NCBI GenBank assembly: GCA_025558095.1
Contig: JAIVFI010000009.1
Location: 744,001-808,000, forward strand
From: Hyaloraphidium curvatum
Taxonomy: Eukaryota > Monoblepharomycota > Hyaloraphidiomycetes > Hyaloraphidiales > Hyaloraphidiaceae
DNA length: 64,000 bases
Direction of reading: 5' to 3'
Part shown: one piece after another, positions 1 through 64,000 of the stretch
Numbering within the stretch: position 1 is the first letter of the stretch
Layout of the letters: each line of letters begins with the position of its first letter
Made by a program: the position numbers and the translations under genes
Notes under the pieces: model-generated
What the model was told of the DNA's origin: nothing
The model's database searches: none
The model's input: the letters and a program-made list of their open reading frames with translations, nothing else

Positions 1-257
1 CACGTTCCGGTTGCCAACCATGACTTTCGCGCCCATGTCGAGGAGCCGCTCGACGATGGCACGACCAATGCCTGGGGAATACAGTGCGGTCAGGCCCGCG
101 CAGGCCGTGGCCTAGAAGGTGCCGGGACCGCGGGCGGTTGCCGACGGACGCAGTAGTGCGCTCCGACGGGGACGCCGCGGGGTCGTCGAAACTCGCCTTC
201 GGTCCCTCCCGTGACGATGACGACCTTGTCCTTCATTCCGTTAGGCTGTGCAGACAT
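1..257 (-). CDS. Short-chain dehydrogenase/reductase, N-terminal part (runs off window)
   Basis: The first exon (257..197) begins MSAQPNG and then reads VVIVTGGTE. The second (71..1) continues GIGRAIVERLLDMGAKV and leaves the window. Joined, they give the glycine-rich TGxxxGIG nucleotide-binding motif of the SDR family (an NAD(P)-dependent oxidoreductase Rossmann fold). Catalytic residues (Ser, YxxxK) lie outside the window, so substrate cannot be guessed. The 125 bp intron (196..72) uses a GC donor (GAAG then GCGAGT) and a CCCCAG acceptor. This is the only splice choice that keeps the motif intact. An in-frame Met eight codons downstream is a possible alternative start. Confidence 0.75.
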
Positions 258-698
258 CGGATTCCTGCCAATATGTCGAACGTGAGTCAGGCGGGAGTCA
301 GTCAGGTGAGGGAGGACCTTGGGATGAGACGATTCACTGGACCCCACCGCATTCTTGCTGACTATCAAGTGTGAGGCCAAGCTCCTGATCTAGACGGTCA
401 TTGTAGTCGTGTGATACTCCCTCTCACTTACTCTGCGGCCGACCCGCTCGGCGCTGAGCTGCAACAGATCCCCATACGGAGACATTCCGCGGACGAATGA
501 TCATCAATTGGGCATTCACTTGAATCCTTGAGATCCACTCCACTTCGACTGATGCGGGTGTTCGATGTCGGCATCGTGGAACCTCCGCTTGCCTTCCGAT
601 CAACAAGCAACGCGGCGCCGCGATCTTGCCGCCCTCTGCGCGGTGGTCTCTCCGACTAGCGGCCCCCTTTATATTTCCTTTGCTTCTCCTGTTCCGCG
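258..698. other. Intergenic, divergent promoter region
   Basis: This lies between the divergent starts of the SDR gene and the ankyrin gene. Overlapping ORFs here read as shadows and contain no recognisable domain. A TATATTTCC-like stretch near 669-677 is about 25 bases before the ankyrin start, but nothing firm can be said about promoter elements. Confidence 0.4.
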
Positions 699-1464
699 AT
701 GCCCAACGCCATCCCCTCCGCGGCCGCGAAAACGGCGCACGAGGCCGCGCACGAGGGCGACCTCCCCGCGCTCCGGTCCCTCGTCGCCTCGGACCCCGCT
801 GTCGTCGCGTCCAAGGACGGCGACGGCCGCGTGCCGCTGCACTGGGCCGTGTCGGGACGGCATGCTGACGCGGCGGCGTTCCTCCTGGGTGCGGACAAGG
901 AGGGCAAGACGGCGGACGCGCCGGACGAGAGCGGGTGGACGCCGCTGATGATCGCGTGTTCGGTGGGGGAGGAGGACATCGTGAAGAAGCTGCTGGAGGC
1001 CGACGTGGACCCGACGAAGAAGACGGATATGGGGACGACCGCGTTGGTGGGTTCTCTTGCACGTTCCCGTTCGACGAGGATCGTCTAACGCGTTCCCGAC
1101 GCGTTCCCAGCACTACGCGGCATCGAAGAACCGCCTCGAAGCGGCCGCCGCCCTCCTCGCCGCCCCGAAAAAGGCCAACGTGAACGCCCGGGACAACCTG
1201 AAGCAGACGCCGCTGCACCGCGCCGCGGGCCGCGGCAACGAGAAGATGATCCTCCTGCTCGCCGAGAACGGGGCCGACCTGGACGCCGAGGACGGCGAGG
1301 GGCGGACGCCGCTCCATCTGGCGTGCGACGAGGGCCACGGGGGGGCGGCCAAGGCGCTGCTCGAGGCGGGGGCGGACAGGGACATTGAGGACAAGGAGGG
1401 CAAGAAGCCCTTCGACCTGGCGGAAAAGAACGTTCGGGGGTACCTGGAGAAGGTCATTGTTTGA
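699..1464 (+). CDS. Gankyrin/Nas6-like ankyrin-repeat protein
   Basis: Two exons, 699..1046 and 1111..1464, with a 64 bp GTGGGT/CCCAG intron, encode 233 residues. The splice restores a canonical ankyrin turn (TALHYAASKNR), which supports the model. The protein is almost entirely ankyrin repeats: TPLMIACSVGEEDIV, TPLHRAAGRGNEKMI, TPLHLACDEGHGGAAKALLE. Length and repeat number (six to seven) match the proteasome assembly chaperone Nas6/gankyrin (226-228 residues), which binds the Rpt3 ATPase C-domain during 19S regulatory-particle assembly. Ankyrin proteins are hard to assign by eye, so the proteasome role is an inference from length and architecture. Confidence 0.8.
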
Positions 1465-1718
1465 TCCGGATGCGGATGTGGGGCCGACCCCGATGAAGCG
1501 AGTGGGCAGAGACGGCCTCCCCGGCCGAATCACTTGGAGGTAGCTAGCTTAGCATGCCTACCTTTGTCCATTCTCTGTACAGATCGATGGATACAATCGA
1601 GCCTGCGAAGCGACCTGTGCCTCTATAGGAGCGTGGCCGCCCGCACGCGCTCTAATCTCCCTCCTTTTCCCGAGCCCTCATCTCCGCAGCCGAGTGGGTC
1701 TCGGCGCGCCTCCGTCCC

Positions 1719-4700
1719 ATGGCGTCGCCGGCCGGGCTCTCTTCCACGCCGCCGGTCGTCGGCTCGCCCTCCTACGCGACGTCGCCGCCCTCCGCGTCCC
1801 TCCTCCCGGGCGCCTCGGTCCGCCAGCGGCGCATCGCGTGGTGCCCGCAGGGCGCGCTGTTCCCCGGCGCCGCAAAGGACGACAATGCGGACGACGGCGG
1901 GGAGCGGCCGCGGGGGGGCAGGGCCGCGCCGTACTTCGTCCTCGGGCTGCCGGAGTTGAAGCTGTACGAGTACCTCGGCAACGTGGGTCGATCGCGGTCC
2001 TCGGCACGATTGGCCTTCTCTGACGCGATTTCGTGCTTCCTTGACGCGCTTCCATCGTCCTCCCTCCGCGCTTTCGGCCGAATCCGCGTACGGGATACCT
2101 GCGACGCGTCGCCGGCACGCGTCTCGCTCGGCACCCCTTCACAACACGTTGCCTCTTTCTTCCTCGTTTTAACTGCCTGCCGTGTTGCAGAACCAGAATG
2201 CCTCGCACAATGCTCCGCCGGCGCGCCTGCTGGCCATCCACTCGGACTATGCCCTCCTCACCAAGCACTTTGCCTGGTCGCCGTCCCCTAGCACGCCGGA
2301 TCTGATCGCCATCGCCCAGGGCACGGGCAAGGTGGTGCTTGTCAAGCTGGGCATGTTCACGTGGCTCAGCACCGGGCCCATTGGCATCGGGGGCGCCGGA
2401 CCGGTCTCGGACACGTTCGTGCCTCCCGCGAGGCCCGATACGCCGCCGCAGCCCGCGCAGGGCACGCCGGCCCAGCAGTCGTCTCCGGCTCCTGCGGCCG
2501 CACCGTCGACCTTCTCGACCCTAACGTCGTTTATCCGATCGAGCCTTTCCTCCTCCCCGCCCACGGCTCCCCCGGCCGTACAACCGCCCGCCCTCTCATC
2601 AGCGAAGTTACTCGCCGAGTTCTCGCCCAAGCACCCGCGCGCCTGCAACGCGGTGGCCTTCTCCCCGGACGGACGGTATCTCGCCGCCGGCTACGAAAAG
2701 GTCCGCAACGACGCCGGGGTCTACGTCTGGGACCTCGAAGCCCGCGGTGACCGGGCCCCTGCCGCGCAATCCCAGCTCGCCAAATCCCTCGCCGGCACCA
2801 CAACGGCCCCCGCCGCGCCGCACCCCTTCGCCGGCGCCCACGCGCAGCCCCTCGGCCCCGCTGACCCCGTGGTCTCGCTGGCCTTCCTCTCCCCGCACCT
2901 GCTCGTCGCCGGCGTGCCGGGCAAGGGCATCCGGGGTTGGGATCTGCGGCACCACACCTCGGGCGCGCCGAGCTTCGCGATCGCGACCAAATCCATCCAC
3001 GGGCTCGCCGCGGATCCGTGGAACCCGTACCGCGTGGCCGGGTACGGGGACGACGGCGCGGTGCGGATCTTTGACGTGCGCAGGGGGGCGCTCGCGGCCC
3101 ATGCGCCGTACCCGGTGCCGGCGTCGTCGGAGCCGCTGCTCGCGCTGCCGACCGCCGACGTGTTTCCCAAGGGCGTCGCGCAGCTCTCGTGGTCGTTGGC
3201 GAGGTCGGGAATGCTCGCGGCGTCGGGCGTCGGCGCGGGTGTCGTGCGGCTCTGGGACGTGCGCGAGGCCGGAGGCGGCCCAGCCGCCGAATCGGGGCTG
3301 GAAAGCCAGCCCGTCGTCTGGCGAACAAAGACCATCCGAACCGGCAAGACCGGCGCGGCGGTCACGGGCCTGTGCTTCGTGCCCCCGCTTGTTTCGCCCC
3401 CGCGGGAGGGCAGTCCCGAGCCCGAGGCGGGGGAACCTCCCACACCCGCCGCGGGCAAGGACGCGGAGCACGGCTCGACGGCGCACAGGATCCTCGCGAG
3501 CCTGTCGGACGATACCATGGCGGTCTTGGACGTGCGGGAGGCGCAGAGGAACGCGTGGGGTGCGAGGGGGGGCAACGAGATGGCGTGGGTGGGGGGTAGG
3601 GGGGTCGTCGTTGTGGCGGAGGGGATCAGGGCGGCGGATTCCAAGGCGGGGGTGATGGCGATGGGACCGGGGACGGCGGTGGGGGAGATGGATGCGCCGG
3701 CGGTGCTGGGGATGGACGTGGGGGTGGTGATGCGCGAGAGGGCACGGGCCGGATACGGCGTCGAGGTATGTGCGTCCGCTTCGGGAGTGCATTCGCGCTG
3801 ATGCCATTCCTTTTTCGCAGCCTTCGGCGAACCTCGCGGTCTTTGCCAAGGATCCCGGGCCGTTCGGCAACGACCTGCAGCACCTGTCGGATCTATGGTC
3901 GTTCCTTGCGACGTCCAAGGAGCTCGCCACGTCGGGCGCCGCCCGCCTAGGCGACCGCGATTGGAGCTTCGCCGGTGTCGGCGAGGTCCTCGAAGACGCC
4001 CTCAAGGGATCCAACGGCACGCCAAAGGCGCTTCCTATTTCGGAACAGGCGCCTTCCGCCCCGACCCTGCCCCGGGACAATCCGCGCCAGGGCCTCCACC
4101 GCAACATGTCGATGCCCGCTTTCGGCTCCCTCCTCGACCAGAGCCTGCGCGAGGGCTTCCTCGAGGTGGCCGCGGACATGGAATCGCTTCCGTCGGACCA
4201 GAGGGCGGCCAAGGTCGTGATCGGGGAGGAGCACAAGCGGCTCGCGCTGGCCATGTGCGGCTGGGGCAGCCCGCATCCAGGATCCTCGTCCGGCGACAAC
4301 GGCGTGGACGAAGAGCTGGAAGATGCACTGCACACGATGGAGCTCGGCGGGCACTACGAGAAAGCTGCGGGCTGGGCGCTGTTCCGCGGTGCCAGCCTCG
4401 GGAGGGCGATCAAGTGCCTGAGGAGCTCGAACGAAGAAAGGCTCAAGCTGGTCGCCGTCGCGCTGTCGGCGGCGCTGCCGACGGGCACGAACCCGACAAC
4501 AGACTCGGCGGGCATCCTCGCCCGGGGCGGGTTTCCTGCCGTGTTCGTTGACCTCTGCTCGTCGCTCGCGACGGACCTGCAGGACCCGTATCTCCGAGCC
4601 ATGTTTGCCCTCGTGGCGAACGGGGGCGACTGGCACGTTGTTCTGGACGAGAAGGAGCTGCCGCTGCGCGACCGCGTCGGCGTCGCAGTGCGGTTCCTTT

Positions 4701-5578
4701 CCGACGACCAGCTCCTGTCGTACATCAAGCGCACCCGCGGCGTCATGATCCAGAGCGGCTCAATCGAGGGGATCTTGCTCACGGGCCTGCTCTCGGCTGA
4801 CGGCCAGGGCAGCACGCGGGCAAAGGACGGGATCCAGCTCCTGCAGAACCATGTGGACCGAACCGGCGATGCGCAGACGGCAGCCCTGTGCACCGCCATG
4901 GTCTACCCAGGCCGCGTGCAGGACAGGCGGACGGACGAGTGGGTGGACGCCTATCGGAGCCTCTTGGACCGCTGGGAAATGTTCCACGAGCGCGCGAGGT
5001 TCGACATTGCCCGCGGGCGGTACGCCAACTTTGCCTCCTGGAGCGCCAAGAGCTCCGTGCCCGGCACGCCGACGCTCACGCAGGTGTCGCCGCGGGGACT
5101 GTCGGTCCCGCCGCAGATTGCGGTGAGGTGCAACTTTTGCGGATCGGGCATCCAGCACCGCGTGGCGACGGGGAGGAAGGACTTCAAGGCCATCGCGTGC
5201 CCGACGTGCCGCAAGCCGCTCCCGCGGTGCTCGCTGTGCCTCATGCCTATGGGGACGTGGCCGACGAGCCTGGATACGGTGCCCGGAGGCGCAACCGCGG
5301 GCGCCGGACTGCTGAGCGCCGCCGCCAGCCCGGCCAACTCCCCGCCAAAGACCCCGATCGCGATCGTCAGCACGGCGTCGCGGAGCTCCATCAAGAAGGC
5401 GCCGTTGGATCCCACCTCGATGGGTCCCGGACCGACAGTGCCTTCGGGGTTCGACGCTTGGTTCACGTGGTGCGTCAGATGCCGGCACGGCGGACACAAC
5501 GTGCACGTGCGAGAGTGGTTCGCGGAGCACAGCGTGTGCCCCGTGACTGGATGCGGATGCAGGTGCTCTGCTCTGTAG
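1719..5578 (+). CDS. MIOS: Mios/SEA4, GATOR2 (SEACAT) complex subunit
   Basis: Three exons (1719..1982, 2191..3765, 3821..5578) encode about 1,198 residues. The N-terminal half carries WD-type repeats: CNAVAFSPDGRYLAAGYE, VYVWDLEAR, GWDLRHH, VRIFDVRRG, VRLWDVREA, AVLDVREA. The middle is helical. The C-terminus is the diagnostic Mios zinc module with ordered cysteines CNFCGSG, CPTCRKPLPRCSLC, WCVRCRHGGH and CPVTGCGCRC. Mios is part of GATOR2, which relieves GATOR1 inhibition of TORC1 at the vacuole/lysosome in response to amino acids. The protein is longer than the human one (about 875 residues) because of Pro/Ala/Ser-rich linkers between the WD blades. Both introns are phase 0. Confidence 0.9.
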
Positions 5579-5686
5579 GGATCATCTGTTCAAAAGGCTA
5601 GGGATACATCTTGAAAAGCTGCCCGCGGATGGTCCACGAAGTCGACCGTCCAGCAAGACCAAGGAAGAGTTCTTGATCAAGAGTAC

Positions 5687-6287
5687 CTAAGCTTCGCTGC
5701 GCAGGACCCGGTACCTGCAGATCAGGACCCCGGTCTTCGCGACCTTGGACGAAAGGAGTTCGAAGCGCCTAGCCTCGCCGTCGGAGGGGAAGATGCTCTT
5801 GCCGCCGCCGAGGATGATGGGCTCGATCATCAGATTCAGCTCGTCTACGAGACCCTCGGCGATCAGAGCTGACCAGCTGCGTGCTTCCCCAGATCTGGGC
5901 GATCCCGCCCTCGCGCGAACGGAGCTTCTCGATCTCCTCGCGGAGATTCTTGGGGTCGATGATCGTCGTGGGGGGCCACTTGTTGACGTCCTCGAGCCTG
6001 AGCGTCGAAGAGACGACGATCTTTTCCATGGCGTTCGACTTGTCGGCGAAGGGGTCCCCCGCCCTCTTGGGCCAGAAGTTGGCCATGGTCTCGTACGTGC
6101 GGCGACCATAGAGGAGCACCGTCGTTTCCTCCATGTCGGCGTCAACTTGCTTTCCCATGACGTCGGTATCGAAGAGAGGCATGGACCAGCCTCCGTGGCG
6201 GAATCCTCCGGAAGTGTCCTCGCCGGGCCCACCGGGCGCCTGCACGATTCCGTCGAGGCTCATGAAGTCGCTGACGACGATGCGCAT
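5687..6287 (-). CDS. Dihydrofolate reductase-like (RibD C-terminal family) protein with a +1 frameshift
   Basis: Translation from ATG 6287 gives MRIVVSDFMSLDGIVQ, LLYGRRTYETMANFWP and IAQIWGSTQL. The frame must then shift by one base near 5871-5876 to continue SALIAEGLVDELNLMIEP and ILGGGKSIFP, ending at 5687. Together these are the complete fold of the bacterial-type DHFR/RibD C-terminal family (NADPH-binding reductases such as YyaP/YwjB), about 199 residues. No intron fits at the break; removing one base of the CTGG run gives a seamless family match. Either the gene has recently decayed or one base is a sequencing error. Absence of introns, unlike most neighbours, and the bacterial-looking family hint at horizontal origin (inference). 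Confidence 0.75.
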
Positions 6288-6791
6288 GGTCGAAACGGAG
6301 TCTTGCAGCGAGTCTCCTTGGCTTCCTTCGCAAGAGCAGCCCGTTCTTCTTGTAGCGGCAGAATCGCAGTTGGTGCAGGGCGGAACGCGAAATCGCCGGA
6401 ACGCCACGTCATTGACAAGCTCCCCAATCCCGACTAATCCACGATCGGACTCGAGAAATGGGAATAAGGCTCGGCATACTTCATTATTAACGTCATCCAG
6501 ACATCGAAGGTGCTGTTGGATTCGCCATAGAGGTAGGATTGTCGAGAGCGGCTGGGCCTCTTCGTGTCGATTCAGCGTCCTTCTGAGCTCTGTTTTCCTC
6601 TCGGCCCCGACGCATCCAGCTCGTGCCTCAAATCTTCGCTCTTTGTGTCGTCTCGTCTGGTTTTCTGTCTCAAGTCTTGGACTTGGGCGCCGAGAGGTTT
6701 GGCGTCGATCTCGGGGAGTTTGCCGCCAGCCGCCACTTCGTGGGAGACGGTTCCTGAAGTGCCCTGAGGGTCCGCCTGCCCCAGCGCCGCC
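6288..6791. other. Intergenic, no gene seen
   Basis: The stretch lies between the divergent DHFR-like and monooxygenase starts. Its overlapping ORFs are low in similarity to anything recognisable. Composition is somewhat more AT-rich around 6470-6680, which would suit a shared promoter, but no specific element stands out. Confidence 0.35.
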
Positions 6792-9137
6792 ATGTCGGAC
6801 TCTTCCCGCGTGATCCCCGGCTACGTGCCGACCACCCTTTTGGACCCGGCCGAGGCGCGCCGCTACCGCGCCGATATGCCGTTGGCCGAGAAAATGCCGC
6901 ACAAGTTCCCCCCTTGCCCTCCTCTCGGATGCACGATGGACGAGTACTTCAAGGGCCAGGACGCCGGGGGAAAGCTGCCGCCTGACCCCAAGTTCGACCG
7001 GACGGACCCGTTCGGGTGCTATGCCGGGTACGACGTCGTCACTCCGCAGACGCACCCCGTCGAGCCCCTGTACCTGCCGGAGCCGGAGCGGCGTTTCCAC
7101 GGGCTCAGCGACCCTCCGGAGTACACGGTCGAGAATCCGAGGCCCGTCGACATCGTGTTCATCGGCGGGGGCTTGGCGGGGATCGAAGCCGCAATCATGT
7201 TCCAGTGGCGGCTCAAGAACGCCAAGTTCCGGATCTACGAGAAGAATCCGGAAGTCGGAGGAACCTGGTGGGGTGGGTGTAGCGTTCGCGGACGAGATCC
7301 TTTGCGTCCGCTCACCGTGTCTCCGTCGTGGTCTTCTCGCCCGCAGACAACCGCTACCCGGGCCTGCGCTGCGATGTGCCCTCCTTCGCCTACACCTTTC
7401 GCTTCGAGAACAACGATTGGTCGGAAGGCTACGCGCAAGGGCCAGAGATACAAAAATACTTTGCGCGCGTTGCAAAGAAGTACAACGTGCTCAACGTGAT
7501 GACGGTGAACGCCGAGGTCCGGGTGCTGGAGTGGCAGGAGGGCAAGAAGCGGTGGAAAGTCGGGGTCGAGATCACGCAGCGGGACGGGACGGGGAAGGAA
7601 ATCGGGAGGGAGATGAAATGGGACGAGGCCGACTTTGTTATTAATGGTACGTGGTTCGTTTGCGGCACCCGGTTTCGATCGGCTCACCGTGGGGCCAGGC
7701 ATGGGATTCTTGAACCGCCCAAAGGATCCGTTAGTTCGACGATTGTTCGCGAGATCGCTTTCTGACCCCCGTTTTGTCCAGCGACATCCCCGGCTTCAAG
7801 AGCTTCCGCGGCATCGTCGCCCACACCGCGCGCTGGCCGCGCGACCTCGAAATCAAGCCCACGCACCGCGTCGGCATCATCGGAACCGGCTCCTCGGGGC
7901 TGCAGGTAGCCGGGGCCATTGCGCCCAAGGTCAACCAGGGGCACCTCGAGATCTTCCAGCGGACGCCGAGCTACATCCTGCCCGAGCAGGCGCCTTTGGC
8001 CTTTACCCCGGAGCAGAAGAAGCAGCTCGTGCGTCGGACTTTGTCGCGACGTCGTCCGTTTTCTCATTCGTTGGGCTTCCGCAGCTGGACAGAAAGTTCT
8101 TCTGGCGTTACACCATGGACGGTTTCTCCGGCGCCGAAAGGTTCTTCAGCGTCTATTTCCCCGGATCCAAGAACCAGGTCGGCGTGCTCGAGCGTGCGAG
8201 GAAGTTCATGCGCGAGAGCATCAAGGACCCCGCGCTTCTCAAGAAAATGGTGGGTTTCTTGCCCTCGAAGCTTACCGTTCGCGGCTCACTAGTGTGATCG
8301 TACAGCTGCCTGACTACCCGATCGGCTGCCGTCGGCTTACCTTCACCCGACCTTTCTTGGAAGCGTACGTACCAGTCACGCTTCGTCCCGTTGGTTCACG
8401 CTCATCCGCCCGCCGCAGCATCCACATGAAGCACGTCAACGTCAACGTCGACCCCATCGTGCGCATCGACGAGACCGGCGTCGTCACCAAGGCCAAGGCG
8501 CCCGGCTCACCCGAGGTCCACACGCCAATCGACATCCTCGTCTGCGCGACCGGGTTCGACACGTCCTTCACCACGAAGCGGATGAAGATAACGGGGCGTA
8601 ACGGGAAGGATCTTTGGGACGCGTGGGTGTTCCGAGGGCCAGCTGGTGTTGCGACGCTCATCGGTTTTCCTTGGACAGATTCACGCCTTGGCCCAAGGCC
8701 TACAGATCCGTGACCGTCCACGGGTTTCCCAACTACTCGTGAGCCGTCTGATGCCGGCATCTGTGGCCGCTCCGCCTGACCACCGTCAACTCCGAAGGTT
8801 TACGATGGGACCCGCAGCGCCGCTCGCACACAACTCCATCTACAATTCGGTCGAGAACCAGATCAATTACGCGCTCCAGATGATTGTGCGTTGGCAGTGC
8901 GACCCGACGATCCTGTCGTACGAGGTGAAGCATGAGGCCGTCGAGGAATTCAACCGCGAAGCGCAGGAGTTCCTCAAGAACACTGTCTGGGTGGAGCAGT
9001 GCGGAGGCTGGTATAACGACCGCAACAAGGGGTACCTCCTGCAGTGGCCCGGGAGCGGCATGCACCACATGCTGTCGCTCAAAACGCCCGAGTACGACGA
9101 CTACGAGATTGAGAGGAAGACAGACGCCAGACTGTAG
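6792..9137 (+). CDS. Baeyer-Villiger flavin monooxygenase (copy 1)
   Basis: Nine exons (6792..7272, 7347..7646, 7699..7729, 7782..8028, 8085..8249, 8306..8364, 8419..8622, 8679..8738, 8798..9137) give 628 residues. All phases close. Motifs in order: FAD-binding GGGLAG at 125-130, GGTWWDNRYPG across the first intron, NGMGFLNRPKDPDIPGF, the Baeyer-Villiger fingerprint FRGIVAHTARWP, and the NADPH-binding GTGSSGLQ. These enzymes insert oxygen next to a ketone carbonyl using FAD, NADPH and O2. A roughly 120-residue N-terminal extension precedes the first Rossmann fold, as in the larger cyclohexanone/steroid-type members. Substrate cannot be read from sequence. A paralogue lies at 42.9-45.4 kb with a different intron layout. 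Confidence 0.92.
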
Positions 9138-9195
9138 AGAGCGATGTTGCAGACATGTACAGTGTACAGTGCTGAAGAAAGTGTGGTTGGCTCGG

Positions 9196-9545
9196 TCACA
9201 TCTGCGTCCGCCAGACCTTCGGCATCTCGGTCGCCATCCAGTTCACCCAGTCGCCGGTGGGCACTTCAACGAGCGTCCGCGGGTTGTACGCCTCCCTCAT
9301 CCTCCCCACGACGTCGGGCTGCTTCACGACGTAGATCCACGCGTCTTTGCGCTCGCTCTGACCGCCGTCCATCTCCACCGGCACGACTATCCGCGTATAA
9401 TGATTGGGGTGGCCCTCGATGTAGTCAAGCATCCTCAAAGCGTCCGGGCCCACGGTCCACAGATCGCCCCAGATCCGGGCCGGTGCACCGGGCGGGACCA
9501 AGGCCTCGCAGAGCAGATATGGGAACCGTCCGCTTTTGAATCCGT
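9196..9545 (-). pseudogene. Gamma-glutamylcyclotransferase-like gene, 3' part separated by the element
   Basis: Reading leftward from the element edge, the frame continues FKSGRFPYLLCEAL, GDLWTVGPDALRMLDYIEGHP and YTRIVVPVEM, ending WRTQM and TGA at 9196. This is the C-terminal two thirds of a GGCT/AIG2-like beta-barrel protein, including the LDYIEGHPNHYTR segment that holds the conserved acidic residue and the typical Y(x)R after it. The missing N-terminus lies at 14217..14366 beyond the 4.67 kb insertion. Joining position 14217 to 9540, which uses one TCCGT copy only, keeps the reading frame. The whole protein would be about 164 residues, normal for the family. As it stands the gene should be inactive. 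Confidence 0.88.
9541..9545. repeat. Target-site duplication, left copy (TCCGT)
   Basis: TCCGT sits directly before the left inverted repeat and again directly after the right one (14217..14221). Five-base direct repeats flanking inverted termini are the signature of staggered cutting during integration. Confidence 0.88.
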
Positions 9546-9664
9546 AGGCAGAGGCAGAGGGGGAAGTTGGACGAGGGGACTGTCCTCCGTCGCTTCGCTC
9601 CGTCGTCGGCCCCTCGTGGCCGGTTAGGCCTGGACCGGAGGTCCTTATGACGTCTCCCTGTGCG
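9546..9664 (+). repeat. Left terminal inverted repeat
   Basis: Aligned with the reverse complement of 14097..14216, it shares AGGCAGAGGCAGAGGGGG at the tip, CTCCGTCGCTTCGCTCCGTCG, GGCCGGTTAGGCCTGGACCG and AGGTCCTTATGACGTCT. Mismatches and a small indel lie between the blocks. The inner border is near CCTGTGCG at 9657-9664. Confidence 0.9.
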
Positions 9665-10329
9665 ACAGCTCCCTTGGCTCTCGTTCCTCTCTCCCGTCTC
9701 CTGTTGCCGGATGGGGGGAGTGGGGGGTCTCCCCCCCCCAAGGCTCCCGACCGTGCGAAGCAAGGAACTGCTGCGCGGAGCGCCGGGGGTTGTAGGGGGT
9801 TCCCCCCTACGCCGGGGTTCTCCCCTACCTTGAGTCGCTTTACTTTGCTTAGCGTATGCTTTAGCATTTGCTAAGGTCTTTTCAAACACCTTTCATAGGT
9901 AGAACTTAGGTGTTTACTTTTAACTTTTTCTTACACATTTCATACTTATAGGTGCCTTAGGTGGGTATTTCAAGATTTCATTCGTATATTTTGTTCCTTT
10001 GGTTGTTTCCTCTCTTTTGGGGGGAGCGGCGCTGGATCCCGAGAGTCCCACCTAAGCACCTAAAAGATCTAAATCATTCTCTTACCTAGTCTTCGTGACA
10101 GTTTCTTCAATCCTATGCTTCCGTGGTTGCCCATTGCGCTTCGTTGTTTCCCTCTCACCTACGCGTCTCTTTTCTGAGACCTCTACGCGTCGCGCCCACA
10201 CGCCCTCTCACTCTTTCGGACGCTTTGCTTTCGGACCCTGTTGCCGCATCTCGTTCGGACGCCTCTCTCACTTGGACGTGCTCTCAGAACGCGTCGCTCT
10301 TGCCTTGGACGCGTCCCTTCCTCCCCCCA
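9665..10329. repeat. Left subterminal region: G-run hairpins and TTAGC/TTAGGTG repeats
   Basis: Next to the repeat are G/C-run hairpins, for example around 9717-9750 and TAGGGGGTTCCCCCCTA near 9794. A palindromic cluster follows (GCTTAGCGTATGC, TTTAGCATTTGCTAAGG, 9847-9875). Then come repeated CTTAGGTG/CACCTAAG units near 9906, 9957 and 10050. The right end has a matching TGCTAAG cluster. Such iterons are typical binding sites for a replication initiator or recombinase; that role is inferred. Confidence 0.6.
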
Positions 10330-11014
10330 ATGGATTCGGACACGCAAATGGACACTGTCATGCCTACTCTCGTCATTTTTGCACCTGGCGACGGATATAC
10401 TCCGGACGTCATCGAGTATGATTGGCGCCGTCTTCAGACACATTGGGCCAAAGGTATGGTTGCGCATCCCGCCCCTTGAGTTCGTACTTACGACTTTAGA
10501 TCCCCATACCATTCAAGGCTTTCTGGCTTACTCTGCTGGGCAGGCTCTTCAAGAAATTATCAAGTTCGTGTCAACCCAATCACCGCAGAATCTTCGTCTC
10601 TGCTACAGCGGACACGGTGCAGATAACCAGCGCTATCGCATTGTTGCAACTCCGTTTGGCCTACCTTCTTATCACCGGACCTCTGGGCACCACGGCTGGA
10701 TCTTCCAAGATGACTCCATTCTGACCTTTTCTGACCTCTCGGATGCACTTGCTCGTACAACACGAACTTGTCCCACAAACATTCACCTGTTCGTTAATGC
10801 TTGTTTCGCTGACAGCTGGATCCCTTCCATTCAATCCCACTCTCAGTCGTCGCATTTGATCTCTTTTAAATCTTTTCACACTATTACCAATTCTGGTGAA
10901 TGTCAGTTAACCCAGTCAGGCCAACTTCTCTGGTGGAAAAAGTCCTGGTTTTCGAGAGAAGGCAGTACTCGGATCGCACAGTGGAAATGGAACACATGGA
11001 TCGACCATATATGA
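10330..11014 (+). CDS. Caspase-fold (peptidase C14/metacaspase-like) protein of the element
   Basis: Exons 10330..10453 and 10500..11014, split by a 46 bp GTATGG/TTTAG intron, give 212 residues. The fold is suggested by a strand before YSGHG (His80) and a second strand running into HLFVNACFADSW (Cys143). This is the His/Cys dyad arrangement and spacing of C14 caspase-like peptidases. The start MDSDTQMD is followed by LVIFAPGDGYTPDVIEYD, which fits the first caspase strand and loop. A longer start in the same frame is possible. An ORF in another frame overlaps the 3' end (10987..11241) and may be its true C-terminus if there is a frameshift or unseen intron. Function within the element is unknown: it could act on host or element proteins. 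Confidence 0.68.
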
Positions 11015-11241
11015 AACTACCCGTCGTACTTTACTGTATCGGTGATAGTATTCGATTCGGCAAACAATGGGATTGGTACCGTATTGTTAGTAAGCACCCC
11101 GGTTCCTTTCCCGATGCTTTCAATATTACTTTGCGAAAACCCTACCGGGAGACCTTTGGTATACCTGGTGGTGAACTCCGAACTATAGAATTTGATTCAT
11201 GTAGTTCCCATTTTGATTCTCTCATCAAATCTAGTCTCTGA
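10987..11241 (+). CDS. Small ORF overlapping the caspase-fold gene, possibly its C-terminal extension
   Basis: An 84-residue frame starts MEHMDRPYMKL and includes VLYCIGDSIRFGKQWDWY, SKHPGSFPDAFN and TFGIPGGELR. Its amino-acid composition is protein-like and it begins inside the last 28 bases of the caspase-fold gene. I could not find a splice pair that joins the two without losing plausible coding sequence. A minus-or-plus-one shift near 10950-11010, or an independent small protein, both remain open. Confidence 0.4.
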   Translation: MEHMDRPYMKLPVVLYCIGDSIRFGKQWDWYRIVSKHPGSFPDAFNITLRKPYRETFGIPGGELRTIEFDSCSSHFDSLIKSSL

Positions 11242-11304
11242 AAAGAAGTTCTCGACAATGTCCCAGTACCTGAAGGTTCGTCTCTTCGTAGTCTACAACT
11301 TTAC

Positions 11305-11667
11305 TCAGCGCAGCGTGAACATTTTCTTCAGCTGTTCAGAAGACACTATCGTAAGCTTCACTCTAGGCACTTGTATACTGATTGATTCCCCTATCTCTTT
11401 GAGATCCACTCTCTTGGCTTGTTTCGTTCTTCCGGCATCTCTCTCATATACCACTCCATCAAACCAAAATGTATTTGATCCTTCATAGATGTTGTAATCA
11501 TGGTATGCTGCAAACGCACCCTTCTCGGTAACTATCTTTATACCCTTCGGTCCCGTCATTGTCAATACCAGTCTTAATGTTGCAAATTGATCCGGGCTTA
11601 TTTGGACATTTTCATAGCGACGCTCCGCTACTTGTTCTGTTTTGGTCTTCGATACGTTCAAACCCAT
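11305..11667 (-). CDS. Unknown 120-residue protein of the element, downstream of the D5 helicase
   Basis: From ATG 11667 the frame reads MGLNVSKTKTEQVAERR, VLTMTGPKGIKIVTEKG, YNIYEGSNTFWFDG and ends MFTLR. The frame is also open 14 codons further upstream, beginning at a TTG and overlapping the helicase stop. It looks like a small mixed beta protein and I recognise no family. It lies directly after the helicase on the same strand, with TATAAAAG overlapping the helicase stop codon, so it may have its own promoter. Base composition matches the helicase gene. Confidence 0.6.
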   Translation of the reverse strand: MGLNVSKTKTEQVAERRYENVQISPDQFATLRLVLTMTGPKGIKIVTEKGAFAAYHDYNIYEGSNTFWFDGVVYERDAGRTKQAKRVDLKEIGESISIQVPRVKLTIVSSEQLKKMFTLR

Positions 11668-11693
11668 TTTATCATCAGGGACAACTTCCTTTT

Positions 11694-11701
11694 CTTTTAT
11701 A
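11694..11701 (-). promoter_or_regulatory. TATAAAAG motif before the 120-residue element gene
   Basis: TATAAAAG on the minus strand overlaps the TAA stop of the D5 helicase, 27 bases ahead of the proposed ATG of the next gene. The same octamer precedes the helicase itself. A repeated TATA-like box suggests element-specific transcription signals, by inference only. Confidence 0.4.
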
Positions 11702-13562
11702 CGTTGCAATCATTTGTCCACTTCCACCCTTTCCATCCATATTGTTGCGGCGATCCAAACCTCCGACGTTTGTCCGTCAACCTTTCTCCTGCCAATAGCA
11801 TGTCCATCTTGGCGTACGCTTCCTTTTTCGTCGGCGCCGCACGCTTCTCTCCATACATCCGCCTCCATGCCTCCTTGATCTTCTCGTATACCTTGCTACT
11901 TGACACTCCGCTCCCTTCGCTGTCATCCTCCTCCAAACACTCTTCCTTCACCTGTTGGTACACGTTGTTCTCTTCCATATACTGTTGCGCCGCTTCTCTC
12001 ATCTGCTCCGGTACTTTAACCAGTTTTTCTTCCTTGTAGCTCCTGTAACCCTTCAGCATTTCTCCCATCACCACCCATTTCCATCCGTCTACTCTCTCAC
12101 TTAATGTATCATCCTGGTAATACTCGTTCTTTGTCTCATCCACTTCTTCTGTGATGCTCTTGAACTTGGATTTGAATGGCGTCACTCTGATCCTTCGCTT
12201 CATTGCTTCGTCCACTCCATTGAATATCGGCAAATCGTTGCACACCAAAAAGAGCTTGAATGTCGGATCAAACCAACCCTGCTCCCCAAACAATTTCCTG
12301 TAATTCAACCGATCTTCTCCACTTAGCAGCTTGAACTTCTGCTCGTTTATGTTGCCTCCTGGCATGGTTTCTGACATATATACCAGGCGTGCTCCTATCA
12401 TGCTCGTCAGTGTTGGCGTTGCTGCATCCGCTTTTGTCGCTTCACTCAAAAATGATGCTTCAATCTTCACCGCAAACTCTTCCAGCACTTTCTCCAATAT
12501 CTTTATCAAAATCCCTTTCCCATTTGATCCTGATCCATGACCAAATACGAATATTTGATCTTTTGTATACCCTGCTAGCATGCTCCCCATATACTTTATC
12601 ATCCATTCCCTGGTTTCTTCATCCGGAAATACCTTCCCCATGTAGTCCCTGAACTCTTTCAAAGTCTCTGGGTCCTCATACATCTTGATCTCATTGTACT
12701 CGTACTTGAGCTGTTTTGTCATCATGTCCTCTGGTCTTCCAGGTCTGAATTTGTCCTCTGCTAAATCATAGATTCCATTCAAAAATGGTATCACCGTCTT
12801 GTTCTGATTGAGTTTTGCCGCAAAGTCCTTCCGTTCACAGCATGTCTTGAATTCGTCCGCCACCGCTTTCTTCATGTTCGCTTGCTCCAGACTCATTATC
12901 ACTTTCCTTATCAACTTCAACTTGAATTCTTGCTTCTCTTGCCTGTAGATTCGCTCTGCTTCCAAAAACAATCCTTTGTAGTTTGATGACTTGATTAGCT
13001 TGTACACTCCTCGTTCATCCGTCTTCTCCCAAATGTGACTTGTGAATATGTACCAAGCTCCATCATACACCACCCTTCCTTTGTTCACTGCATGCAGCAG
13101 CTCCGCTAGTTTCTCTTGTGTTCCACTCAGAGCATTCAATATAATCCCGTTTAGGTTTTCATCTTCCACTATCTTGACGTCATCCTGCGAAAAATCGTGG
13201 ATTACTGCTGTCTCCCTTTTTGATGTCGGTGCTATCGTTTGAAATATTATGTTGATGCTGTTGTCGTTGTTTATTGCTACCGGCCAGTGCTTCCATCCCT
13301 CCCTTGGCCTTATGTGATTGTTCTCGCATACGTACTTCCAGCCTTGTTTCGTTAGCGTTATTGTGTTCCATTTGCTCACTTTATCTTCAAATTCGCATGC
13401 TTCACATTCTCCAGGGTACATCGCTTCCAACTTGTCACCCCTTTGTTTGAATTTCGTTAAATCTTCGTTGAATCCTGGCACCTTGGCCAGTTCTCTTTTC
13501 AACGTTTGCACCAAGTCCATGCTACTCATACTGTTTATTTTTTTTTCTTGAGTCCTGACCAT
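11697..13562 (-). CDS. D5-type superfamily 3 primase-helicase of the element
   Basis: An intronless 621-residue frame. Key motifs: NGIYDL near 262-267, typical of the D5 N-terminal domain; Walker A GHGSGSNGKG at 341-350; Walker B-like LVYMSE near 393-398; motif C LFLVCND near 437-443 with its sensor Asn; and a KRRIRV arginine-finger region near 455-460. This is the ring helicase of D5/P4 type that works in replication initiation of nucleocytoplasmic large DNA viruses, virophage-like elements and some phages. An N-terminal CxxC pair (ECEACE, residues 52-57) could be a zinc-ligand remnant of a primase module, but no archaeo-eukaryotic primase core is evident. It is the best marker of the element's viral or plasmid ancestry. 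Confidence 0.9.
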   Translation of the reverse strand: MVRTQEKKINSMSSMDLVQTLKRELAKVPGFNEDLTKFKQRGDKLEAMYPGECEACEFEDKVSKWNTITLTKQGWKYVCENNHIRPREGWKHWPVAINNDNSINIIFQTIAPTSKRETAVIHDFSQDDVKIVEDENLNGIILNALSGTQEKLAELLHAVNKGRVVYDGAWYIFTSHIWEKTDERGVYKLIKSSNYKGLFLEAERIYRQEKQEFKLKLIRKVIMSLEQANMKKAVADEFKTCCERKDFAAKLNQNKTVIPFLNGIYDLAEDKFRPGRPEDMMTKQLKYEYNEIKMYEDPETLKEFRDYMGKVFPDEETREWMIKYMGSMLAGYTKDQIFVFGHGSGSNGKGILIKILEKVLEEFAVKIEASFLSEATKADAATPTLTSMIGARLVYMSETMPGGNINEQKFKLLSGEDRLNYRKLFGEQGWFDPTFKLFLVCNDLPIFNGVDEAMKRRIRVTPFKSKFKSITEEVDETKNEYYQDDTLSERVDGWKWVVMGEMLKGYRSYKEEKLVKVPEQMREAAQQYMEENNVYQQVKEECLEEDDSEGSGVSSSKVYEKIKEAWRRMYGEKRAAPTKKEAYAKMDMLLAGERLTDKRRRFGSPQQYGWKGWKWTNDCNV

Positions 13563-13564
13563 CT

Positions 13565-13572
13565 CTTTTATA
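13565..13572 (-). promoter_or_regulatory. TATAAAAG motif at the D5 helicase start
   Basis: TATAAAAG lies two bases upstream of the first ATG of the helicase. Later in-frame Mets (codons 12 and 15) would put it about 35-45 bases upstream of translation, a more usual TATA spacing, so the true start may be one of those. A CATAAAAG variant near 13592 faces the divergent HNH-like gene. Confidence 0.4.
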
Positions 13573-13634
13573 CCGTCAAGTCATTTACTCCCATAAAAGA
13601 AGCCCACAGCTGTTTTTCTCTTTCCTACACTTCA

Positions 13635-13847
13635 ATGGGACGCCGTAACTTCAAATACCTCCACGAACCCTGTGCCAGGTGTGGTGGCCTTAGTCAAACT
13701 GGCCATCACATTGTCCCTCCCCGCATTCGCAAATCTATCCCTCTTTCCATTCAAGGCCGATCTGAATTGATTATGCTTTGTTTTCCATGCAAAAGTACAG
13801 TTAATCAGGAATACTGTCAAAATTATATAATAAAAAGGAAGGACTAA
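13635..13847 (+). CDS. HNH-like zinc-binding nuclease candidate of the element
   Basis: A 70-residue protein begins MGRRNFKYLHEPCARCG, then GHHIVPPRIRKS, LIMLCFPCKSTVNQ, and ends IIKRKD. The CxxC, HHIVP and second CxxC in this order are the metal knuckle and beta-hairpin of small HNH (McrA-like) endonucleases. The usual final His after the second CxxC is replaced by Lys, so activity is uncertain. It is divergent from the helicase, with about 72 bases between start codons. With no other nuclease or transposase seen, it is a candidate for DNA cleavage in the element's life cycle (inference). Confidence 0.62.
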   Translation: MGRRNFKYLHEPCARCGGLSQTGHHIVPPRIRKSIPLSIQGRSELIMLCFPCKSTVNQEYCQNYIIKRKD

Positions 13848-14096
13848 AGAAGAGAGTATAAAACCAATACATGCCTTAAAATGTTCTGACATTGCAGACA
13901 TTACAGACAAAGGCTAATGCTAAGCGAGTGTTTAAGCATATGCTTAATGTGCTAAGGAAGAAGAGACTAGGAACCGGGAAGCATGAGGATGCTAAGGAGA
14001 CTGTGGACTGATAGGAACTAGACTGATAGGAACTAACTATGGCGTCAGGGGGGTTTCAACCCCCCAAGCCCCCCCAGACACGAGAAGGGAAGACTC
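13848..14096. repeat. Right subterminal region: TGCTAAG repeats and G/C hairpin
   Basis: After the HNH-like gene come TATAAAAC (13857), then GGCTAATGCTAAGCG, the palindrome TTAAGCATATGCTTAA, GTGCTAAGG and ATGCTAAGG between 13911 and 14000. A near-perfect hairpin GGGGGGTTTCAACCCCCC follows near 14049-14066. The cluster mirrors the left subterminal region in unit and in distance from the terminal repeat. Confidence 0.6.
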
Positions 14097-14216
14097 CGCA
14101 CAGGAAGACGTCATAAGGACCTACGGTCCAGGCCTAACCGGCCCAGAGGGGCCGCCGACGGAGCGAAGCGACGGAGAGCGAGACCCCTCTCGTAGTCTCC
14201 CCCTCTGCCTCTGCCT
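14097..14216 (-). repeat. Right terminal inverted repeat
   Basis: It is the inverted counterpart of 9546..9664, ending CCCCCTCTGCCTCTGCCT at 14216. The outermost 18 bases are identical to the left tip. Confidence 0.9.
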
Positions 14217-14221
14217 TCCGT
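14217..14221. repeat. Target-site duplication, right copy (TCCGT)
   Basis: It repeats the five bases at 9541..9545. On the minus strand it encodes the end of the codons TAC GGA, and the matching bases on the far side of the element complete the same codons. Confidence 0.88.
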
Positions 14222-14366
14222 AGAGGTAGAAGGGGTCCGTAGTTCGCGCGGTTCCGACGAAAGTCGACGACGCGTCCTCTTCCAGGACATAGGATCGCGG
14301 CTGCCCCCGGCGGAGCGTGCCGTATGTGAAAACAAGAAACTTTTGGCCTGCCGAACTTGGCAGCAT
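14217..14366 (-). pseudogene. Gamma-glutamylcyclotransferase-like gene, 5' part separated by the element
   Basis: From ATG 14366 the frame reads MLPSSAGQKFLVFTYGTLRRG, then DASSTFVGTARTTDPFYLYG, and meets the element. F(V/T)YGTLRRG is the signature N-terminal strand and loop of the GGCT/AIG2-like family, which binds the gamma-glutamyl group. The frame continues at 9540 beyond the insertion. Its start faces that of the Rieske-like oxygenase at 14503, only 136 bp away, so the promoter is probably shared. The native function would be gamma-glutamyl amine or glutathione-related cyclotransfer. Confidence 0.88.
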
Positions 14367-14502
14367 TCCTTTCCGGGCTCGGCACGCGCGTCGACGAAAG
14401 TGGGCGACAAAAGCCGATCGGCGCGCGATCGCACCCCATCGCGCGCTGCACTCCGCCCCGTCCCCCCCGCACAAACAGCGCCCGACGGCCGCTCTCCTCC
14501 AA

Positions 14503-15708
14503 ATGGCCGCCGCCGTCGAGTCTCCGGCACCCTCCGCGGCCGCCGCGGGGCCGAGCGGCGAGACCTTCGCCACGACGCGCAACCTCGGCGCCCGCTACTA
14601 CCACGACCCGGCCATCTTCGCCCGCGAGCAGCGCACCATCTTCTCGAAGACCTGGCTGTTCCTGACCAATGTTTCCCGCGTCGCTGCTGCTGCGGAAGGG
14701 TCGGGAGAGGCCGAGACGCCCGAGGGGGACGGCGCCCTGCGGGAGGGCCATGCGCACTGGCCCGGCGTCGGGCGCGTGAAGGTCCTCCTCTGCAAGATCG
14801 CCGGCTTCGAGTTTGCCCTCCGCCCGGGAGCCACGTCCACCACCGTCGACGGGCTTCTCCTCTCCTCCCCCGTCCCCGAACACTCCGCCTCTCTTCCCCG
14901 CGCGATCCGAGCGCACGCCACCCAACCGGGCGGCTGGGTTTTCGTCAACCTGGCCCCTGAGGAGGAAAAAGTGGTCCCGTGCACCGAGTTTCTCGCGGGC
15001 CTGGAGGGCGGGAGGCTGAAGGAGATCGATTGGGAGGAGTACTCGTTCGACGGGGAGTTCTCTATCGCGGGCTCCTTCAACTGGAAGGCCTACGTGGACA
15101 ACTTCCAAGAATGTACGTCGTTGGTTCCTGCTCCATGTTGCTCCTACCTTACACGCGCGGCGTCTCCAGGCTACCACTGCCCCACGGGCCACGCCGTCAC
15201 GTTCGCCTCATACGCTCTGCAGACGTACAAGATCATCAACACGGGCAACTACTCGCAGCACTTTTGCGAGCGCAAGGCGGACCTCGGCAAGCGGCGGCCG
15301 AGCAAGGGAGACGGGCTGGGTGGCGGGCAGGGGCTCTGGCTGTTCTTCTACCCCAACGCGTCGATGAGCTGCTGTGGGTCGACCTTCTACGCGGCTCATG
15401 CGGATAACAAGCTGACAACCATCGTTCGGACAGACGCCCCCGCCATCTCGATGTCGATAATCAACCCCGTCTCCCCCACCCGCACCGTCCTCTACTACCA
15501 GGTCTTCATGCGCCGCGGCACGCCCCCGGCGACGCGCGACGCCTTCTACGCCAGCCTGCGCGAGGTGCTCGCCGAGGACTGCGAGCTCACGGGCGGCGCG
15601 CAGAGGAACTACGAGGGCGGGGTGTGGGCCGCGGGGCCGCTGCACCCGGGGAGGGAGAACGGGGTGCTGTGGTTCCAGAATAAGGTCAGGGAGGCGCTGA
15701 AGGGTTAA
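14503..15708 (+). CDS. Rieske-type ring-hydroxylating/choline-monooxygenase-like protein lacking the Rieske cluster motif
   Basis: Exons 14503..15112 and 15170..15708 encode 382 residues. The N-terminus follows the family (ARYYHDPAIFAREQRTIFSKTWLF). After VKVLLCKIAGFEFALRPG, where CxH...CxxH cluster ligands should come, the sequence goes straight to a linker and then WVFVNLAPE. The C-terminal catalytic domain is intact: NWKAYVDNFQECYHCPTGHA, whose Asp/Glu and two His are the mononuclear iron site of choline/carnitine monooxygenase-like enzymes. That motif is created by the splice. Length is slightly below the usual 400-450. Without a [2Fe-2S] cluster it cannot take electrons in the normal way, so the activity is unclear. 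Confidence 0.85.
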   Translation: MAAAVESPAPSAAAAGPSGETFATTRNLGARYYHDPAIFAREQRTIFSKTWLFLTNVSRVAAAAEGSGEAETPEGDGALREGHAHWPGVGRVKVLLCKIAGFEFALRPGATSTTVDGLLLSSPVPEHSASLPRAIRAHATQPGGWVFVNLAPEEEKVVPCTEFLAGLEGGRLKEIDWEEYSFDGEFSIAGSFNWKAYVDNFQECTSLVPAPCCSYLTRAASPGYHCPTGHAVTFASYALQTYKIINTGNYSQHFCERKADLGKRRPSKGDGLGGGQGLWLFFYPNASMSCCGSTFYAAHADNKLTTIVRTDAPAISMSIINPVSPTRTVLYYQVFMRRGTPPATRDAFYASLREVLAEDCELTGGAQRNYEGGVWAAGPLHPGRENGVLWFQNKVREALKG

Positions 15709-15827
15709 TGTGTCGGTGTGGAGGGGCGTCGGGCGCGGAGAGGCGCGCCGGCGAAGGAGTCGTGGGCCGTTCGTCGAGTAACAGGCCAGGGATGTCACTT
15801 GTCAAAGACATTGTTCTCTATTCCTAC

Positions 15828-16745
15828 CTACAACCGCCCTGGCAGCGCGTCCGCCGGCGCCGACAGCGGGTCGCTCCCGAACCACGGGAGCCCCAGGAAG
15901 TCGCAGATGTGCGGCCACCTGTCCGACCCGAAGAAGGGCTCCGTCTTCCCCTGGGAGTTGGTGATGATCCACCAGGGTGCACCGTAGGCGCCGTTGTCGA
16001 CCGCGAGCTTGGTCGCCGCGGAGAGGGCGTCCTTGCATTTCGCTTCGTTGCACTCCTTGGCGAGGTATCCGCGGGCGGTGGATTCGCCTATGACGGGGGC
16101 GAGGTACGTGGCGATCACGTCGTCGTTGCTGATGTCCTTGTCCTCCTGCCAAAAGGCTTTCTGCGGGCGGGAGGAGGGGTTCAGAGAGGCCCCAGCCGGG
16201 GAGGGGCCGGCGACGGACCCAGAGGGCGAAGCTGGCGTCGACGAGCTTGTCGGGGTGCTTGTCCTTGATCACCGTGAGCATCCGCATCGCCTGCACCGGC
16301 CGTCAGCGACCCAACCGAACCCGGCAGGTGCGGCACGCGCCTTGAGGCTCAGGACGGGGAACTTGCTCGGCTGCCGGACCTTGATCCCGATGATCTTGGC
16401 GTGCCGCTGCACGTCCAGCCCGAGCTGCTTGCCCCGCGCCGGCAAGGTGGCGGGGGGCTGGTTGCCGGTTGCGCCCATGATACCGCCAAGGAAGAGGGGG
16501 AGGAAGTCGACCTTCACGTGGGACCCTGGCGGCCGGACGCGTTCCAGGGGTTGCGTGGAAGGGGCGAGCGGTGGTGTGCTCACATGCGGGGTGCTTCATG
16601 TACCGCGTGAGGACCTGGAAGGCGAAGAAGGAGTAGGGAGACACTGCGCGGAACGTGAGCTTCGGTGGGCTCCTGCGGCCCCGGGCAGCGGAAATCGGGG
16701 TTACCGACCGACATCGAAGCAGAAAACTATCTTCGGGGCCGCCAT
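15828..16745 (-). CDS. Kappa-class glutathione S-transferase / HCCA isomerase-like thioredoxin-fold protein
   Basis: Five exons (16745..16709, 16643..16584, 16525..16341, 16290..16219, 16145..15828) give 223 residues, the usual family length. The first intron join restores FDVVSPYSFFAF, the kappa-class active-site segment. Later come FLGGIMGATGNQPP, VDNGAYGAPWWI (the conserved cis-Pro region is GAPWW) and FFGSDRW. The third intron needs a GC donor (AAG then GCGCGT). Kappa GSTs act in mitochondria and peroxisomes; close relatives isomerise 2-hydroxychromene-2-carboxylate in bacterial aromatic degradation. The two cannot be separated by eye. Confidence 0.88.
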
Positions 16746-17221
16746 GGGAGATTTGGGGGCGCGGCGAGGCGGGAGGACGGGGAGCAGACGTGGAGAAAGA
16801 AAGCGGGAGCGGTGGGTTGAGGGATCCACCGCGGTGGGTTTCTCGGTGGCACAGACATTGAGTTTCCGCCACCGTGACCAAGAGGACGCGAAATGATCTA
16901 TAGGCACTAGATAGGATGCGGTTGCGGCCGATGCCGTGCTCCGCGGGCGGTATCCAGACGAAGGACACCTCCGGCGATCGCAGCTCAGATGAGGCCGAAA
17001 TGGACGGCATCACGAGCGAAAGCCCACTCCGTGCTAAAGAAGAATGTCCACTGTTCCATTGAATACCCGGATTTCGGCGTTTCGGAGCCGGTTCGACCCT
17101 GGCGGGGTGCTGGACTCGTCCCCGATCCTCCGCGATCGCGGCACAGCGGGCGCCGAGGACAATCTCCGGCCCCGCCCATCCCCTCTCCCGCGGCTCCGCG
17201 CCCCCTCCGCGCGCCCCCACC
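16746..17221. other. Intergenic, divergent promoter region
   Basis: It separates the divergent GST kappa and unknown TM-protein starts. ORFs in it are antisense or frame shadows without domain-like content. Confidence 0.35.
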
Positions 17222-17908
17222 ATGTTCCTGGGCGCGTCGCCTGCAGACGGCGACGACGCGGCGCGCGCCGACGCCGAGCTCTCGCTGCGGTACGCGGTGC
17301 ACGCCGGCCGCGGGTTCTTCCCCGCCCGCCCCGCGGCGCTCGCGCTTCTGCGGTTGGTGGACAAACTCGATCTCCCCCCGAACGCCGCGCCGCACTCCGC
17401 CGCCCCCCGCGGACGGCCGAAGCCGCAGGGACACCGCAGCACGCCCTTCTTCGGCAGCCCGCCAAAAGTGGCCCTCGGCGTCTCCTCCGCGGCGGATCTG
17501 GACCTGTGCATGTCGTCGCTGGCGTTTTCGTGCCTGCACGTTTTGCGGAGCTCCCCGCTGCGCAAGTCGGCGCCGAGGGAGCTCGCAAGGCGGAGGAGGA
17601 GGTACTTCTTCGGCCTGGGCGTGGGGTGGCTCGTGCTGTGGTGGCTCGGGTTCAGGTGGTTCCAGCTGGCTTCCATGGAGAGCGATAGGATCTCGACTTT
17701 CGGGTGGATCGGGGCGGACCTGAGGAGGTTTCTCGGGGCGCCGGCGGACTGGAGGCGCGCGGCGCTGGCGGCCGCGCCGCTGGCCCTGGGGCCCACCTAC
17801 GCGGTGCACGGGATGTGCAGGCACTACGCCGCGCAGGCGTTCCACTTTCTGTGGTACGCGCCGGTGGAGGTCGAGGGCGAGCTGTTCTTTGTCCGCAGCT
17901 GGTGCTGA
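17222..17908 (+). CDS. Unknown protein with a hydrophobic segment
   Basis: A single-exon frame of 228 residues. It has an acidic/Ala-rich N-terminus, a basic run (ELARRRRRYFF) at about 118-128 that leads into a hydrophobic segment GLGVGWLVLWWLGF, and a second weaker apolar stretch (RAALAAAPLALGP). It ends FFVRSWC. The basic-then-apolar pattern suggests a membrane protein with the Arg-rich side in the cytosol. I recognise no family. Competing minus-strand ORFs across the same interval have low-complexity Arg/Pro composition and are rejected. Confidence 0.55.
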   Translation: MFLGASPADGDDAARADAELSLRYAVHAGRGFFPARPAALALLRLVDKLDLPPNAAPHSAAPRGRPKPQGHRSTPFFGSPPKVALGVSSAADLDLCMSSLAFSCLHVLRSSPLRKSAPRELARRRRRYFFGLGVGWLVLWWLGFRWFQLASMESDRISTFGWIGADLRRFLGAPADWRRAALAAAPLALGPTYAVHGMCRHYAAQAFHFLWYAPVEVEGELFFVRSWC

Positions 17909-18264
17909 GGGCGAGAATGAGGTGAAGGACGGACGGATGAATGGCGCGGGCTCGATCTAGTCGTGTTACTCTGTCGGAGTGGCCATCGAACCGAATATAC
18001 AGGAAGAATGAAAGCACTTCGTGGCAATCGGGACGGGGCAGGAAGGAACGAGTGGATTCATCGAGGTCCATCATCAGGAGTTTTCCACGCCCAAGCTCGC
18101 GCTGACAGATGCAGGAAGAGGTAGATTAGCACGGATTGACGAGTATCTCCCTCATATCTGGCCGTTTCGGCTTGCGTGCTTGCCCCGGGCCCGGGTGAAG
18201 AGGATCACCCGTTTATTCGCCGCCTCCGCCTCACCGCGATTCCGATTCCTTTGCACCAGCAGTC
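17909..18264. other. Intergenic, no gene seen
   Basis: AT content rises around 17950-18060. No ORF here has recognisable content. It probably holds the promoter of the FAD monooxygenase. Confidence 0.35.
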
Positions 18265-20041
18265 ATGACCCCGCCTCCCGTTGTCGTCGTGGGCGGCGGC
18301 CCCGCGGGGCTCGTTGCCGCGCTGTCCCTGCTCGATGCCGGGTACGCCCCCGAGGAGGTTCTGGTCGTCGAACGACGTGCGGAGGTCGCGAGGAGGTGGA
18401 ACGCCGTCCAGCTCGCGGGGCTCTCGCTGGCCAAGCTGGACACGTGGCGCGCGCCGGGCGACGGCGGCGTGTCGGTGCTCGGCGCGATGTTCCGCGACGG
18501 CGTGCTGTCGCTCGAGGAGGACATGGTGTCGCGCATGGAGAAGCGCGAGGGCAAGGCTCGCTCCGAAAGGGGGACGGACATCGACGGCGCCAACCCCTGC
18601 GAGCGGGTCGTCGATCTGAAGGTTGGTGGGCTCATCTGTCAGGGAAGGGAGGGTCTCATGGTCGCGATTCTAGGTCAACTTCGGCGGCGGCAAGGAGTGG
18701 AAAGAGGGGAAGTTCCAGTGGAAGGAAGGCCTCACGTACAAGCAGGTCCAGAAGTCGCTGGGCGAGTGCCCCTACGCCATCTACATCCGCGACATCGAGG
18801 AGCACCTGCTCGAGGTTGTCGTGGCCAAGGGCGTCACCGTGGCCTTTGCCTGCGAGACCAAGCTGGCCTGGGACGAGGCCGCGGCCAAGTACGCCGCCAA
18901 GATCACGCGGCGCGCAGCCAAGCAGCCTCAGGATATCGCGCTCCTCCCGCTCGACACGGAGGTGGACCTGGGCGTGCCGGCGCTGGTCGTGGTGGCCGAG
19001 GGCGGCGGGCGGAACCTGCTCAAGAGCCAGGGCGTCCTCGCGCGCCACGGCGTCGACGTCAAGATCAAGTCCGCGCCCAAGTACTTTGCCGCGGCGCTCA
19101 CACGGCACCCCAAGCCGTCGTCCCTGATCCCGCGGACGTCGGTCCTGGGCGGCACCATCTACTTCAACTCGCCGGACCAGTACCAGAAGGACCTGGCCAT
19201 CGTCTCGGGCAACATCATCGTCCGCGCGCCGCGCTACATCGAGATGGAGAAGGAGGGCAAGGAGCTGCCCCCGGACACGTGGTACCTGCGCGTGCCCAAC
19301 GACGACCTGGCCATGGAGCGCCTGCCGCACAACATCAACGGGCAGGACTTCGGCATCGTCGAGTCCAACCCCACCGACAACCTCGCCACCTGGGTCACGG
19401 GCAACGTGCGCAGGCTGATGGCGGCCTTTTGCGAGCCGGGCGCGCCCGAGGACGTCGAGTTCCTCAAGATCGCGCGGCCCTTCACCCAGGCCGACACGAT
19501 CCTGGACAAGTGCGCCATGGGCAACGTGGCCGTCTTCGGCGACGCCGCGAGGACGGGCCACTTTGTCAGCGGCATGGGCATGAACAGTATCATCTCCATC
19601 GACTGCAAGTGACGCCTTGCTATCGCGCCCCTCAGGTGGCTGACATTGTGCCCGCAAACAGCCCAGGCCATCGTCACCCTCGCCAAGGCCCTCCGCTCCG
19701 GTGCCGACCCCGCCGCCTCCTTCTCCGCCTACTCCAAATCCATCCTCGACACCGCCAAGGCGTGGCACACGGCCACGCACCCCCTGCACAACGAGAAGTG
19801 GCCCGGCTGGGTGCCCGACGCCGACCACGCCGCGCCCAGGGTCGGGGGCGAGCTCGCGGGGCCGGTGCGGACCGAGATCAGGCTGGCCAGCCTGGACGGG
19901 TTCGTCCGGTACGTGCTGGCAAACCTCGCGCTGAACTACCTGGTGCCGTTCGGGTTTCTGAGGCGGTGGGTGAGGAGCGTGGCCGAGTGGGCGTTTTCGT
20001 CCGGGGTCCAGAGGATCGAGTACGTGCCCAAGAAGGCTTAA
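18265..20041 (+). CDS. FAD-dependent monooxygenase-like oxidoreductase
   Basis: Exons 18265..18621, 18674..19586 and 19662..20041 encode 549 residues. The protein opens with the dinucleotide-binding VVVVGGGPAGLVAALSL and an acidic end of strand two (VLVVERR). Near the C-terminal third it has GNVAVFGDAARTGHFVSGMGMN, the GD motif that contacts the FAD ribityl/phosphate in PHBH-fold hydroxylases. The second splice was placed inside GMN|TQAIVTLAKAL because it alone preserves that helix. A hydrophobic stretch near the end (VRYVLANLALNYLVPFGFL) could be a membrane anchor, as in kynurenine 3-monooxygenase or squalene epoxidase. Substrate is unknown. Confidence 0.8.
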
Positions 20042-20168
20042 ACGGACCGTGGTGGTGACCTAGAGTCGGAGACATTGGAGCTGTAGACGCAGACAACAGA
20101 ACTAATCATATTCGTTTTCCGGCATCCGCGAATCCCGTGTTCGCCCGACCTCGGGGCTTCCAAGACCA

Positions 20169-21259
20169 TCAGTCGAGCTTCCTCCCCGCCTCGACCTCCC
20201 TCCTCTCCCGCTCCTCCAGCTCGGCGTTCCTCGCGCGCGCGAGGTCGTTCTTGGCCTCGCGCTCGAAGTGGGCCTCGCCGTACCGCTTGCGGTAGCCGTC
20301 GAGCCACTTGATGTACTCCTTGTTGGTGCCATAGTAGCTGTCCAGAAGGCCGGTCGGGCCGTAGTTCTGCGTAAACGAATAATGATGGTAATCGTGGACT
20401 GTCGAGTTGTGCAGGCCGGGGAGGTGGTAGTCCGAGTGGGAGACGATGGTGCCCAGCTGCAAGATGTTGAGGTTCAAGAAGAAGGTGGAGCTGTGGAGTA
20501 ATAAAAGTCAGCTCGAGTGACCAGCCCAGCAGGGGCTTGAAATGCTCACAGATGGCTCCCGAGCACGAACGGGGCGAACAGAGGCGGGATCAGGTTCGAG
20601 AGCAGGTGCTCGAGCGTAGAAGCGTAGGTCGCCGCGAGCCCAACAGGAGCAGTCCACAAATGATGTTGTTTATGCCAGGCCTTGTAGTACTTGGGCTCGT
20701 GCAGCTTCTTGTGTACGTAGAAGAAGCCGATTTCGGTGCAGGCCAGCCCGAGAAAGTAGGTCCCGACCGTTGCCAGCGGCCCCGGCAGGTCCTCGGGGCG
20801 GGTCGACACACCCCTCCACTTTCCCAAATAGTACATCGCGACCGCTAGCGGCAGGTTGACGCAGATCTGGTTCCGAATGACGACCTTTGCGATCTCGGCG
20901 TACTCCTTCAGGCCGACCTCCTTGGCCGGCTGGATCTTGTACCTCCGCAGCGAGGCGGGCCACTTGAACACGTCCAGGACGAAGAAGGGGAGGGACCACA
21001 GCCAGTAGACCGCGGTGGAGATGCCGAGCTGCCACCAGACGTGGATAGCAAACTCTGAATAGTTTTCGTTCAGGTACTGCCAGAACTGCCGGCCCCAGGG
21101 TGTCAGGTTGTTGACGAGGATGGAGATGCCGAGGCACGTGAACATGATCGTGTTGTCCGTCCAGAAGTTGCGGGCAAGGTAGCGGGTTTCCGGGAGTGAG
21201 AGCTTTTCGGCGGGGGCGGCCGGAGAGGCATCGCGCGGCGGCGCGGCGAGTTTGCCCAT
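20169..21259 (-). CDS. Fatty acid hydroxylase / sterol desaturase superfamily membrane enzyme
   Basis: Exons 21259..20550 and 20490..20169 give 343 residues (ATG at 21403 would add 48). Hydrophobic segments include IMFTCLGISILVNNL, AVYWLWSLPFFVLDVF and TVGTYFLGLACTEIGFFYV. The His clusters of the di-iron site follow in order: HKKLH (about 183), HKQHH (about 196), SDYH and HDYHH (about 254-266, second exon). This is the ERG25/C5-desaturase/fatty-acid-hydroxylase superfamily of ER enzymes using O2. The C-terminus is a charged helix. The exact reaction (C4-methyl oxidation, C5 desaturation or fatty acid 2-hydroxylation) cannot be fixed by motif alone. Confidence 0.88.
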
Positions 21260-21543
21260 CGCGGTAAGGTGTCGGGTGTCTTCCGAGTTCGGAGAGGTTC
21301 GATGGAGGGGATCCGCGGCGTCCTGGCCGGCTTTTGTGGGCTCCGGAGAAAGCGGTTTCTGTGCCGGCGGGCGGAGTCGGGCACCGCCTCGCCGCAACAT
21401 CACGGATGACCCGGACGCACGTTCGAAGAATCACAGCCTTCACGCTTCCGCAGAACACCGCGACAAGTTTATTGACCCGATCCGATCAATCCACTTTGCT
21501 CCCGCGGCCCTCGGCCCCGGGCCTTGGGCTCGGCGTGTGTCGC

Positions 21544-22869
21544 TCAAAGGGCGGGATCTCGGCGAGACCCGCTGGGGCCGCGAGGGGAGCGGAAAAGCCG
21601 CCGGGGGAGCCGCGGGTGCCGCCACGTGAGACGGAGCGGGGTTTGGAGCCGGGGGAGGAGGCGCGGATGGAGGAGGCGCCGGATCGGCCGCGCTGCCGCC
21701 ATCTGGCAAACACGTGAGAAGGTGTGAAAGGCGAGCGAAGAGCATGTCACCCACTTGTCGGCCACCGCCTTTTCCCGGAACGTGACGATGGTCATCCACG
21801 CGTTGCCGGTGCCCAGCACGAGGAACAGCGCGCCCACGCCCAACGCCTGCCACGGGCCAGTGCTCCCGCCGTCCCACGACTCCTCCCACCACAGCTTGGT
21901 CGCCCACCACGAGCACACGCCCTGCCAGAGCCACCCAATCGCCAAAAAGGGAACGAGCCACTCGACCTCGCGCCCGCCGATGGCCGCCGCCCCTTCACCC
22001 CCAGCGATGGTCTCCATCGCGTTGGTCCGCCCCAGCGAGCGCAGCGCGTACAGCCGCGCGGTCTGGTACCGGTACTGCAGGTACTGCACCAGCCCCAGGT
22101 ACATGGCGTAAGAGTAGAACACGGGCCTGAACCTCGCGTACGAGTCCGACGACGCGGGCCAGATGAGCAGTAGTCCGGTCATCACGGCCGTGAGGACGTG
22201 GTGCGCGAGCCACCATGTTCGGATGCGGGAGCCGTTGGCGCTCAGCACTAGCTCGCGCAGGGTGACGGTCGAGTAGTAGTACAACAGCGCGAACTGGAAC
22301 AGCGTGTCCGCCAGGCGCACCCCCGGGAGGAACAGGTTGGCGAGGGCAAAGACGGAAGAGAAGACGGTCATGCGGAGCTTGAAACTCTCGTAGCTCGTCT
22401 TGTAGGCCAGGCGGGCGGTATGGGTGCGGATGTGCGAGGGCGTCGGCGTGCCGAGCGACCAGCGCAGCAGCAGGCCGGGTGGCTGGGGCAGCGTCGTGCG
22501 CAGCAGCGACAGCCGGTGCCGCATCGTCGTCCCCAGTGCGATCAGCCGCGCCTGCTCGTCCTCGGCGGGGGCGGCCGCCGTGTCGTCCCGCGCGTCCCCG
22601 TCGTGGCCCTCCCGGCCGGTTCCACTTCCGATTTCCCCGCTTTTTCTCCCGCGTCCTCTCCCAGAGACTTCCGATAGCGCCTTTTTGAGATCCCTGTCGA
22701 TCCGCGCAAACTCCTTGGAGCAGCCCGCCTCGAGCGCCGCCAGCGCGACCTCCATCTCGCGCACCTTCTCCGCCTCGAGCTCCAGCGCCTTCAGGTCGCG
22801 CAGCAGCGCGTCGAGCCCGACTGGCGCCGTGCCGTCCGGCGGCGGCGCGGCGGCAGCGGACTCGGCCAT
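21544..22869 (-). CDS. TMEM120: TMEM120 (TACAN) family membrane protein
   Basis: From ATG 22869 an N-terminal coiled-coil region (ALLRDLKALELEAEKVREME) leads to the family core: YKTSYESFKLRMTVF, LYYYSTVTLRELVLSANGSRI, TWWLAHHVLTAVMTG, LVQYLQYRYQTARLYALRSLG. Six hydrophobic segments follow, as expected. TMEM120A/B are nuclear-envelope/ER proteins that bind coenzyme A and influence fat metabolism; a mechanosensitive channel role was proposed for TACAN. The last coding part is uncertain: after AVADK there is a good GTGGGT donor and a TTTGCCAG acceptor about 50 bases on, and the frame beyond is Pro/Arg-rich. A short insertion (GRGRGRKSGEIGSGTG) interrupts the coiled coil. Confidence 0.9.
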   Translation of the reverse strand: MAESAAAAPPPDGTAPVGLDALLRDLKALELEAEKVREMEVALAALEAGCSKEFARIDRDLKKALSEVSGRGRGRKSGEIGSGTGREGHDGDARDDTAAAPAEDEQARLIALGTTMRHRLSLLRTTLPQPPGLLLRWSLGTPTPSHIRTHTARLAYKTSYESFKLRMTVFSSVFALANLFLPGVRLADTLFQFALLYYYSTVTLRELVLSANGSRIRTWWLAHHVLTAVMTGLLLIWPASSDSYARFRPVFYSYAMYLGLVQYLQYRYQTARLYALRSLGRTNAMETIAGGEGAAAIGGREVEWLVPFLAIGWLWQGVCSWWATKLWWEESWDGGSTGPWQALGVGALFLVLGTGNAWMTIVTFREKAVADKWVTCSSLAFHTFSRVCQMAAARPIRRLLHPRLLPRLQTPLRLTWRHPRLPRRLFRSPRGPSGSRRDPAL

Positions 22870-23090
22870 CGCTTTGGGGAAGGGGCAGCTTTTGTTGTCG
22901 TGGCGGGCAGAGCCCCCGTCGGCCGCCTTCCGCCTCCGCATCCCTGGCGGCATCAATCCCATTGCAGAGACCACGCGATGCTTATCTGCTCTATGTACAG
23001 CCAAACGTGTTGTCGCTGGAGCCGGAACGAGGCCTTCCCCATCAATCATCGCCCCCCCAGACTCCAATCCGATCACGCGGAGGGGACGTC

Positions 23091-23761
23091 TCAATCGAAC
23101 CCCTGCGTCTTCTGCTCCGCCGCCGCTGCAACCTCCTTCACCGCCTCCTTAACCTCCTCCTTAACCTCCTTGGCCGTCGCCTTCACCTCCTCCTTCGCCT
23201 CCCCCGCCGCCTTCTCGACCTTGTCGAGCGTCTCGCCCGCCGCCTTCTCCAGCGCCTCGGCGACTTTCTGCGGGTCCGCGGGCGCCTCAGCCGACGCCTC
23301 CGCGGGCTTGCCAGCGGCCTCCTTGTGGCCCTCGGACTGGCCGGTGAGCTTGGCGTTGGCGGCGTCGAGGTCGCTGCGGACCTGGCATGCCGAACGATCG
23401 TCCAGATGCGACAACCCGTCAGCAACCTACCCCCCTTCGCAGTTTCCAACAATCCCACCTTCCCAGCATCCGCTGCCGGCTCGTCAACGAGGTCCTCGTG
23501 CGCCACCCCGTCGATGGTCCCGTCCAGCGCGTCCATCGCGACGGCGCTCGGCCGTCCCTTGAACAAACCGCCCAGCGCGCCGCCCAGCGCGCCGAACCGG
23601 GCCGCCAGTTCGCCCAGGGTGAGCGAGACTTTTTCCTTGGCGCCGGGGGACTGCCCCTCGAGCTCCGCACGTGCGATGTCCAAATCGCGGCGGACTTTGG
23701 GGTCGATTCCGCCGGACGGGGCGGAGGAGGTGGCGGGGGCGGGGGCGGCCTTTTCCGACAT
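23091..23761 (-). CDS. Small amphipathic LEA-like helical protein
   Basis: Exons 23761..23459 and 23381..23091 encode 197 residues. The N-terminal half holds a weakly hydrophobic Gly/Ala segment (ARFGALGGALGGLFKG). The second exon is built of Ala/Lys/Glu-rich 11-residue-like repeats (KVEKAAGEAKEEVKATAKEV) as in group 3 LEA or apolipoprotein-like helices. The motif RRDLDIARAELEGQS in exon one recurs as RSDLDAANAKLTGQS in exon two, so the gene shows an internal duplication. LEA-like proteins protect membranes or proteins under drying or cold; that role is a guess from composition. Confidence 0.65.
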
Positions 23762-24111
23762 TTCGGAGGGGGATGCGGGGCTACAGTCCACGAAGTTGGG
23801 GGGGGGGGCGGAGGACGGAGATGGTGAGGCAGGGATTCCTTGGACCCTGAGCTGCGGCTTCATCCTCGATCTTCTTGGCCTTGATATTCGATGCCGTCGG
23901 CCGGCCCGTAAATACTGCATTTCCTGATAAACTACGCAGTCCTGGCCGGCGCGTCGTCCAGGAACTTGACGATCGCCGCCTCCGCCCTCTCCTCCTCGGC
24001 TTCTGCCCGTCTCGCGAGGACATTACTCTTGATCGAAGCGATGGAAGTGGCATGCCGAAGCTCCGAATGACTATTGCCGCTCTACAAGCGCCCTGCACGT
24101 CCCGTCGGCGC
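23762..24111. other. Intergenic, no gene seen
   Basis: It lies between the LEA-like gene start and the 3' end of the kinase gene, both on the minus strand. A run of nine or more G is present near 23801. No coding signal is convincing. Confidence 0.35.
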
Positions 24112-25423
24112 CTACAGCTTCCCCCCCGCCCCCACCTTCCCCTCCAGCCCCGCCAGCTCCAGCGCCACCGCGTTCATCTCCTTGAACCTGCGCAGCCGCA
24201 CGTCGTTGCCCTTGAGCGACTCGGGCGACGCCTGCACGGGGTCCAGCCCGCGCGCGTAGACGCCCTGCGACTGCACCATGACCTTGACGGCGTTCCAGAC
24301 GAGGCAGAAGTCGAAGCCCGGGATGGGGTAGGCGCGGCCGGCTTCCTGCGGTCGGGGGAGGATGGTCAGCGGGAGAGCAGGGAGATCGTAAAGGGATGGG
24401 CTCGCCTTGCAGTATTCACGGATCATCTCGTCGCAGGTCGGGAACCCCGGCGGGCCCGAGTCGCCCCAGTAGTTCCCGATGAGCGTCGCCAGGTCCGACA
24501 GCGGGTGGGCCAGGGTGCAGTTCTCCCAGTCGATCTGCGCCGCTGGATGAGCTTCGTCGACCCGGAAGCGGGCACGGAAGGCGGCCACCCACGATCCCGA
24601 TGACCCGCGGCTCCGTCGGGTGGAAGATCACGTTGTGCAGCCCGAAATCCCCGTGCATGATGGCCACCTCGTCCGGCACGATGTTCTTCTGCATCCACTT
24701 CACCAGCTCCGCGTACCCGCGGATGTTCCACTCCCCAAAGTCGGGCGCGAGCTTCCTCAGCGCGGCCACGTAGGCGTCGCCGGATCGCATCCAGGTGGCC
24801 ATCTGCCGCGGGTACCCGTCGCCCATCCGCGTGTAGCCGGGCACGCCGAACAGGCCGATCTTGACGGGGTCGACCTTGTGGAGCTTGGCCATGGCGCGGA
24901 TGAAGTCGAGGATGGCGGCGCGGCGGTCCGCGGGGGTCATGTGGAGCAGGTACGGGTTGTCCTGGAAGACGTTGCCCCGGAGAAAGTCCATGACGAAGAA
25001 CGAGGCGCCGATGACGGATTTGTCCTCGCAGCTGTCGCGTAGGTAAACAGTCAGTCGTCGGGTTCGGTGCGAGTCGGCGTAAACCCACAGCGCGTAAACC
25101 TTGGGGATAGGCAACTCCGGATGGTACTTTCCCAGCGCGTAGAGCACGCGGTACTCGCGCTCGACTTGGTGCGCCGTGGCGATGAGCAGCTCCCCAGGCG
25201 GCTTCCTCTTTGTGACGTACTGCCGGCCCGTCCCGGCATCGGTGATGAGGTACTTTGGGTTCGAGAGCCCCTTGGAGAACTGCTTGGCCGTGATCGGCCC
25301 GACGAAGCCCGGGATAAGGGGGCGGAGGTACCGCTCGAGGGCCGGAACGTCGAGCGGCACCGCGAGCTCGTCGATGACCTTCTGGCCCTCGCCGCCAGCG
25401 TCCGCGGAGGCCGAGGCGGACAT
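24112..25423 (-). CDS. APH/ACAD10-type phosphotransferase (protein-kinase fold)
   Basis: Exons 25423..24589 and 24542..24112 give 421 residues. Features in order: QFSKGLSNPKYLI (glycine-rich loop region), YVTKRKPPGELL (ATP-binding Lys), EREYRVLYAL, VMDFLRGNVF (hinge), the catalytic loop IMHGDFGLHNVIFHP, and IDWENCTLAHPLSDLATLIG, which supplies the metal-binding Asp. The last motif is completed by the splice. This matches the aminoglycoside-phosphotransferase-like family that in ACAD10/11 phosphorylates 4-hydroxyacyl-CoA. No dehydrogenase domain is attached here. It is head to head with the alpha/beta hydrolase at 25570, 146 bp between starts. Confidence 0.87.
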
Positions 25424-25569
25424 TGCGCGGGGAGCTGCCGCTTTCGAGTCCTTCTCAGTGTTTGAACCTGCAGCTTCGGGGGAGACAGAATGCCGGTCGG
25501 CACGCCGGCGCGCGCGATGTGGCGATCGACGCGTTTCTCCCGCTCGCCATCACCGCCGTCGTGCCCGCC

Positions 25570-26484
25570 ATGCCGTCCGCCGAGCCCGCCTTCCGCGTCG
25601 AGCGCGACATCGAGTACGGCCGCGGCGCCGTCGGCGTCGGCACGGAGTCGCCGCGCACCCGCGCGCTGGTCCTCGACGCGTTCATCCCGGCCTCGCCCGC
25701 ACCGCCCGGCGGCCGCCGCGCGTTCGTCCTCGCCCACGGCGGCGCGATGCACCGCGGCGCAAAGGACAAGGACGAGTTCGAGGCCGACGGCGTGCGCAAC
25801 ACGCCCGTCCATGAGTACGCCGAACGCTTCGCGGCGAGGGGCTACGCGTGCTTTTCCATCGGCTACAGGCTCACGCAGGAGCTGCCCGGCCCGCAGCCGG
25901 AGCCCATCAAGCGCAGCCGGGAAGCCGTGACCCGCGGCAGGATCGATTTCGTCAGGGGTCTGCTGGGGCTGCCGCCCGCCACGGACACTGAGCTCATCGA
26001 GGGCGTCGAGGCGTGCTACGCCGACGTGGCCGCCGCGTTCCAGTTCATCCACAAGAATGCGGACAAGTGGGGCATCGACCCCAAGAAGATGGCGATCGGG
26101 GGCTTCAGCGCCGGCGGCTACGCCAGTGCGTACTCGACCTACGCCCTGGGCGTCCCCTCGGCCGCGGTTGTCTGCATCTCCGCCGGGATGGAGCCCGAAG
26201 ACGCCGAGTACTACGTCAACGGGTTGAAAAAGACCCCCGTGCTGCTCTTCCACGGCGACAACGACCTGCCGCAGATCCAGCCGCACGCCACGGCCGTCTC
26301 GTCGGCCGCGGAAAAGACGGGCGTGCCCGTGAGGCACTACTCGGTCACGGACGGGGGCCACTTTTACCCGGCCGAGTCGCCGATTGTGTTGCGGACGGCG
26401 ACGTTCCCGGGCGGCGAGGGCGCGGCGACGGTCGAGGCGGCGATCGTCAAGTTCCTGGACGACGCGCTCGGCAAGGCGCAGTGA
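25570..26484 (+). CDS. Alpha/beta hydrolase (carboxylesterase/lipase-like)
   Basis: A single-exon 304-residue protein starting MPSAEPAFRVERD. It has FVLAHGGAMHRG (oxyanion-hole HGG), FSIGYRLTQE, the nucleophile elbow GGFSAGGYAS, LLFHGDNDLPQI (catalytic Asp region) and a C-terminal GGHFYPAE with the catalytic His. The HGG and GFSAGG pair is typical of the hormone-sensitive-lipase/esterase branch of the fold. No signal peptide is evident, so it is probably intracellular. An upstream extension in the same frame lacks an ATG. Confidence 0.85.
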   Translation: MPSAEPAFRVERDIEYGRGAVGVGTESPRTRALVLDAFIPASPAPPGGRRAFVLAHGGAMHRGAKDKDEFEADGVRNTPVHEYAERFAARGYACFSIGYRLTQELPGPQPEPIKRSREAVTRGRIDFVRGLLGLPPATDTELIEGVEACYADVAAAFQFIHKNADKWGIDPKKMAIGGFSAGGYASAYSTYALGVPSAAVVCISAGMEPEDAEYYVNGLKKTPVLLFHGDNDLPQIQPHATAVSSAAEKTGVPVRHYSVTDGGHFYPAESPIVLRTATFPGGEGAATVEAAIVKFLDDALGKAQ

Positions 26485-26516
26485 CTGTATTTGGTGCAAG
26501 GTATCGGATCCATGGT

Positions 26517-27102
26517 TCAGACCGGCTTGCCCCCCTTCTCCCGCGACCACCACCACGCCGCCCCGAACGCCCCCGCGAGCGCCGCGCCCCACGCCATCCC
26601 GTACTGCGACTTGGTGTTGCCCGTCTGCTTGTCGTACTCGGCGCCCGAGACGCCGGGGGCGGGGCCGGCGGCGGAGCTCTCTGCCGCGCGGGCGATCAGC
26701 CGCGATCGTTGGCCAAATGGGGGGCGAGAAGGCACACCGAGGTCGCCGGGGGAGTAGGCCATCTGCGGCTTGCCGGCCTTGCGCGAATCCGAGGGGCTGC
26801 GAGGCCGACGGGGATCTGCGTCCGTCCGAGAGCAGAGGCCTGCAGCTGGAAACCGACTCCCTCGTCCGTTCCGTTGTCTGCGCCCCGAGCTGGTCCGCGA
26901 TCTCGTCGCGCTTGTCACGCTGCGGCCATTTGAGGTCCTCGGTATCTTCCATCGCGCGCTTGCGGGCCTGTTCGTCGGCCGAGGGCTGGGGGGCGGCAGC
27001 GAACGCTCGGCGGGCGGGAGGTGGGAGCGGACGGCCCGGGCCCGGGAGCGGAACCGCTGGGATGCGGGAAAGCAAGGAAGATGCTGCTCTTTTGCCCTGC
27101 AT
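26517..27102 (-). CDS. Small Ala-rich protein, possibly mitochondrial
   Basis: The first exon from ATG 27102 reads MQGKRAASSLLSRIPAVPL and ARRAFAAAPQPSADEQ, an Arg/Ser/Ala-rich presequence with a plausible RRAF cleavage site, then KWPQRDKRDEIADQLG. The last exon ends GNTKSQYGMAWGAALAGAFGAAWWWSREKGGKPV at 26517, a single transmembrane segment close to the C-terminus. At least one intron lies between about 26700 and 26900. The CCGCAG acceptor near 26768 and the CGGCAG acceptor near 26695 both fit, so the model is open. An inner-membrane respiratory accessory subunit would look like this, but I cannot name a family. Confidence 0.5.
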
Positions 27103-27199
27103 GGCACGAGGTCGACGTTCGGCGGAGGGCGCGATGAATGCCACGTCACCCCGCGACGCGCACGTCCGAACAAACACCGATCAACGAAATCACGAATGT

Positions 27200-27590
27200 A
27201 CTTCCCGCTCTATGGACTACGACCTGGTAAATGTGCCCTCGCCAACGGGCTCGAAATGAGGATTCAATCCCCTCTCCAGGTTCTCCACCACAGCCTTGAC
27301 CGCCCTCCCCCCGCGCAGCTCGAACGCCACCCTCGCCGGCATCCCGTTCCCGTTCTCCCCCACCGTCGTGTAAACGAACGTCGGCCCGTCCCACCCGCGC
27401 AGGGGGAACGCCATCCTTTTCGCCGGCGGGCCGAGCTTCATCACCAGTCAGCCCCGCGCCGGAGCGGGCGATCTCGGCGGTGCCGTACAGCGAGTTGTTG
27501 CCGTAGGTCCCCAGGAAGGCCGTCAGATTGCCCTTCCACGGGTTGGGTGGCGGCCGGTGAGTTTCTGGCCGAACAGGGGCGTAGCCGCAT
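27200..27590 (-). pseudogene. Decayed partial copy of the beta-lactamase-family gene at 29.0-30.6 kb
   Basis: Across 27217-27440 it encodes KLGPPAKRMAFPLRGWDG and PVGEGTFTRS, nearly identical to the C-terminus of the intact gene. Homology continues leftward in coding terms to about 27590, but a 4 bp insertion near 27446 (CCAGTCAGCC against CCAGCC in the parent) breaks the frame. The rest of the parent, more than 400 codons, is absent. Similarity begins right at the stop codon region (TACGACCT(G/A)GTAAATGTGCC), so the duplication included little or no 3' flank. Confidence 0.85.
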
Positions 27591-27777
27591 GAATCGGGGA
27601 TGCAATCTTCGCTTTACATTCCACGGTTCATCTGATCGCGACTGGCGCTCTTGGGGCACACGATCTCACACATTGCAGGCCCCGCGCCATCATCCTCGGC
27701 TTGCCTCGGCTATCGCACAGGTTGTAGTCCCTGATGCGACAAGGCGCCCGTGAGGCGCCGCGCCCAAAGTTCCAACC

Positions 27778-28293
27778 TCAGCAGCTGTTGTCCTTCCACG
27801 GGCAGGTCGCATTCTTGGTCCAGACCTGGTCCGTGCTCGACGGAAACGTCCCGTCGAGCGAGAGGATGCTGGCGAACACGAGGCACGAGGACGGGGCCTG
27901 AAAAATGATGGAAGTGCAAGTCGACAGCGTGTCGCAGTAGGTCTGGCAGTCGGCCACGCTGGCTCTTGTGACGGAGCCAAGGTACTGCCCCGATATGCAC
28001 GTCTTGTAACCGCAGGCCTGCCAGGGCGACGCGTAGCGTCGGTAGAGGGAGTGGTACGCTTCGGGGGCGTTCTCGACGCACGCCACGGATCCCTCCGGCG
28101 CGCCCGGGTATCCGAATTCACAGTACGCGTCTGGCGGGCACTCCGCGCACTCGAGGGCAAAGGACACCGCGGATCCGGGGGCGGGGGCGGCGACACTGTG
28201 GGGAATCAGTTTCGGCACCCATGTGGGTGGGCGGCGCGCGCACCTGGCCGTGGCGACCGAAGCGAGCAGGAAAGCGGTCAGCAGGGCGCGCAT
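27778..28293 (-). CDS. Secreted Cys-rich protein, PAN/apple-like
   Basis: A single-exon 171-residue protein. A clear signal peptide (MRALLTAFLLASVATARC) is followed by a Cys-rich mature part: CAECPPDAYCEFGYPG, CGYKTCISGQYLG, then VADCQTYCDTLSTCTSIIF and CLVFAS, ending CPWKDNSC. The C-terminal half has the spacing of a PAN/apple domain (DCQxxC...C..I.F....C.LF), a module for protein or carbohydrate binding in secreted proteins. Even pairing of most cysteines suggests disulfides. Role unknown; an extracellular binding or wall protein is likely. Confidence 0.72.
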   Translation of the reverse strand: MRALLTAFLLASVATARCARRPPTWVPKLIPHSVAAPAPGSAVSFALECAECPPDAYCEFGYPGAPEGSVACVENAPEAYHSLYRRYASPWQACGYKTCISGQYLGSVTRASVADCQTYCDTLSTCTSIIFQAPSSCLVFASILSLDGTFPSSTDQVWTKNATCPWKDNSC

Positions 28294-29002
28294 GCTCGGC
28301 GGCGGTGGGCCTGCTCGGCGCTAACTGGGTGCTTTTTGATGGGCGTCCCAAGTGGGATTCCCCGTTTTCCCGGAGTGCGTCCCATTCGCCACCACCCACC
28401 AGGCGCTACGTCCCCTGGTCGATGACCAAACGGCCTTGTGAGCCTGACATCAAAAACTGGACGGCCCCACGAACCGGAGCGTTTCCCAGTCCGCTTCGCC
28501 ATTCCGCTGAGGAAACTGGCCATGATACGGTCTACGCCGCGTATCCTCAGGATCATCGTCGCGCAAACTGGTTTTGGCGCGCCGGCCGCAGGAGGAAACC
28601 CGAATTGCAAGGCGCTCGGCTGCCGGGTCTTCTATTGCTTCTTGGGCTCCTGATTGCCTCCGAGTCCTCATTGATGGCGCCCATCAAGCGTCAGGTCCGC
28701 TGTGAGGACGGCCTCGTGCGGGACCCGCCCAGACGATACCCGAGCCGAATGTACTTCACGGCGCGTCCTTTACTACTGCGGCTGATGATGCAATGTACCC
28801 ATGGATTGCAGTAATGCAGGTCACAGCTTCCGCAGCGTCGTCGGCGCCCCCTCATCCACCCCGACCGCCGCCGTCGCCCACGCATCCACCGGCGTTATTG
28901 TCGTCCCCGTGATCCCCCTCGAGCTCTCTGCCCCCGAGCGGGCAATCAGCCGCGATTGGGAGGGAGTTAGAGGGGAACTAAACTATCTGCGGCTCTCTTG
29001 AA
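28294..29002. other. Intergenic, no convincing gene
   Basis: Several short ORFs of 60-200 residues occur on both strands without recognisable features. The segment 28918-28960 (GAGCTCTCTGCC, GGGC(A/G)ATCAGCCGCGAT) resembles 26676-26705 in the small Ala-rich gene, another trace of local duplication around the beta-lactamase-like copy. Confidence 0.4.
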
Positions 29003-30634
29003 CTACGACCTAGTAAATGTGCCCTCGCCAACGGGCTCGAAATGAGGATCCAATCCCCTCTCCAGGTTTTCCACCACCACCTTGACCGCCCTCCCCCCGC
29101 GCAGCTCGAACGCCACCCTCGCCGGCATCCCGTTCCCGTTCTCCCCCACCGTGGAATAAACGAACGTCGGCCCGTCCCACCCGCGCAGGGGGAACGTCAT
29201 CCTTTTCGCCGGCGGGCCGAGCTTCATCACCAGCCCCGCGCCGGAGCGGGCGATCTCGGCGGTGCCGTACAGCGAGTTGTTGCCGTAGGTCCCCACGAAG
29301 GCGGTCAGGTTGCCCCTCCACGGGTTGGGTGCCGGGCCGGTGAGGTTCTGGCCGAAGAGGGGCGTCAGGAGCTCCGCGAACTGCGGAGGGAACAGGGCCT
29401 CGTAGTTGTTCAGCGGGGCGCCGTAGACGACGTTGTCGATGAAGGTCGAGCCGACGATCTCGGCGAGCCCAACGGGCTGCGCGTTGGTGACCACGACGAT
29501 GCCGAGCTGCAGCGCCGGAACAATGGAGACGTGGGTCCCCGTGCCGAGGATGAAGGCGCCCGAGTGCGTGTTCTTGACCATGCCCGACTGCGGCATTATG
29601 CTGGCGATCCATCCCATGCCGTACTGCGGCGTGGGTGCTATCGGGTTCTTATCGATGGGGCCGTTCACGTAGCGCATGAGGCCCGAGCGGGTGTAGCCCA
29701 GGGACACGGCCGAGACCAGCCGGCTGCCGTCCAGCATCCCGTTGCCGAGGTGCAGGAGCATCCACCGCGCGAGGTCCCTGACGGAGCTCGAGGCGCCGCC
29801 GGCGGGGCTCTGCGGGTCCGGGTTGCGCTGCGGGGACGCGACGACGTACTTCTTGGTCTTGGGGTCGAGGAGATGGCCGAAGGCTCGGTTGGACCGGCCC
29901 CTCAGGTCCGAGTACTTGAACGAGGTGGACGGCATCCCTGCCGGGCCGAAAAAGTCTCTCGCGGCCTGGTCCTCGAACGATATGCCCGGCTTGCGGAATT
30001 TTGCCACGGCGAAAGAGGGCTCCGAGTAGCCGAAGTTGGTGTAGGCGTACCGCGCCCGGAACGAGCCCGGCACGGTCTGGTGATGCCGGATCCGAGCGTA
30101 GATGTCGGCCCGGGAGAATCCGAGGTCCTCCAAAATGTCACCGGCGTGGTCAGCAAGGCCGGAGCGGTGGGAGAGGAGGTCGACCGGGGTGACATCCCCG
30201 GTCTCGAAGCTTCCCCGCAGCCGGAAAGACGGGTCCATGGCCACAATCGGGGTGTCCCAGTCCCACTTCCCGCCGTCATCGTCGTGAAACTTTGCGAGGA
30301 CCGTCGACGACAGGGGCTTGGAGAGCGAGGCGAGCGGGAACACGGTGTCGGCCGTGACGGGCAACCCCGCCCTTGCGTCGGCGCGGCGCACGCCGATCCC
30401 CTCGGCGGCCACGACGGTGCCGTTGAAGACGACGGCGAGGGCGACGCCCGGCGTTCCGTACTGGTCTCGCAAGCGGCGTGCCTGGGCGATGGCCGCTCTG
30501 GCAGCCTCGCGGACTGCATCAAGGCGTGGGAAACAGTCCGTGGGGTTCGCGACGCGGCAGCCGCCCGTGTTGGTGGCAGCGGCCAAGGTCACAGACAGAA
30601 GGACGAGCAGTGCGGTGGCCGCGGAGGGGCGCAT
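29003..30634 (-). CDS. Beta-lactamase class C/PBP-family serine hydrolase, secreted
   Basis: A single-exon 543-residue protein with signal peptide MRPSAATALLVLLSVTLAA. Class C beta-lactamase/esterase hallmarks: FPLASLSKPLSS (SxxK, catalytic Ser and Lys), RYAYTNFGYSEPSF (the YxN motif as Y-T-N) and a C-terminal HSGAFILGTGTH in place of the KTG strand. A C-terminal beta domain (WDGPTFVYSTVGENGNG) resembles DUF3471-type extensions. Members are esterases, D-aminopeptidases or LACTB-like peptidases; antibiotic hydrolysis should not be assumed. A truncated copy of its C-terminus lies at 27.2-27.6 kb. Confidence 0.88.
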   Translation of the reverse strand: MRPSAATALLVLLSVTLAAATNTGGCRVANPTDCFPRLDAVREAARAAIAQARRLRDQYGTPGVALAVVFNGTVVAAEGIGVRRADARAGLPVTADTVFPLASLSKPLSSTVLAKFHDDDGGKWDWDTPIVAMDPSFRLRGSFETGDVTPVDLLSHRSGLADHAGDILEDLGFSRADIYARIRHHQTVPGSFRARYAYTNFGYSEPSFAVAKFRKPGISFEDQAARDFFGPAGMPSTSFKYSDLRGRSNRAFGHLLDPKTKKYVVASPQRNPDPQSPAGGASSSVRDLARWMLLHLGNGMLDGSRLVSAVSLGYTRSGLMRYVNGPIDKNPIAPTPQYGMGWIASIMPQSGMVKNTHSGAFILGTGTHVSIVPALQLGIVVVTNAQPVGLAEIVGSTFIDNVVYGAPLNNYEALFPPQFAELLTPLFGQNLTGPAPNPWRGNLTAFVGTYGNNSLYGTAEIARSGAGLVMKLGPPAKRMTFPLRGWDGPTFVYSTVGENGNGMPARVAFELRGGRAVKVVVENLERGLDPHFEPVGEGTFTRS

Positions 30635-30894
30635 CGTGCTTGCGGTCGGGGTTGCGGGGTGAGGGCGGGTCCTCGATGCCCCAGCCTCAGGCGGGACGAG
30701 GCGCAGCACCTTCCCCCAGATCGACGAAGGCGGAGCAGGGAAAGTTCATCGAAATCCTGCGATAAAGAAGCGGCGACGAAGAGATCTCTATGGAGCAACA
30801 GGCAGCAACATCAAATAAACGAACGCGGAGGGGTCCAGCCCCATCCGCGCTCTAACGCTTTGCAAACCGAAACCCGCTCCGATCATAGACCACC

Positions 30895-31630
30895 TCAGAC
30901 GTTGTTGGCGGTGCCCGTGCCCCAGGTCGAGGGCTGTTGCGCGGCGCTCATGGCCGTGTTCTCGTAGCTGGAGACCGGGGCGGTGGGGGCCGCCTTCTTC
31001 TTCTTCTGCAAAATTGGGCGGTATCAGGTCTGGATGGTGCTGGATATGAAGCCCACCTGCGCGTTCATGTAGTACATGAGCCCACCGATGGCGACGGCGA
31101 TCAGAAGGATAATGAGCAATGTCCACCAGAAGCCCCAGCCTACGAAAGGAGCGGGCGGGAAAGGACATGTAAGCTCACGGCAGCACAGAACGCAAACTGC
31201 ATGCGCAGCAACCCGGCAATCGGTTGTCCCGGCATCTCCCGCCGACCGGATCAGTATCACGTGACAGGTACGCACCAAAGATCCAGTTGCAGAGCAGGGC
31301 AAAGAGAACAATGAGGCCCACGGCAATGAGCCCAATGGCCCACATGGGCAGCTTCACCTTGGTCCCGGGGATAGGCATGGGCTGCGTGAGAGCGTTGGTC
31401 GCAGATTGGGTTGTGGGCGCTGCCCCATTGGCCGGCGCCTGGTAGCCGTTGCTTGTGCCCGTGGCGTAGGGCGTCTCGGGGAGCTTCTGGTCGGTCGGGT
31501 AGGCGGCCGGGGGCTGGAAGTCGTACCCGCCGTTGGAAACGGGGGGAGGGGGCGGGGGCAGTGCCGCCTCGCCGGCGTAGGTGATTGCCTCGGCACCGAC
31601 GGGCGCGGCACGGGCGGATGAGGTCTCCAT
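30895..31630 (-). CDS. Unknown protein with two transmembrane segments
   Basis: Three exons (31630..31261, 31139..31057, 31005..30895) encode 187 residues. A Pro/Tyr/Ala-rich N-terminal region (LPPPPPPVSNGGYDF) precedes TM1 (MWAIGLIAVGLIVLFALL). Then come GAYLSR, TM2 (WWTLLIILLIAVAIGGLMYY), a KKKK stretch and a Ser/Thr/Ala tail ending GTGTANNV. The short TM2 exon and the KKKK exon were added because splice signals and phase fit well (GTGATA/CGTAG and GTGGGC/TTGCAG). The topology is a hairpin with both ends in the cytosol. Family not recognised. Confidence 0.65.
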
Positions 31631-31900
31631 GTTGACAAGAAGGCGAGGCTGCGAGGGAGGGCGGGGTTCGGGGGTTTGCTTGCGCGCGTGGACGGTAGAT
31701 TGGGAGGGACGGTCGGCGCGAGCGGCCCCAGGGTCCGACGATCCCCCACCGCACCGCAGGGCCCTGAAAAGCTCGCACCAATTTAACGCTGCCGCCAAAC
31801 GTGCTCCTTGTAGAAGCTCGTACAAACACAGACACGATTCAGGATGCTGAATTGCTCGAAACGGCTGCACTACTGCACTCCTCGACGCATCCGCCGCCGT

Positions 31901-33009
31901 TCAAATCTTGGCGTACGGCTTCCACGACGGTCTCCGCTTCTCCGAAAACGCCGTCACACCCTCCCTCATGTTCTCGCTACGCCACATTGCCTTGACCTGC
32001 CAACAGCGGGGTGGTCAGTCGAAGCGACATCGGGCGGGGCGGCGACCGACTTCGGGGAGGTCGTTGGTGATCATGTTCGTCTCTGGTGCCCCGAGCGAAG
32101 TCAGAATTACCAGGAGATATGAACGGTAGCACGACGCACCGATCCAGCCCATCTCCAGCCCCGCCCGCGCCATCGCCTTGGTCGCGCGCACGCCGTCGGG
32201 TGAGTTGTTGGCGATGACTTCGGCGATCTGAATAGCGCGCTCCACGAGTTTCTGCGGTGATAAGGGGGCGTCAGCTCAAAGCAATGCCCGGGATGGCACG
32301 GGGACCCACGTCGGCGGGTACAACTTCTTGCGCGATCCCCATGGCCAGGGCCTGCTGGGCGGTCATGGGGATGCCTTGCATGGCGTAGTACATCGCCCGT
32401 TGGTACTGTAAGCCGCGTTCGGGTGAGGATTCCGAACACGGGACGGACGACTGTCCGAGGCCCACCCCGATCAGCTTCGACAAGTTTTGAGCTCCGCCGC
32501 CCAGCGCGGCCAGGCCGACCTTGACCTCTGGCAGCCCGAACGACGCCTTCTCCGAGGCGATGATGATATCGCAGGCAATGGCGAGCTCCATGCCACCCCC
32601 GAGGGCGAGCCCGTTGACGGCAGCGATGATAGGCTTCATGAGAGTCGGCTTCTTGTGCGTGATCCCGCCCAATCCTCCCGGCAGGTCCTCGAGACCCCCA
32701 GCATCCTTCACGTCAACGAGATCCTGGCCCGCGCAAAACGCCTTGGTGCCCGTTGCCGTGACTATCGCAACAAACAGCTCGTCGTCCACGGCGTAATCAT
32801 CAAAGGCCTGCTTCAGTTCGCGATGGAGCACCTTGTTGAACGCGCTTAACGGAACACGTGAGCTCCCCCGACTCCGAAATCATGTCGCAGCCGACACACT
32901 TGAGCGCCTTGGGCCGGTTGAGCTCGATGAGCAGGATTCGCGGCTTCGGGACGGTGACGAGGAGGCACTCGTATTTGCGGTCCATGTAGGGCTTCGTAAT
33001 CGGCGGCAT
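31901..33009 (-). CDS. Enoyl-CoA hydratase/isomerase (crotonase) family enzyme
   Basis: Six exons (33009..32900, 32844..32466, 32405..32310, 32251..32140, 32082..32051, 31996..31901) encode 274 residues, the normal length. Family landmarks: LIELNRPKALNAFN (created by the first splice), AFCAGQDL (oxyanion-hole AGxDL), PIIAAVNGLALGGGMELAIACD, the active-site region FGLPEVKVGLAALGGG, and a C-terminus REGVTAFSEKRRPSW. At the second catalytic position (E/D in LPEVxxGL) a Glu is present (LPEVK). The enzyme would act on acyl-CoA in mitochondria or peroxisomes. No C-terminal peroxisomal SKL is seen (ends YAKI). Confidence 0.92.
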
Positions 33010-33258
33010 CGCGAAGAGGTGGAACGCGCCGGGGGGAGGGAGGGAGCACGTCGCCGAGAGACGGTAGAGCAATGGGGAGGGATCCGATAGAGACGGGAAC
33101 GCGTCGCGCGGGCGGTGGAACGCGGGTCGGGGAAGTAAGTGAAACGGGTTCGGACTTGCCACAGGCTCCTCGCGCGCTCTCTTCCAAGCTCAATGATCGA
33201 TCACGGCTTTCCGGGTTTCCATCCTATCCGTACACGAAAGAAACATGGATGCACTTTG

Positions 33259-35048
33259 CTACCAGAACCATCCCCTCTTCTTGTCCTCCGCCCACGCCTG
33301 CCCGTCCCACACCTCGCGTATGATCCCCTTGGGGGCCCACTGCCCATCCAGCACCTCGTCCGTCGGCCCGTACGTGCGCACGACGATGTTGGCCGGCACC
33401 CCCGGCGGCAGCGGGATCCAGTTCCTCGGCAGCGCAGCCGGCTCCATCCCCGGCCTCCCCCCCTCGGCAGCCGCCCACGGCTCCGCCGAAAGGATCAGGT
33501 CCGTCGCCGTCTTGCGCTCCGCCGTGTCCGTGGCGAGGGCAAAGTCCCCCGTGCGCGCCCACAGCCCCCACCTGTTGGCCATCTGCGAGAGGTCGTCGGC
33601 CTTGTACAGGTTGGCGCTCCAGAAGGAGCCATCCTTGACGGGCACCGCCCGGTCGCCCAGCGGCACCCTGAACCTGACCTCCTGCTTGCCCTCCTTGGGC
33701 ACTTCCATCAGCCGTCCCTCGCGGTCCAGGAACGCCGAGAAGTAGGTCACGTCCCCCGGAAACAGGCCCCCCACGGCCCTGCTGCTCCTCGCCGCGCGCT
33801 TGATCAGGTCGCCCCAACCCTTGTCGAGCTCGGGCGGCTGCACGGCCAGGGTGCGCGAGGAGACCCAGTACCCATTGGCGGGCACCGCGGCGATGCCCGA
33901 GGTCTTGGTGAGCACGAAGTTGAGCAGGAAGTCGGCGTCGGCCGAGGCGGACTCGAGGGCGGCGAGATCCGGCGGGGTGAGGCGGTCCGCCAGGTGCGGT
34001 ACCCTGCCGTCGGGGTAGCTGGGGAGCGGGTGGATGTGGTACTCTTTCGCGGTGGCCCAGACGGGGTCGATGTCGGGCGACGAAGGCGTGTGCGCGTAGT
34101 AGGCGGCCATGACCGAGATGGCGTTCCAGAAGTCGATGGCAGGGGGGCAGGGGTTCCTCGGGGCGACGGAGCACAGGTCGGGCAGCGAAGGGGTGAGCTT
34201 GGGTGGCAGGTCCGCGATGCCCAGCTCGCCCGCCAGGTCGTGCAGGGGCGCCATCCGCAGCGCGCGTTGGAAGTCGTTCATCTTCTCCTTGAGTGACCAC
34301 CTGCCCGCTCCCTCCTTGGCCACCGGCGGGTCGGACTCGAAGCTGCCTTCGGGCGGCTCGGGCCCGGACCCGCGCACGTGCAGGATGCGGAACAGGAGCA
34401 TCGCGACGTTGCCCGGGATCCTGATCACCGTCACCGGCATCCCGCCCAGCGTCTCCATCTCGGGCAGCTTGTACCCCGAGGCCTCGGACACGTAAACGAC
34501 CACGTGCGCCTTGTTGCCCGTGACCAGGCTCGACACGGCCGTGTTGCCCTTTGCCGGCTCGGCGCCCATGATGCCGATCGGGTGGTCGTAGACGGCGTGG
34601 CAGCCTGCGACGTAGAACATGGGGCGGTCGGCGGGCGCGTCGTCGGTCCAGGCAGGGATGACGAGGGCGACGGGGCCGGCGGACGCGTCGATGGCGGCGC
34701 AGGAGAAGAGGAAGTCGCGGCTGGCGGATGCTGGGGTCACAAATTGGCAAGATAAATCGCGAAAGGCGTTCCCACCTCGTCCCTCCGATCCAGATCACGC
34801 CCGGCAGCGATGGGTCCATCCTGTGCCTGAGCTCGTTCACCGCGGCCCGCGGCTTCTCCGGGTCGGACTCGTCGCGGAACTCGGCGCCCGGGGCAAACAG
34901 GATCTTGTAGAAGTCGGCGAGGGCGCGTAGCGCGAAATGCGCGCGGACGAGGGGGTTGCCGAAGGCTGCCACGGGAGACGCGTCGGACGCGGGGACCGCG
35001 GGTGACGGGCGGCGGGGACCCACAGCGGAGAGCTCGGAGGTAGTCCAT
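33259..35048 (-). CDS. DUF1254/DUF1214 domain protein
   Basis: Exons 35048..35024, 34965..34776 and 34720..33259 give 558 residues. The short first exon (MDYLRALR) is joined by phase to SFGNPLVRAHFALRAL. Then comes the DUF1254 part (IIPAWTDD-like VIPAWTDD, VAGCHAVYDHP, VTVIRIPGNVAM). The C-terminal DUF1214 part has NGYWVSSRT, DVTYFSAFLDREG, FWSANLYKADD and RNWIPLPPG, ending KRGWFW. This two-domain architecture is common in bacteria, algae and some fungi, but its activity is unknown. The WSANLYKADD-like motif is the most conserved family block. No signal peptide is evident. Confidence 0.85.
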
Positions 35049-35454
35049 CGTGGTTACGAGCTCGGATTGAGCGTTCGCTCGATGGGCCGCGCGGTTCGCG
35101 TCAGGAGGCGTGGGCACCGTGCGTCAGGCCGGCACCCGATCGCTCACGCTGTCTCCTGGACGCGATCGGCGATGCACGGAAGAACGCGAACCAGGCGCCG
35201 GATGCAACCAAAAAAATCAAAATAACTCCATCCCCTTGCTTTGATTCGCTAGGATGACCAGTTTCTGGAGAGTGGGAGGTCGCCGGCGGCCTTGCGGATC
35301 AGACCACCACCTCTCCAGCCCGCGTGGGCCGCTTTGCGCCAACCCCGCGGTCGTTCTATCGTCTCCCACCGAAACAAAACACGGAGGGGCCCTAATTCCG
35401 CGCGGCGCAAGCCCATTTGTTTACCCTGGATCTCTTCACCTAACGGGATCGACG
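35049..35454. other. Intergenic, divergent promoter region
   Basis: It lies between head-to-head starts of the DUF1254/DUF1214 and sulfotransferase-like genes. An A-rich patch (AAAAAAATCAAAATAACTCC) sits near 35208-35228. No gene is seen. Confidence 0.4.
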
Positions 35455-37095
35455 ATGGGCGTCGACAACGCGCCGCAGTACGCCCGCTACGCGGCGGCCA
35501 TCGCGGGGGCAATCGCCGCGGCGTACGGGGCGAAAAAGCTGCTCGGCGGGTCCAAATCCTCGGACGCTGAAGCCGCCAAGCGCGATCGCGATGCGGCCGA
35601 CATTGCGGCGTGGCGCGACCGCGTCTTCGCCGGCAACCACTGGGCGCCGCTGGCCGCCTACGCCGCGCGCTCCGGTATCAAGCTGGCGCCGCCGCCGACG
35701 CAGCCCGGTGGCGGACCGTTCATGCCCGTGGAGCCGTACTCGTGGTTTCTCACCGGCCGCGTGCTCAACTTCCTCGCGGGGACGCTGCCGGACGCGTGGT
35801 TCATGCCGCAGAGCGAGGTGCTCGACATCATCCGGAAGGAGTTTGCCGCGACGCCGGCCGTGGAGTGCCTGGGCGGCGCGAGGGCCAACGACCTGGTCCG
35901 CGACAGGCTGCTGCGCCTCTTTTCGTCCATCAAGTGGGGCGAGCTCTCGGGCGTGGGACGGGCCATCCTCAACCAGCGGGCCAAGGAGTGGTGCAGCCAG
36001 CGCCGGGCCTTTTTCGAGTGGTACGCCGAGAACTGGCGCCTGGTGGTGGACGAGCAGGGCAACGATCTGAAGCCGCTCAAGCCGATGCTCTTCATCTGCG
36101 GCGCCCCGCGCACCGGCACCACCCTGCTCCAGTCGCTGCTCTCGCTCGGGCCGGAGGTCCGGTCGCCCGCATTGTACGAAAGCACCATTCTGATCGGCAA
36201 GGACACGCCGGAGCACCCCTTCCCGCCGAAATCGCCGGCCGACGTCGCGAGCGACCCGAGGCTGCCGGCGGTGATCGAACAGATCGCCGCGCTGCCCAGG
36301 GTGCTCGGCGAGGACACGTACCAGAGGATTGCGGCATCGCACCCGACCATCAACAACCCGCTGCAGGCCGATGAGGATTCGCTCTTTGAGTGGTGGCTAT
36401 CATTTGCGTTGCCTGTTTGGACGTAGAGCTGATTTGATTTCAGGTACAACGGCGCGTGCTTCATGTACGAGTTTCTCACCGCTGGCGCCATTGACCTCTG
36501 GGAGGAAGTAGCGGCCGACGCCCCCGAGTGGCGCGAATGGACCGACTGTATGACCCTCGCCCTCAAGCGCTTCTACCAGATGCTCGCCGTCGGCTTCGAG
36601 CCCGCCTCGCACTGGGTCGGCAAATCCCCCTACCACTCGGCCATCATCCCCTCCCTGCTGCGCGCCTTCCCCGACGCGCACTTCGTCTCCCCGCAGCGCG
36701 ACCCCCGCCTCACCGTGCCCTCCCTCGCCCGCACGCAGGAGGCCGTGATCAACGGGCTGCACCTCCGCGAGGACTCTCTGCTGAACGACCGCCGCCTGCT
36801 GGGACGGTGGACGGCGCGGGAGAGCTGGGCCCTCAGGGAGGTCAACCTCGGCCCGTTCGCGGGGGAGTGGAAGGACAAGCTGATCACAATGCGGTACGAC
36901 GTCCTCATCAAGGACCCCGTGGCTGCGGTGGCGGAGGTGCACCGCGCGGCAGGGCTGGCGCCGCCGTCGGCCGAGCACGCGAAGGAGATCGCGAGGTTCC
37001 TGGAGGAGCAGCCGCAGGGGAAGCACGGCCGGAACAAGTACAGCCTGGAGGCGTACGCTCTGACGGAGAAGGACCTGGAGCCGGTGCGGGCGTAG
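35455..37095 (+). CDS. Sulfotransferase family protein, membrane-anchored
   Basis: Exons 35455..36392 and 36444..37095 give 529 residues. An N-terminal hydrophobic segment (YAAAIAGAIAAAYGAKKLL) could be a signal anchor. The PAPS-binding 5' phosphosulfate loop is FICGAPRTGTTLLQSLL. The 3' phosphate region reads GKSPYHSAIIPSLLRAFPDAHFVSPQRDP, with the conserved Arg and Ser-like residues of the fold. The C-terminal block KHGRNKYSLEAYALTEKDL is typical of the group annotated sulfotransferase family 3/PF13469 in fungi and bacteria. Acceptor unknown. The single intron ends in TTTCAG and keeps FEWYNGACFMYEF. Confidence 0.85.
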
Positions 37096-37230
37096 CGGTT
37101 CGTAATGTATTCTTGTCCAGTGAGAGAGTGAGGCCAAAGTGACGGGCCGTCCCAACTCCGTGACCTCGCCACACTCGTCGAATCCGCTTCGGCCCTCTGT
37201 CTCCAATCCCTCTCGCCGCCCGTCGCCTCC

Positions 37231-39317
37231 ATGTCCCACGACTGCGCGTCCCACGGGGACCTTCCCATGCCCCTCCCGACGTGCTGCTGCGAGCAGTTCC
37301 TCGCCCCCGTGGAGTTCCCGCCCGGATGGCCCGGAGACGCCATCCTCCGGCTCCGCGGCGGCACGGACGCGCCGAAGCCCGCAAAGTCCCGCGAGGCGGC
37401 AAAGACCATCGTGTACGGGCTGCAGAGGATCGCGACGGTGTCGGACAAGTCGCCCGAGGGCGCGACGGCGATGGCCATCTCGGAGGCCGGAACCATCCTC
37501 GCGCTGGGGAGCGACGAGGAGGTGCTGGCCAAGTACGGGGCAGCGCAAGGCGTGGAGAAAATCGAGATGAAGGGACGGTCCATCGTTCCGGGGCTCGTGG
37601 ACGTGCACACACACCCGTTCGGGATCGCGGGGGGTTCGACGGACGTCAGGTGGGGGACACTTCCGTTTGTCCCACTGGGAGCCCCGTTTACCGTCCTTCG
37701 GACAGCATGTTCGTCTGCGAGACCAAAGCGGACGTGCTGGCTAAGATCAAGAAGACGCTGGATGAGACGGCTGGAACCTCGGTGCTCTCCTTTGGTGGAT
37801 TCAACAACTCGGCCCAGTCCGCGGACAGATCCTTCATCACCCGCGACGATCTCGATGCCATCTCCGCGACAAGGCCGATCATGATCACCCACAACACGGG
37901 ACAGTGGGTTCCTCATCCGTTTTCATCCGCCCTCCGCTAACGCGCCCCAGCTTCGTCATGGTCAACTCCGCCGCGCTCAAACTGGAGGGCGTCACCGAGA
38001 CCACGGCCGACTACCCCGGCGGCGGCAAGTTCCAGCGCTACCCAGACGGCAGGATGAACGGCGTGGGCGAGGAATCCCTGGTCGCCGCGTTCGCGCTGCA
38101 CGTCCCCAAGCCCACCCCGGAGGAGCTCGCCAGCCGGCTCGCCGAGACCCTGGCCAACTTCGCGCGCAAGGGCATCACCACCGTGGGGGAAGCCTGGGCG
38201 ATGGGGACGAAGCAGTCGACGCAGGCGCTCGCGGTCTTCGAGATGGTCGAGGCGTCGGGGGACATGCCCGTCCGCGTGGGGTTCCACGCTCACACGCAGC
38301 AGGAGCCGCGGCCGCCGGCGCTGGCCGAGGAGCTGAAGAGCAAGGGGTGGAAGCAGGCCCGACCGGGGGCGCCGATGTTCTCGCCCATGTCGGAGGAGAA
38401 CGGGAGCCTGCTTGCGGTCGCGGGGATCAAGATGCTCTCGGATGCGTCGGGGCAGGGGAAGACCGCCTTCGTCAGCGAGCCGTACCAAGGGCCTCCGGAC
38501 AACAACTGCGGCGGTTTGAACTTCCCGGAGCAGGAGATCTGGGACCGTCTGAAGGAGATGAAGGATGGAGGCTGGAGCCCCATGGTCCACGCGAGTGGGT
38601 GCCGATGTCGGACGTGACTTTTGAGGGATCTCACTTCGCCATTGTCGAATATCACACCCACAGTCGGCGACCGCGCGCAGGACGTCGTCATGGACGGTTT
38701 CGAGAAGCACTGGGGCAAGGCGGCCGACTACCGGAAGGAGGACGCCAACTGGCGCCTGCGCCTCGAGCACGTGACGGTGTCCCGCGCCGACGAGTACCCC
38801 AGGATGAAGGCGCTCGGGTGAGGGTGCTTGTGGTCTGTATGTCGACTGTCTCTCACAGCTCGCCACCTGCAGCGTCTACCCGAGCTTCATGTCCTCCTTC
38901 TTCTACTGGATGGGCCCGTACTGCCACGCCGAGGTTTTCGGGCCGCACTTGAAGGACCGCATGGTCGTCTTCCGCGACGCGGAGGAAGCCGGGCTGACCT
39001 GGAACGTTCACTCGGACACCCCTGTCGTCCCGATTCAGCCGATCCGGGACTTCCAGGTCATGGTGGACCGCAAGACGCGCACTGGGAAGGTCATCACCCC
39101 CGAACAAGCGGTCACGAGGGAGCAGGCACTGAGGGCGCTGACGATCAACGGGGCGGTGGCGCTCGGGGTGGACGGTATCACGGGGAGCCTGGAGGTGGGG
39201 AAGATGGCGGACTTTGTGGTGCTTGGCGCGGATCCCTTCGAGGTGCCGACGGAGGAACTGGGAAACATGCCGGTGCTGGAGACTTGGCTCGTGGGGAAGA
39301 GGCGCGTGTGGTCGTGA
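37231..39317 (+). CDS. YtcJ-type amidohydrolase (amidohydrolase family 3)
   Basis: Five exons (37231..37649, 37706..37903, 37951..38594, 38664..38817, 38873..39317) give 619 residues. Metal-ligand and family motifs: PGLVDVHTHPFG (HxH), SFGGFNNSA, THNTGHFVMVNSAAL, HASGC replaced by VHAIGDRAQDVV once the third intron is removed, and the C-terminal HSDTPVVPIQP, ALRALTINGAVALG and GSLEVGKMADFVVLGADP. These enzymes hydrolyse N-acyl or exocyclic amine bonds with one or two zinc ions. An extra N-terminal segment (PTCCCEQFLAP) is unusual. The fourth intron ends at CTGCAG rather than the earlier CACAG, because only that choice keeps ALGVYPSFMSS in frame. Confidence 0.9.
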
Positions 39318-39562
39318 GTGAGGCGCTTGTCGTAGGTCCTGGAAGAGAAGACCAGAATCCCAGAGATGATGCCGACTTGGTGCCGACTTGGTGCCGCTCC
39401 TCACCAGCTGACTTCTTGGTCAGCGAAGGTCCACGACGCGCGATCGGTCCCGGTTGCGATCCTGCGAGGAGGTCGAGTTGGGGCCCGGAGGGCTGGTCTC
39501 GATCGTCGCGCCGCCCGCGCCAAGCGAGGTTCCGCCCGCGCCCCCATCCCCGCGCGGCCACG

Positions 39563-41205
39563 ATGTCCCGCGCCGTCGAGACGAAGCAGAACGCCGTGCG
39601 AAAGGCCGGGTGGGCGGGTTCGTGGCGCGAGGGCGCGTGCGCGGCTGACCGCCCCGCAGATGCTTCGCCGCGACAACGCTCTGCGTGAAGTCGTGCTTCG
39701 TGTCGATCGGCCGCTTCTTCGGCAGCTCGTGGTTCGCCGTCAACCCGACGGGCAGGATCTTCACGCAGCTGCTGTTCACCGCCGCCGTGATCCTCGCGTG
39801 CTGCGGCGCCATCCCGGCGCTCCAAGACCTTTATTGGGGGTGGATCTTGATGCTGTTCGCCTGCGTCGCCGCCGCGTGCGGGCTGTTCTACGGGTGGAAC
39901 GAGAAGCTCTGCGGCCCGAGGATGGCGGACGCGAAGAACAGGAAGCCCGGGAAGGCCGGCAACCACTTCTGGTTCGTCCGCCACCCGTGAATGCCTGGCG
40001 ACCCTCATTCTGGGTTCTCCGGCAGCATGAATCTCTCTAGTCCGCTCTACTACCTGTCTCTCATTACCTGGACGGGCTTCATCGGCATGGCAGCCTACGT
40101 CCTGTACCTCTACATCTTCCCTATCACCCGCGGCTTCAGCTCCCCCGGCGGGATGACCGCCGTCCCCCCGACCTACTGCGACCGCGTTACGGGCCAGAGC
40201 GGTCGCTGGACCGCGCCGACCTCGGACCTGACCTACTGCCAGGGCCTCCAGGGCGCGTGGGAGCGCGGGGCGGCGGTCACGGGGATCGCCGTCGGCATCG
40301 TGCTGGTCTGCTCGATGCTGGGGAGCTGCCTGCACGCAGGGAGCGCGATGACCCGGAAGATATTGCTGGCAAGGAAGATCGAAAAGGACCAGGAGTACAG
40401 CAAGGCCATGATGATGGACATGAAGCAGCAGGTAGGCGCGCCTTTGCCGCGAGCCAGTTTCTCTTCCGTGCTGATCCCGAATCCCGACGGACAGGTCCAA
40501 GCCCAATCCGACATGATCACGCAGCAGCAACAGCAGATCCAGGAGCTCCGGCAGGGCGCACCCGTTCAGGCGACACCTTCCGGCACCGGGAGCACCGTCG
40601 GGCTGGCTGCCGCTGCAGACGCCGGTGCCGTCGCCGTCGCAGCCGCTGCGCAAGCAACCTTGGCCCCTGCCGTCGTTGGCCCGCCTCCACCGGTGTCGGC
40701 CGCCCCTGTGTGGCCTGCCACGGAAGTTGCGCCCGCCACTACCGTCGCCGCTGCCTCCTCTCCCCTTCCAGACCCCTCCCCCGCCCTCGCACCTTCGGCT
40801 GCCCCCGCCCCCGCTCTTTCTCCTGCGCCCGCTCCTGCCCCGGCCCCAGCTGCGCTCGCCGCTCCTGCTCCAGCGGCAATCCAATCCCCCCCCGCGCCGC
40901 CGATCGCCTCGGCTGCCCCGGCCCCGCCCGCGGCACTCCAATCCATCCCCGCGCCCACGATCGTCGAGAGTGCGTCGGCAGCCGCCCTCTCCGCCCCGGC
41001 TGCGATCGAGGTCGAAGCACCGGCGGCCATCGACATGCCCAAGATCATGGTGACCGCGCCCAGCGGCCCGCAGGAGCCCGCGTCGGCCCAGGCCGCCGCC
41101 ATCGCGGACGACGTGGCGGTTCCCACGGCGCCGCAGGGGCTGGTGCACGAGGAGGTGGTGGCGACGGCGCCTCCGATGGCGAGACCGAGCGAGGACCAGA
41201 TATGA
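39563..41205 (+). CDS. Four-TM protein with long Ala/Pro-rich tail
   Basis: Exons 39563..39609, 39660..39986, 40026..40431 and 40495..41205 encode 496 residues. Hydrophobic segments: IFTQLLFTAAVILACCGAI, WILMLFACVAAACGLFYG, YYLSLITWTGFIGMAAYVLYL and VTGIAVGIVLVCSMLGSCL, with Cys-containing loops between (PTYCDRVTGQ, LTYCQGLQG). A Gln/Met-rich helix (QSDMITQQQQQIQEL) then leads to a tail of more than 200 residues made mostly of Ala, Pro, Val and Ser. The third intron is 63 bases and in frame, so it could also be retained. Topology resembles tetraspan/SUR7-like proteins, but no family motif was recognised. Confidence 0.68.
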
Positions 41206-41530
41206 TTGGTGTGGGCGATCGGGGTGTATATTGGCCCGGGGAAGTGTAAGGTGATGTGATTGAGCACGCGGACCTCGAAACGAGACAGAAGAAGTGATCC
41301 ATCATGAAGGTATCAAGAGATCGGAGTACCTGTAGCGGAGGATCTGTAGCGGAGGATCTCGTTTGATCCATCAGAGAAGTGGCCGGCGAAAGGGTCCAAC
41401 GGAATTGGGCGGAGTAACACGGCTCGTCAAGGATCCGCCCGTTCGACGCGGAACCTCACATCGCATCGGGCTCAATCTCGCCGATAGCCGCCTCCAATTT
41501 GCTCCTCCGCGCCCGCCACCAACTGCAGCA
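41206..41530. other. Upstream region of the first tandem membrane-protein gene
   Basis: It contains a repeated unit TGTAGCGGAGGATC (41331-41360). About 150 bp before the ATG are clearly homologous to the same position of the second tandem gene (AAAGGGTC-AACG, GGCGGAGTAAC, GTTCGACGCGGAAC). Confidence 0.55.
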
Positions 41531-41962
41531 ATGTCGTCGTCGTTCCTCACCTCCTCGGACGGCCTGAAGGCCATCGGCCTCGGCGCCGCGCTGTGGGTCG
41601 CCGGCGTCGGCATCGTCCGCGCCGTGCCGCAGCTCTTCTCGCCCCAGGGCGCCTACGGCCTCTCCGCGTCGACCATCAAGACCATCCTCGTGGCTACGGC
41701 GCCGCCGATGGGTTTCCCGCAGGTCATGGCGTTCGACCTGCTCGGCGTGCCGGCGTCCAAGCGCGTCTACGCGGCCGCGGCCGGATGTGCCACCGCACTT
41801 TTCATGGACGGCGTGTCGATGGCGATGGAGGGCGGCGGGGCGTACAACGTCGGGGTCGAGGAGGCCAAGACCATCTCGAGCTGGCTGCTGGTCACCTTCG
41901 GTAGCGTGCTCTTTGCCGCACTCGTCTTGGACGGCGCGTCGGGAGGACACCAAGAGCTCTGA
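41531..41962 (+). CDS. Small membrane protein, tandem copy 1
   Basis: A 143-residue single-exon protein. Three to four apolar segments: GLKAIGLGAALWVAGVGIV, TIKTILVATAPPMGFPQVMAF, KRVYAAAAGCATALFMDGVSMA and SSWLLVTFGSVLFAALVLDG. It is about 80 percent identical by eye to the next gene. Size and pattern resemble DUF5367/DoxX-like small four-helix membrane proteins, but the assignment is not certain. Conserved charged spots between the copies (FDLLG/IDLLG, MDGVSMAM, EEAK) are the likely functional residues. Confidence 0.8.
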   Translation: MSSSFLTSSDGLKAIGLGAALWVAGVGIVRAVPQLFSPQGAYGLSASTIKTILVATAPPMGFPQVMAFDLLGVPASKRVYAAAAGCATALFMDGVSMAMEGGGAYNVGVEEAKTISSWLLVTFGSVLFAALVLDGASGGHQEL

Positions 41963-42338
41963 ACTTGATCCAGGACCGGGACTTTGGTTGGCGCAGGATA
42001 CGGGGGCTTGGACGCTGATGATTTTCGGGCTTTATGGGGTTCTAGAGCACATGTACATCGTAGCGGAAGAGGAACAAGGACGCTGCCACTTGCGAAGTCA
42101 GGCGAGATCTGATCTGATTGAGCGCGATGGACCTCGAACGGCGAGAGAATCAGTCTGTTGAGCCCATAGGGAATCTCTAGCGGAGGATCTGTAGCGGTCG
42201 ATCCGATGAAACCAAAGAAGGGACCGGCCAAAGGGTCGAACGGGCGGAGTAACGCAGCATCGTTCGACGCGGAACTTCTCTATCGCATCGCATTCAATCT
42301 CTCCAGTTTGCTCCACCTCCTCCCCACCTGCCGCGGCA
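41963..42338. other. Spacer between tandem genes with duplicated 5' flank
   Basis: It holds the duplicated promoter/5' UTR of the second copy. AGCGGAGGATCTGTAGCGG near 42178-42196 repeats the unit at 41334-41360. AAAGGGTCGAACGGGCGGAGTAACG near 42229-42253 matches 41390-41418. Confidence 0.6.
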
Positions 42339-42767
42339 ATGTCGTCGTTCCTCACTTCCTCCGACGGCCTCAAATCCATCGGCCTCGGCGCCGGGCTCTG
42401 GGTCATCGGCGTCGGCATCGTCCGCGCCGTGCCCGGCCTCTTCTCGCCCCAAGGCGCGTTCGGCCTTTCCGCCTCAACCATCAAGGCCCTCCTCGTGGTC
42501 ACGGCACCCCCGCTGGGTTTCCCGCAGGCGATGTGCATCGACCTGCTCGGCCTACCTGCTTCGAAGCGCGTCTACGCGGCTGCGACGGCGTGCGCGACTG
42601 CGCTTCTCATGGATGGCGTGTCCATGGCCATGGACCGCGGCGGCGCTTACGATGTCGGGCCTGAAGAAGCCAAGGCGGTATCGAGCTTGCTGCTCGTCAC
42701 CTTCGGCAGCGCGCTTTTCGCCGCGCTCGCGATGGATGGGGCGTCGGAAGGGCACCGGAAGCTCTGA
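42339..42767 (+). CDS. Small membrane protein, tandem copy 2
   Basis: A 142-residue protein starting MSSFLTSSDGLKSIGLGAG, with the same segments and order as copy 1 (GFPQAMCIDLLGLPASKRVYA, MDGVSMAMDRGGAYDVG, LLLVTFGSALFAALAMDG). Differences are mostly conservative and both frames are intact, so both copies look functional. The duplicated block includes upstream DNA, which points to unequal exchange or replication slippage rather than retroposition. Confidence 0.82.
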   Translation: MSSFLTSSDGLKSIGLGAGLWVIGVGIVRAVPGLFSPQGAFGLSASTIKALLVVTAPPLGFPQAMCIDLLGLPASKRVYAAATACATALLMDGVSMAMDRGGAYDVGPEEAKAVSSLLLVTFGSALFAALAMDGASEGHRKL

Positions 42768-42885
42768 ACTTGATTTTTCTGGGATATGGCACTTGGACAA
42801 TACGACTTCCGGAGTTGACGAGTTCTTAAGCACATGTACAACACAACCTTGCTTCTAGACGTCTCGCGAGGGCAATGCTGACACT

Positions 42886-45445
42886 TCAAAGGCGCGCGCC
42901 CGAGGCCTGCGCCGCCTTGGCGTTGCGCGCGTCCACCTCCTCCTTCTTCCTCTTCGCGGCCTCCAGCCTCTCCTCGTCGCTGGTCCAGTACTCGACGTCG
43001 TACTGCTCCAGATCGATCTTCTTGATGTGGTCCAGGTAGTGGTTGGACCTGCCATTAACGGGTATGGTCAGCCGGAGACTGTCATGGCGCCGATTGGTCT
43101 ACTCACGGGCCCGGCCACTGCACGATCCGCCCATTCCGGTCCGTGTACCACCCGCCGCACGAATGCTTCCAGACCGTCGTCTCCTTGAGGAAGGTCTGCG
43201 AATCCTCGAGAAACTTGAAGATCGGCTCCTTGTGCGGGTCGAAGGCCCTATGAGGAGTTAGGTTCGAAGTGCGACGTAGCACCCCGCGAAGACCCACTTG
43301 ACGGGCTTGGGCGACTGCTGCATGTACTTGATTGCGGAAAAGATGTAGTTCATCTGCTGCTCTTCCTGCGGACCGGGCAGATTAGCGACGCGAGGCGCCG
43401 AGCCAGACCAGACGTGCCTGGATGAAGATGGAGTTGGCGGCGACTGGTGCCAGGGGGCCCATGCAGTAGAAGAGCTTGGGATCTGCAAACAAATGAGAAC
43501 GGGCTCGAAGAGTCGTTCCTGCAAAGACCCACATCCGGTTACGGTCATGCTGTTGTGCGCCCACGCAAAGTCCGCCCAGTCGTCCTTCAGAGACCGCCCG
43601 CCGCGCCCGTAGATCGGCATGTCCTCGTTGTAGTAGGTCGTGTTGAACCCCGTCGCGCAGATCAGGGCCTCGCACTTGTGCAGCTTGCCGTCCTTGGTCA
43701 CCACGCCCTCGGGCACGACGTGCGAGATGACGTCCCCGCTGACGAGGTCCACGTGCGAGAGCTGCACCACGTCCAGGAAGTTGAGGCTGGGCGTCATCCG
43801 GCGGCAGCCCCAGGGGTACGAGGGGGTGAGCTTCTTGCGCAGCTCCTCGTCCTTGACGCTCTTGACGAGCTTGTCCATGGCCATCCCCAGGACCCGGGTC
43901 TGCATCCGCGTGCCCTCGGTGTAGGCGGCCCAGAAGCGCTCGTTCGTTTCCCACGACCGCTTGTAGTAGTTCCTGCGCCGTGTCAACAGGCCGCAGTCGA
44001 AAGGGCACGAATCCAAACTTGCCAGAAAAAGTCCTTGTCCTTGAAGTTCTTCCGCTCCTCGGGCGTAAACACGATGTTGGCAAAGTGCGGCGTGATCCAG
44101 CTCGGAGTGCGCTGGAAGATGGTCATGTGCTTGACGGTCGCCCCGATGGCACCTGCACGAGGACTCCGTCAGTGTCACCAATCGCAACCAGGGCAGTCCG
44201 GCGAGAGCCACCAATGATTTGCATTCCGCTAGAACCCGTCCCGATAATCGCAACATCCTTGCCTACTGTTGAGTACGTCGTATCCCAGCGCGCGGCGTGG
44301 AGCATCTTGCCCTGGTAGCTCCGAAGGCCCGGAATCTCGGGCCACTTGGGCCGGTTCAGGAAGCCCTGCCCGTTGATGACCACATCCGCCAGCTCGACGT
44401 ACTCGCGGCCCGTGGTGAGGTCGCGGACGTGCACCTCCCACTTGGCGGACGCGTCGTCGTAGGCCAGCTTGAAGACGGGCGAGTTGTAGCGGACGAACTG
44501 GTCGACGCCGTACTCCCTGTCGGCAACAAGGTCAGTAAGTGGAGCAGGGCAAGTACCGTAGAACGAACCAGTAGACGCGCCGGAAGTACTCGAAAATCTC
44601 ATGAGAGGAGGGATAGCCGGAGACCCAGTCGTTGGGAGCGAAGCGCCAGACGTCTCAAAGGTGCGACGCAACGTGAGCCTTCAGGACCAGTGAGATCTTC
44701 CACAGTCCCGGACTTACAGGCATGTGAAGGAACGTCACACTTGCAGCCTGGATACCGCTGTTCACCACGACGTTTGTCGCCCACAACGGTCCATAGCCGG
44801 AAGGCAGCAACGTACGCAATCAGGAACCACATCTGCAATCGTTGAACAGGCATCTCACGTTTTCCCACCATGTACCTCCAAGTTCTGGATTCTTCTCAAA
44901 GATCCGCAGGTTGACCTTCTTCAGACGCCACTGCGACATGATACCCGCTGTCCGGAGACATAGCACAGTGCCAGAGAGCAAGACACCCGGAAAACCATGG
45001 CAACACAGCATATTGTGACAGTGAAAGGCACCCGGAAAAGCCAACGAGTCGTCGTCAGAGAGGGCAATGAGCCGTCAGCAGCGTGCCGACGCACCCGTGA
45101 TCCCGGCCATGCCTGCGCCGATGCAGACGACGTCCAGCTCCCTCAGCATATCTTCCGGCAGCTTGTACTCCTCCACCGGCGTGATATGGAACACCGCCGC
45201 GTCCTCTGCCGACATGCCGAACGGGTCCGTGTCGCCCTTGGCCGGCGACCGCACCTTGCTCTCGTCGAACCATTCCGGCGGCACGTGCCGGGCCGGCGCG
45301 GGGACTGGGTGCGGGTTGATAATGGAGACGATGGAGGGGTCGCTCGTATCGTAGGCCTGGAGGGGAACCGGGTTGGCGACGGCCGTCGTCTCCCATTCGG
45401 CGGTTCTACCTGGAGCGCCGGCATCGCGTCCAGGTCGAACGCCAT
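42886..45445 (-). CDS. Baeyer-Villiger flavin monooxygenase (copy 2)
   Basis: Twelve exons from 45445 down to 42886 (45445..45410, 45356..45095, 44947..44859, 44757..44718, 44653..44569, 44516..44212, 44152..44023, 43972..43533, 43482..43418, 43365..43283, 43247..43107, 43048..42886) give 612 residues with all phases closing. Motifs: FAD site GAGMAGITAG, GGTWWENRYPG, the fingerprint YQGKMLHAARWD (Tyr where Phe is usual), NADPH site GTGSSGMQ, and GWYTDRNGRIVQWPGPS near the end. Two introns use GC donors (TG then GCAAGT at 44022, CAG then GCACGT at 43417). It shares domain order and the N-terminal extension with copy 1 but has more introns, so the two are old paralogues. Substrate unknown. Confidence 0.92.
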
Positions 45446-45658
45446 AGCGGCGGCAGGCAACTGGAGACGATGCGCTCGAAAGGCACGTAGACAGACGGCG
45501 GAGGAACGGGAGCTCTGTCCGCCGAACCCAACAGAACAGAGACCGCGGAACGGCGATCGCGCGCAAGGACCCGCACACTTTGGTGGCAAGGCCAATCCTT
45601 CCACCGACCGGTCGTCGATCGAGAAACATCATTGTGATTGAGAGTGTCGGAAAAAGCC

Positions 45659-46736
45659 TTACAGCTTTCCTGCCTTGCCGTACTTCTCCCTCACGTAGTC
45701 CTCCACGGTCGCCAGCTTCGTCTCCCCGTAAACAAGCTCGTTCACGAGCTTCTCCTTCGGGATCCGGTCCTTCCCCGTCGCCAGCGTAATGCTGAGCTCC
45801 AGCTCGATCGTCTCGTACGCGGACTTGGCCTTGGCGCGCGCGGCGTCGTACTTGGCCTGCAGCTCCGCGACAGGGGTGTACTTGCGCTCGAGCTTCACGC
45901 CTGCGAGACGGAATCAGAGCTGATCGCGGCAAAACCGAGGACGGGAACCCACCCGCATACCTTTCGATGATGTCCACGATCTGGTTGTGGTTTTTCTCGT
46001 CGCCCGCGATGCAACACTCCCAGGTGCCGTCCTTAAGGCGAGACCACCACTTGCCCGTGTCCGCGACCAGGTTGGCGACCCCCTCTGCGATGTCCTTTTG
46101 GTGTGTCCAGGTTATTGCGGCGTTGCCGTCGCCGTTGATGGCCGCGGTCCGCTTTTCGATGTCGATGGTAAGGAAGGGGGGGTAGTCGAGGTACTGGAGG
46201 CGGCAAGACGCGTCAGACCTGTGCTCATCATGGCCGTCAGAGCCAATGGAGCCCACCTCGACGAACCAGCCGTTGCAGAACTGGACGACCGGGATCCCGG
46301 CCTCCTTGTACGCCTCCCGCACCTTCCGGCCCGCGTTGTTATAATAGTCTTGGTTAATATCCTCGCCCTCGTTCTCTCCGACGCCCCATTCAGATTGGAA
46401 GAAGAGCTTCACGCCGGCCTTGACCAGCGCCGGCGCCCAGTCGATCTGGGACGGGATCGCGTCCCCCGCGACGGCCGACACCACGCAGTCCACGCCCTTC
46501 ATGGCCTCGGCGAACGCGTCCGACGCGTAGTCGGCCACGTGAATGAGCTTGGCCCCGGCATCGATGAGCTTCTTCGCCTCGGGCTTGAGCTCCGATGCGG
46601 GGGTCCGCGAGACAACGGAAACCGCGTCCAACTGGCTCGGCACACGCGCCAGCAGGCCCGTGACGAGGTAGTGGCCGAGGCCGCCGGTGCCGCCGAGCAC
46701 GGCGACGTGCTTTATCGCGGGAGCGGGGGGAGACAT
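45659..46736 (-). CDS. NmrA-like NAD(P)-binding protein
   Basis: Exons 46736..46257, 46193..45953 and 45900..45659 give 320 residues. The start MSPPAPAIKHVAVLGGTGGLGHYLVTGLL has the GGTGxLG Rossmann loop. Later: VVSAVAGDAIPSQIDW, FFQSEWGVGENEG, VVQFCNGWFVEV (substrate side) and WTHQKDIAEGVANLV. This is the NmrA/isoflavone-reductase-like atypical SDR family, which lacks the usual Tyr-Lys pair. Some members sense the NAD(P) redox state and bind GATA factors, others reduce phenolics. The last intron is placed at GCGG/GTGGGT because the nearer GTATGC donor breaks the frame. Confidence 0.87.
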
Positions 46737-46981
46737 CGGGTTGTGTCGGAGTGTTGCTGGGTGACCGCCGCCGAGCCGAGCCGCCCGCACCTTTATAGCG
46801 CCATCCCTGACATCCGTTCCGTCACCGGTTTCGAAACACTGCCGCGACGACGGCGCTATGATAGCGAAGATGGATCTCCATGGAAACGGAAAGAACAGCA
46901 AGATTCAACTACGCATCCGCACCGACGCCCAGCCAACCCTCGAGCGATCTCGACGTGTCCCATGAACCGCCCATCACCGGA

Positions 46982-48838
46982 TCACTTGGCCGCTGCCCTC
47001 ACCGGCAAAGCCTGCGCGATCACCACCCTGCCCGTCTTCCCCACCCCTGCATCCTTGGCTTCCTCCACGTCCCGCACGCTCAGGAACACCCTCTCGCCGG
47101 GTGGCGCCGCGTCGTCCGGGACCGCCTCCACCTCTTCCGCAAACCGTTCCGGACTCGTCCCACGCGTATCCACCCCCGCAGCTTCCGCCTCCGACGCGAA
47201 CGATCTCGCCACGTCCGCAGCCATCATCCCGTTCAACCCCGCCATCAACCCCAACGCCCTCGCAACCGACCGTACCCCTCTCGCCAGCTCCTCCGGCGGC
47301 GGCACCCCCTTGGCCGGCCCGTGCTCCCTCGCGCTGCGCACGGCCTCGACCAGCGCCCGGCCGGCGATGTAGCTCGGCACCAGGATCACGATGTGCCCCG
47401 CGACGAAGGCCGGGTCCGCGCGGGCGAGGCCCGCGAGGAGGAGGGCGAACCGGTGCGCGCGCGCGACGGAGGCCGAGGCGAAACCGGCGGCGGCGAGGGC
47501 CTGCATGCCAATGTCTTCGATGCATAGAACGTATCGGAGGGCCGCGCTGGTGTGCAGGGGGGAGGCAAAGGGGAGGTGCGTGGAGCTGAGGAAGGCCGAG
47601 GCGTCGCCGCGGGAAAAGGCCGACGCGAGGGCGGGGTCGAGGACGGAGGGGAGCACGTCCGAGGCGGTCGCGAGCTGCACGAGGCTTTCCCTGCGCTCGT
47701 GGGAGGCGGGGAGGCGATGCAGGTGGTTGAGGCGGTGGCGAAGGTACGGCGCGGCGAAATAGAGGAGCATCGCGCTGCCCGAGCCCGAAAAGGCGGCGGC
47801 GGCGAGGCTGCGCAGGGTGGCCGCGACGGCCGGCCAGGTAGGGTCCCCAAAGGCGACCGAGGGCCACGGCTTCCCCGCCCTTGCCGCCTCCAGCGCGGCG
47901 AACACCGCCTCGGGATCGCGCGAGCTATAGAACGTCTCCGCGACCGGGAGGGGGTATTCGTGCCGGTGGAAGTAGCTGGCAAACTCGGCCCTCCCCGAAA
48001 ATCGCGCGTTGGTGACGTCGACCGCGGCAACAGGGATCCGCAGGCGGAGCACCATCTCACGCTTGATCCATGATTTGGCGTCGGGCGGATCTTCCGTCGG
48101 CAGGGCGCGGAACAGCGCGTCCGCGGCGCGGGCTGCCGCGTACATGAGCGGGTAGGTGCGAACGGGGGTGTTGGAGCCCAGGAAGACGTTCACCAGCAGC
48201 ATCAGCGCCTGGGCGGCCTCGAGGTCGTCCCCACCGCGTGCGAGCAGCAGCTCCCGCGCGCGATCCGAGCACCACAGGGCGGCAGCCACACGGTCCCGCA
48301 TCGGCAGGTCCGTCATCACACGGAATCCGTTGGCTGCGATGCCGAACATCAAGGCCATCGGTTTCGGTCGGTAGACGAACAAAGGGCCCGGCCGGAAGGC
48401 GCGCTCGAACGCCGTGCGGTTCATGAACGGGAAGATCGGATGAACGACATCCCAGTAGTTCGAAATCGCCGGCAGGAACAGGTCGGCGGCGGGGTTGTTA
48501 GGGTCCACGCCGCGGGGGACGGCGGGGACGAGCGAGCCCCGTCGCGGCGGTGGTCCGTCGCCGCGCGATCCGCCCACGTCCCACGACGCCGTGCGGCCGT
48601 GAAGAGCAAACTCCAGGCGGCCGCCGGGCATCGGCAGCGAGGCCTGGCCGCGGTCGACGCGGAGGAGCTGTCCCCCGGCCTGTCCCCCGGCCTGTCCCCC
48701 GGCCTGTCCCCCGGCCTGTCCCCAGCGAAAGTCGCCTTCGCCTCCGTCGTCGTCGTCGTCCGCGGCCGGGTCCAACTGCCACGCATTCGCCCGCCGGACC
48801 AGATCGTCCCACGTCGCGCCGTCGCCTTCCGCGGGCAT
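46982..48838 (-). CDS. Fungal-specific transcription factor domain protein, no zinc cluster seen
   Basis: A single-exon 618-residue protein. The fungal middle-homology region (PF04082-like) starts at ISNYWDVVHPIFPFMNRTAFERAF and continues through ALMFGIAANGF, SDRARELLLARGGDDLEAAQALMLLVNVFL and YPLMYAAARAADALF. The N-terminal 60 residues are acidic (DPAADDDDDGGEGDF) and contain a five-fold QAGG repeat encoded by a 12 bp minisatellite. No Zn2Cys6 cluster, homeodomain or zinc finger precedes it, either within the frame or in the 150 bases upstream. It could use an upstream exon I cannot see, or act without DNA binding as some family members do. Confidence 0.82.
   Translation of the reverse strand: MPAEGDGATWDDLVRRANAWQLDPAADDDDDGGEGDFRWGQAGGQAGGQAGGQAGGQLLRVDRGQASLPMPGGRLEFALHGRTASWDVGGSRGDGPPPRRGSLVPAVPRGVDPNNPAADLFLPAISNYWDVVHPIFPFMNRTAFERAFRPGPLFVYRPKPMALMFGIAANGFRVMTDLPMRDRVAAALWCSDRARELLLARGGDDLEAAQALMLLVNVFLGSNTPVRTYPLMYAAARAADALFRALPTEDPPDAKSWIKREMVLRLRIPVAAVDVTNARFSGRAEFASYFHRHEYPLPVAETFYSSRDPEAVFAALEAARAGKPWPSVAFGDPTWPAVAATLRSLAAAAFSGSGSAMLLYFAAPYLRHRLNHLHRLPASHERRESLVQLATASDVLPSVLDPALASAFSRGDASAFLSSTHLPFASPLHTSAALRYVLCIEDIGMQALAAAGFASASVARAHRFALLLAGLARADPAFVAGHIVILVPSYIAGRALVEAVRSAREHGPAKGVPPPEELARGVRSVARALGLMAGLNGMMAADVARSFASEAEAAGVDTRGTSPERFAEEVEAVPDDAAPPGERVFLSVRDVEEAKDAGVGKTGRVVIAQALPVRAAAK
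48668..48723. repeat. 12 bp coding minisatellite
   Basis: The unit CCTGTCCCCCGG is repeated about four and a half times in perfect tandem. On the minus strand it encodes repeated GQAG within the transcription factor N-terminus. As the period is a multiple of three, length changes would not break the frame. Confidence 0.9.
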
Positions 48839-49011
48839 CGCGGCGCCCGTCAGCGGTGTCCCCAGTCGGCGGTTATTCTGGGTCCAGGCCGTCCCCCGTC
48901 ACCGTCGTCGCGAAAACGACCGCGACGCGGGTGAAAAATCGAATTTGAGTGAACTGAAAAGAACATCGGGGTTCAACGACGAAGATGTTGTCGTCGGCAC
49001 CGGCCCGGAGC

Positions 49012-50337
49012 TCAGGGTATCTCGACCGCCGCTTCCCCCGGGAGCCGCCGGAACGCCACGGGGTTCAGCGCCGCCGTGAGCATGACCTGTTGGACAAGCG
49101 ACCACGGATCGGCTTCGCTCCCGCGCAAAGCCCGCCCTGGAAGGCTCCCACCTTGTTGATCGTGGAATGCGGCCTCTCCCCCACCCCCCTCTCCATCTCC
49201 CGCACCGCCATCTCCAGCGCCTTCTCCTTCGCAAACTCCCTCATCCGATCATCCCCCACCACCTGCGCGCCCATCAGCGCCCCGTAGATCCTGAAATCGA
49301 GCGGATCGCCGCCTCTCGCGCCCTCGCTTGCCCTCGCCAACGCCCCCGGCGCGACCGAGCGGAGCGCGGAAAGGTATCCCCCGCTCCCCGGACCGCCGAG
49401 CCATTGGGAGGTCCAGAGATGCGTCCCGAGTCCCAGCGGGTCCGCGGCGTCGGAGAGGGCCGAGGAAGGGGAGGCGAGGTACGCCCGCGCGATCGGGAGG
49501 AGGTCGGCGATCTCCCCGCGCAGCGAACCCGTGCCCGCATCAAGAAGGTGAAACACGGCGAGCGCCGAAAGCGCGTCGTGGTTCGGCCTCGGCTGCGGTG
49601 CCCCGGCGATTGGGGTCAAGTCGACGTTGAGTTTCCAGCGGTAGCCGCGGCCGGGGACGAAGAAGAAAGGGTGGAGCTGTTTGGCGAGCGTGACGGCGGA
49701 GGCGAGGCGGGTGGTGTCGGAGGAGACGGCGGAGTAGCGGGCGAGGGCGAAGAGCCACTTGTCGATGTAGTGCCCTGTGGATCCCAGATGACCAGAGGAC
49801 ACAATCAAGTCAGCTCGTGAGAGTGCCGACCGGACGCCCCGAAAGACCCACAGTACATCCCGTCGTACTCCATGCCGTAATCCGTCCCCTTCCTCGCCAT
49901 CTCCTTGCCGATCCTGAGCCCCATGTAGCCCCCCGTCGCCGGGTCGTGCCGCATCGGGAACTCGGCCGACCTCGGGTTTCCGAGGCACGCGTGGACGGCG
50001 TCGATGAGCCTGGCGGCGGCGCCTAGGTACCGGTCGGACATGGTGTCGGGTTCGCCGGCGTCCTTGGCCAGCTGCTGTGAGAGCATGGCCTGGGAGCCGA
50101 ATGTGGCGACGGCGAAGGCGTCGGTCCCTGGCTTCCTGTCACAACGGCTCAGTTCCGAGGCCGCGACTGGGACCCACAGAGGTAACGCCGCTGTCCGCTC
50201 GGGGAAGGGCCGGCCTCGCTCGCGGGCATCGGCTTGGGGAAGCCCCCGGACGCGGCGGTCCAGTCACCATATACGTCCGCCAGCAGGGCGTCGGCGAGGC
50301 CCAGCAGCTCCCTTGCGCCGTCCGAAGCGGCTGCCAT
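49012..50337 (-). CDS. Unknown conserved all-helical protein
   Basis: Exons 50337..50174, 50135..49852, 49774..49152 and 49086..49012 give 381 residues. The start MAAASDGARELLGLADALL is helical. Distinct blocks include KPGTDAFAVATFGSQAM, FPMRHDPATGGYMGLRIG, YDGMYWHYIDKWLFALARY, TPIAGAPQPRPNHDALSAL and PHSTINK, ending LPGEAAVEIP. Repeated helix pairs with Trp/Tyr/His-rich turns resemble six-hairpin (alpha/alpha toroid) glycosidase-like proteins, but I cannot name a family and no catalytic acid pair is certain. The first intron uses GTCCCA, a weaker donor chosen for phase; the other joins are clear. Confidence 0.6.
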
Positions 50338-50463
50338 CGTGCGCCTGAAAAGCGCTGCGTGGTTTCGAGGAAGAAGGAGCCGTCGAATGGCTCCGAAAAC
50401 CGCGGTGAATCACGCGGAAGCGCCAACTGTCGACCCGACGCCGTCCAAACAAACCGACGCCGG

Positions 50464-51417
50464 ATGGGCAAGCGCTCCCGCGAGGCCGGCGACGGCGCCG
50501 CGGGCGGGCCGTCCAAGAAGGCCAAGAAGGAGAAGCAGAAGGCCGAGCACCGCGCGCTGCGCAAGGCCAAGAAGGAGCGCAAAGCCGCCGAGAAGATGGC
50601 GAGGCTCGCGGCCAAGGAGGCCGAGCCGGAGCCGGCGGAGGAGGAGGAGGAGCTAGCCGGGGAGGGGAAATTGACGTTCAAGGAGCGGGCAAAGGCGGCG
50701 AAGAAGGCGCGGAAGGAGCTGAAGAAGCAGCGGCTGGCGGCGGAGGCGGCGGCTGCTGCCGCGAGGGCCGAGTCGGGCGAGCCCGCCGAGCCCGAGGAGG
50801 AGGTCGAGCTCACGCCGAAGCAGCTGCGGAAGCTCGAGAAGAGGGTGGCAAAGGAGAAGAAGCGCGCGGCGGCGGCGGCGGCGGCAGCTGAGGCTGCGAA
50901 GCCCGCGAAGCCGAAAGCCGCCGACCCCGCGCCGGCCCGCTCGGGCTCGGACTCGGACTCTGCCTCCGAAAAAGAGGACCGCGACGGAGACGGCGGCCAG
51001 AATCAGGCCGCGGATGGGAACGGCGAGCCGGTGCTGAGCGACAAGCAGCGGTGGCGGCGCAACAAGAAGCTCCGCAAGGAGAAGCGCCGCGCCAAGATCG
51101 AGGCCCGCAAGGCGCGCGAGGCCGCGGCGCAGGCGGACGGCGGCGGGGGGGAGGACCACCCGGCCGACGACGACGCCGCCCCGGCCAAGAAGCCGTGGAA
51201 CGACTGGTCCTCCTCCTTTGCCGGGGACGACGCCAAGCGGGACAAGTTCCTGCGGCTGCTGGGCGCAAAGAAGGCCGGGAACGAGGCGGCGCTCGCGGGC
51301 GGGGCGGTCAGGGCTGGGGAGGGGGTGGAGGAGAAGCTGGAGGCGGAGTTTGAGCGGGCGAGGGGGTTCGATGGGAGGAAGAGGTGGGGAGGGAAGGTCG
51401 GGTTGGGGGGGTACTGA
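50464..51417 (+). CDS. Lys/Ala/Glu-rich nuclear protein with C-terminal SMAP-like domain
   Basis: A single-exon 317-residue protein. Most of it is highly charged helix (KKAKKEKQKAEHRALRKAKK, KLEKRVAKEKKRAAAA) with a Ser/Asp patch (SGSDSDSASEKEDRDGD). The C-terminus PWNDWSSSFAGDDAKRDKFLRLLGAKK matches the small-acidic-protein/KNOP1-type C-terminal motif (W...F.......KFLRLMG..K). Proteins with this motif are nucleolar and linked to ribosome biogenesis. The function here is inferred from that motif and composition only. It is head to head with the unknown helical protein, 126 bp between starts. Confidence 0.72.
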   Translation: MGKRSREAGDGAAGGPSKKAKKEKQKAEHRALRKAKKERKAAEKMARLAAKEAEPEPAEEEEELAGEGKLTFKERAKAAKKARKELKKQRLAAEAAAAAARAESGEPAEPEEEVELTPKQLRKLEKRVAKEKKRAAAAAAAAEAAKPAKPKAADPAPARSGSDSDSASEKEDRDGDGGQNQAADGNGEPVLSDKQRWRRNKKLRKEKRRAKIEARKAREAAAQADGGGGEDHPADDDAAPAKKPWNDWSSSFAGDDAKRDKFLRLLGAKKAGNEAALAGGAVRAGEGVEEKLEAEFERARGFDGRKRWGGKVGLGGY

Positions 51418-52541
51418 GGCGCTGGAGTGTTCGCCAGGGCCAGGCAGAAGCGACTTGGAGAGTGGTGCTCGTCGCCATTACATTCTTGCATTTCGTCAGT
51501 CAACCATTTCCAGATCCGAAGCGGACGAGTCAGGTGGGGCGCAACGCCGCACCTCGCGCTCTCCGCCCCCGGCTCGCCGCCCGCTCCCCGGAAATCACAA
51601 CCTTGTTGAAAGCACCGGATTCCGGACATTGTCCGTCGCTTGAATGTCGCCATCGGGCCGGCGATCCGAGGGAACCTCGAAACAAGTGCGGCGGGGCGGA
51701 GACTGTGTCTGGTCCGAGCCGGTGGCCGCCCGCATTGCCGCTCCGGGCGGAATCGTCTGAGTGTCGAGCAAGCGTGGAGCGCAGCGGACTCGAATGTTTG
51801 CGCTGATTTTGTTGCGCGAGACGTCGCCCGATCTCATCAAGGTGGCCGCCCGTCGTGCCCCAGAGTCCGACGACTCATCAAGCGCCTCCGCGCAACCGCC
51901 GTCGTTCCCCCCGCAAACGGCCAGGCATCCACCATCGCCGGCCCACTTCCAAGAAAGCGCGGCCCCATGTGGCGCCATGGCCAGCGAATGAAGACAGGTT
52001 CGGTGAACTCGGAAGCCCCGATCCCCGGGCCCCGCTTCCGGAACCCGCCCGGCCGATCCGCGGCGCCGCGCCCCGCCCCACCGCTAGTCCCTGCGCGGTT
52101 GGATGCTCCAGTGGATCCCTGGCGGATGCCGGAGGTGGACGCGGGGAAACTTGTACAAGATTCGCGGGACCGGTCCGAGGGATCGCGACGAGTCATTTGT
52201 GGCCACGATCACGGGCGAATCCCATCTCGCGGCGGCGCCCGCAGCGCGACCATCCGGGGAAGCGGAGGCCCGGATTCACGGGGAACAATGTTCTGAGCGA
52301 CGTGGGCGTTTTGCCAAAGTTCCGGGGCCGCAGGGTCCATGCCGGTTGGAGGTTTGGGCGTGGGACGAGTGGAATTGGGGACCCACGTCAGACGCCAGCT
52401 CATCCGATTTCGCGGCCGGTCCAAATCCCTGGCGGAAACCGACGTTCTCGGCCCCGGGACCAGACCACTCGAGTGCTCCCCGCTTGCCCCGACCGAACGG
52501 CGCCGGCCCGCGGCACCCGACCGATTGCAGCAGCCGACGCC
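51418..52541. other. Long intergenic region, no convincing gene
   Basis: A 218-residue plus-strand frame (51640..52296) and others exist but are rich in Arg/Pro/Gly with no domain. The region may be the promoter and long 5' leader of the C2H2 gene that follows, as expected for a regulatory gene. Confidence 0.4.
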
Positions 52542-53561
52542 ATGGCGGTCGCCGCCGCCGCGCCCATCGCCGTCCGCGGCCGCCCCGCCGCCTGGAGCCC
52601 GATGACCGCCTCTCCCCCGTCGCCGCCCCGCGTGTCCGCGGTCGGCCCCATCGCCCCGCCGCCGCGGAGGGAGGCGTCGTTCCCGGCGGTCGCCGCACTT
52701 CCTCACTCGCCCGGCACACGCGCTCCCCTGCCCGACGGCGCCTCCATCGAGCTTTCCCCGCTGTCCATCGCGCACCGCCGCACCTCCTCCCTCTCCTCCG
52801 ACGCCTCTGCCACCTCCACCGCGCTCTCCTCCTCCGGGCGCCCCCCCTCGGCCGAGTCGGACGCCTCCTCGGACACCTTCCCGCCTCGCCGCCCCTTACT
52901 CCTCCGCCACGACTCGGCCGTCTCGCTGTTCCACCAGGACCCCTTCGAGACCGCGCTGGGCGGACCGCTGCCCGACCTGCTCCCCGCGATCGCCTCCTCG
53001 CCGCCCTCCTCCCCCTCCGACCGCCCCGAGAAGCCCAAGGCGTTCCGGTGCACCTTCCCCGGCTGCGACAAGGTACCTTCCTGCATCCGCTCGCCGCGCC
53101 ATCGTCCCGTTGATCCGGCCCGTCCCGCATGCAGTCCTTCACCACCTCGGGCCACCTCTCCCGCCACCGCCGCAACCACGCCGCCTACGCCGACCGCCCC
53201 TTCGCGTGCCCGGTGCCCGGATGCCCGCTGCGGTTCACGAGGACGGACAACCTGAGGAGCCACTACCGGAGGTGCGTCGATTCCGGGGAGACGTGAAGGC
53301 GGGGAGCGCTGACGGTGGCTTTCGAAATTCCGCACCCCTCACTCGCTCGCTCGACGTCCCCGGTACTCGGCAAGCAGCCACGCGAGGCAGCTCGGCATGG
53401 AAGGCGAGCTCCCCGAGGGATACGTCGCCGGCCTGGTCGCTGCGATCGGCGCCGCGGCTGTGCAGCCGTCGTTCCCGAGCGCGTGCGACGGCGACGAAGC
53501 CGAGGTGGAGATCTGGAGCGGGGATGCAGCGGGGTACGGGTACGGCTTTGGGGCGTGGTGA
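52542..53561 (+). CDS. Two-finger C2H2 zinc-finger transcription factor
   Basis: Exons 52542..53072, 53135..53271 and 53387..53561 give 280 residues. A long Ser/Pro-rich N-terminal half (RRTSSLSSDASATSTALSS, ASSDTFPPRRPLLLRHDSAV) precedes two C2H2 fingers near 170-226: FRCTFPGCDKSFTTSGHLSRHRRNH, split by the first intron, and FACPVPGCPLRFTRTDNLRSHYRRQ. This tandem-finger pattern is that of fungal Msn2/Azf-like or StuA-neighbour regulators. Without the last splice the protein ends 9 codons after HYRR. The third exon (MEGELPEGYVAGL, EVEIWSGDAAGYGYGFGAW) fits phase and acceptor and is preferred. Confidence 0.8.
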
Positions 53562-54186
53562 TCCACATGCGGGGACGCACCGATGGGGAGCGACGGGCGG
53601 GTCGCTGCGGGCAGCAGCGGTAGTAGCTGGGGAACGACACGGTAGGATGTCGGTGGGGACCTTCTTTGTGATTGGAGTGCTTCGCGAGTTGGATGTTGTA
53701 TCTGGGACTTGAAATGGAAATTCTCCGCGGACGGCGATCCGCTCAGGGAAAAGATCGGGGCGATCGCGGGGCTCAGAGCCGACGCCAGGCTGGTCGCCCT
53801 GCAACACCGGGTCGAAGGAGTGGCTGCTCGTCGGCCGCGATCAGATCACCGGCGCCGTGCGAGATCGACGGAAGGTCAGGATCGTGGCGAGTGGGGAGCA
53901 GCACCACCAGCAGACCGGCACGTGCGTCGCCCTCGAGGACGGCTGGGCCGTGGTCGATTTGGCCGGCTTCGCCGGCGCTGCTGCCATCATTCCGGCCCAC
54001 TTTGCGGCTCCGTACCGACTCTTCCGTTGATCGAATTGATGTCAGCTCGCGTAGCGGGCGACGAATTTGACGATGGAGGGCTCGCGAAGGAGAGTTTCGG
54101 CGAGGCAGGGGGAAGGAACTGCAATAATGTTTTTCACGCTGGTGGACGGAACCTACACCGGTTTTTGCGAAGAGACTCGATCTCCG
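53562..54186. other. Intergenic, no convincing gene
   Basis: Convergent 3' ends of the C2H2 gene and the alpha/beta hydrolase bound this stretch. Overlapping short frames on both strands show no recognisable motif. Confidence 0.35.
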
Positions 54187-55044
54187 CTATGATTCTCCGA
54201 ACGCCTCGGCGAGGACGGCGGCGACGTGGGCCACGAACCCCTCGAGGTGCTCCCTGCTGTCGTGGATCCCGTGCAGCGCCCCCGGCGTCTCGTGCACCGA
54301 GATGTTGGGCGCGCACCTGGCCGGCCTCACGGCGTGCTCGGGGAAAAACGCGGCCCCGACGTCGGCCCTGATCAGCCGCCCGGGCACGTCCGTGGGCGCG
54401 TCCTCTTCGTGGTCCAGCGCGGTGCCTCCCAGTGCCGCGTCCCACATGGTGTTGTCCATCGCAAGCCAGCTCCTGGCCGTCGCGAGGAGCGCGTGCGGGG
54501 TGTAGACGTCCCCCGCCGTCAGCGCCGACCCCGGCGCGATCGGCCTGCGCGCGTTCTCCGCCGCGTACTCCTCCGGCGTCTTGCCTGCAGCCTGCGCGGC
54601 CCCGATGTTTTCCTTGAGGATGGCGAACGCGTCGCGGTAGGGCGTGGCGTCGAACACCTCGGGCTTTAGCATGAACAGCGGCGGATCTTCCAGTACCACG
54701 GCGCGGACCAGTTCCGGCGCCTCGCGACGGCGGCGAGGTACGCTTCGACCCCGCCAAGCGAATGCCCGACCAGCACCGCCGGCCTCCGCACCACCCCGTC
54801 CAGCAGCGCCACGGCGTCCGACGCCCACGCGCTCGTGGTGTACCGCGCGGTCCGAGCCGCCGTGGCCGCGGCCGTCGACGGCGTAGCACCGGTAGCGGTC
54901 CGCGAGGCGCGCCACGATGGGCTGCCACGTCCAGCGGGAGCCCGAGACGCCGTGCAGGAAGACGACGGGCGGCGCGTGCTCGGGGCCGCAGACGGAGTAG
55001 GCGATGCGGAGGTCGCCGTTCGCGAACGAAAGGGGGTTCTCCAT
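54187..55044 (-). CDS. Alpha/beta hydrolase with two compensating frameshifts
   Basis: From ATG 55044 the frame reads VVFLHGVSGSRWTW (HG oxyanion hole) and YAVDGRGHGGSD, then degenerates into Arg/Gly-rich sequence. The proper family continuation (SAWASDAVALLDGVV and nucleophile elbow LVGHSLGGVEAYLAAVARR) is found in another frame between about 54846 and 54725. The first frame then resumes with PELVRAVVLEDPPLFML and ends HLEGFVAHVAAVLAEAFGES. Thus one base is gained near 54840-54846 and one lost near 54716-54728. Either both are sequence errors, leaving a normal 285-residue epoxide-hydrolase/esterase-like enzyme, or the annotated frame lacks its catalytic Ser. The C-terminal His motif is GALHGIHDS. 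Confidence 0.72.
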   Translation of the reverse strand: MENPLSFANGDLRIAYSVCGPEHAPPVVFLHGVSGSRWTWQPIVARLADRYRCYAVDGRGHGGSDRAVHHERVGVGRRGAAGRGGAEAGGAGRAFAWRGRSVPRRRREAPELVRAVVLEDPPLFMLKPEVFDATPYRDAFAILKENIGAAQAAGKTPEEYAAENARRPIAPGSALTAGDVYTPHALLATARSWLAMDNTMWDAALGGTALDHEEDAPTDVPGRLIRADVGAAFFPEHAVRPARCAPNISVHETPGALHGIHDSREHLEGFVAHVAAVLAEAFGES

Positions 55045-55242
55045 GGTCGATGGCGCGTCGAATGCGCAGAACGGTCCTAACGAGCCGCGATTGGACCCGA
55101 TGCTCTCGGTTAAGGCGCGCCTGCTGTTCTGTGGGAGACGTCGCCCCGGGGAGACGCGTGCGGATCGGCGCCGCCCGTGGCGCCGCCAAAGCATCCTCCG
55201 CTCCCGGTCCACCTCGCGCAGCGAATCTCCTCCGAAACCACG

Positions 55243-55900
55243 ATGGCCGTGCGTCCCCTCCCCTTCCCTTCCTCGCCCCGCTCACTCCTCCCTCCCCGCC
55301 CGTCCCCCGCCCGTCCCCGCGACTGTCCCCCACCCTCCACCCCTCCCCACCGCAGCCCAACACCGGCAAGGAGCTCTCCTGGATCTTCGTGATCACCGTC
55401 CTGCCCGGGAAGCGGGACGAGCTGCTCAAGGTCATGGACGACATGGTGGCGAGCACAAAGGGGGAGGAGGGGTGCCTCGAGTACCTGTGGTTCGAGAACG
55501 CGGAGAAGACCGAGGTGCGTGGCCTCCGTCCCCTCTCTCCTGCTCGGGTGCGACCGGGAGCGAAAACGGTCCGTCGGTTCCCCGGCCGCGACCCTGACCC
55601 CCCCTTCGCGGCGCCCAGGTCCAGGTCCTCGAGCGGTACAAGGACGCCGAAGCCGGCCTCGTGCATTCGGCCAACTTCGGCAAGTTCGCCGAGCGGCTCT
55701 TTGCCGCGTCGACGTACAAGGAGATGACGGTGTGGGGGAACCTCGAGGGGGACGCCGAGAGCGCCGAGGGGAAGCTCAAGGCGGGGCTGGCGACGATGAA
55801 CGCCAGGTTCTACGTGGGTCGTTCTTTGCGGTGGGGCGGGACGAGTGCTGATCGACATTTGGAACAGGGACCGTTCGGGGCGGGAGGGTTCACGAAGTGA
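55243..55900 (+). CDS. Antibiotic biosynthesis monooxygenase (ABM) family protein
   Basis: Proposed exons 55243..55248, 55356..55514, 55619..55813 and 55868..55900 give 130 residues. The core ELSWIFVITVLPGKRDELLKVMDDMV, EEGCLEYLWFENAE, VQVLERYKDAEAGLVHSAN and KFAERLFAASTYKEMTVWG is a ferredoxin-like ABM/YgiN dimer fold. It has the typical final His of the E.Y.d..a...H pattern. There is no ATG in frame before the core, so a six-base first exon (ATG GCC) followed by a 107 bp intron is proposed. Members oxidise quinols or act as heme-free monooxygenases. The tiny first exon should be confirmed by transcripts. Confidence 0.75.
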
Positions 55901-55932
55901 GCGGTATTGGCGCTGGGCAAGAGACACCGCTG

Positions 55933-57450
55933 CTATCGCTTGCCTTCCTCCTTCCCCGCCGCACCGCCGTCGTCGGCCTCCTCGACCGCCTGCTCCTTCG
56001 TGCCCGGATTCGCAGTGCCCTTCCCTCTGGAAGGCGCCTCGTCGCCGTCCGACTGAAGTCCCTTGGCCGCCGGCTCCTGCGCGTCCCCTGCGGGCTCCGG
56101 CTCCTTCGCCGGCGGCTCAAGCTCCTTCGCTGCCTCTGGTGCCGGCGCGACCGGGGGCGGAGCACCGGCTACCGCCTCCCCCTCCCCCTCCCGCCTCCCT
56201 CCCGCCGCCCCCCACGCCCCCACCTCCCCGACGTCCACGTACGGATGCCCGCACTTTGCCACCCACACGCACCGCAGCCCGTCCACCACGCGGTCCCAGT
56301 TCCCCTCCTTCGTCCCGATCCACGCGTCCGCCTCGAGCGCCAAGGTGAGTTGCGACAGGTGGTACAGCCCCATGTCGGCGTTGGTCGCCACCTCGCGGGT
56401 GCCCCCGAGGTTGGACCGGGGGATCTTGCTGTACAGCACGGCAAACTCCTCCGGCAGGGCGGAGGCTTCTTCGACGACCGAGGGGTCCTCGGTGGCGAGG
56501 AAGAGCTGCCGCCTGACGCGGACGGGGTTCTGCGCCTGCAGCCTCCTGGCGGCGCCGGCGTACCGCGCGTAGGGAAGCTTCCCGTGCCCGCCGCGGCGCA
56601 CGTGCACGGAGATGGTGCCCGGGGGAAGCGGGTACAGCGCGGGCGGGTTCTTTGCCAGCGGGCCGCGGCGGGCGTGCTCGGGGGCGGCGTCGTTGACCCG
56701 GATCCGCCGCAGGGAGGCGACCGTCTCGTGATTGAACCGCAGCAGAAAGGCAGTGGCCTGGGCGTGCCACCATGTCCGGATCTCGTCGCATTCCAGGCCG
56801 GGGGCGGCGCGGTTCAGGAGCTCCCATGCGGCGAGCGGCACGCCGCACCGCATCCGCTGCCCGACCGCCGGGTCCGTCTCGGCCGCGCCGCGGTCCACCG
56901 TGCTGCCCGCGTCGGCGAACCGCGTGCAGTTTGTCGGGGGCTGGAAGTAGCACAGCCAATTCCACTTCCCGGCGAGGCCGCAGTGCCGCTGGGCGCGTGC
57001 AAAGGCGTGGCCGGCGTCGTCGGCCCACACGAAGATGCGGTCCGAGGCCAGGGCCAGGGCCAACACGGCGGCGGCATCGATCCACTGCGTGCCCATGCCG
57101 TGCGAATGCGAGGCGCGGAGGAAGGTCTTCCCGCCGCAGTCCGCGGGAAACTGGTGTCTCAGGATGAGCGCCTGCGCCTCGCGGGTGGCGGGCGCCAGGC
57201 CGGCGGCGGGCAGCCTGTTCACCACATCGCGCCGCATCGCGTCGTCCGTGAAGAGGTCCATCACGACGTCCGGCGTCGGCGGCGCGGGCGGCGGGCACGG
57301 CACGACCACCGCGCGCGGGCGGACGCGGTCCGCGGCGCGCTCGATCATCGACTTTTCCCGGGGCCACACCGCGTCGGGGGCAAGGATGTATATGGCGAAC
57401 GCGAGGAGCACGAGCGCCGCGCCCGCACGGAGGAGGAACCGCGGGTGCAT
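55933..57450 (-). CDS. FUT8-like fucosyltransferase-type type II membrane protein
   Basis: A single-exon 505-residue protein. A signal anchor (FLLRAGAALVLLAFAIYIL) follows a short cytosolic MHPR. The catalytic region has SHGMGTQWIDAAAVLALAL, NWLCYFQPPTNC, TISVHVRRGGHGK (the VHVRRxDK-like GDP-fucose motif), FLATEDPSVVEEA, FAVLYSKIPRSN and MGLYHLSQLTLALEADAWIGTKEGNWDRVVDGLR. This order matches alpha-1,6-fucosyltransferase/NodZ-type GT23 enzymes, with Gly-His where Asp-Lys is usual. A Glu/Pro/Ala-rich tail of about 80 residues is appended. It would act in the Golgi lumen. Donor and acceptor are inferred. Confidence 0.72.
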   Translation of the reverse strand: MHPRFLLRAGAALVLLAFAIYILAPDAVWPREKSMIERAADRVRPRAVVVPCPPPAPPTPDVVMDLFTDDAMRRDVVNRLPAAGLAPATREAQALILRHQFPADCGGKTFLRASHSHGMGTQWIDAAAVLALALASDRIFVWADDAGHAFARAQRHCGLAGKWNWLCYFQPPTNCTRFADAGSTVDRGAAETDPAVGQRMRCGVPLAAWELLNRAAPGLECDEIRTWWHAQATAFLLRFNHETVASLRRIRVNDAAPEHARRGPLAKNPPALYPLPPGTISVHVRRGGHGKLPYARYAGAARRLQAQNPVRVRRQLFLATEDPSVVEEASALPEEFAVLYSKIPRSNLGGTREVATNADMGLYHLSQLTLALEADAWIGTKEGNWDRVVDGLRCVWVAKCGHPYVDVGEVGAWGAAGGRREGEGEAVAGAPPPVAPAPEAAKELEPPAKEPEPAGDAQEPAAKGLQSDGDEAPSRGKGTANPGTKEQAVEEADDGGAAGKEEGKR

Positions 57451-57681
57451 CCCAGCGAGGGATCCCGTTGGGGGACGAAGGGATTCCGGGGGGCGGCGAA
57501 GGTACGAAGGTATGAGCAACTTCGAGATTGTGGCGCGAATCCCCAACTGGTGGCATCTCCCCCCGGCGGTCCCCGGAGCCCAGCTCACGGGCTCCGGGTT
57601 GGCTAGCCGGGGGTTACCTGTGTCCGGACCCGCCCACCCACATCGCTCGCTCCCCACCGCTTCCAGTGCGCCTACATCCAC

Positions 57682-58969
57682 CTACTCCTCCGGCACCTCC
57701 ATCTCCCCCGGGTCCTCGGGCTCTTCCACGTTGCCCCCGAGCCCGTACTCGATGAACTCGGTGCCGTATTCGGACGCCTCCATCGCCTCTGTGGCCTTCT
57801 TGTAGACGAAGGCCATGGAGGCGTAGAAGTAGATGGCGCGGATGCGCGCGGAGAAGGCGTCGATCTGACGCCGGAAAGGAAGGGGTAGGTCAGCGAGGCC
57901 GAAAGAGCAAAGTTGGTGCTTGGGGGAGGTTCACCTTGAAATGGTCCTCCTCGCTCTGGAACGCGTTGAGAGAGTCCACCAGCCCCTTCAGGTACTCGAC
58001 CATGGTCCCGTTCTTCCTGTACGCGCCCCCGTAATCGGCCATGTAGCTCGTGTGCAGGTCCTCGCACAGGTACATGCCCCCCTCCTTCAGATGGAGCAGC
58101 TCCTCCTCGAAAGCAACGCGCTGCTGCACCATCTTGTGCCCGCCGTCGTCGATCACGATGTCGGGGGGCGGCACCGAGCGGCGGAAGGCGCGCCAGAAGG
58201 TGCGGTTTGCCTGGTCGCCGATGTGGATGTGCACGCCGGGGCCCTGGAACTTGACGACCTCGGGGTTGAAGTCCACCCCGTGGTACTCCAACCTGTTCGG
58301 CCCGAAATAGGCCTGCCACATGTCGATCGATCCCCCGCTCTGCACGCCGATCTCGACCAGCACCACCTTCCTCCGCGCCCGGAACCTTTTGAAGTGCCGG
58401 TGGTACGCGTCGAAGTACCCGCTCCACTTGTGCATCCCGCGGCCCTCGTGCGCCAGCGCTATCTTCCAGAGGGGGTTGCAGTCCGGGCCCTCCTCGTCCA
58501 GCGGGTCGCAGGCCGTCGCGTTGGTTTTCGGTGTCGCCGCGGGGGCGGAAGCGGAGGTCCCGGTCGGCGGCGGTTCCTCCTTGTCCTCCTTAGGTGGTTC
58601 CTCCTTCGTTGCACCGTTCGGAGTTTCGGGTTTCTCGCCCTCTGGAGGCTCCTCGTCCTCCGGAGACGCGTCCTTTTCGGGGCGCGGCGCCGGCGCGTCC
58701 CCTTTCCCCTCCCCCTCCTTAGGCTCCCCGCCCTCCTCCTCCTCCTCCTCCTCGTCGTCGTCGATTCCCGGCTCGCCCTCCCTTTCGCGCACCTCCCCCC
58801 CGCCGCGCCACGCGCCGCCCCGCCACGCCGCCGGTTCGCGCACCTCGACCGCGAGCGGCCAGTCCGCGGGGCACGCGAGCGACGCGAGGGGCGAGGAAAG
58901 GGGGATCACCGCGACGGCAAAGACGAAGCCGAGCGCGAAGGCGAGGGGGAAGAGGAGGCGCGGTTCCAT
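57682..58969 (-). CDS. Type II membrane SAM-methyltransferase-like protein (copy 1)
   Basis: Exons 58969..57935 and 57864..57682 give 405 residues. A signal anchor (FPLAFALGFVFAVAVIPL) is followed by a very acidic/Pro stem of about 130 residues (DDDEEEEEEEGGEP). The domain then reads CNPLWKIALAHEGRGMHKW, YFDAYHRHFKRFR, VVLVEIGVQSGGSIDMW (motif I), YHGVDFNP, DIVIDDGGHKMVQQRV and GGMYLCEDLHTSYM. Motif I and DDGGH are those of macrocin/mycinamicin-type sugar O-methyltransferases and cephalosporin-hydroxylase-like proteins. With a lumenal position, a glycan or glycolipid substrate is likely (inference). A paralogue is at 61.7-62.9 kb. Confidence 0.82.
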
Positions 58970-59387
58970 GTTCGTCGTGAGGGGAGGGACGGCCGGCCCG
59001 CGCTGCCCGCGACAGGCTTGGCTATCACTTCCATCGGGGGACGGCTCGCATTTTCGGCTCACTAATGGGGCTCCAGATGAATGGTTATTGTGAAAGCATT
59101 CCCGGTTTCTCGCAAGTGGACCGAATCTCCAAGACCGAGCCATGCCAGCGGTCGCCTGCCAAGGAACCCGGCAAACGTTCTTTCCTTCGATCCACTGCGG
59201 AACGGATGCCGAATGCGCTCGAAGGAGTGTCGCTGGATCGAGTATCCCCAACCGGGGCAACAACTGCGCGAGTGGACCTCGCTGAGGCGGAGGAACGGCC
59301 AGTTCCAGGGCCCCGCACAGCCACGCACGCCAATTTCGTCACAGGCCCTCCAGATCCCATCGGGACTCCATTACGTCCCAACAGCAC

Positions 59388-60764
59388 ATGGCAGACGAGC
59401 GCACACCCCTCTCCCCCGGCCGCCCGCCGGGCCCGCGCCAAAAGGGCCCCAAACCCCGCCTGGACGCGCTCTTCCTGTCGCGGCTCCGCAGGATCGCCGT
59501 CCTCGGCGCCGCGGACAGGCCCGCAGCCGTCGCCCCGCACTTTGCCCTGCTCATCGGGCTCGCGGGCCTCTCGGAGCTGCTCGAGTTCCTCGCCGCGGGG
59601 CGGCGCGCCGAGTTCTACCTCTTCCTCCCCGCGGGGCGGCTGGACGAGTTCTACGGCGCCGCGGGGAGCCTGGCGGGGCTTTATGCCGCGCTCGCCGCCG
59701 TCAGGGGGGCAAGGCGGTACGCGGTCGGGTGGCTCAGGACGGAGATGGGGCGGTGCGTGGTGGGGAGGCTGCAGGGGAGGGTGCTTCAACGCGGGGAGGA
59801 CGAGGAGGGGCGAGGGGCGGCGGGAATCGTCTACGACAGACTGTTTGAGGTCAGGGAGGAAGGGTGGACGCAGGAGGAAGAGGGATCAGATGCACACGCG
59901 GCCCATTCATCGCGGGGGAAGCTTCAGGATCATCAGACCTCGAAGGACGAACCAGCCGGCCAAGGAGACGACGCTCGGCATAACGCGGTACCCAAGGTGG
60001 ACAATCCGGACCAACGGATGACCAACGACGTCCGAGAGGTCTTCGTGGGTAACTTGTACCTCTTGCTTGCCCCGATCCCGCGCCTTATCCCTTCCCCCCC
60101 GCAGCTATACCTCGGCCTAGTCCTGGACTCCTTCGCCATCCTCCCCTTTGTCCTCGCCTACTACCTCTACCTCCTCCTCGCCCAGATCCCCGGCCCCGCG
60201 TTCGCCGGCTTCGCCCTCTTCTGGCTCCTCGTCCTCGCCGCGTGCTGGCTCGCGTACTGGCCCCTCGTCTCGGTCGTCGTGGGTCGGGAGGAGAGGGCTG
60301 GGGAGCAGAGGTGGCTGCACGTGCACCTGAGGGATGCGGTTGCGAGGGGGGAGGGCGTGGATACAGAGGGGTGGGGGGGGAGGCTGAGGAGGACGTTGGG
60401 GGAGCTTGTGGATTGGCAGATGCGGTACGTGAGGTGGACGAGCTTCCAGACGAGCGTCACGATGCTCTTCGAAGGGCTCAAGTTCGTCGTGGGTATCACT
60501 TCGGCCTCCATCGCACCCTCACCCCGCTGACCCACGGCACCCGATCGGCAGGCCGTCTACGTCGTCATCTCCCTCACCCTCTTCCCCACCTCCTCCCCGC
60601 CCCCCTCGGACCTCGCCTCGCGGATCAACTTCCTCGCGTACGTCCTGGAGCACGCCGCAGGGAGGCTGATGGTGCTGGTCGAGCACATGGGCGCGCTGTC
60701 GGAGCTGGCGGGGTACGTAGCGAGGGTGGGGGGGTTGCTGGACGTTGTGGGGTGGGACATCTGA
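59388..60764 (+). CDS. Unknown multi-helix membrane protein
   Basis: Exons 59388..60044, 60105..60488 and 60552..60764 give 417 residues. After a Pro/Arg-rich start come apolar helices (APHFALLIGLAGLSELLEFL), a central charged region (HQTSKDEPAGQGDDARHN), then strongly hydrophobic segments LYLGLVLDSFAILPFVLAYYLYLLLAQ and FAGFALFWLLVLAACWLAYWPLV. The C-terminal part is helical (LVDWQMRYVRWTSFQTSVTMLFEGLKFV). The first intron is 60 bases and in frame, removed because it has good ends (GTGGGT, CCGCAG). No family recognised; organelle-shaping or peroxisomal proteins would fit the pattern loosely. Confidence 0.6.
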
Positions 60765-61737
60765 AAAAGATGGGGCCCGGCGGGCCGGTTGGGCTCCGGC
60801 GATGGGGCCGGTGCTTAATTTCGAACCGAGCAATAGAATTGGGGCGAGTAATCAACAGCGCAGCCAGTCGGTCCCAACCCCGCAGTTGATCTGCTTGGTT
60901 TCCCGAGGTTCTCGCTCGGCAGGAGCCCTCTTGATCGTGACGTCACGCCAGGCTCCCTCCGAATCCAGGTCCAGCTCCGGCACGAACGACGCCGTCGTCT
61001 CTGCGTGAGCCCGGCGGCCCGCGAGAGCATTTAGCAGCATTGGCCGAGAAAGGACACTCTAACGATGAGCAAGACCGCGGTCATGCATCCTTCGATCAGC
61101 CCCTGCTAGCGCGGTTGCTCGACCCGCGAGACCCAGCTCGACGTCTCACGAAGCGCCGACCAGCGCCGCGCGAGATGGCGGAGCCGGCCTCGCGTGCCTC
61201 ACGCGCCCAAGTGACCAAGGGAGGTGCGCACCGACACCTGCGTGTGCTCCGCGCAAGTAGATGCTCCCGCCAGAGTCAATACGAACGCAATGAAGCGCTG
61301 GAGAGGGCGCTTCGTCCTGAGCAGATCTGGCAAATGCCACAGCGATGGATTCCCAGACGCGGTGGTGAAACCGCAGAAATCGGTCCGAATCTCGGAGCTA
61401 GAATGCAACCCGACTTGAGAATGAGCGCCAGAGGCCTTTAAGACCGAGTTAGAGCCCACATGCAGGCGGTTCCAGCCCAGCCTTGCAGGCGCCTGGCGAG
61501 AAGCCCCGTGTCCCGCGCAGCCAATTGACCAAGTGCGCCGTCGAAGTGCCGTCCTGCCCGCGGGTGCGGCCCCCAGGCCTGCTTGCGACCGAGTTTTCGT
61601 GGGCAGTCCTCATAACACTCTCTCCCATGGATACTAGCGAATGCAATCCCGAATCTCCTCCACGTCGTAGGCCTCCACCTTCCCAGTCCCAAGACACAGC
61701 CATCCGCGTCACCTGCAACGCCGTACCCCTCCCACCC
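60765..61737. other. Intergenic, no gene seen
   Basis: Nearly 1 kb lies between convergent genes. ORFs of 60-130 residues on both strands lack any recognisable motif. The stretch 61040-61440 is less GC-biased, and I see neither tRNA cloverleaf nor repeat there. Confidence 0.4.
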
Positions 61738-62922
61738 CTACCCCAACCCCTCTCCCGACCCCGCCAATACCATCGGCCGCGCCATCTCTCCCGGGTCCTC
61801 CGGCCCCGTCTCCGTCATCGCCCACGCGGGCCCGTAGTCCATCCACTCGGTCCCGAACCGCGGCGCCTCGGGCGGCCCGGTGCGGCGCTTGTAGAGGAAC
61901 GCCATCGAGTCGTAGAAGTACATGGCGCGGACCGAGCGGGTGAATGCGTCGGGCTGCGATCGTTGGAGGGAAGGGGTGAGCTGGCGGGCCGGGTGCGGAA
62001 GGCGGGGCCGACGCACCGCGAAGGTCGAGTTGTCCTGGCTGTGCCACGCGCTGAGCGAATCCACCAGTCCCTTCAGCCTCTCCACCATCGTCCCGCGCGT
62101 GCGGTACCCGCCGCCGTACGCGGGCCAGTAGCTCGTGTGCAGGTCCTCGCACAGGTACATGCCGCCCTCCTTCAGGACGGGGAAGGTCTCTTCCAGCGTC
62201 ACGCGCTGCTGCACCATCCTGTGGCCGCCGTCGTCGATCACGATGTCCGGCGGAGGGAGGCGGGGGAGGATTCCGCGGCGCCAGAGGGTGCGGTTGGCCT
62301 GGTCGCCCGTGAAGATGGTCACCCCGGGAGCGGAGAACTGCGTCGACTCGGGGTTGAAGTCGACGCCGTAGTAGTCCAGCCGGTCGGGGCCGAAGTAATC
62401 GCGCCACATGTCTATGGAGCCGCCGCTCTGCACGCCGATTTCGAGGAGCACCACGCGGGGCTGCAGCCGGAAGCGCCGAAAGTGCCGGTGGTAGGCGTCA
62501 AAGTAGTGCAGCCACTTGTGCAGGCCGCGGCCCTTGGTGTGGGCGAGGGCAAACTTCCACAGGGGGTTGCAGTCCGGGCCCTCTTCGTCCGCCAGGTCGC
62601 AGGCTGAGGGCGAGGCCGCTGGCGATGTCCCGACGTCCGCGGTCCCCGCCCCGCCAGACGCGTTTTCCGGTTCCGCCGCGTCCGTTCTCGCGCCTCCCGC
62701 ACTTTTCATTCCCTCCTCCGCGACATTGAGCCCCGCATCGTGCTCCGCAGGCGGCCCCGGGCCGTCTCCAGAGTGCCACCGTCCGAGCGACAGCGCAGGG
62801 TTCCGCGGCCCCGCCACCGCCGGACACGCGACCGCCGCCAGCCGCGGGAACGCGGGAAGAACGAGGAGCGCGAAGAGGAAGCCCGCCGCAAACGAGAGGG
62901 CGGAGAGCTGGCGGGGCTGCAT
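61738..62922 (-). CDS. Type II membrane SAM-methyltransferase-like protein (copy 2)
   Basis: Exons 62922..62017 and 61953..61738 give 373 residues. It shares with copy 1 a signal anchor (ALSFAAGFLFALLVLPAF), the entry block DEEGPDCNPLWKFALAH, YFDAYHRHFRRFR, VVLLEIGVQSGGSIDMW, YYGVDFNP, DIVIDDGGHRMVQQRV and GGMYLCEDLHTSYW, and an intron just before RAMYFYDSMAFLYK. The stem is shorter and less acidic (GGAGTADVGTSPAAS) and the C-terminal tail differs. Equal intron position shows a shared ancestral gene. The intervening unknown membrane gene makes this a dispersed rather than strict tandem pair. Confidence 0.82.
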   Translation of the reverse strand: MQPRQLSALSFAAGFLFALLVLPAFPRLAAVACPAVAGPRNPALSLGRWHSGDGPGPPAEHDAGLNVAEEGMKSAGGARTDAAEPENASGGAGTADVGTSPAASPSACDLADEEGPDCNPLWKFALAHTKGRGLHKWLHYFDAYHRHFRRFRLQPRVVLLEIGVQSGGSIDMWRDYFGPDRLDYYGVDFNPESTQFSAPGVTIFTGDQANRTLWRRGILPRLPPPDIVIDDGGHRMVQQRVTLEETFPVLKEGGMYLCEDLHTSYWPAYGGGYRTRGTMVERLKGLVDSLSAWHSQDNSTFAVRRPRLPHPARQLTPSLQRSQPDAFTRSVRAMYFYDSMAFLYKRRTGPPEAPRFGTEWMDYGPAWAMTETGPEDPGEMARPMVLAGSGEGLG

Positions 62923-63306
62923 AGCGGGTTTCGGCAACGGGGCGGCCGGTCGCACGGTCGGCAGATCCCGGTCGCCACGTCCCCCGAATGTGTCCCCGAC
63001 GAGCCGTTCAATTACCCGTCGTCCGGAAACGTTTGAAAAAGGAGCCGAATCCAGCATTGCCGGGCAGGATTCGGATTCACCCCGGATGGACCTCTCCCAG
63101 CAGCCCTCTCCCTGGCTCACAGAGAACGCCGATGGTGTCCTTCCGCCGTCAAGTGGGAGCTACAAGCATCCGAAGGAGGTCCATAGCAAGGCATGTTTAT
63201 TGACGATGTCTCCCGGATACTCCGGTGGGAACCATCGGGATCGATGGAAGACCCGTTGGGTTGGGCGGGGCATTCCCTGTCCCAGCTCGCCTCGGGCTCA
63301 ACGGCC
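62923..63306. other. Intergenic, divergent promoter region
   Basis: It lies between the start of the second methyltransferase-like gene and the start of the last gene. No coding signal or specific element is recognised. Confidence 0.35.
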
Positions 63307-64000
63307 ATGCAGGCCGCTGACGCGATGCCCGCCGAGCCCGCCGCCGGCGAAGCTTCCAAGCCGACCGGCTTCTTCTCGCCCGCGGACCTGGCCGCGGCGT
63401 TCCCGCTGCCGCCGCCGCTGACCGGACCTTGGGAGCGCAAACATGCCGACGCGGAGCGCGCTTTGCCGGAGCCGCCCTCGATGGACGCGGTTCATGCGGC
63501 CCTCGCGCCGTACCCGGTCCTCCGAACGCTGGCGGCGTGGCACCTCGCGCTGTGGTGGCTGCTGCCGACCCTGTTTGTGCGGTACTCGGCGGTTTCCATC
63601 GTGGCGGCCGCGTTCTGCGCGTCGATGTTCGCGTTCGGGGACGCGTTCGGGCGCACGCAGCTCGTCGGCGGCTACGTGCTCGTGGTGCTCTACCTCGTAG
63701 CGCTGCCGACGGTGTGGGCCGTCGGCCAGGTCGTGCTGGTGCGCCAGCTGCAGCCGGACAGGTTCCCGAACTGGGCGGCGGCAGCGCGCTCGAGGCTAAC
63801 GGGGAGCTTCTGGCCGTGGCCCCGGCGCAAGATGATCCAAGGCCTGCTGCTGTCCGGCTACGCCATCGTGCCGGCGTGGGCACGTTGCGTGCGGGACGAT
63901 GTGCAATCGGAAACCGCCCTCGGGCACGTCCAGGGGGACGCGGAATGCACGTGCGCCGCCCCGCGGTGCTCGGGCGCTCTTCTCGCTTCCGCTGCACGCA
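63307..64000 (+). CDS. Unknown membrane protein, N-terminal part (runs off window)
   Basis: A frame from ATG 63307 stays open for 231 codons to the window edge. It starts MQAADAMPAEPAAGEASKP, followed by PWERKHADAERALPEPPSM. Hydrophobic helices come next: WHLALWWLLPTLFVRYSAVSIVAAAFCASMF and LVGGYVLVVLYLVALPTVWAVGQVVLV. Then come FWPWPRRKMIQGLLLSGYAIVPAW and a Cys-rich hydrophilic part (ECTCAAPRCSG). No family recognised. An intron after AIVPAWARC is possible (GTGCGG donor near 63888), so the last part may be non-coding. Confidence 0.55.
   Translation, partial: MQAADAMPAEPAAGEASKPTGFFSPADLAAAFPLPPPLTGPWERKHADAERALPEPPSMDAVHAALAPYPVLRTLAAWHLALWWLLPTLFVRYSAVSIVAAAFCASMFAFGDAFGRTQLVGGYVLVVLYLVALPTVWAVGQVVLVRQLQPDRFPNWAAAARSRLTGSFWPWPRRKMIQGLLLSGYAIVPAWARCVRDDVQSETALGHVQGDAECTCAAPRCSGALLASAAR

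Follow-up and report, generated by a model that had tools for sequence, protein, structure and literature searches.

A family of inverted-repeat elements with D5/P4-type helicases and 5-bp target duplications in the fungus Hyaloraphidium curvatum

The window analysed here is a 64,000-nt stretch of the genome of Hyaloraphidium curvatum, a chytrid-like fungus, and its positions 9546–14216 (contig coordinates 753546–758216) are occupied by an inserted element of 4.7 kb, which we call C9. The left terminal inverted repeat (TIR; 9546–9664, + strand) begins with AGGCAGAGGCAGAGGGGG and aligns with the right one (14097–14216, − strand) over 119 bases: 107 of the 119 aligned positions are identical, with 11 mismatches and 3 gap positions. 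The alignment scores 87; none of 500 shuffles exceeded 17, and none of 300 random host pairs of the same spacing exceeded 19. This confirms the TIRs of about 120 bp claimed in an earlier note on this DNA. As the two ends differ by ~10–12%, they have not been homogenised recently. The same note had described a 5-bp target duplication and an AT-richer interior, and both are borne out: TCCGT is repeated exactly on the two sides (9541–9545 and 14217–14221), 5 bp being the longest exact match between the flanks, and GC content is 0.42–0.51 in the 1-kb bins from 10001 to 14000 versus 0.58–0.73 in the remaining bins of the window.

C9 splits a host GGACT gene that lies on the − strand. Its 3’ part (9196–9545) matches positions 32–119 of the 120-position PF06094 profile (E = 2e-13; the match also includes ~5 residues read from the TIR), and its 5’ part (14222–14582) matches positions 1–32 (E = 0.017, below the cut-off). 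When the flanks are joined a single frame is kept on the same strand. The proof of interruption is the GGACT profile divided across the flanks; that a long frame stays open when they are joined was rejected as proof, since 195 of 300 random host stretches in this GC-rich genome do equally well, holding an open frame of at least 240 aa.

The interior carries, as the note had put it, five or so small genes: a helicase, a caspase-motif protein, an HNH-like ORF and two further ORFs of 76 and 120 aa. The caspase-motif gene has two exons (10330–10453 and 10500–11014, + strand) separated by a 46-nt GT-AG intron (10454–10499, +), and the spliced model gives a 212-aa product identical to the deposited protein P0057. 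Exon 2 contributes the SGHG (H80) and NACF (C143) motifs, and the putative caspase assignment is by these motifs only: the protein had no Pfam hit at E ≤ 10, its PDB matches were at chance level only, and its AF2 model reached a pLDDT of 31 (30.8). The caspase fold proposed earlier is not supported beyond these two motifs. Nor is the pairing of helicase and caspase a trait of the family to which C9 belongs, since in the genome the caspase-like protein matches its own two exons only; likewise, a database search with exon 2 returned its own record alone among 15 candidates. The 76-aa ORF (11011–11241, +), whose start overlaps the caspase-like stop codon, and the 120-aa ORF (11305–11667, −) had no Pfam hit at E ≤ 10.

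The HNH-like ORF (13635–13847, +) encodes 70 aa and is truncated at its C-terminus relative to homologues in two further elements introduced below, C23 (93 aa) and C2 (97 aa). All three score below the Pfam cut-off (C9, E = 0.08 and 13.6 bits vs 21.4; C23, 14.1 vs 21.4 bits; C2, 13 vs 21), a protein database search gave no candidate, and an IMG/VR scan found no relative. Cys and His residues are invariant across the three homologues; as a profile match, the HNH assignment is weak. The divergent promoter region and the 5’ part of this gene (13555–13818, +; 264 bp) are 97% identical to C23, and a stretch at 13821–13912 (+) is 82% identical to a third element, C39.

The largest gene (11697–13562, −) encodes a 621-aa D5/P4-type SF3 helicase with Walker A at residue 341. 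It matches D5_N (E = 4e-19; 69.8 bits vs a cut-off of 22.4) and TIGR01613, the P4-family primase C-terminal model (150.5 bits vs 108.7), in agreement with the original assignment. Its paralogues in C39 and C23 are 52% and 42% identical. In a tree of 44 sequences (45 entered trimming and P0015 was dropped; 40 of 55 database hits were among those entered) the C9 and C39 helicases are sisters (support 100/99) inside a clade with PrimPol-SF3 proteins, and the closest database relatives of the three helicases are mostly PrimPol-SF3 proteins of ~950 aa. The nearest kin of the C9 protein, P0002–P0013 (up to 45% identity), come from metagenomes and from the chytrid Quaeritorhiza haematococci; 11 of these 12 carry the PF09250 PrimPol domain (the exception is P0008, 430 aa), whereas the C9 helicase is without it. 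The PF09250 profile had no match at C9, C39 or C23. Queries made of the N-terminal 260 aa of 10 relatives found nothing in C9 and, in C23, matched with no more than their final portion; three weak hits fell in locus L018 (E = 0.009–0.26), two of them outside C39.

More distant helicases were found elsewhere. IMG/VR pattern scans gave no close relative of the C9 helicase and distant ones on 16 contigs (22–30%); GTDB gave four matches at 27–30%. Three of the 16 contigs were sampled; they look phage-like, with terminase-like genes in L046 and L053 and terminase and portal genes in L070, and were set aside. The replication module of C9, belonging to a wider database family of PrimPol-SF3 proteins, is thus not new in kind. 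The description of C9 as a TIR-bounded element with a D5/P4 helicase and no recognised capsid holds.

C9 belongs to a family. Searching the assembly that contains it (31.9 Mb), we found two other large two-ended elements, C39 (7.9 kb; 114562–122489) and C23 (17.9 kb; 59024–76936), whose TIRs of ~737 and ~697 bp are long and near-identical within each element, and two mini-elements of 378 and 334 bp that are nearly all terminus and both have target duplications (5 bp in the 378-bp one, C27). Further relatives are the C2 element, for which one end was found, three one-ended fragments and three more terminus matches, at C28:604864, C39:7110 and C44:5638. A terminus pattern built from the known ends gave 9 matches (6 known, 3 new) and its reversed control 0. 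Over 155 bases the left end of C9 shares 98% identity with the end of the C27 mini-element, and members of the C9 end family at four other loci (C27a, C38, C19 and C33) all start at element base 1. Target duplications are exactly 5 bp in all five two-ended elements, an outcome at other loci that the earlier note had named as support, and their sequences differ among the three large loci. One flank of C39 matches Sulfotransfer_2 below the cut-off and the other has no hit, which is no more than suggestive of a second interrupted host gene. Among open-licence articles we found no report of elements of this kind in Hyaloraphidium.

All three large elements encode D5/P4-type SF3 helicases, the caspase-like and HNH-like genes vary between copies, and C23 has Pfam matches to DUF2177, TspO, N6_N4 methylase and SET. 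All four of the latter, like D5 helicases, occur in giant viruses, and the elements may thus descend from a larger virus. The same genes could be taken for scattered fragments of one integrated giant virus rather than a mobile element. We reject this reading as highly improbable: each of the three large loci is bounded by separate TIRs and by an exact 5-bp duplication of different sequence, and one of these insertions cleanly interrupts a host gene.

How the elements move is less apparent from their genes. Among hand-picked ORFs (26 from C23, 7 from C39 and those of C9) no capsid, packaging ATPase, PolB, integrase or transposase was recognised, which for C9 agrees with the note’s statement that no capsid, polymerase or transposase is seen. 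Profiles for capsid (PF04451) and PolB (PF03175) had no match in the genome, and likewise none in 14 control genomes. The genome holds at least 51 rve matches. Of those counted, 31 lie in reading frames of >1,000 aa, presumably LTR retrotransposons, and none falls inside C9, C39 or C23. Among the scanned ORFs of these three elements no transposase family scored above its cut-off; one REP_Tyr_transpos hit on L020:5941–6327 (E = 0.17) is at chance level. Neither the genome rve search nor the ORF profile searches linked an integrase to the termini of C9-type elements. The autonomy contemplated for C9 is therefore unsupported: it has no PrimPol domain, no integrase was found, and its HNH-like ORF is truncated.

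A cut-and-paste transposon of an unrecognised DDE superfamily, with the viral genes as cargo and a helicase that plays no role in movement, would account for the mini-elements, which consist of ends only and still show target duplications, so that the interior genes are unnecessary in cis; it would also suit caspase-like and HNH genes that differ from copy to copy. We nevertheless think it unlikely. No transposase was found in the scanned ORFs, though one of unknown type or split by introns may have escaped. Each of C9, C39 and C23 carries a D5/P4 helicase, and this argues for a functional role of the enzyme. The TIRs of C39 and C23, at ~700 bp, are also unusually long for cut-and-paste elements.

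Such ends are familiar from polinton-like viruses (PLVs), for which the available text of PMC12220804 gives TIRs of several hundred bp, target duplications of usually 4–6 bp and sizes of 14–40 kb. Some PLVs encode AEP-S3H (PMC11071308) or primase-S3H (PMC4642659), as far as the accessible parts of these sources show. The H. curvatum elements share with them TIRs of hundreds of bp (C39 and C23), short target duplications and a D5/P4-type SF3 helicase; they could accordingly be deletion derivatives of a full PLV or virophage of this fungus, equipped with capsid genes and an integrase, that is missing from the assembly or too diverged to be recognised. Three helicase relatives sit on contigs of 15,970, 17,668 and 22,934 bp, inside the PLV size range. 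We regard this as a serious possibility that falls short of an even chance. Major capsid protein, minor capsid protein and packaging ATPase are described as universal in PLVs in the portion of PMC4642659 consulted; none of these three, nor PolB or an integrase, could be recognised among the scanned ORFs of C9, C39 and C23, and the IMG/VR scans yielded no close helicase relative. The elements also differ from PLVs in that their helicases lack PrimPol and in measuring 4.7–17.9 kb. Polintons (Mavericks) are likewise self-contained mobile DNA with TIRs and a short target duplication, but they are defined by PolB, an RVE integrase and TIRs, and rve integrases typically yield 6 bp (PMC12220804, same portion), compared with 5 bp and neither protein found in C9, C39 and C23.

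Transpovirons, known from Mimiviridae and pacmanvirus lostcity, resemble these elements in being capsidless, with ~7 kb, TIRs of 380–520 nt, a helicase and few small genes (available text of PMC11788076 and PMC7031253); C39, with 7.9 kb, 737-bp TIRs and a helicase, is similar in size and layout and is known here as chromosomal sequence. A satellite of that type, a linear TIR episome replicated in a giant-virus factory and integrated only by accident, would also fit the giant-virus-like genes of C23. It strikes us as quite improbable. Regular 5-bp duplications point to the action of an integrase and not to accidental integration. We know of no giant virus of Hyaloraphidium. Moreover, transpovirons are giant-virus episomes whose helicases are pPolB-SF1 fusions (PMC11071308, in the part available), unlike the SF3 helicases of these chromosomal elements.

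Altogether, we consider it probable, if well short of certain, that C9 and its relatives form a family of capsidless TIR replicons derived from PrimPol-SF3 elements of polinton-like or giant-virus type, integrated by a retroviral-type integrase that probably acts in trans. The ancestor would have been a linear replicon with a PrimPol-SF3 (AEP-S3H) replication protein of that type. The helicase may act at the TIRs, which would serve a linear extrachromosomal form as its origins, with primase and polymerase supplied by host or helper enzymes, and an RVE-type integrase in trans would make cuts staggered by 5 bp and join the ends, a step suggested by the duplication size and by general end chemistry only. 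With primase and polymerase coming from host or helper and the integrase from elsewhere, the C9 copy is most likely non-autonomous. More tentatively, and in our judgement doubtful, the elements might constitute a distinct class of nuclear replicons in early-diverging fungi, 0.3–18 kb in size, capsidless and bounded by TIRs. Such replicons would have a primase-less D5/P4 helicase at their core, terminal tandem motifs of the TGGGAGGGGGTAG-TGGGAGGGGG type, strict 5-bp duplications and cargo that is freely exchanged, and they would be mobilised by a recombinase of their own with an as yet unrecognised fold, encoded for example in the HNH-like or unassigned ORFs.

Transpovirons are thought to be PLVs minus structural genes (PMC11071308, part available). 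If the derivation we favour is true, the H. curvatum elements would represent another capsidless branch, independent of the transpovirons, residing in fungal chromosomes and based on PrimPol-SF3 proteins; conversion of virus to transposon would have happened with a different replication module as well, in a host available for testing. A large MCP-based survey of such integrations omitted Fungi, according to the accessible part of PMC10120064, so a capsidless fungal family would be missed twice. Finally, strict 5-bp duplications made without a known integrase would pose a direct, testable question about how these elements move.

The element at window 9546-14216 is bounded by terminal inverted repeats (TIRs) of about 119 bp with 107 identities; their alignment scores 87, while none of 500 shuffles exceeded 17 and none of 300 host pairs exceeded 19. 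An exact target duplication (TSD), TCCGT, stands on both sides. The left flank matches positions 32-119 of the Pfam GGACT profile (PF06094, E 2e-13) and the right flank positions 1-32 (E 0.017, below the cut-off); when the flanks are rejoined with a single TSD copy, the two GGACT halves share strand and frame. The frame across the join is 240 aa, a length that alone is no evidence of a split gene, since an equally long frame occurs in 195 of 300 random host stretches. The host gene downstream (window 14317-15708, + strand; PF00848, E 1.6e-9) encodes the alpha subunit of a ring-hydroxylating oxygenase, of the Rieske type.

We searched the whole assembly (31.9 Mb, 55 contigs; the window is G000:C9:744001-808000) for relatives. 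The helicase query found five places, its own locus included. Element C39 (C39:114562-122489, 7,928 bp) and element C23 (C23:59024-76936, 17,913 bp) are two-ended, with TIRs identical at 722/737 and 675/697 positions, respectively; the TIRs of one show patchy kinship to those of the other, at about 80-96% identity within patches. Two mini-elements lie on contig C27: C27a (580792-581169, 378 bp) has C9 left-type sequence at both ends, and C27b (521977-522310, 334 bp) is two-ended, its right end having lost bases. C9-type end fragments, each beginning at element base 1, occur on C38 (~195 bp), C19 (~61 bp) and C33 (~34 bp). In all five two-ended elements the exact match between the flanks extends no further than 5 bp (C9 TCCGT, C39 TAGAC, C23 CTCGG, C27a AGAAG, C27b CTCGT). 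That the C39 insertion also split a host gene is suggestive only: one 293-aa frame spans its joined flanks, the right flank resembles Sulfotransfer_2 positions 9-100 (E 0.005, below the Pfam cut-off), and the left-flank ORF has no Pfam match. For a relative on C2 a single end was found (C2:665986). Its locus (L063:1-1960, C2:665953 onward) comprises the left terminus, an AT-rich interior and a complete HNH homologue (at 667453), and then continues into GC-rich sequence, which we take to be a retrotransposon insertion.

A degenerate terminus built from the known ends, TGGRARRRGGTAGTGGRARRRGG, matched nine genome places with up to one mismatch, and its reversed control none. Six are known ends and three are new (C28:604864, C39:7110, C44:5638); the pattern misses the C27b right end, where bases are lost. 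A tandem terminal motif is present at the element ends. The terminal bases are TG..CA in C39, C23 and C27b and AG..CT in C9 and C27a, and such ends would suit retroviral-type integrases.

The C9 helicase satisfies the D5_N and P4-primase C-terminal models, and by sequence its relatives in the PDB are the entries for poxvirus D5 and the C962R primase. It has 55 database relatives; 11 of the best 12 are proteins of 925-975 aa with the architecture PF09250-PF08706-PF19263, two of them from Quaeritorhiza haematococci. In a 44-row tree the C9 and C39 helicases are sisters (100/99) nested in the PrimPol-SF3 clade, while that of C23 joins metagenomic P0003/P0008 with weak support (89/55). The PrimPol domain is absent from C9, C39 and C23: a genome search with PF09250 matched at C35 and C26 only. 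When the first 260 aa of ten relatives served as queries, only the tail of that stretch matched, in C23, and nothing in C9, except for three weak matches at L018, a C39 locus (E 0.009-0.26), two of which lie outside C39. Loci L022 and L023 cover C26:386931-405346 and C35:122822-123325. On C26 a pair of long ORFs, 1416 aa and 1664 aa in length, carries a D5-type helicase, in one case with PrimPol as well, and forms a separate deep branch of the helicase tree; on C35 PrimPol lies within a 1923-aa ORF.

Among the ORFs scanned, hand-picked from ORF lists (26 distinct from C23, seven from C39, its helicase not among them, and those of C9), none matched a family of capsid proteins, packaging ATPases, PolB, integrases or transposases. 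PF04451 (capsid) and PF03175 (PolB) had no matches genome-wide, and likewise none in the control genomes. Matches to rve occur in at least 51 places in the genome, and none of those listed lies inside the C9, C39 or C23 elements.

A 264-bp segment covering the divergent promoter region and part of the HNH-like ORF, which stops early in the C9 copy, is 97% identical between C9 and C23. An adjoining C9 stretch is 82% like C39, so by these identities the C9 element is a mosaic. Beside the C23 HNH gene, a 180-aa ORF shows weak likeness to the D5_N region (hhalign E 1.5e-4, probability 52; blastp E 0.018). Other C23 cargo matches N6_N4 methylase, SET, DUF2177, TspO and, weakly, ankyrin in Pfam, a set that we regard as resembling that of giant viruses. 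C23 also holds a 1.44-kb inverted duplication (99.3%; L020:8335-9776 and L021:173-1610), within which lie ORFs of 117/158 aa in tandem and a copy of the helicase C-terminus. In C39 a segment of an unassigned ORF is duplicated at 82% (L017:9421-9598 and L018:1449-1626), and the ORF at L018:119-628 is weakly F-box-like (E 0.11). The two-exon model of the C9 caspase-like protein (window 10330-10453/10500-11014) is identical to the deposited protein P0057 of Hyaloraphidium curvatum, the host, a chytrid-like fungus that the NCBI taxonomy places in Monoblepharomycota. Its H80 and C143 sit in what we take to be caspase-like motifs, beyond which Pfam, PDB, database searches and an AF2 model gave no support.

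Between 10001 and 13847 of the window, third codon positions favour pyrimidines on the + strand, whichever strand carries the gene (skew negative for the caspase-like and HNH genes on +, positive for the helicase and ORF4 on -), and the sign flips after 13848. The C39 stretch measured has a single sign throughout; C23 is mixed. The skew of the C9 element suggests strand-asymmetric replication or mutation.

Members of this family have inserted with a 5-bp duplication, and have defined termini and TSD-bearing end-only derivatives; C9 and C23 share sequence at 97%. We propose that the SF3 helicase would replicate a linear form of the element starting from the TIRs, with primase/polymerase coming from the host or a helper, and that an RVE-type integrase acting in trans may integrate it. 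The TSDs of the end-only mini-elements show that integration does not require the interior in cis; they say nothing about where the enzyme comes from.

The component parts are already known. Published accounts give polinton-like viruses (PLVs) capsid genes, TIRs hundreds of bp long and 4-6 bp TSDs (PMC12220804), and some PLVs encode AEP-S3H (PMC11071308) or primase-S3H (PMC4642659). Transpovirons are capsidless but replicate with pPolB-SF1 (PMC11071308), whereas the C9 family helicase is a D5/P4-type SF3. The Bellas survey screened protist genomes by MCP genes and left Fungi out (PMC10120064). The combination and setting seen in the C9 family did not turn up in the open-licence papers searched.
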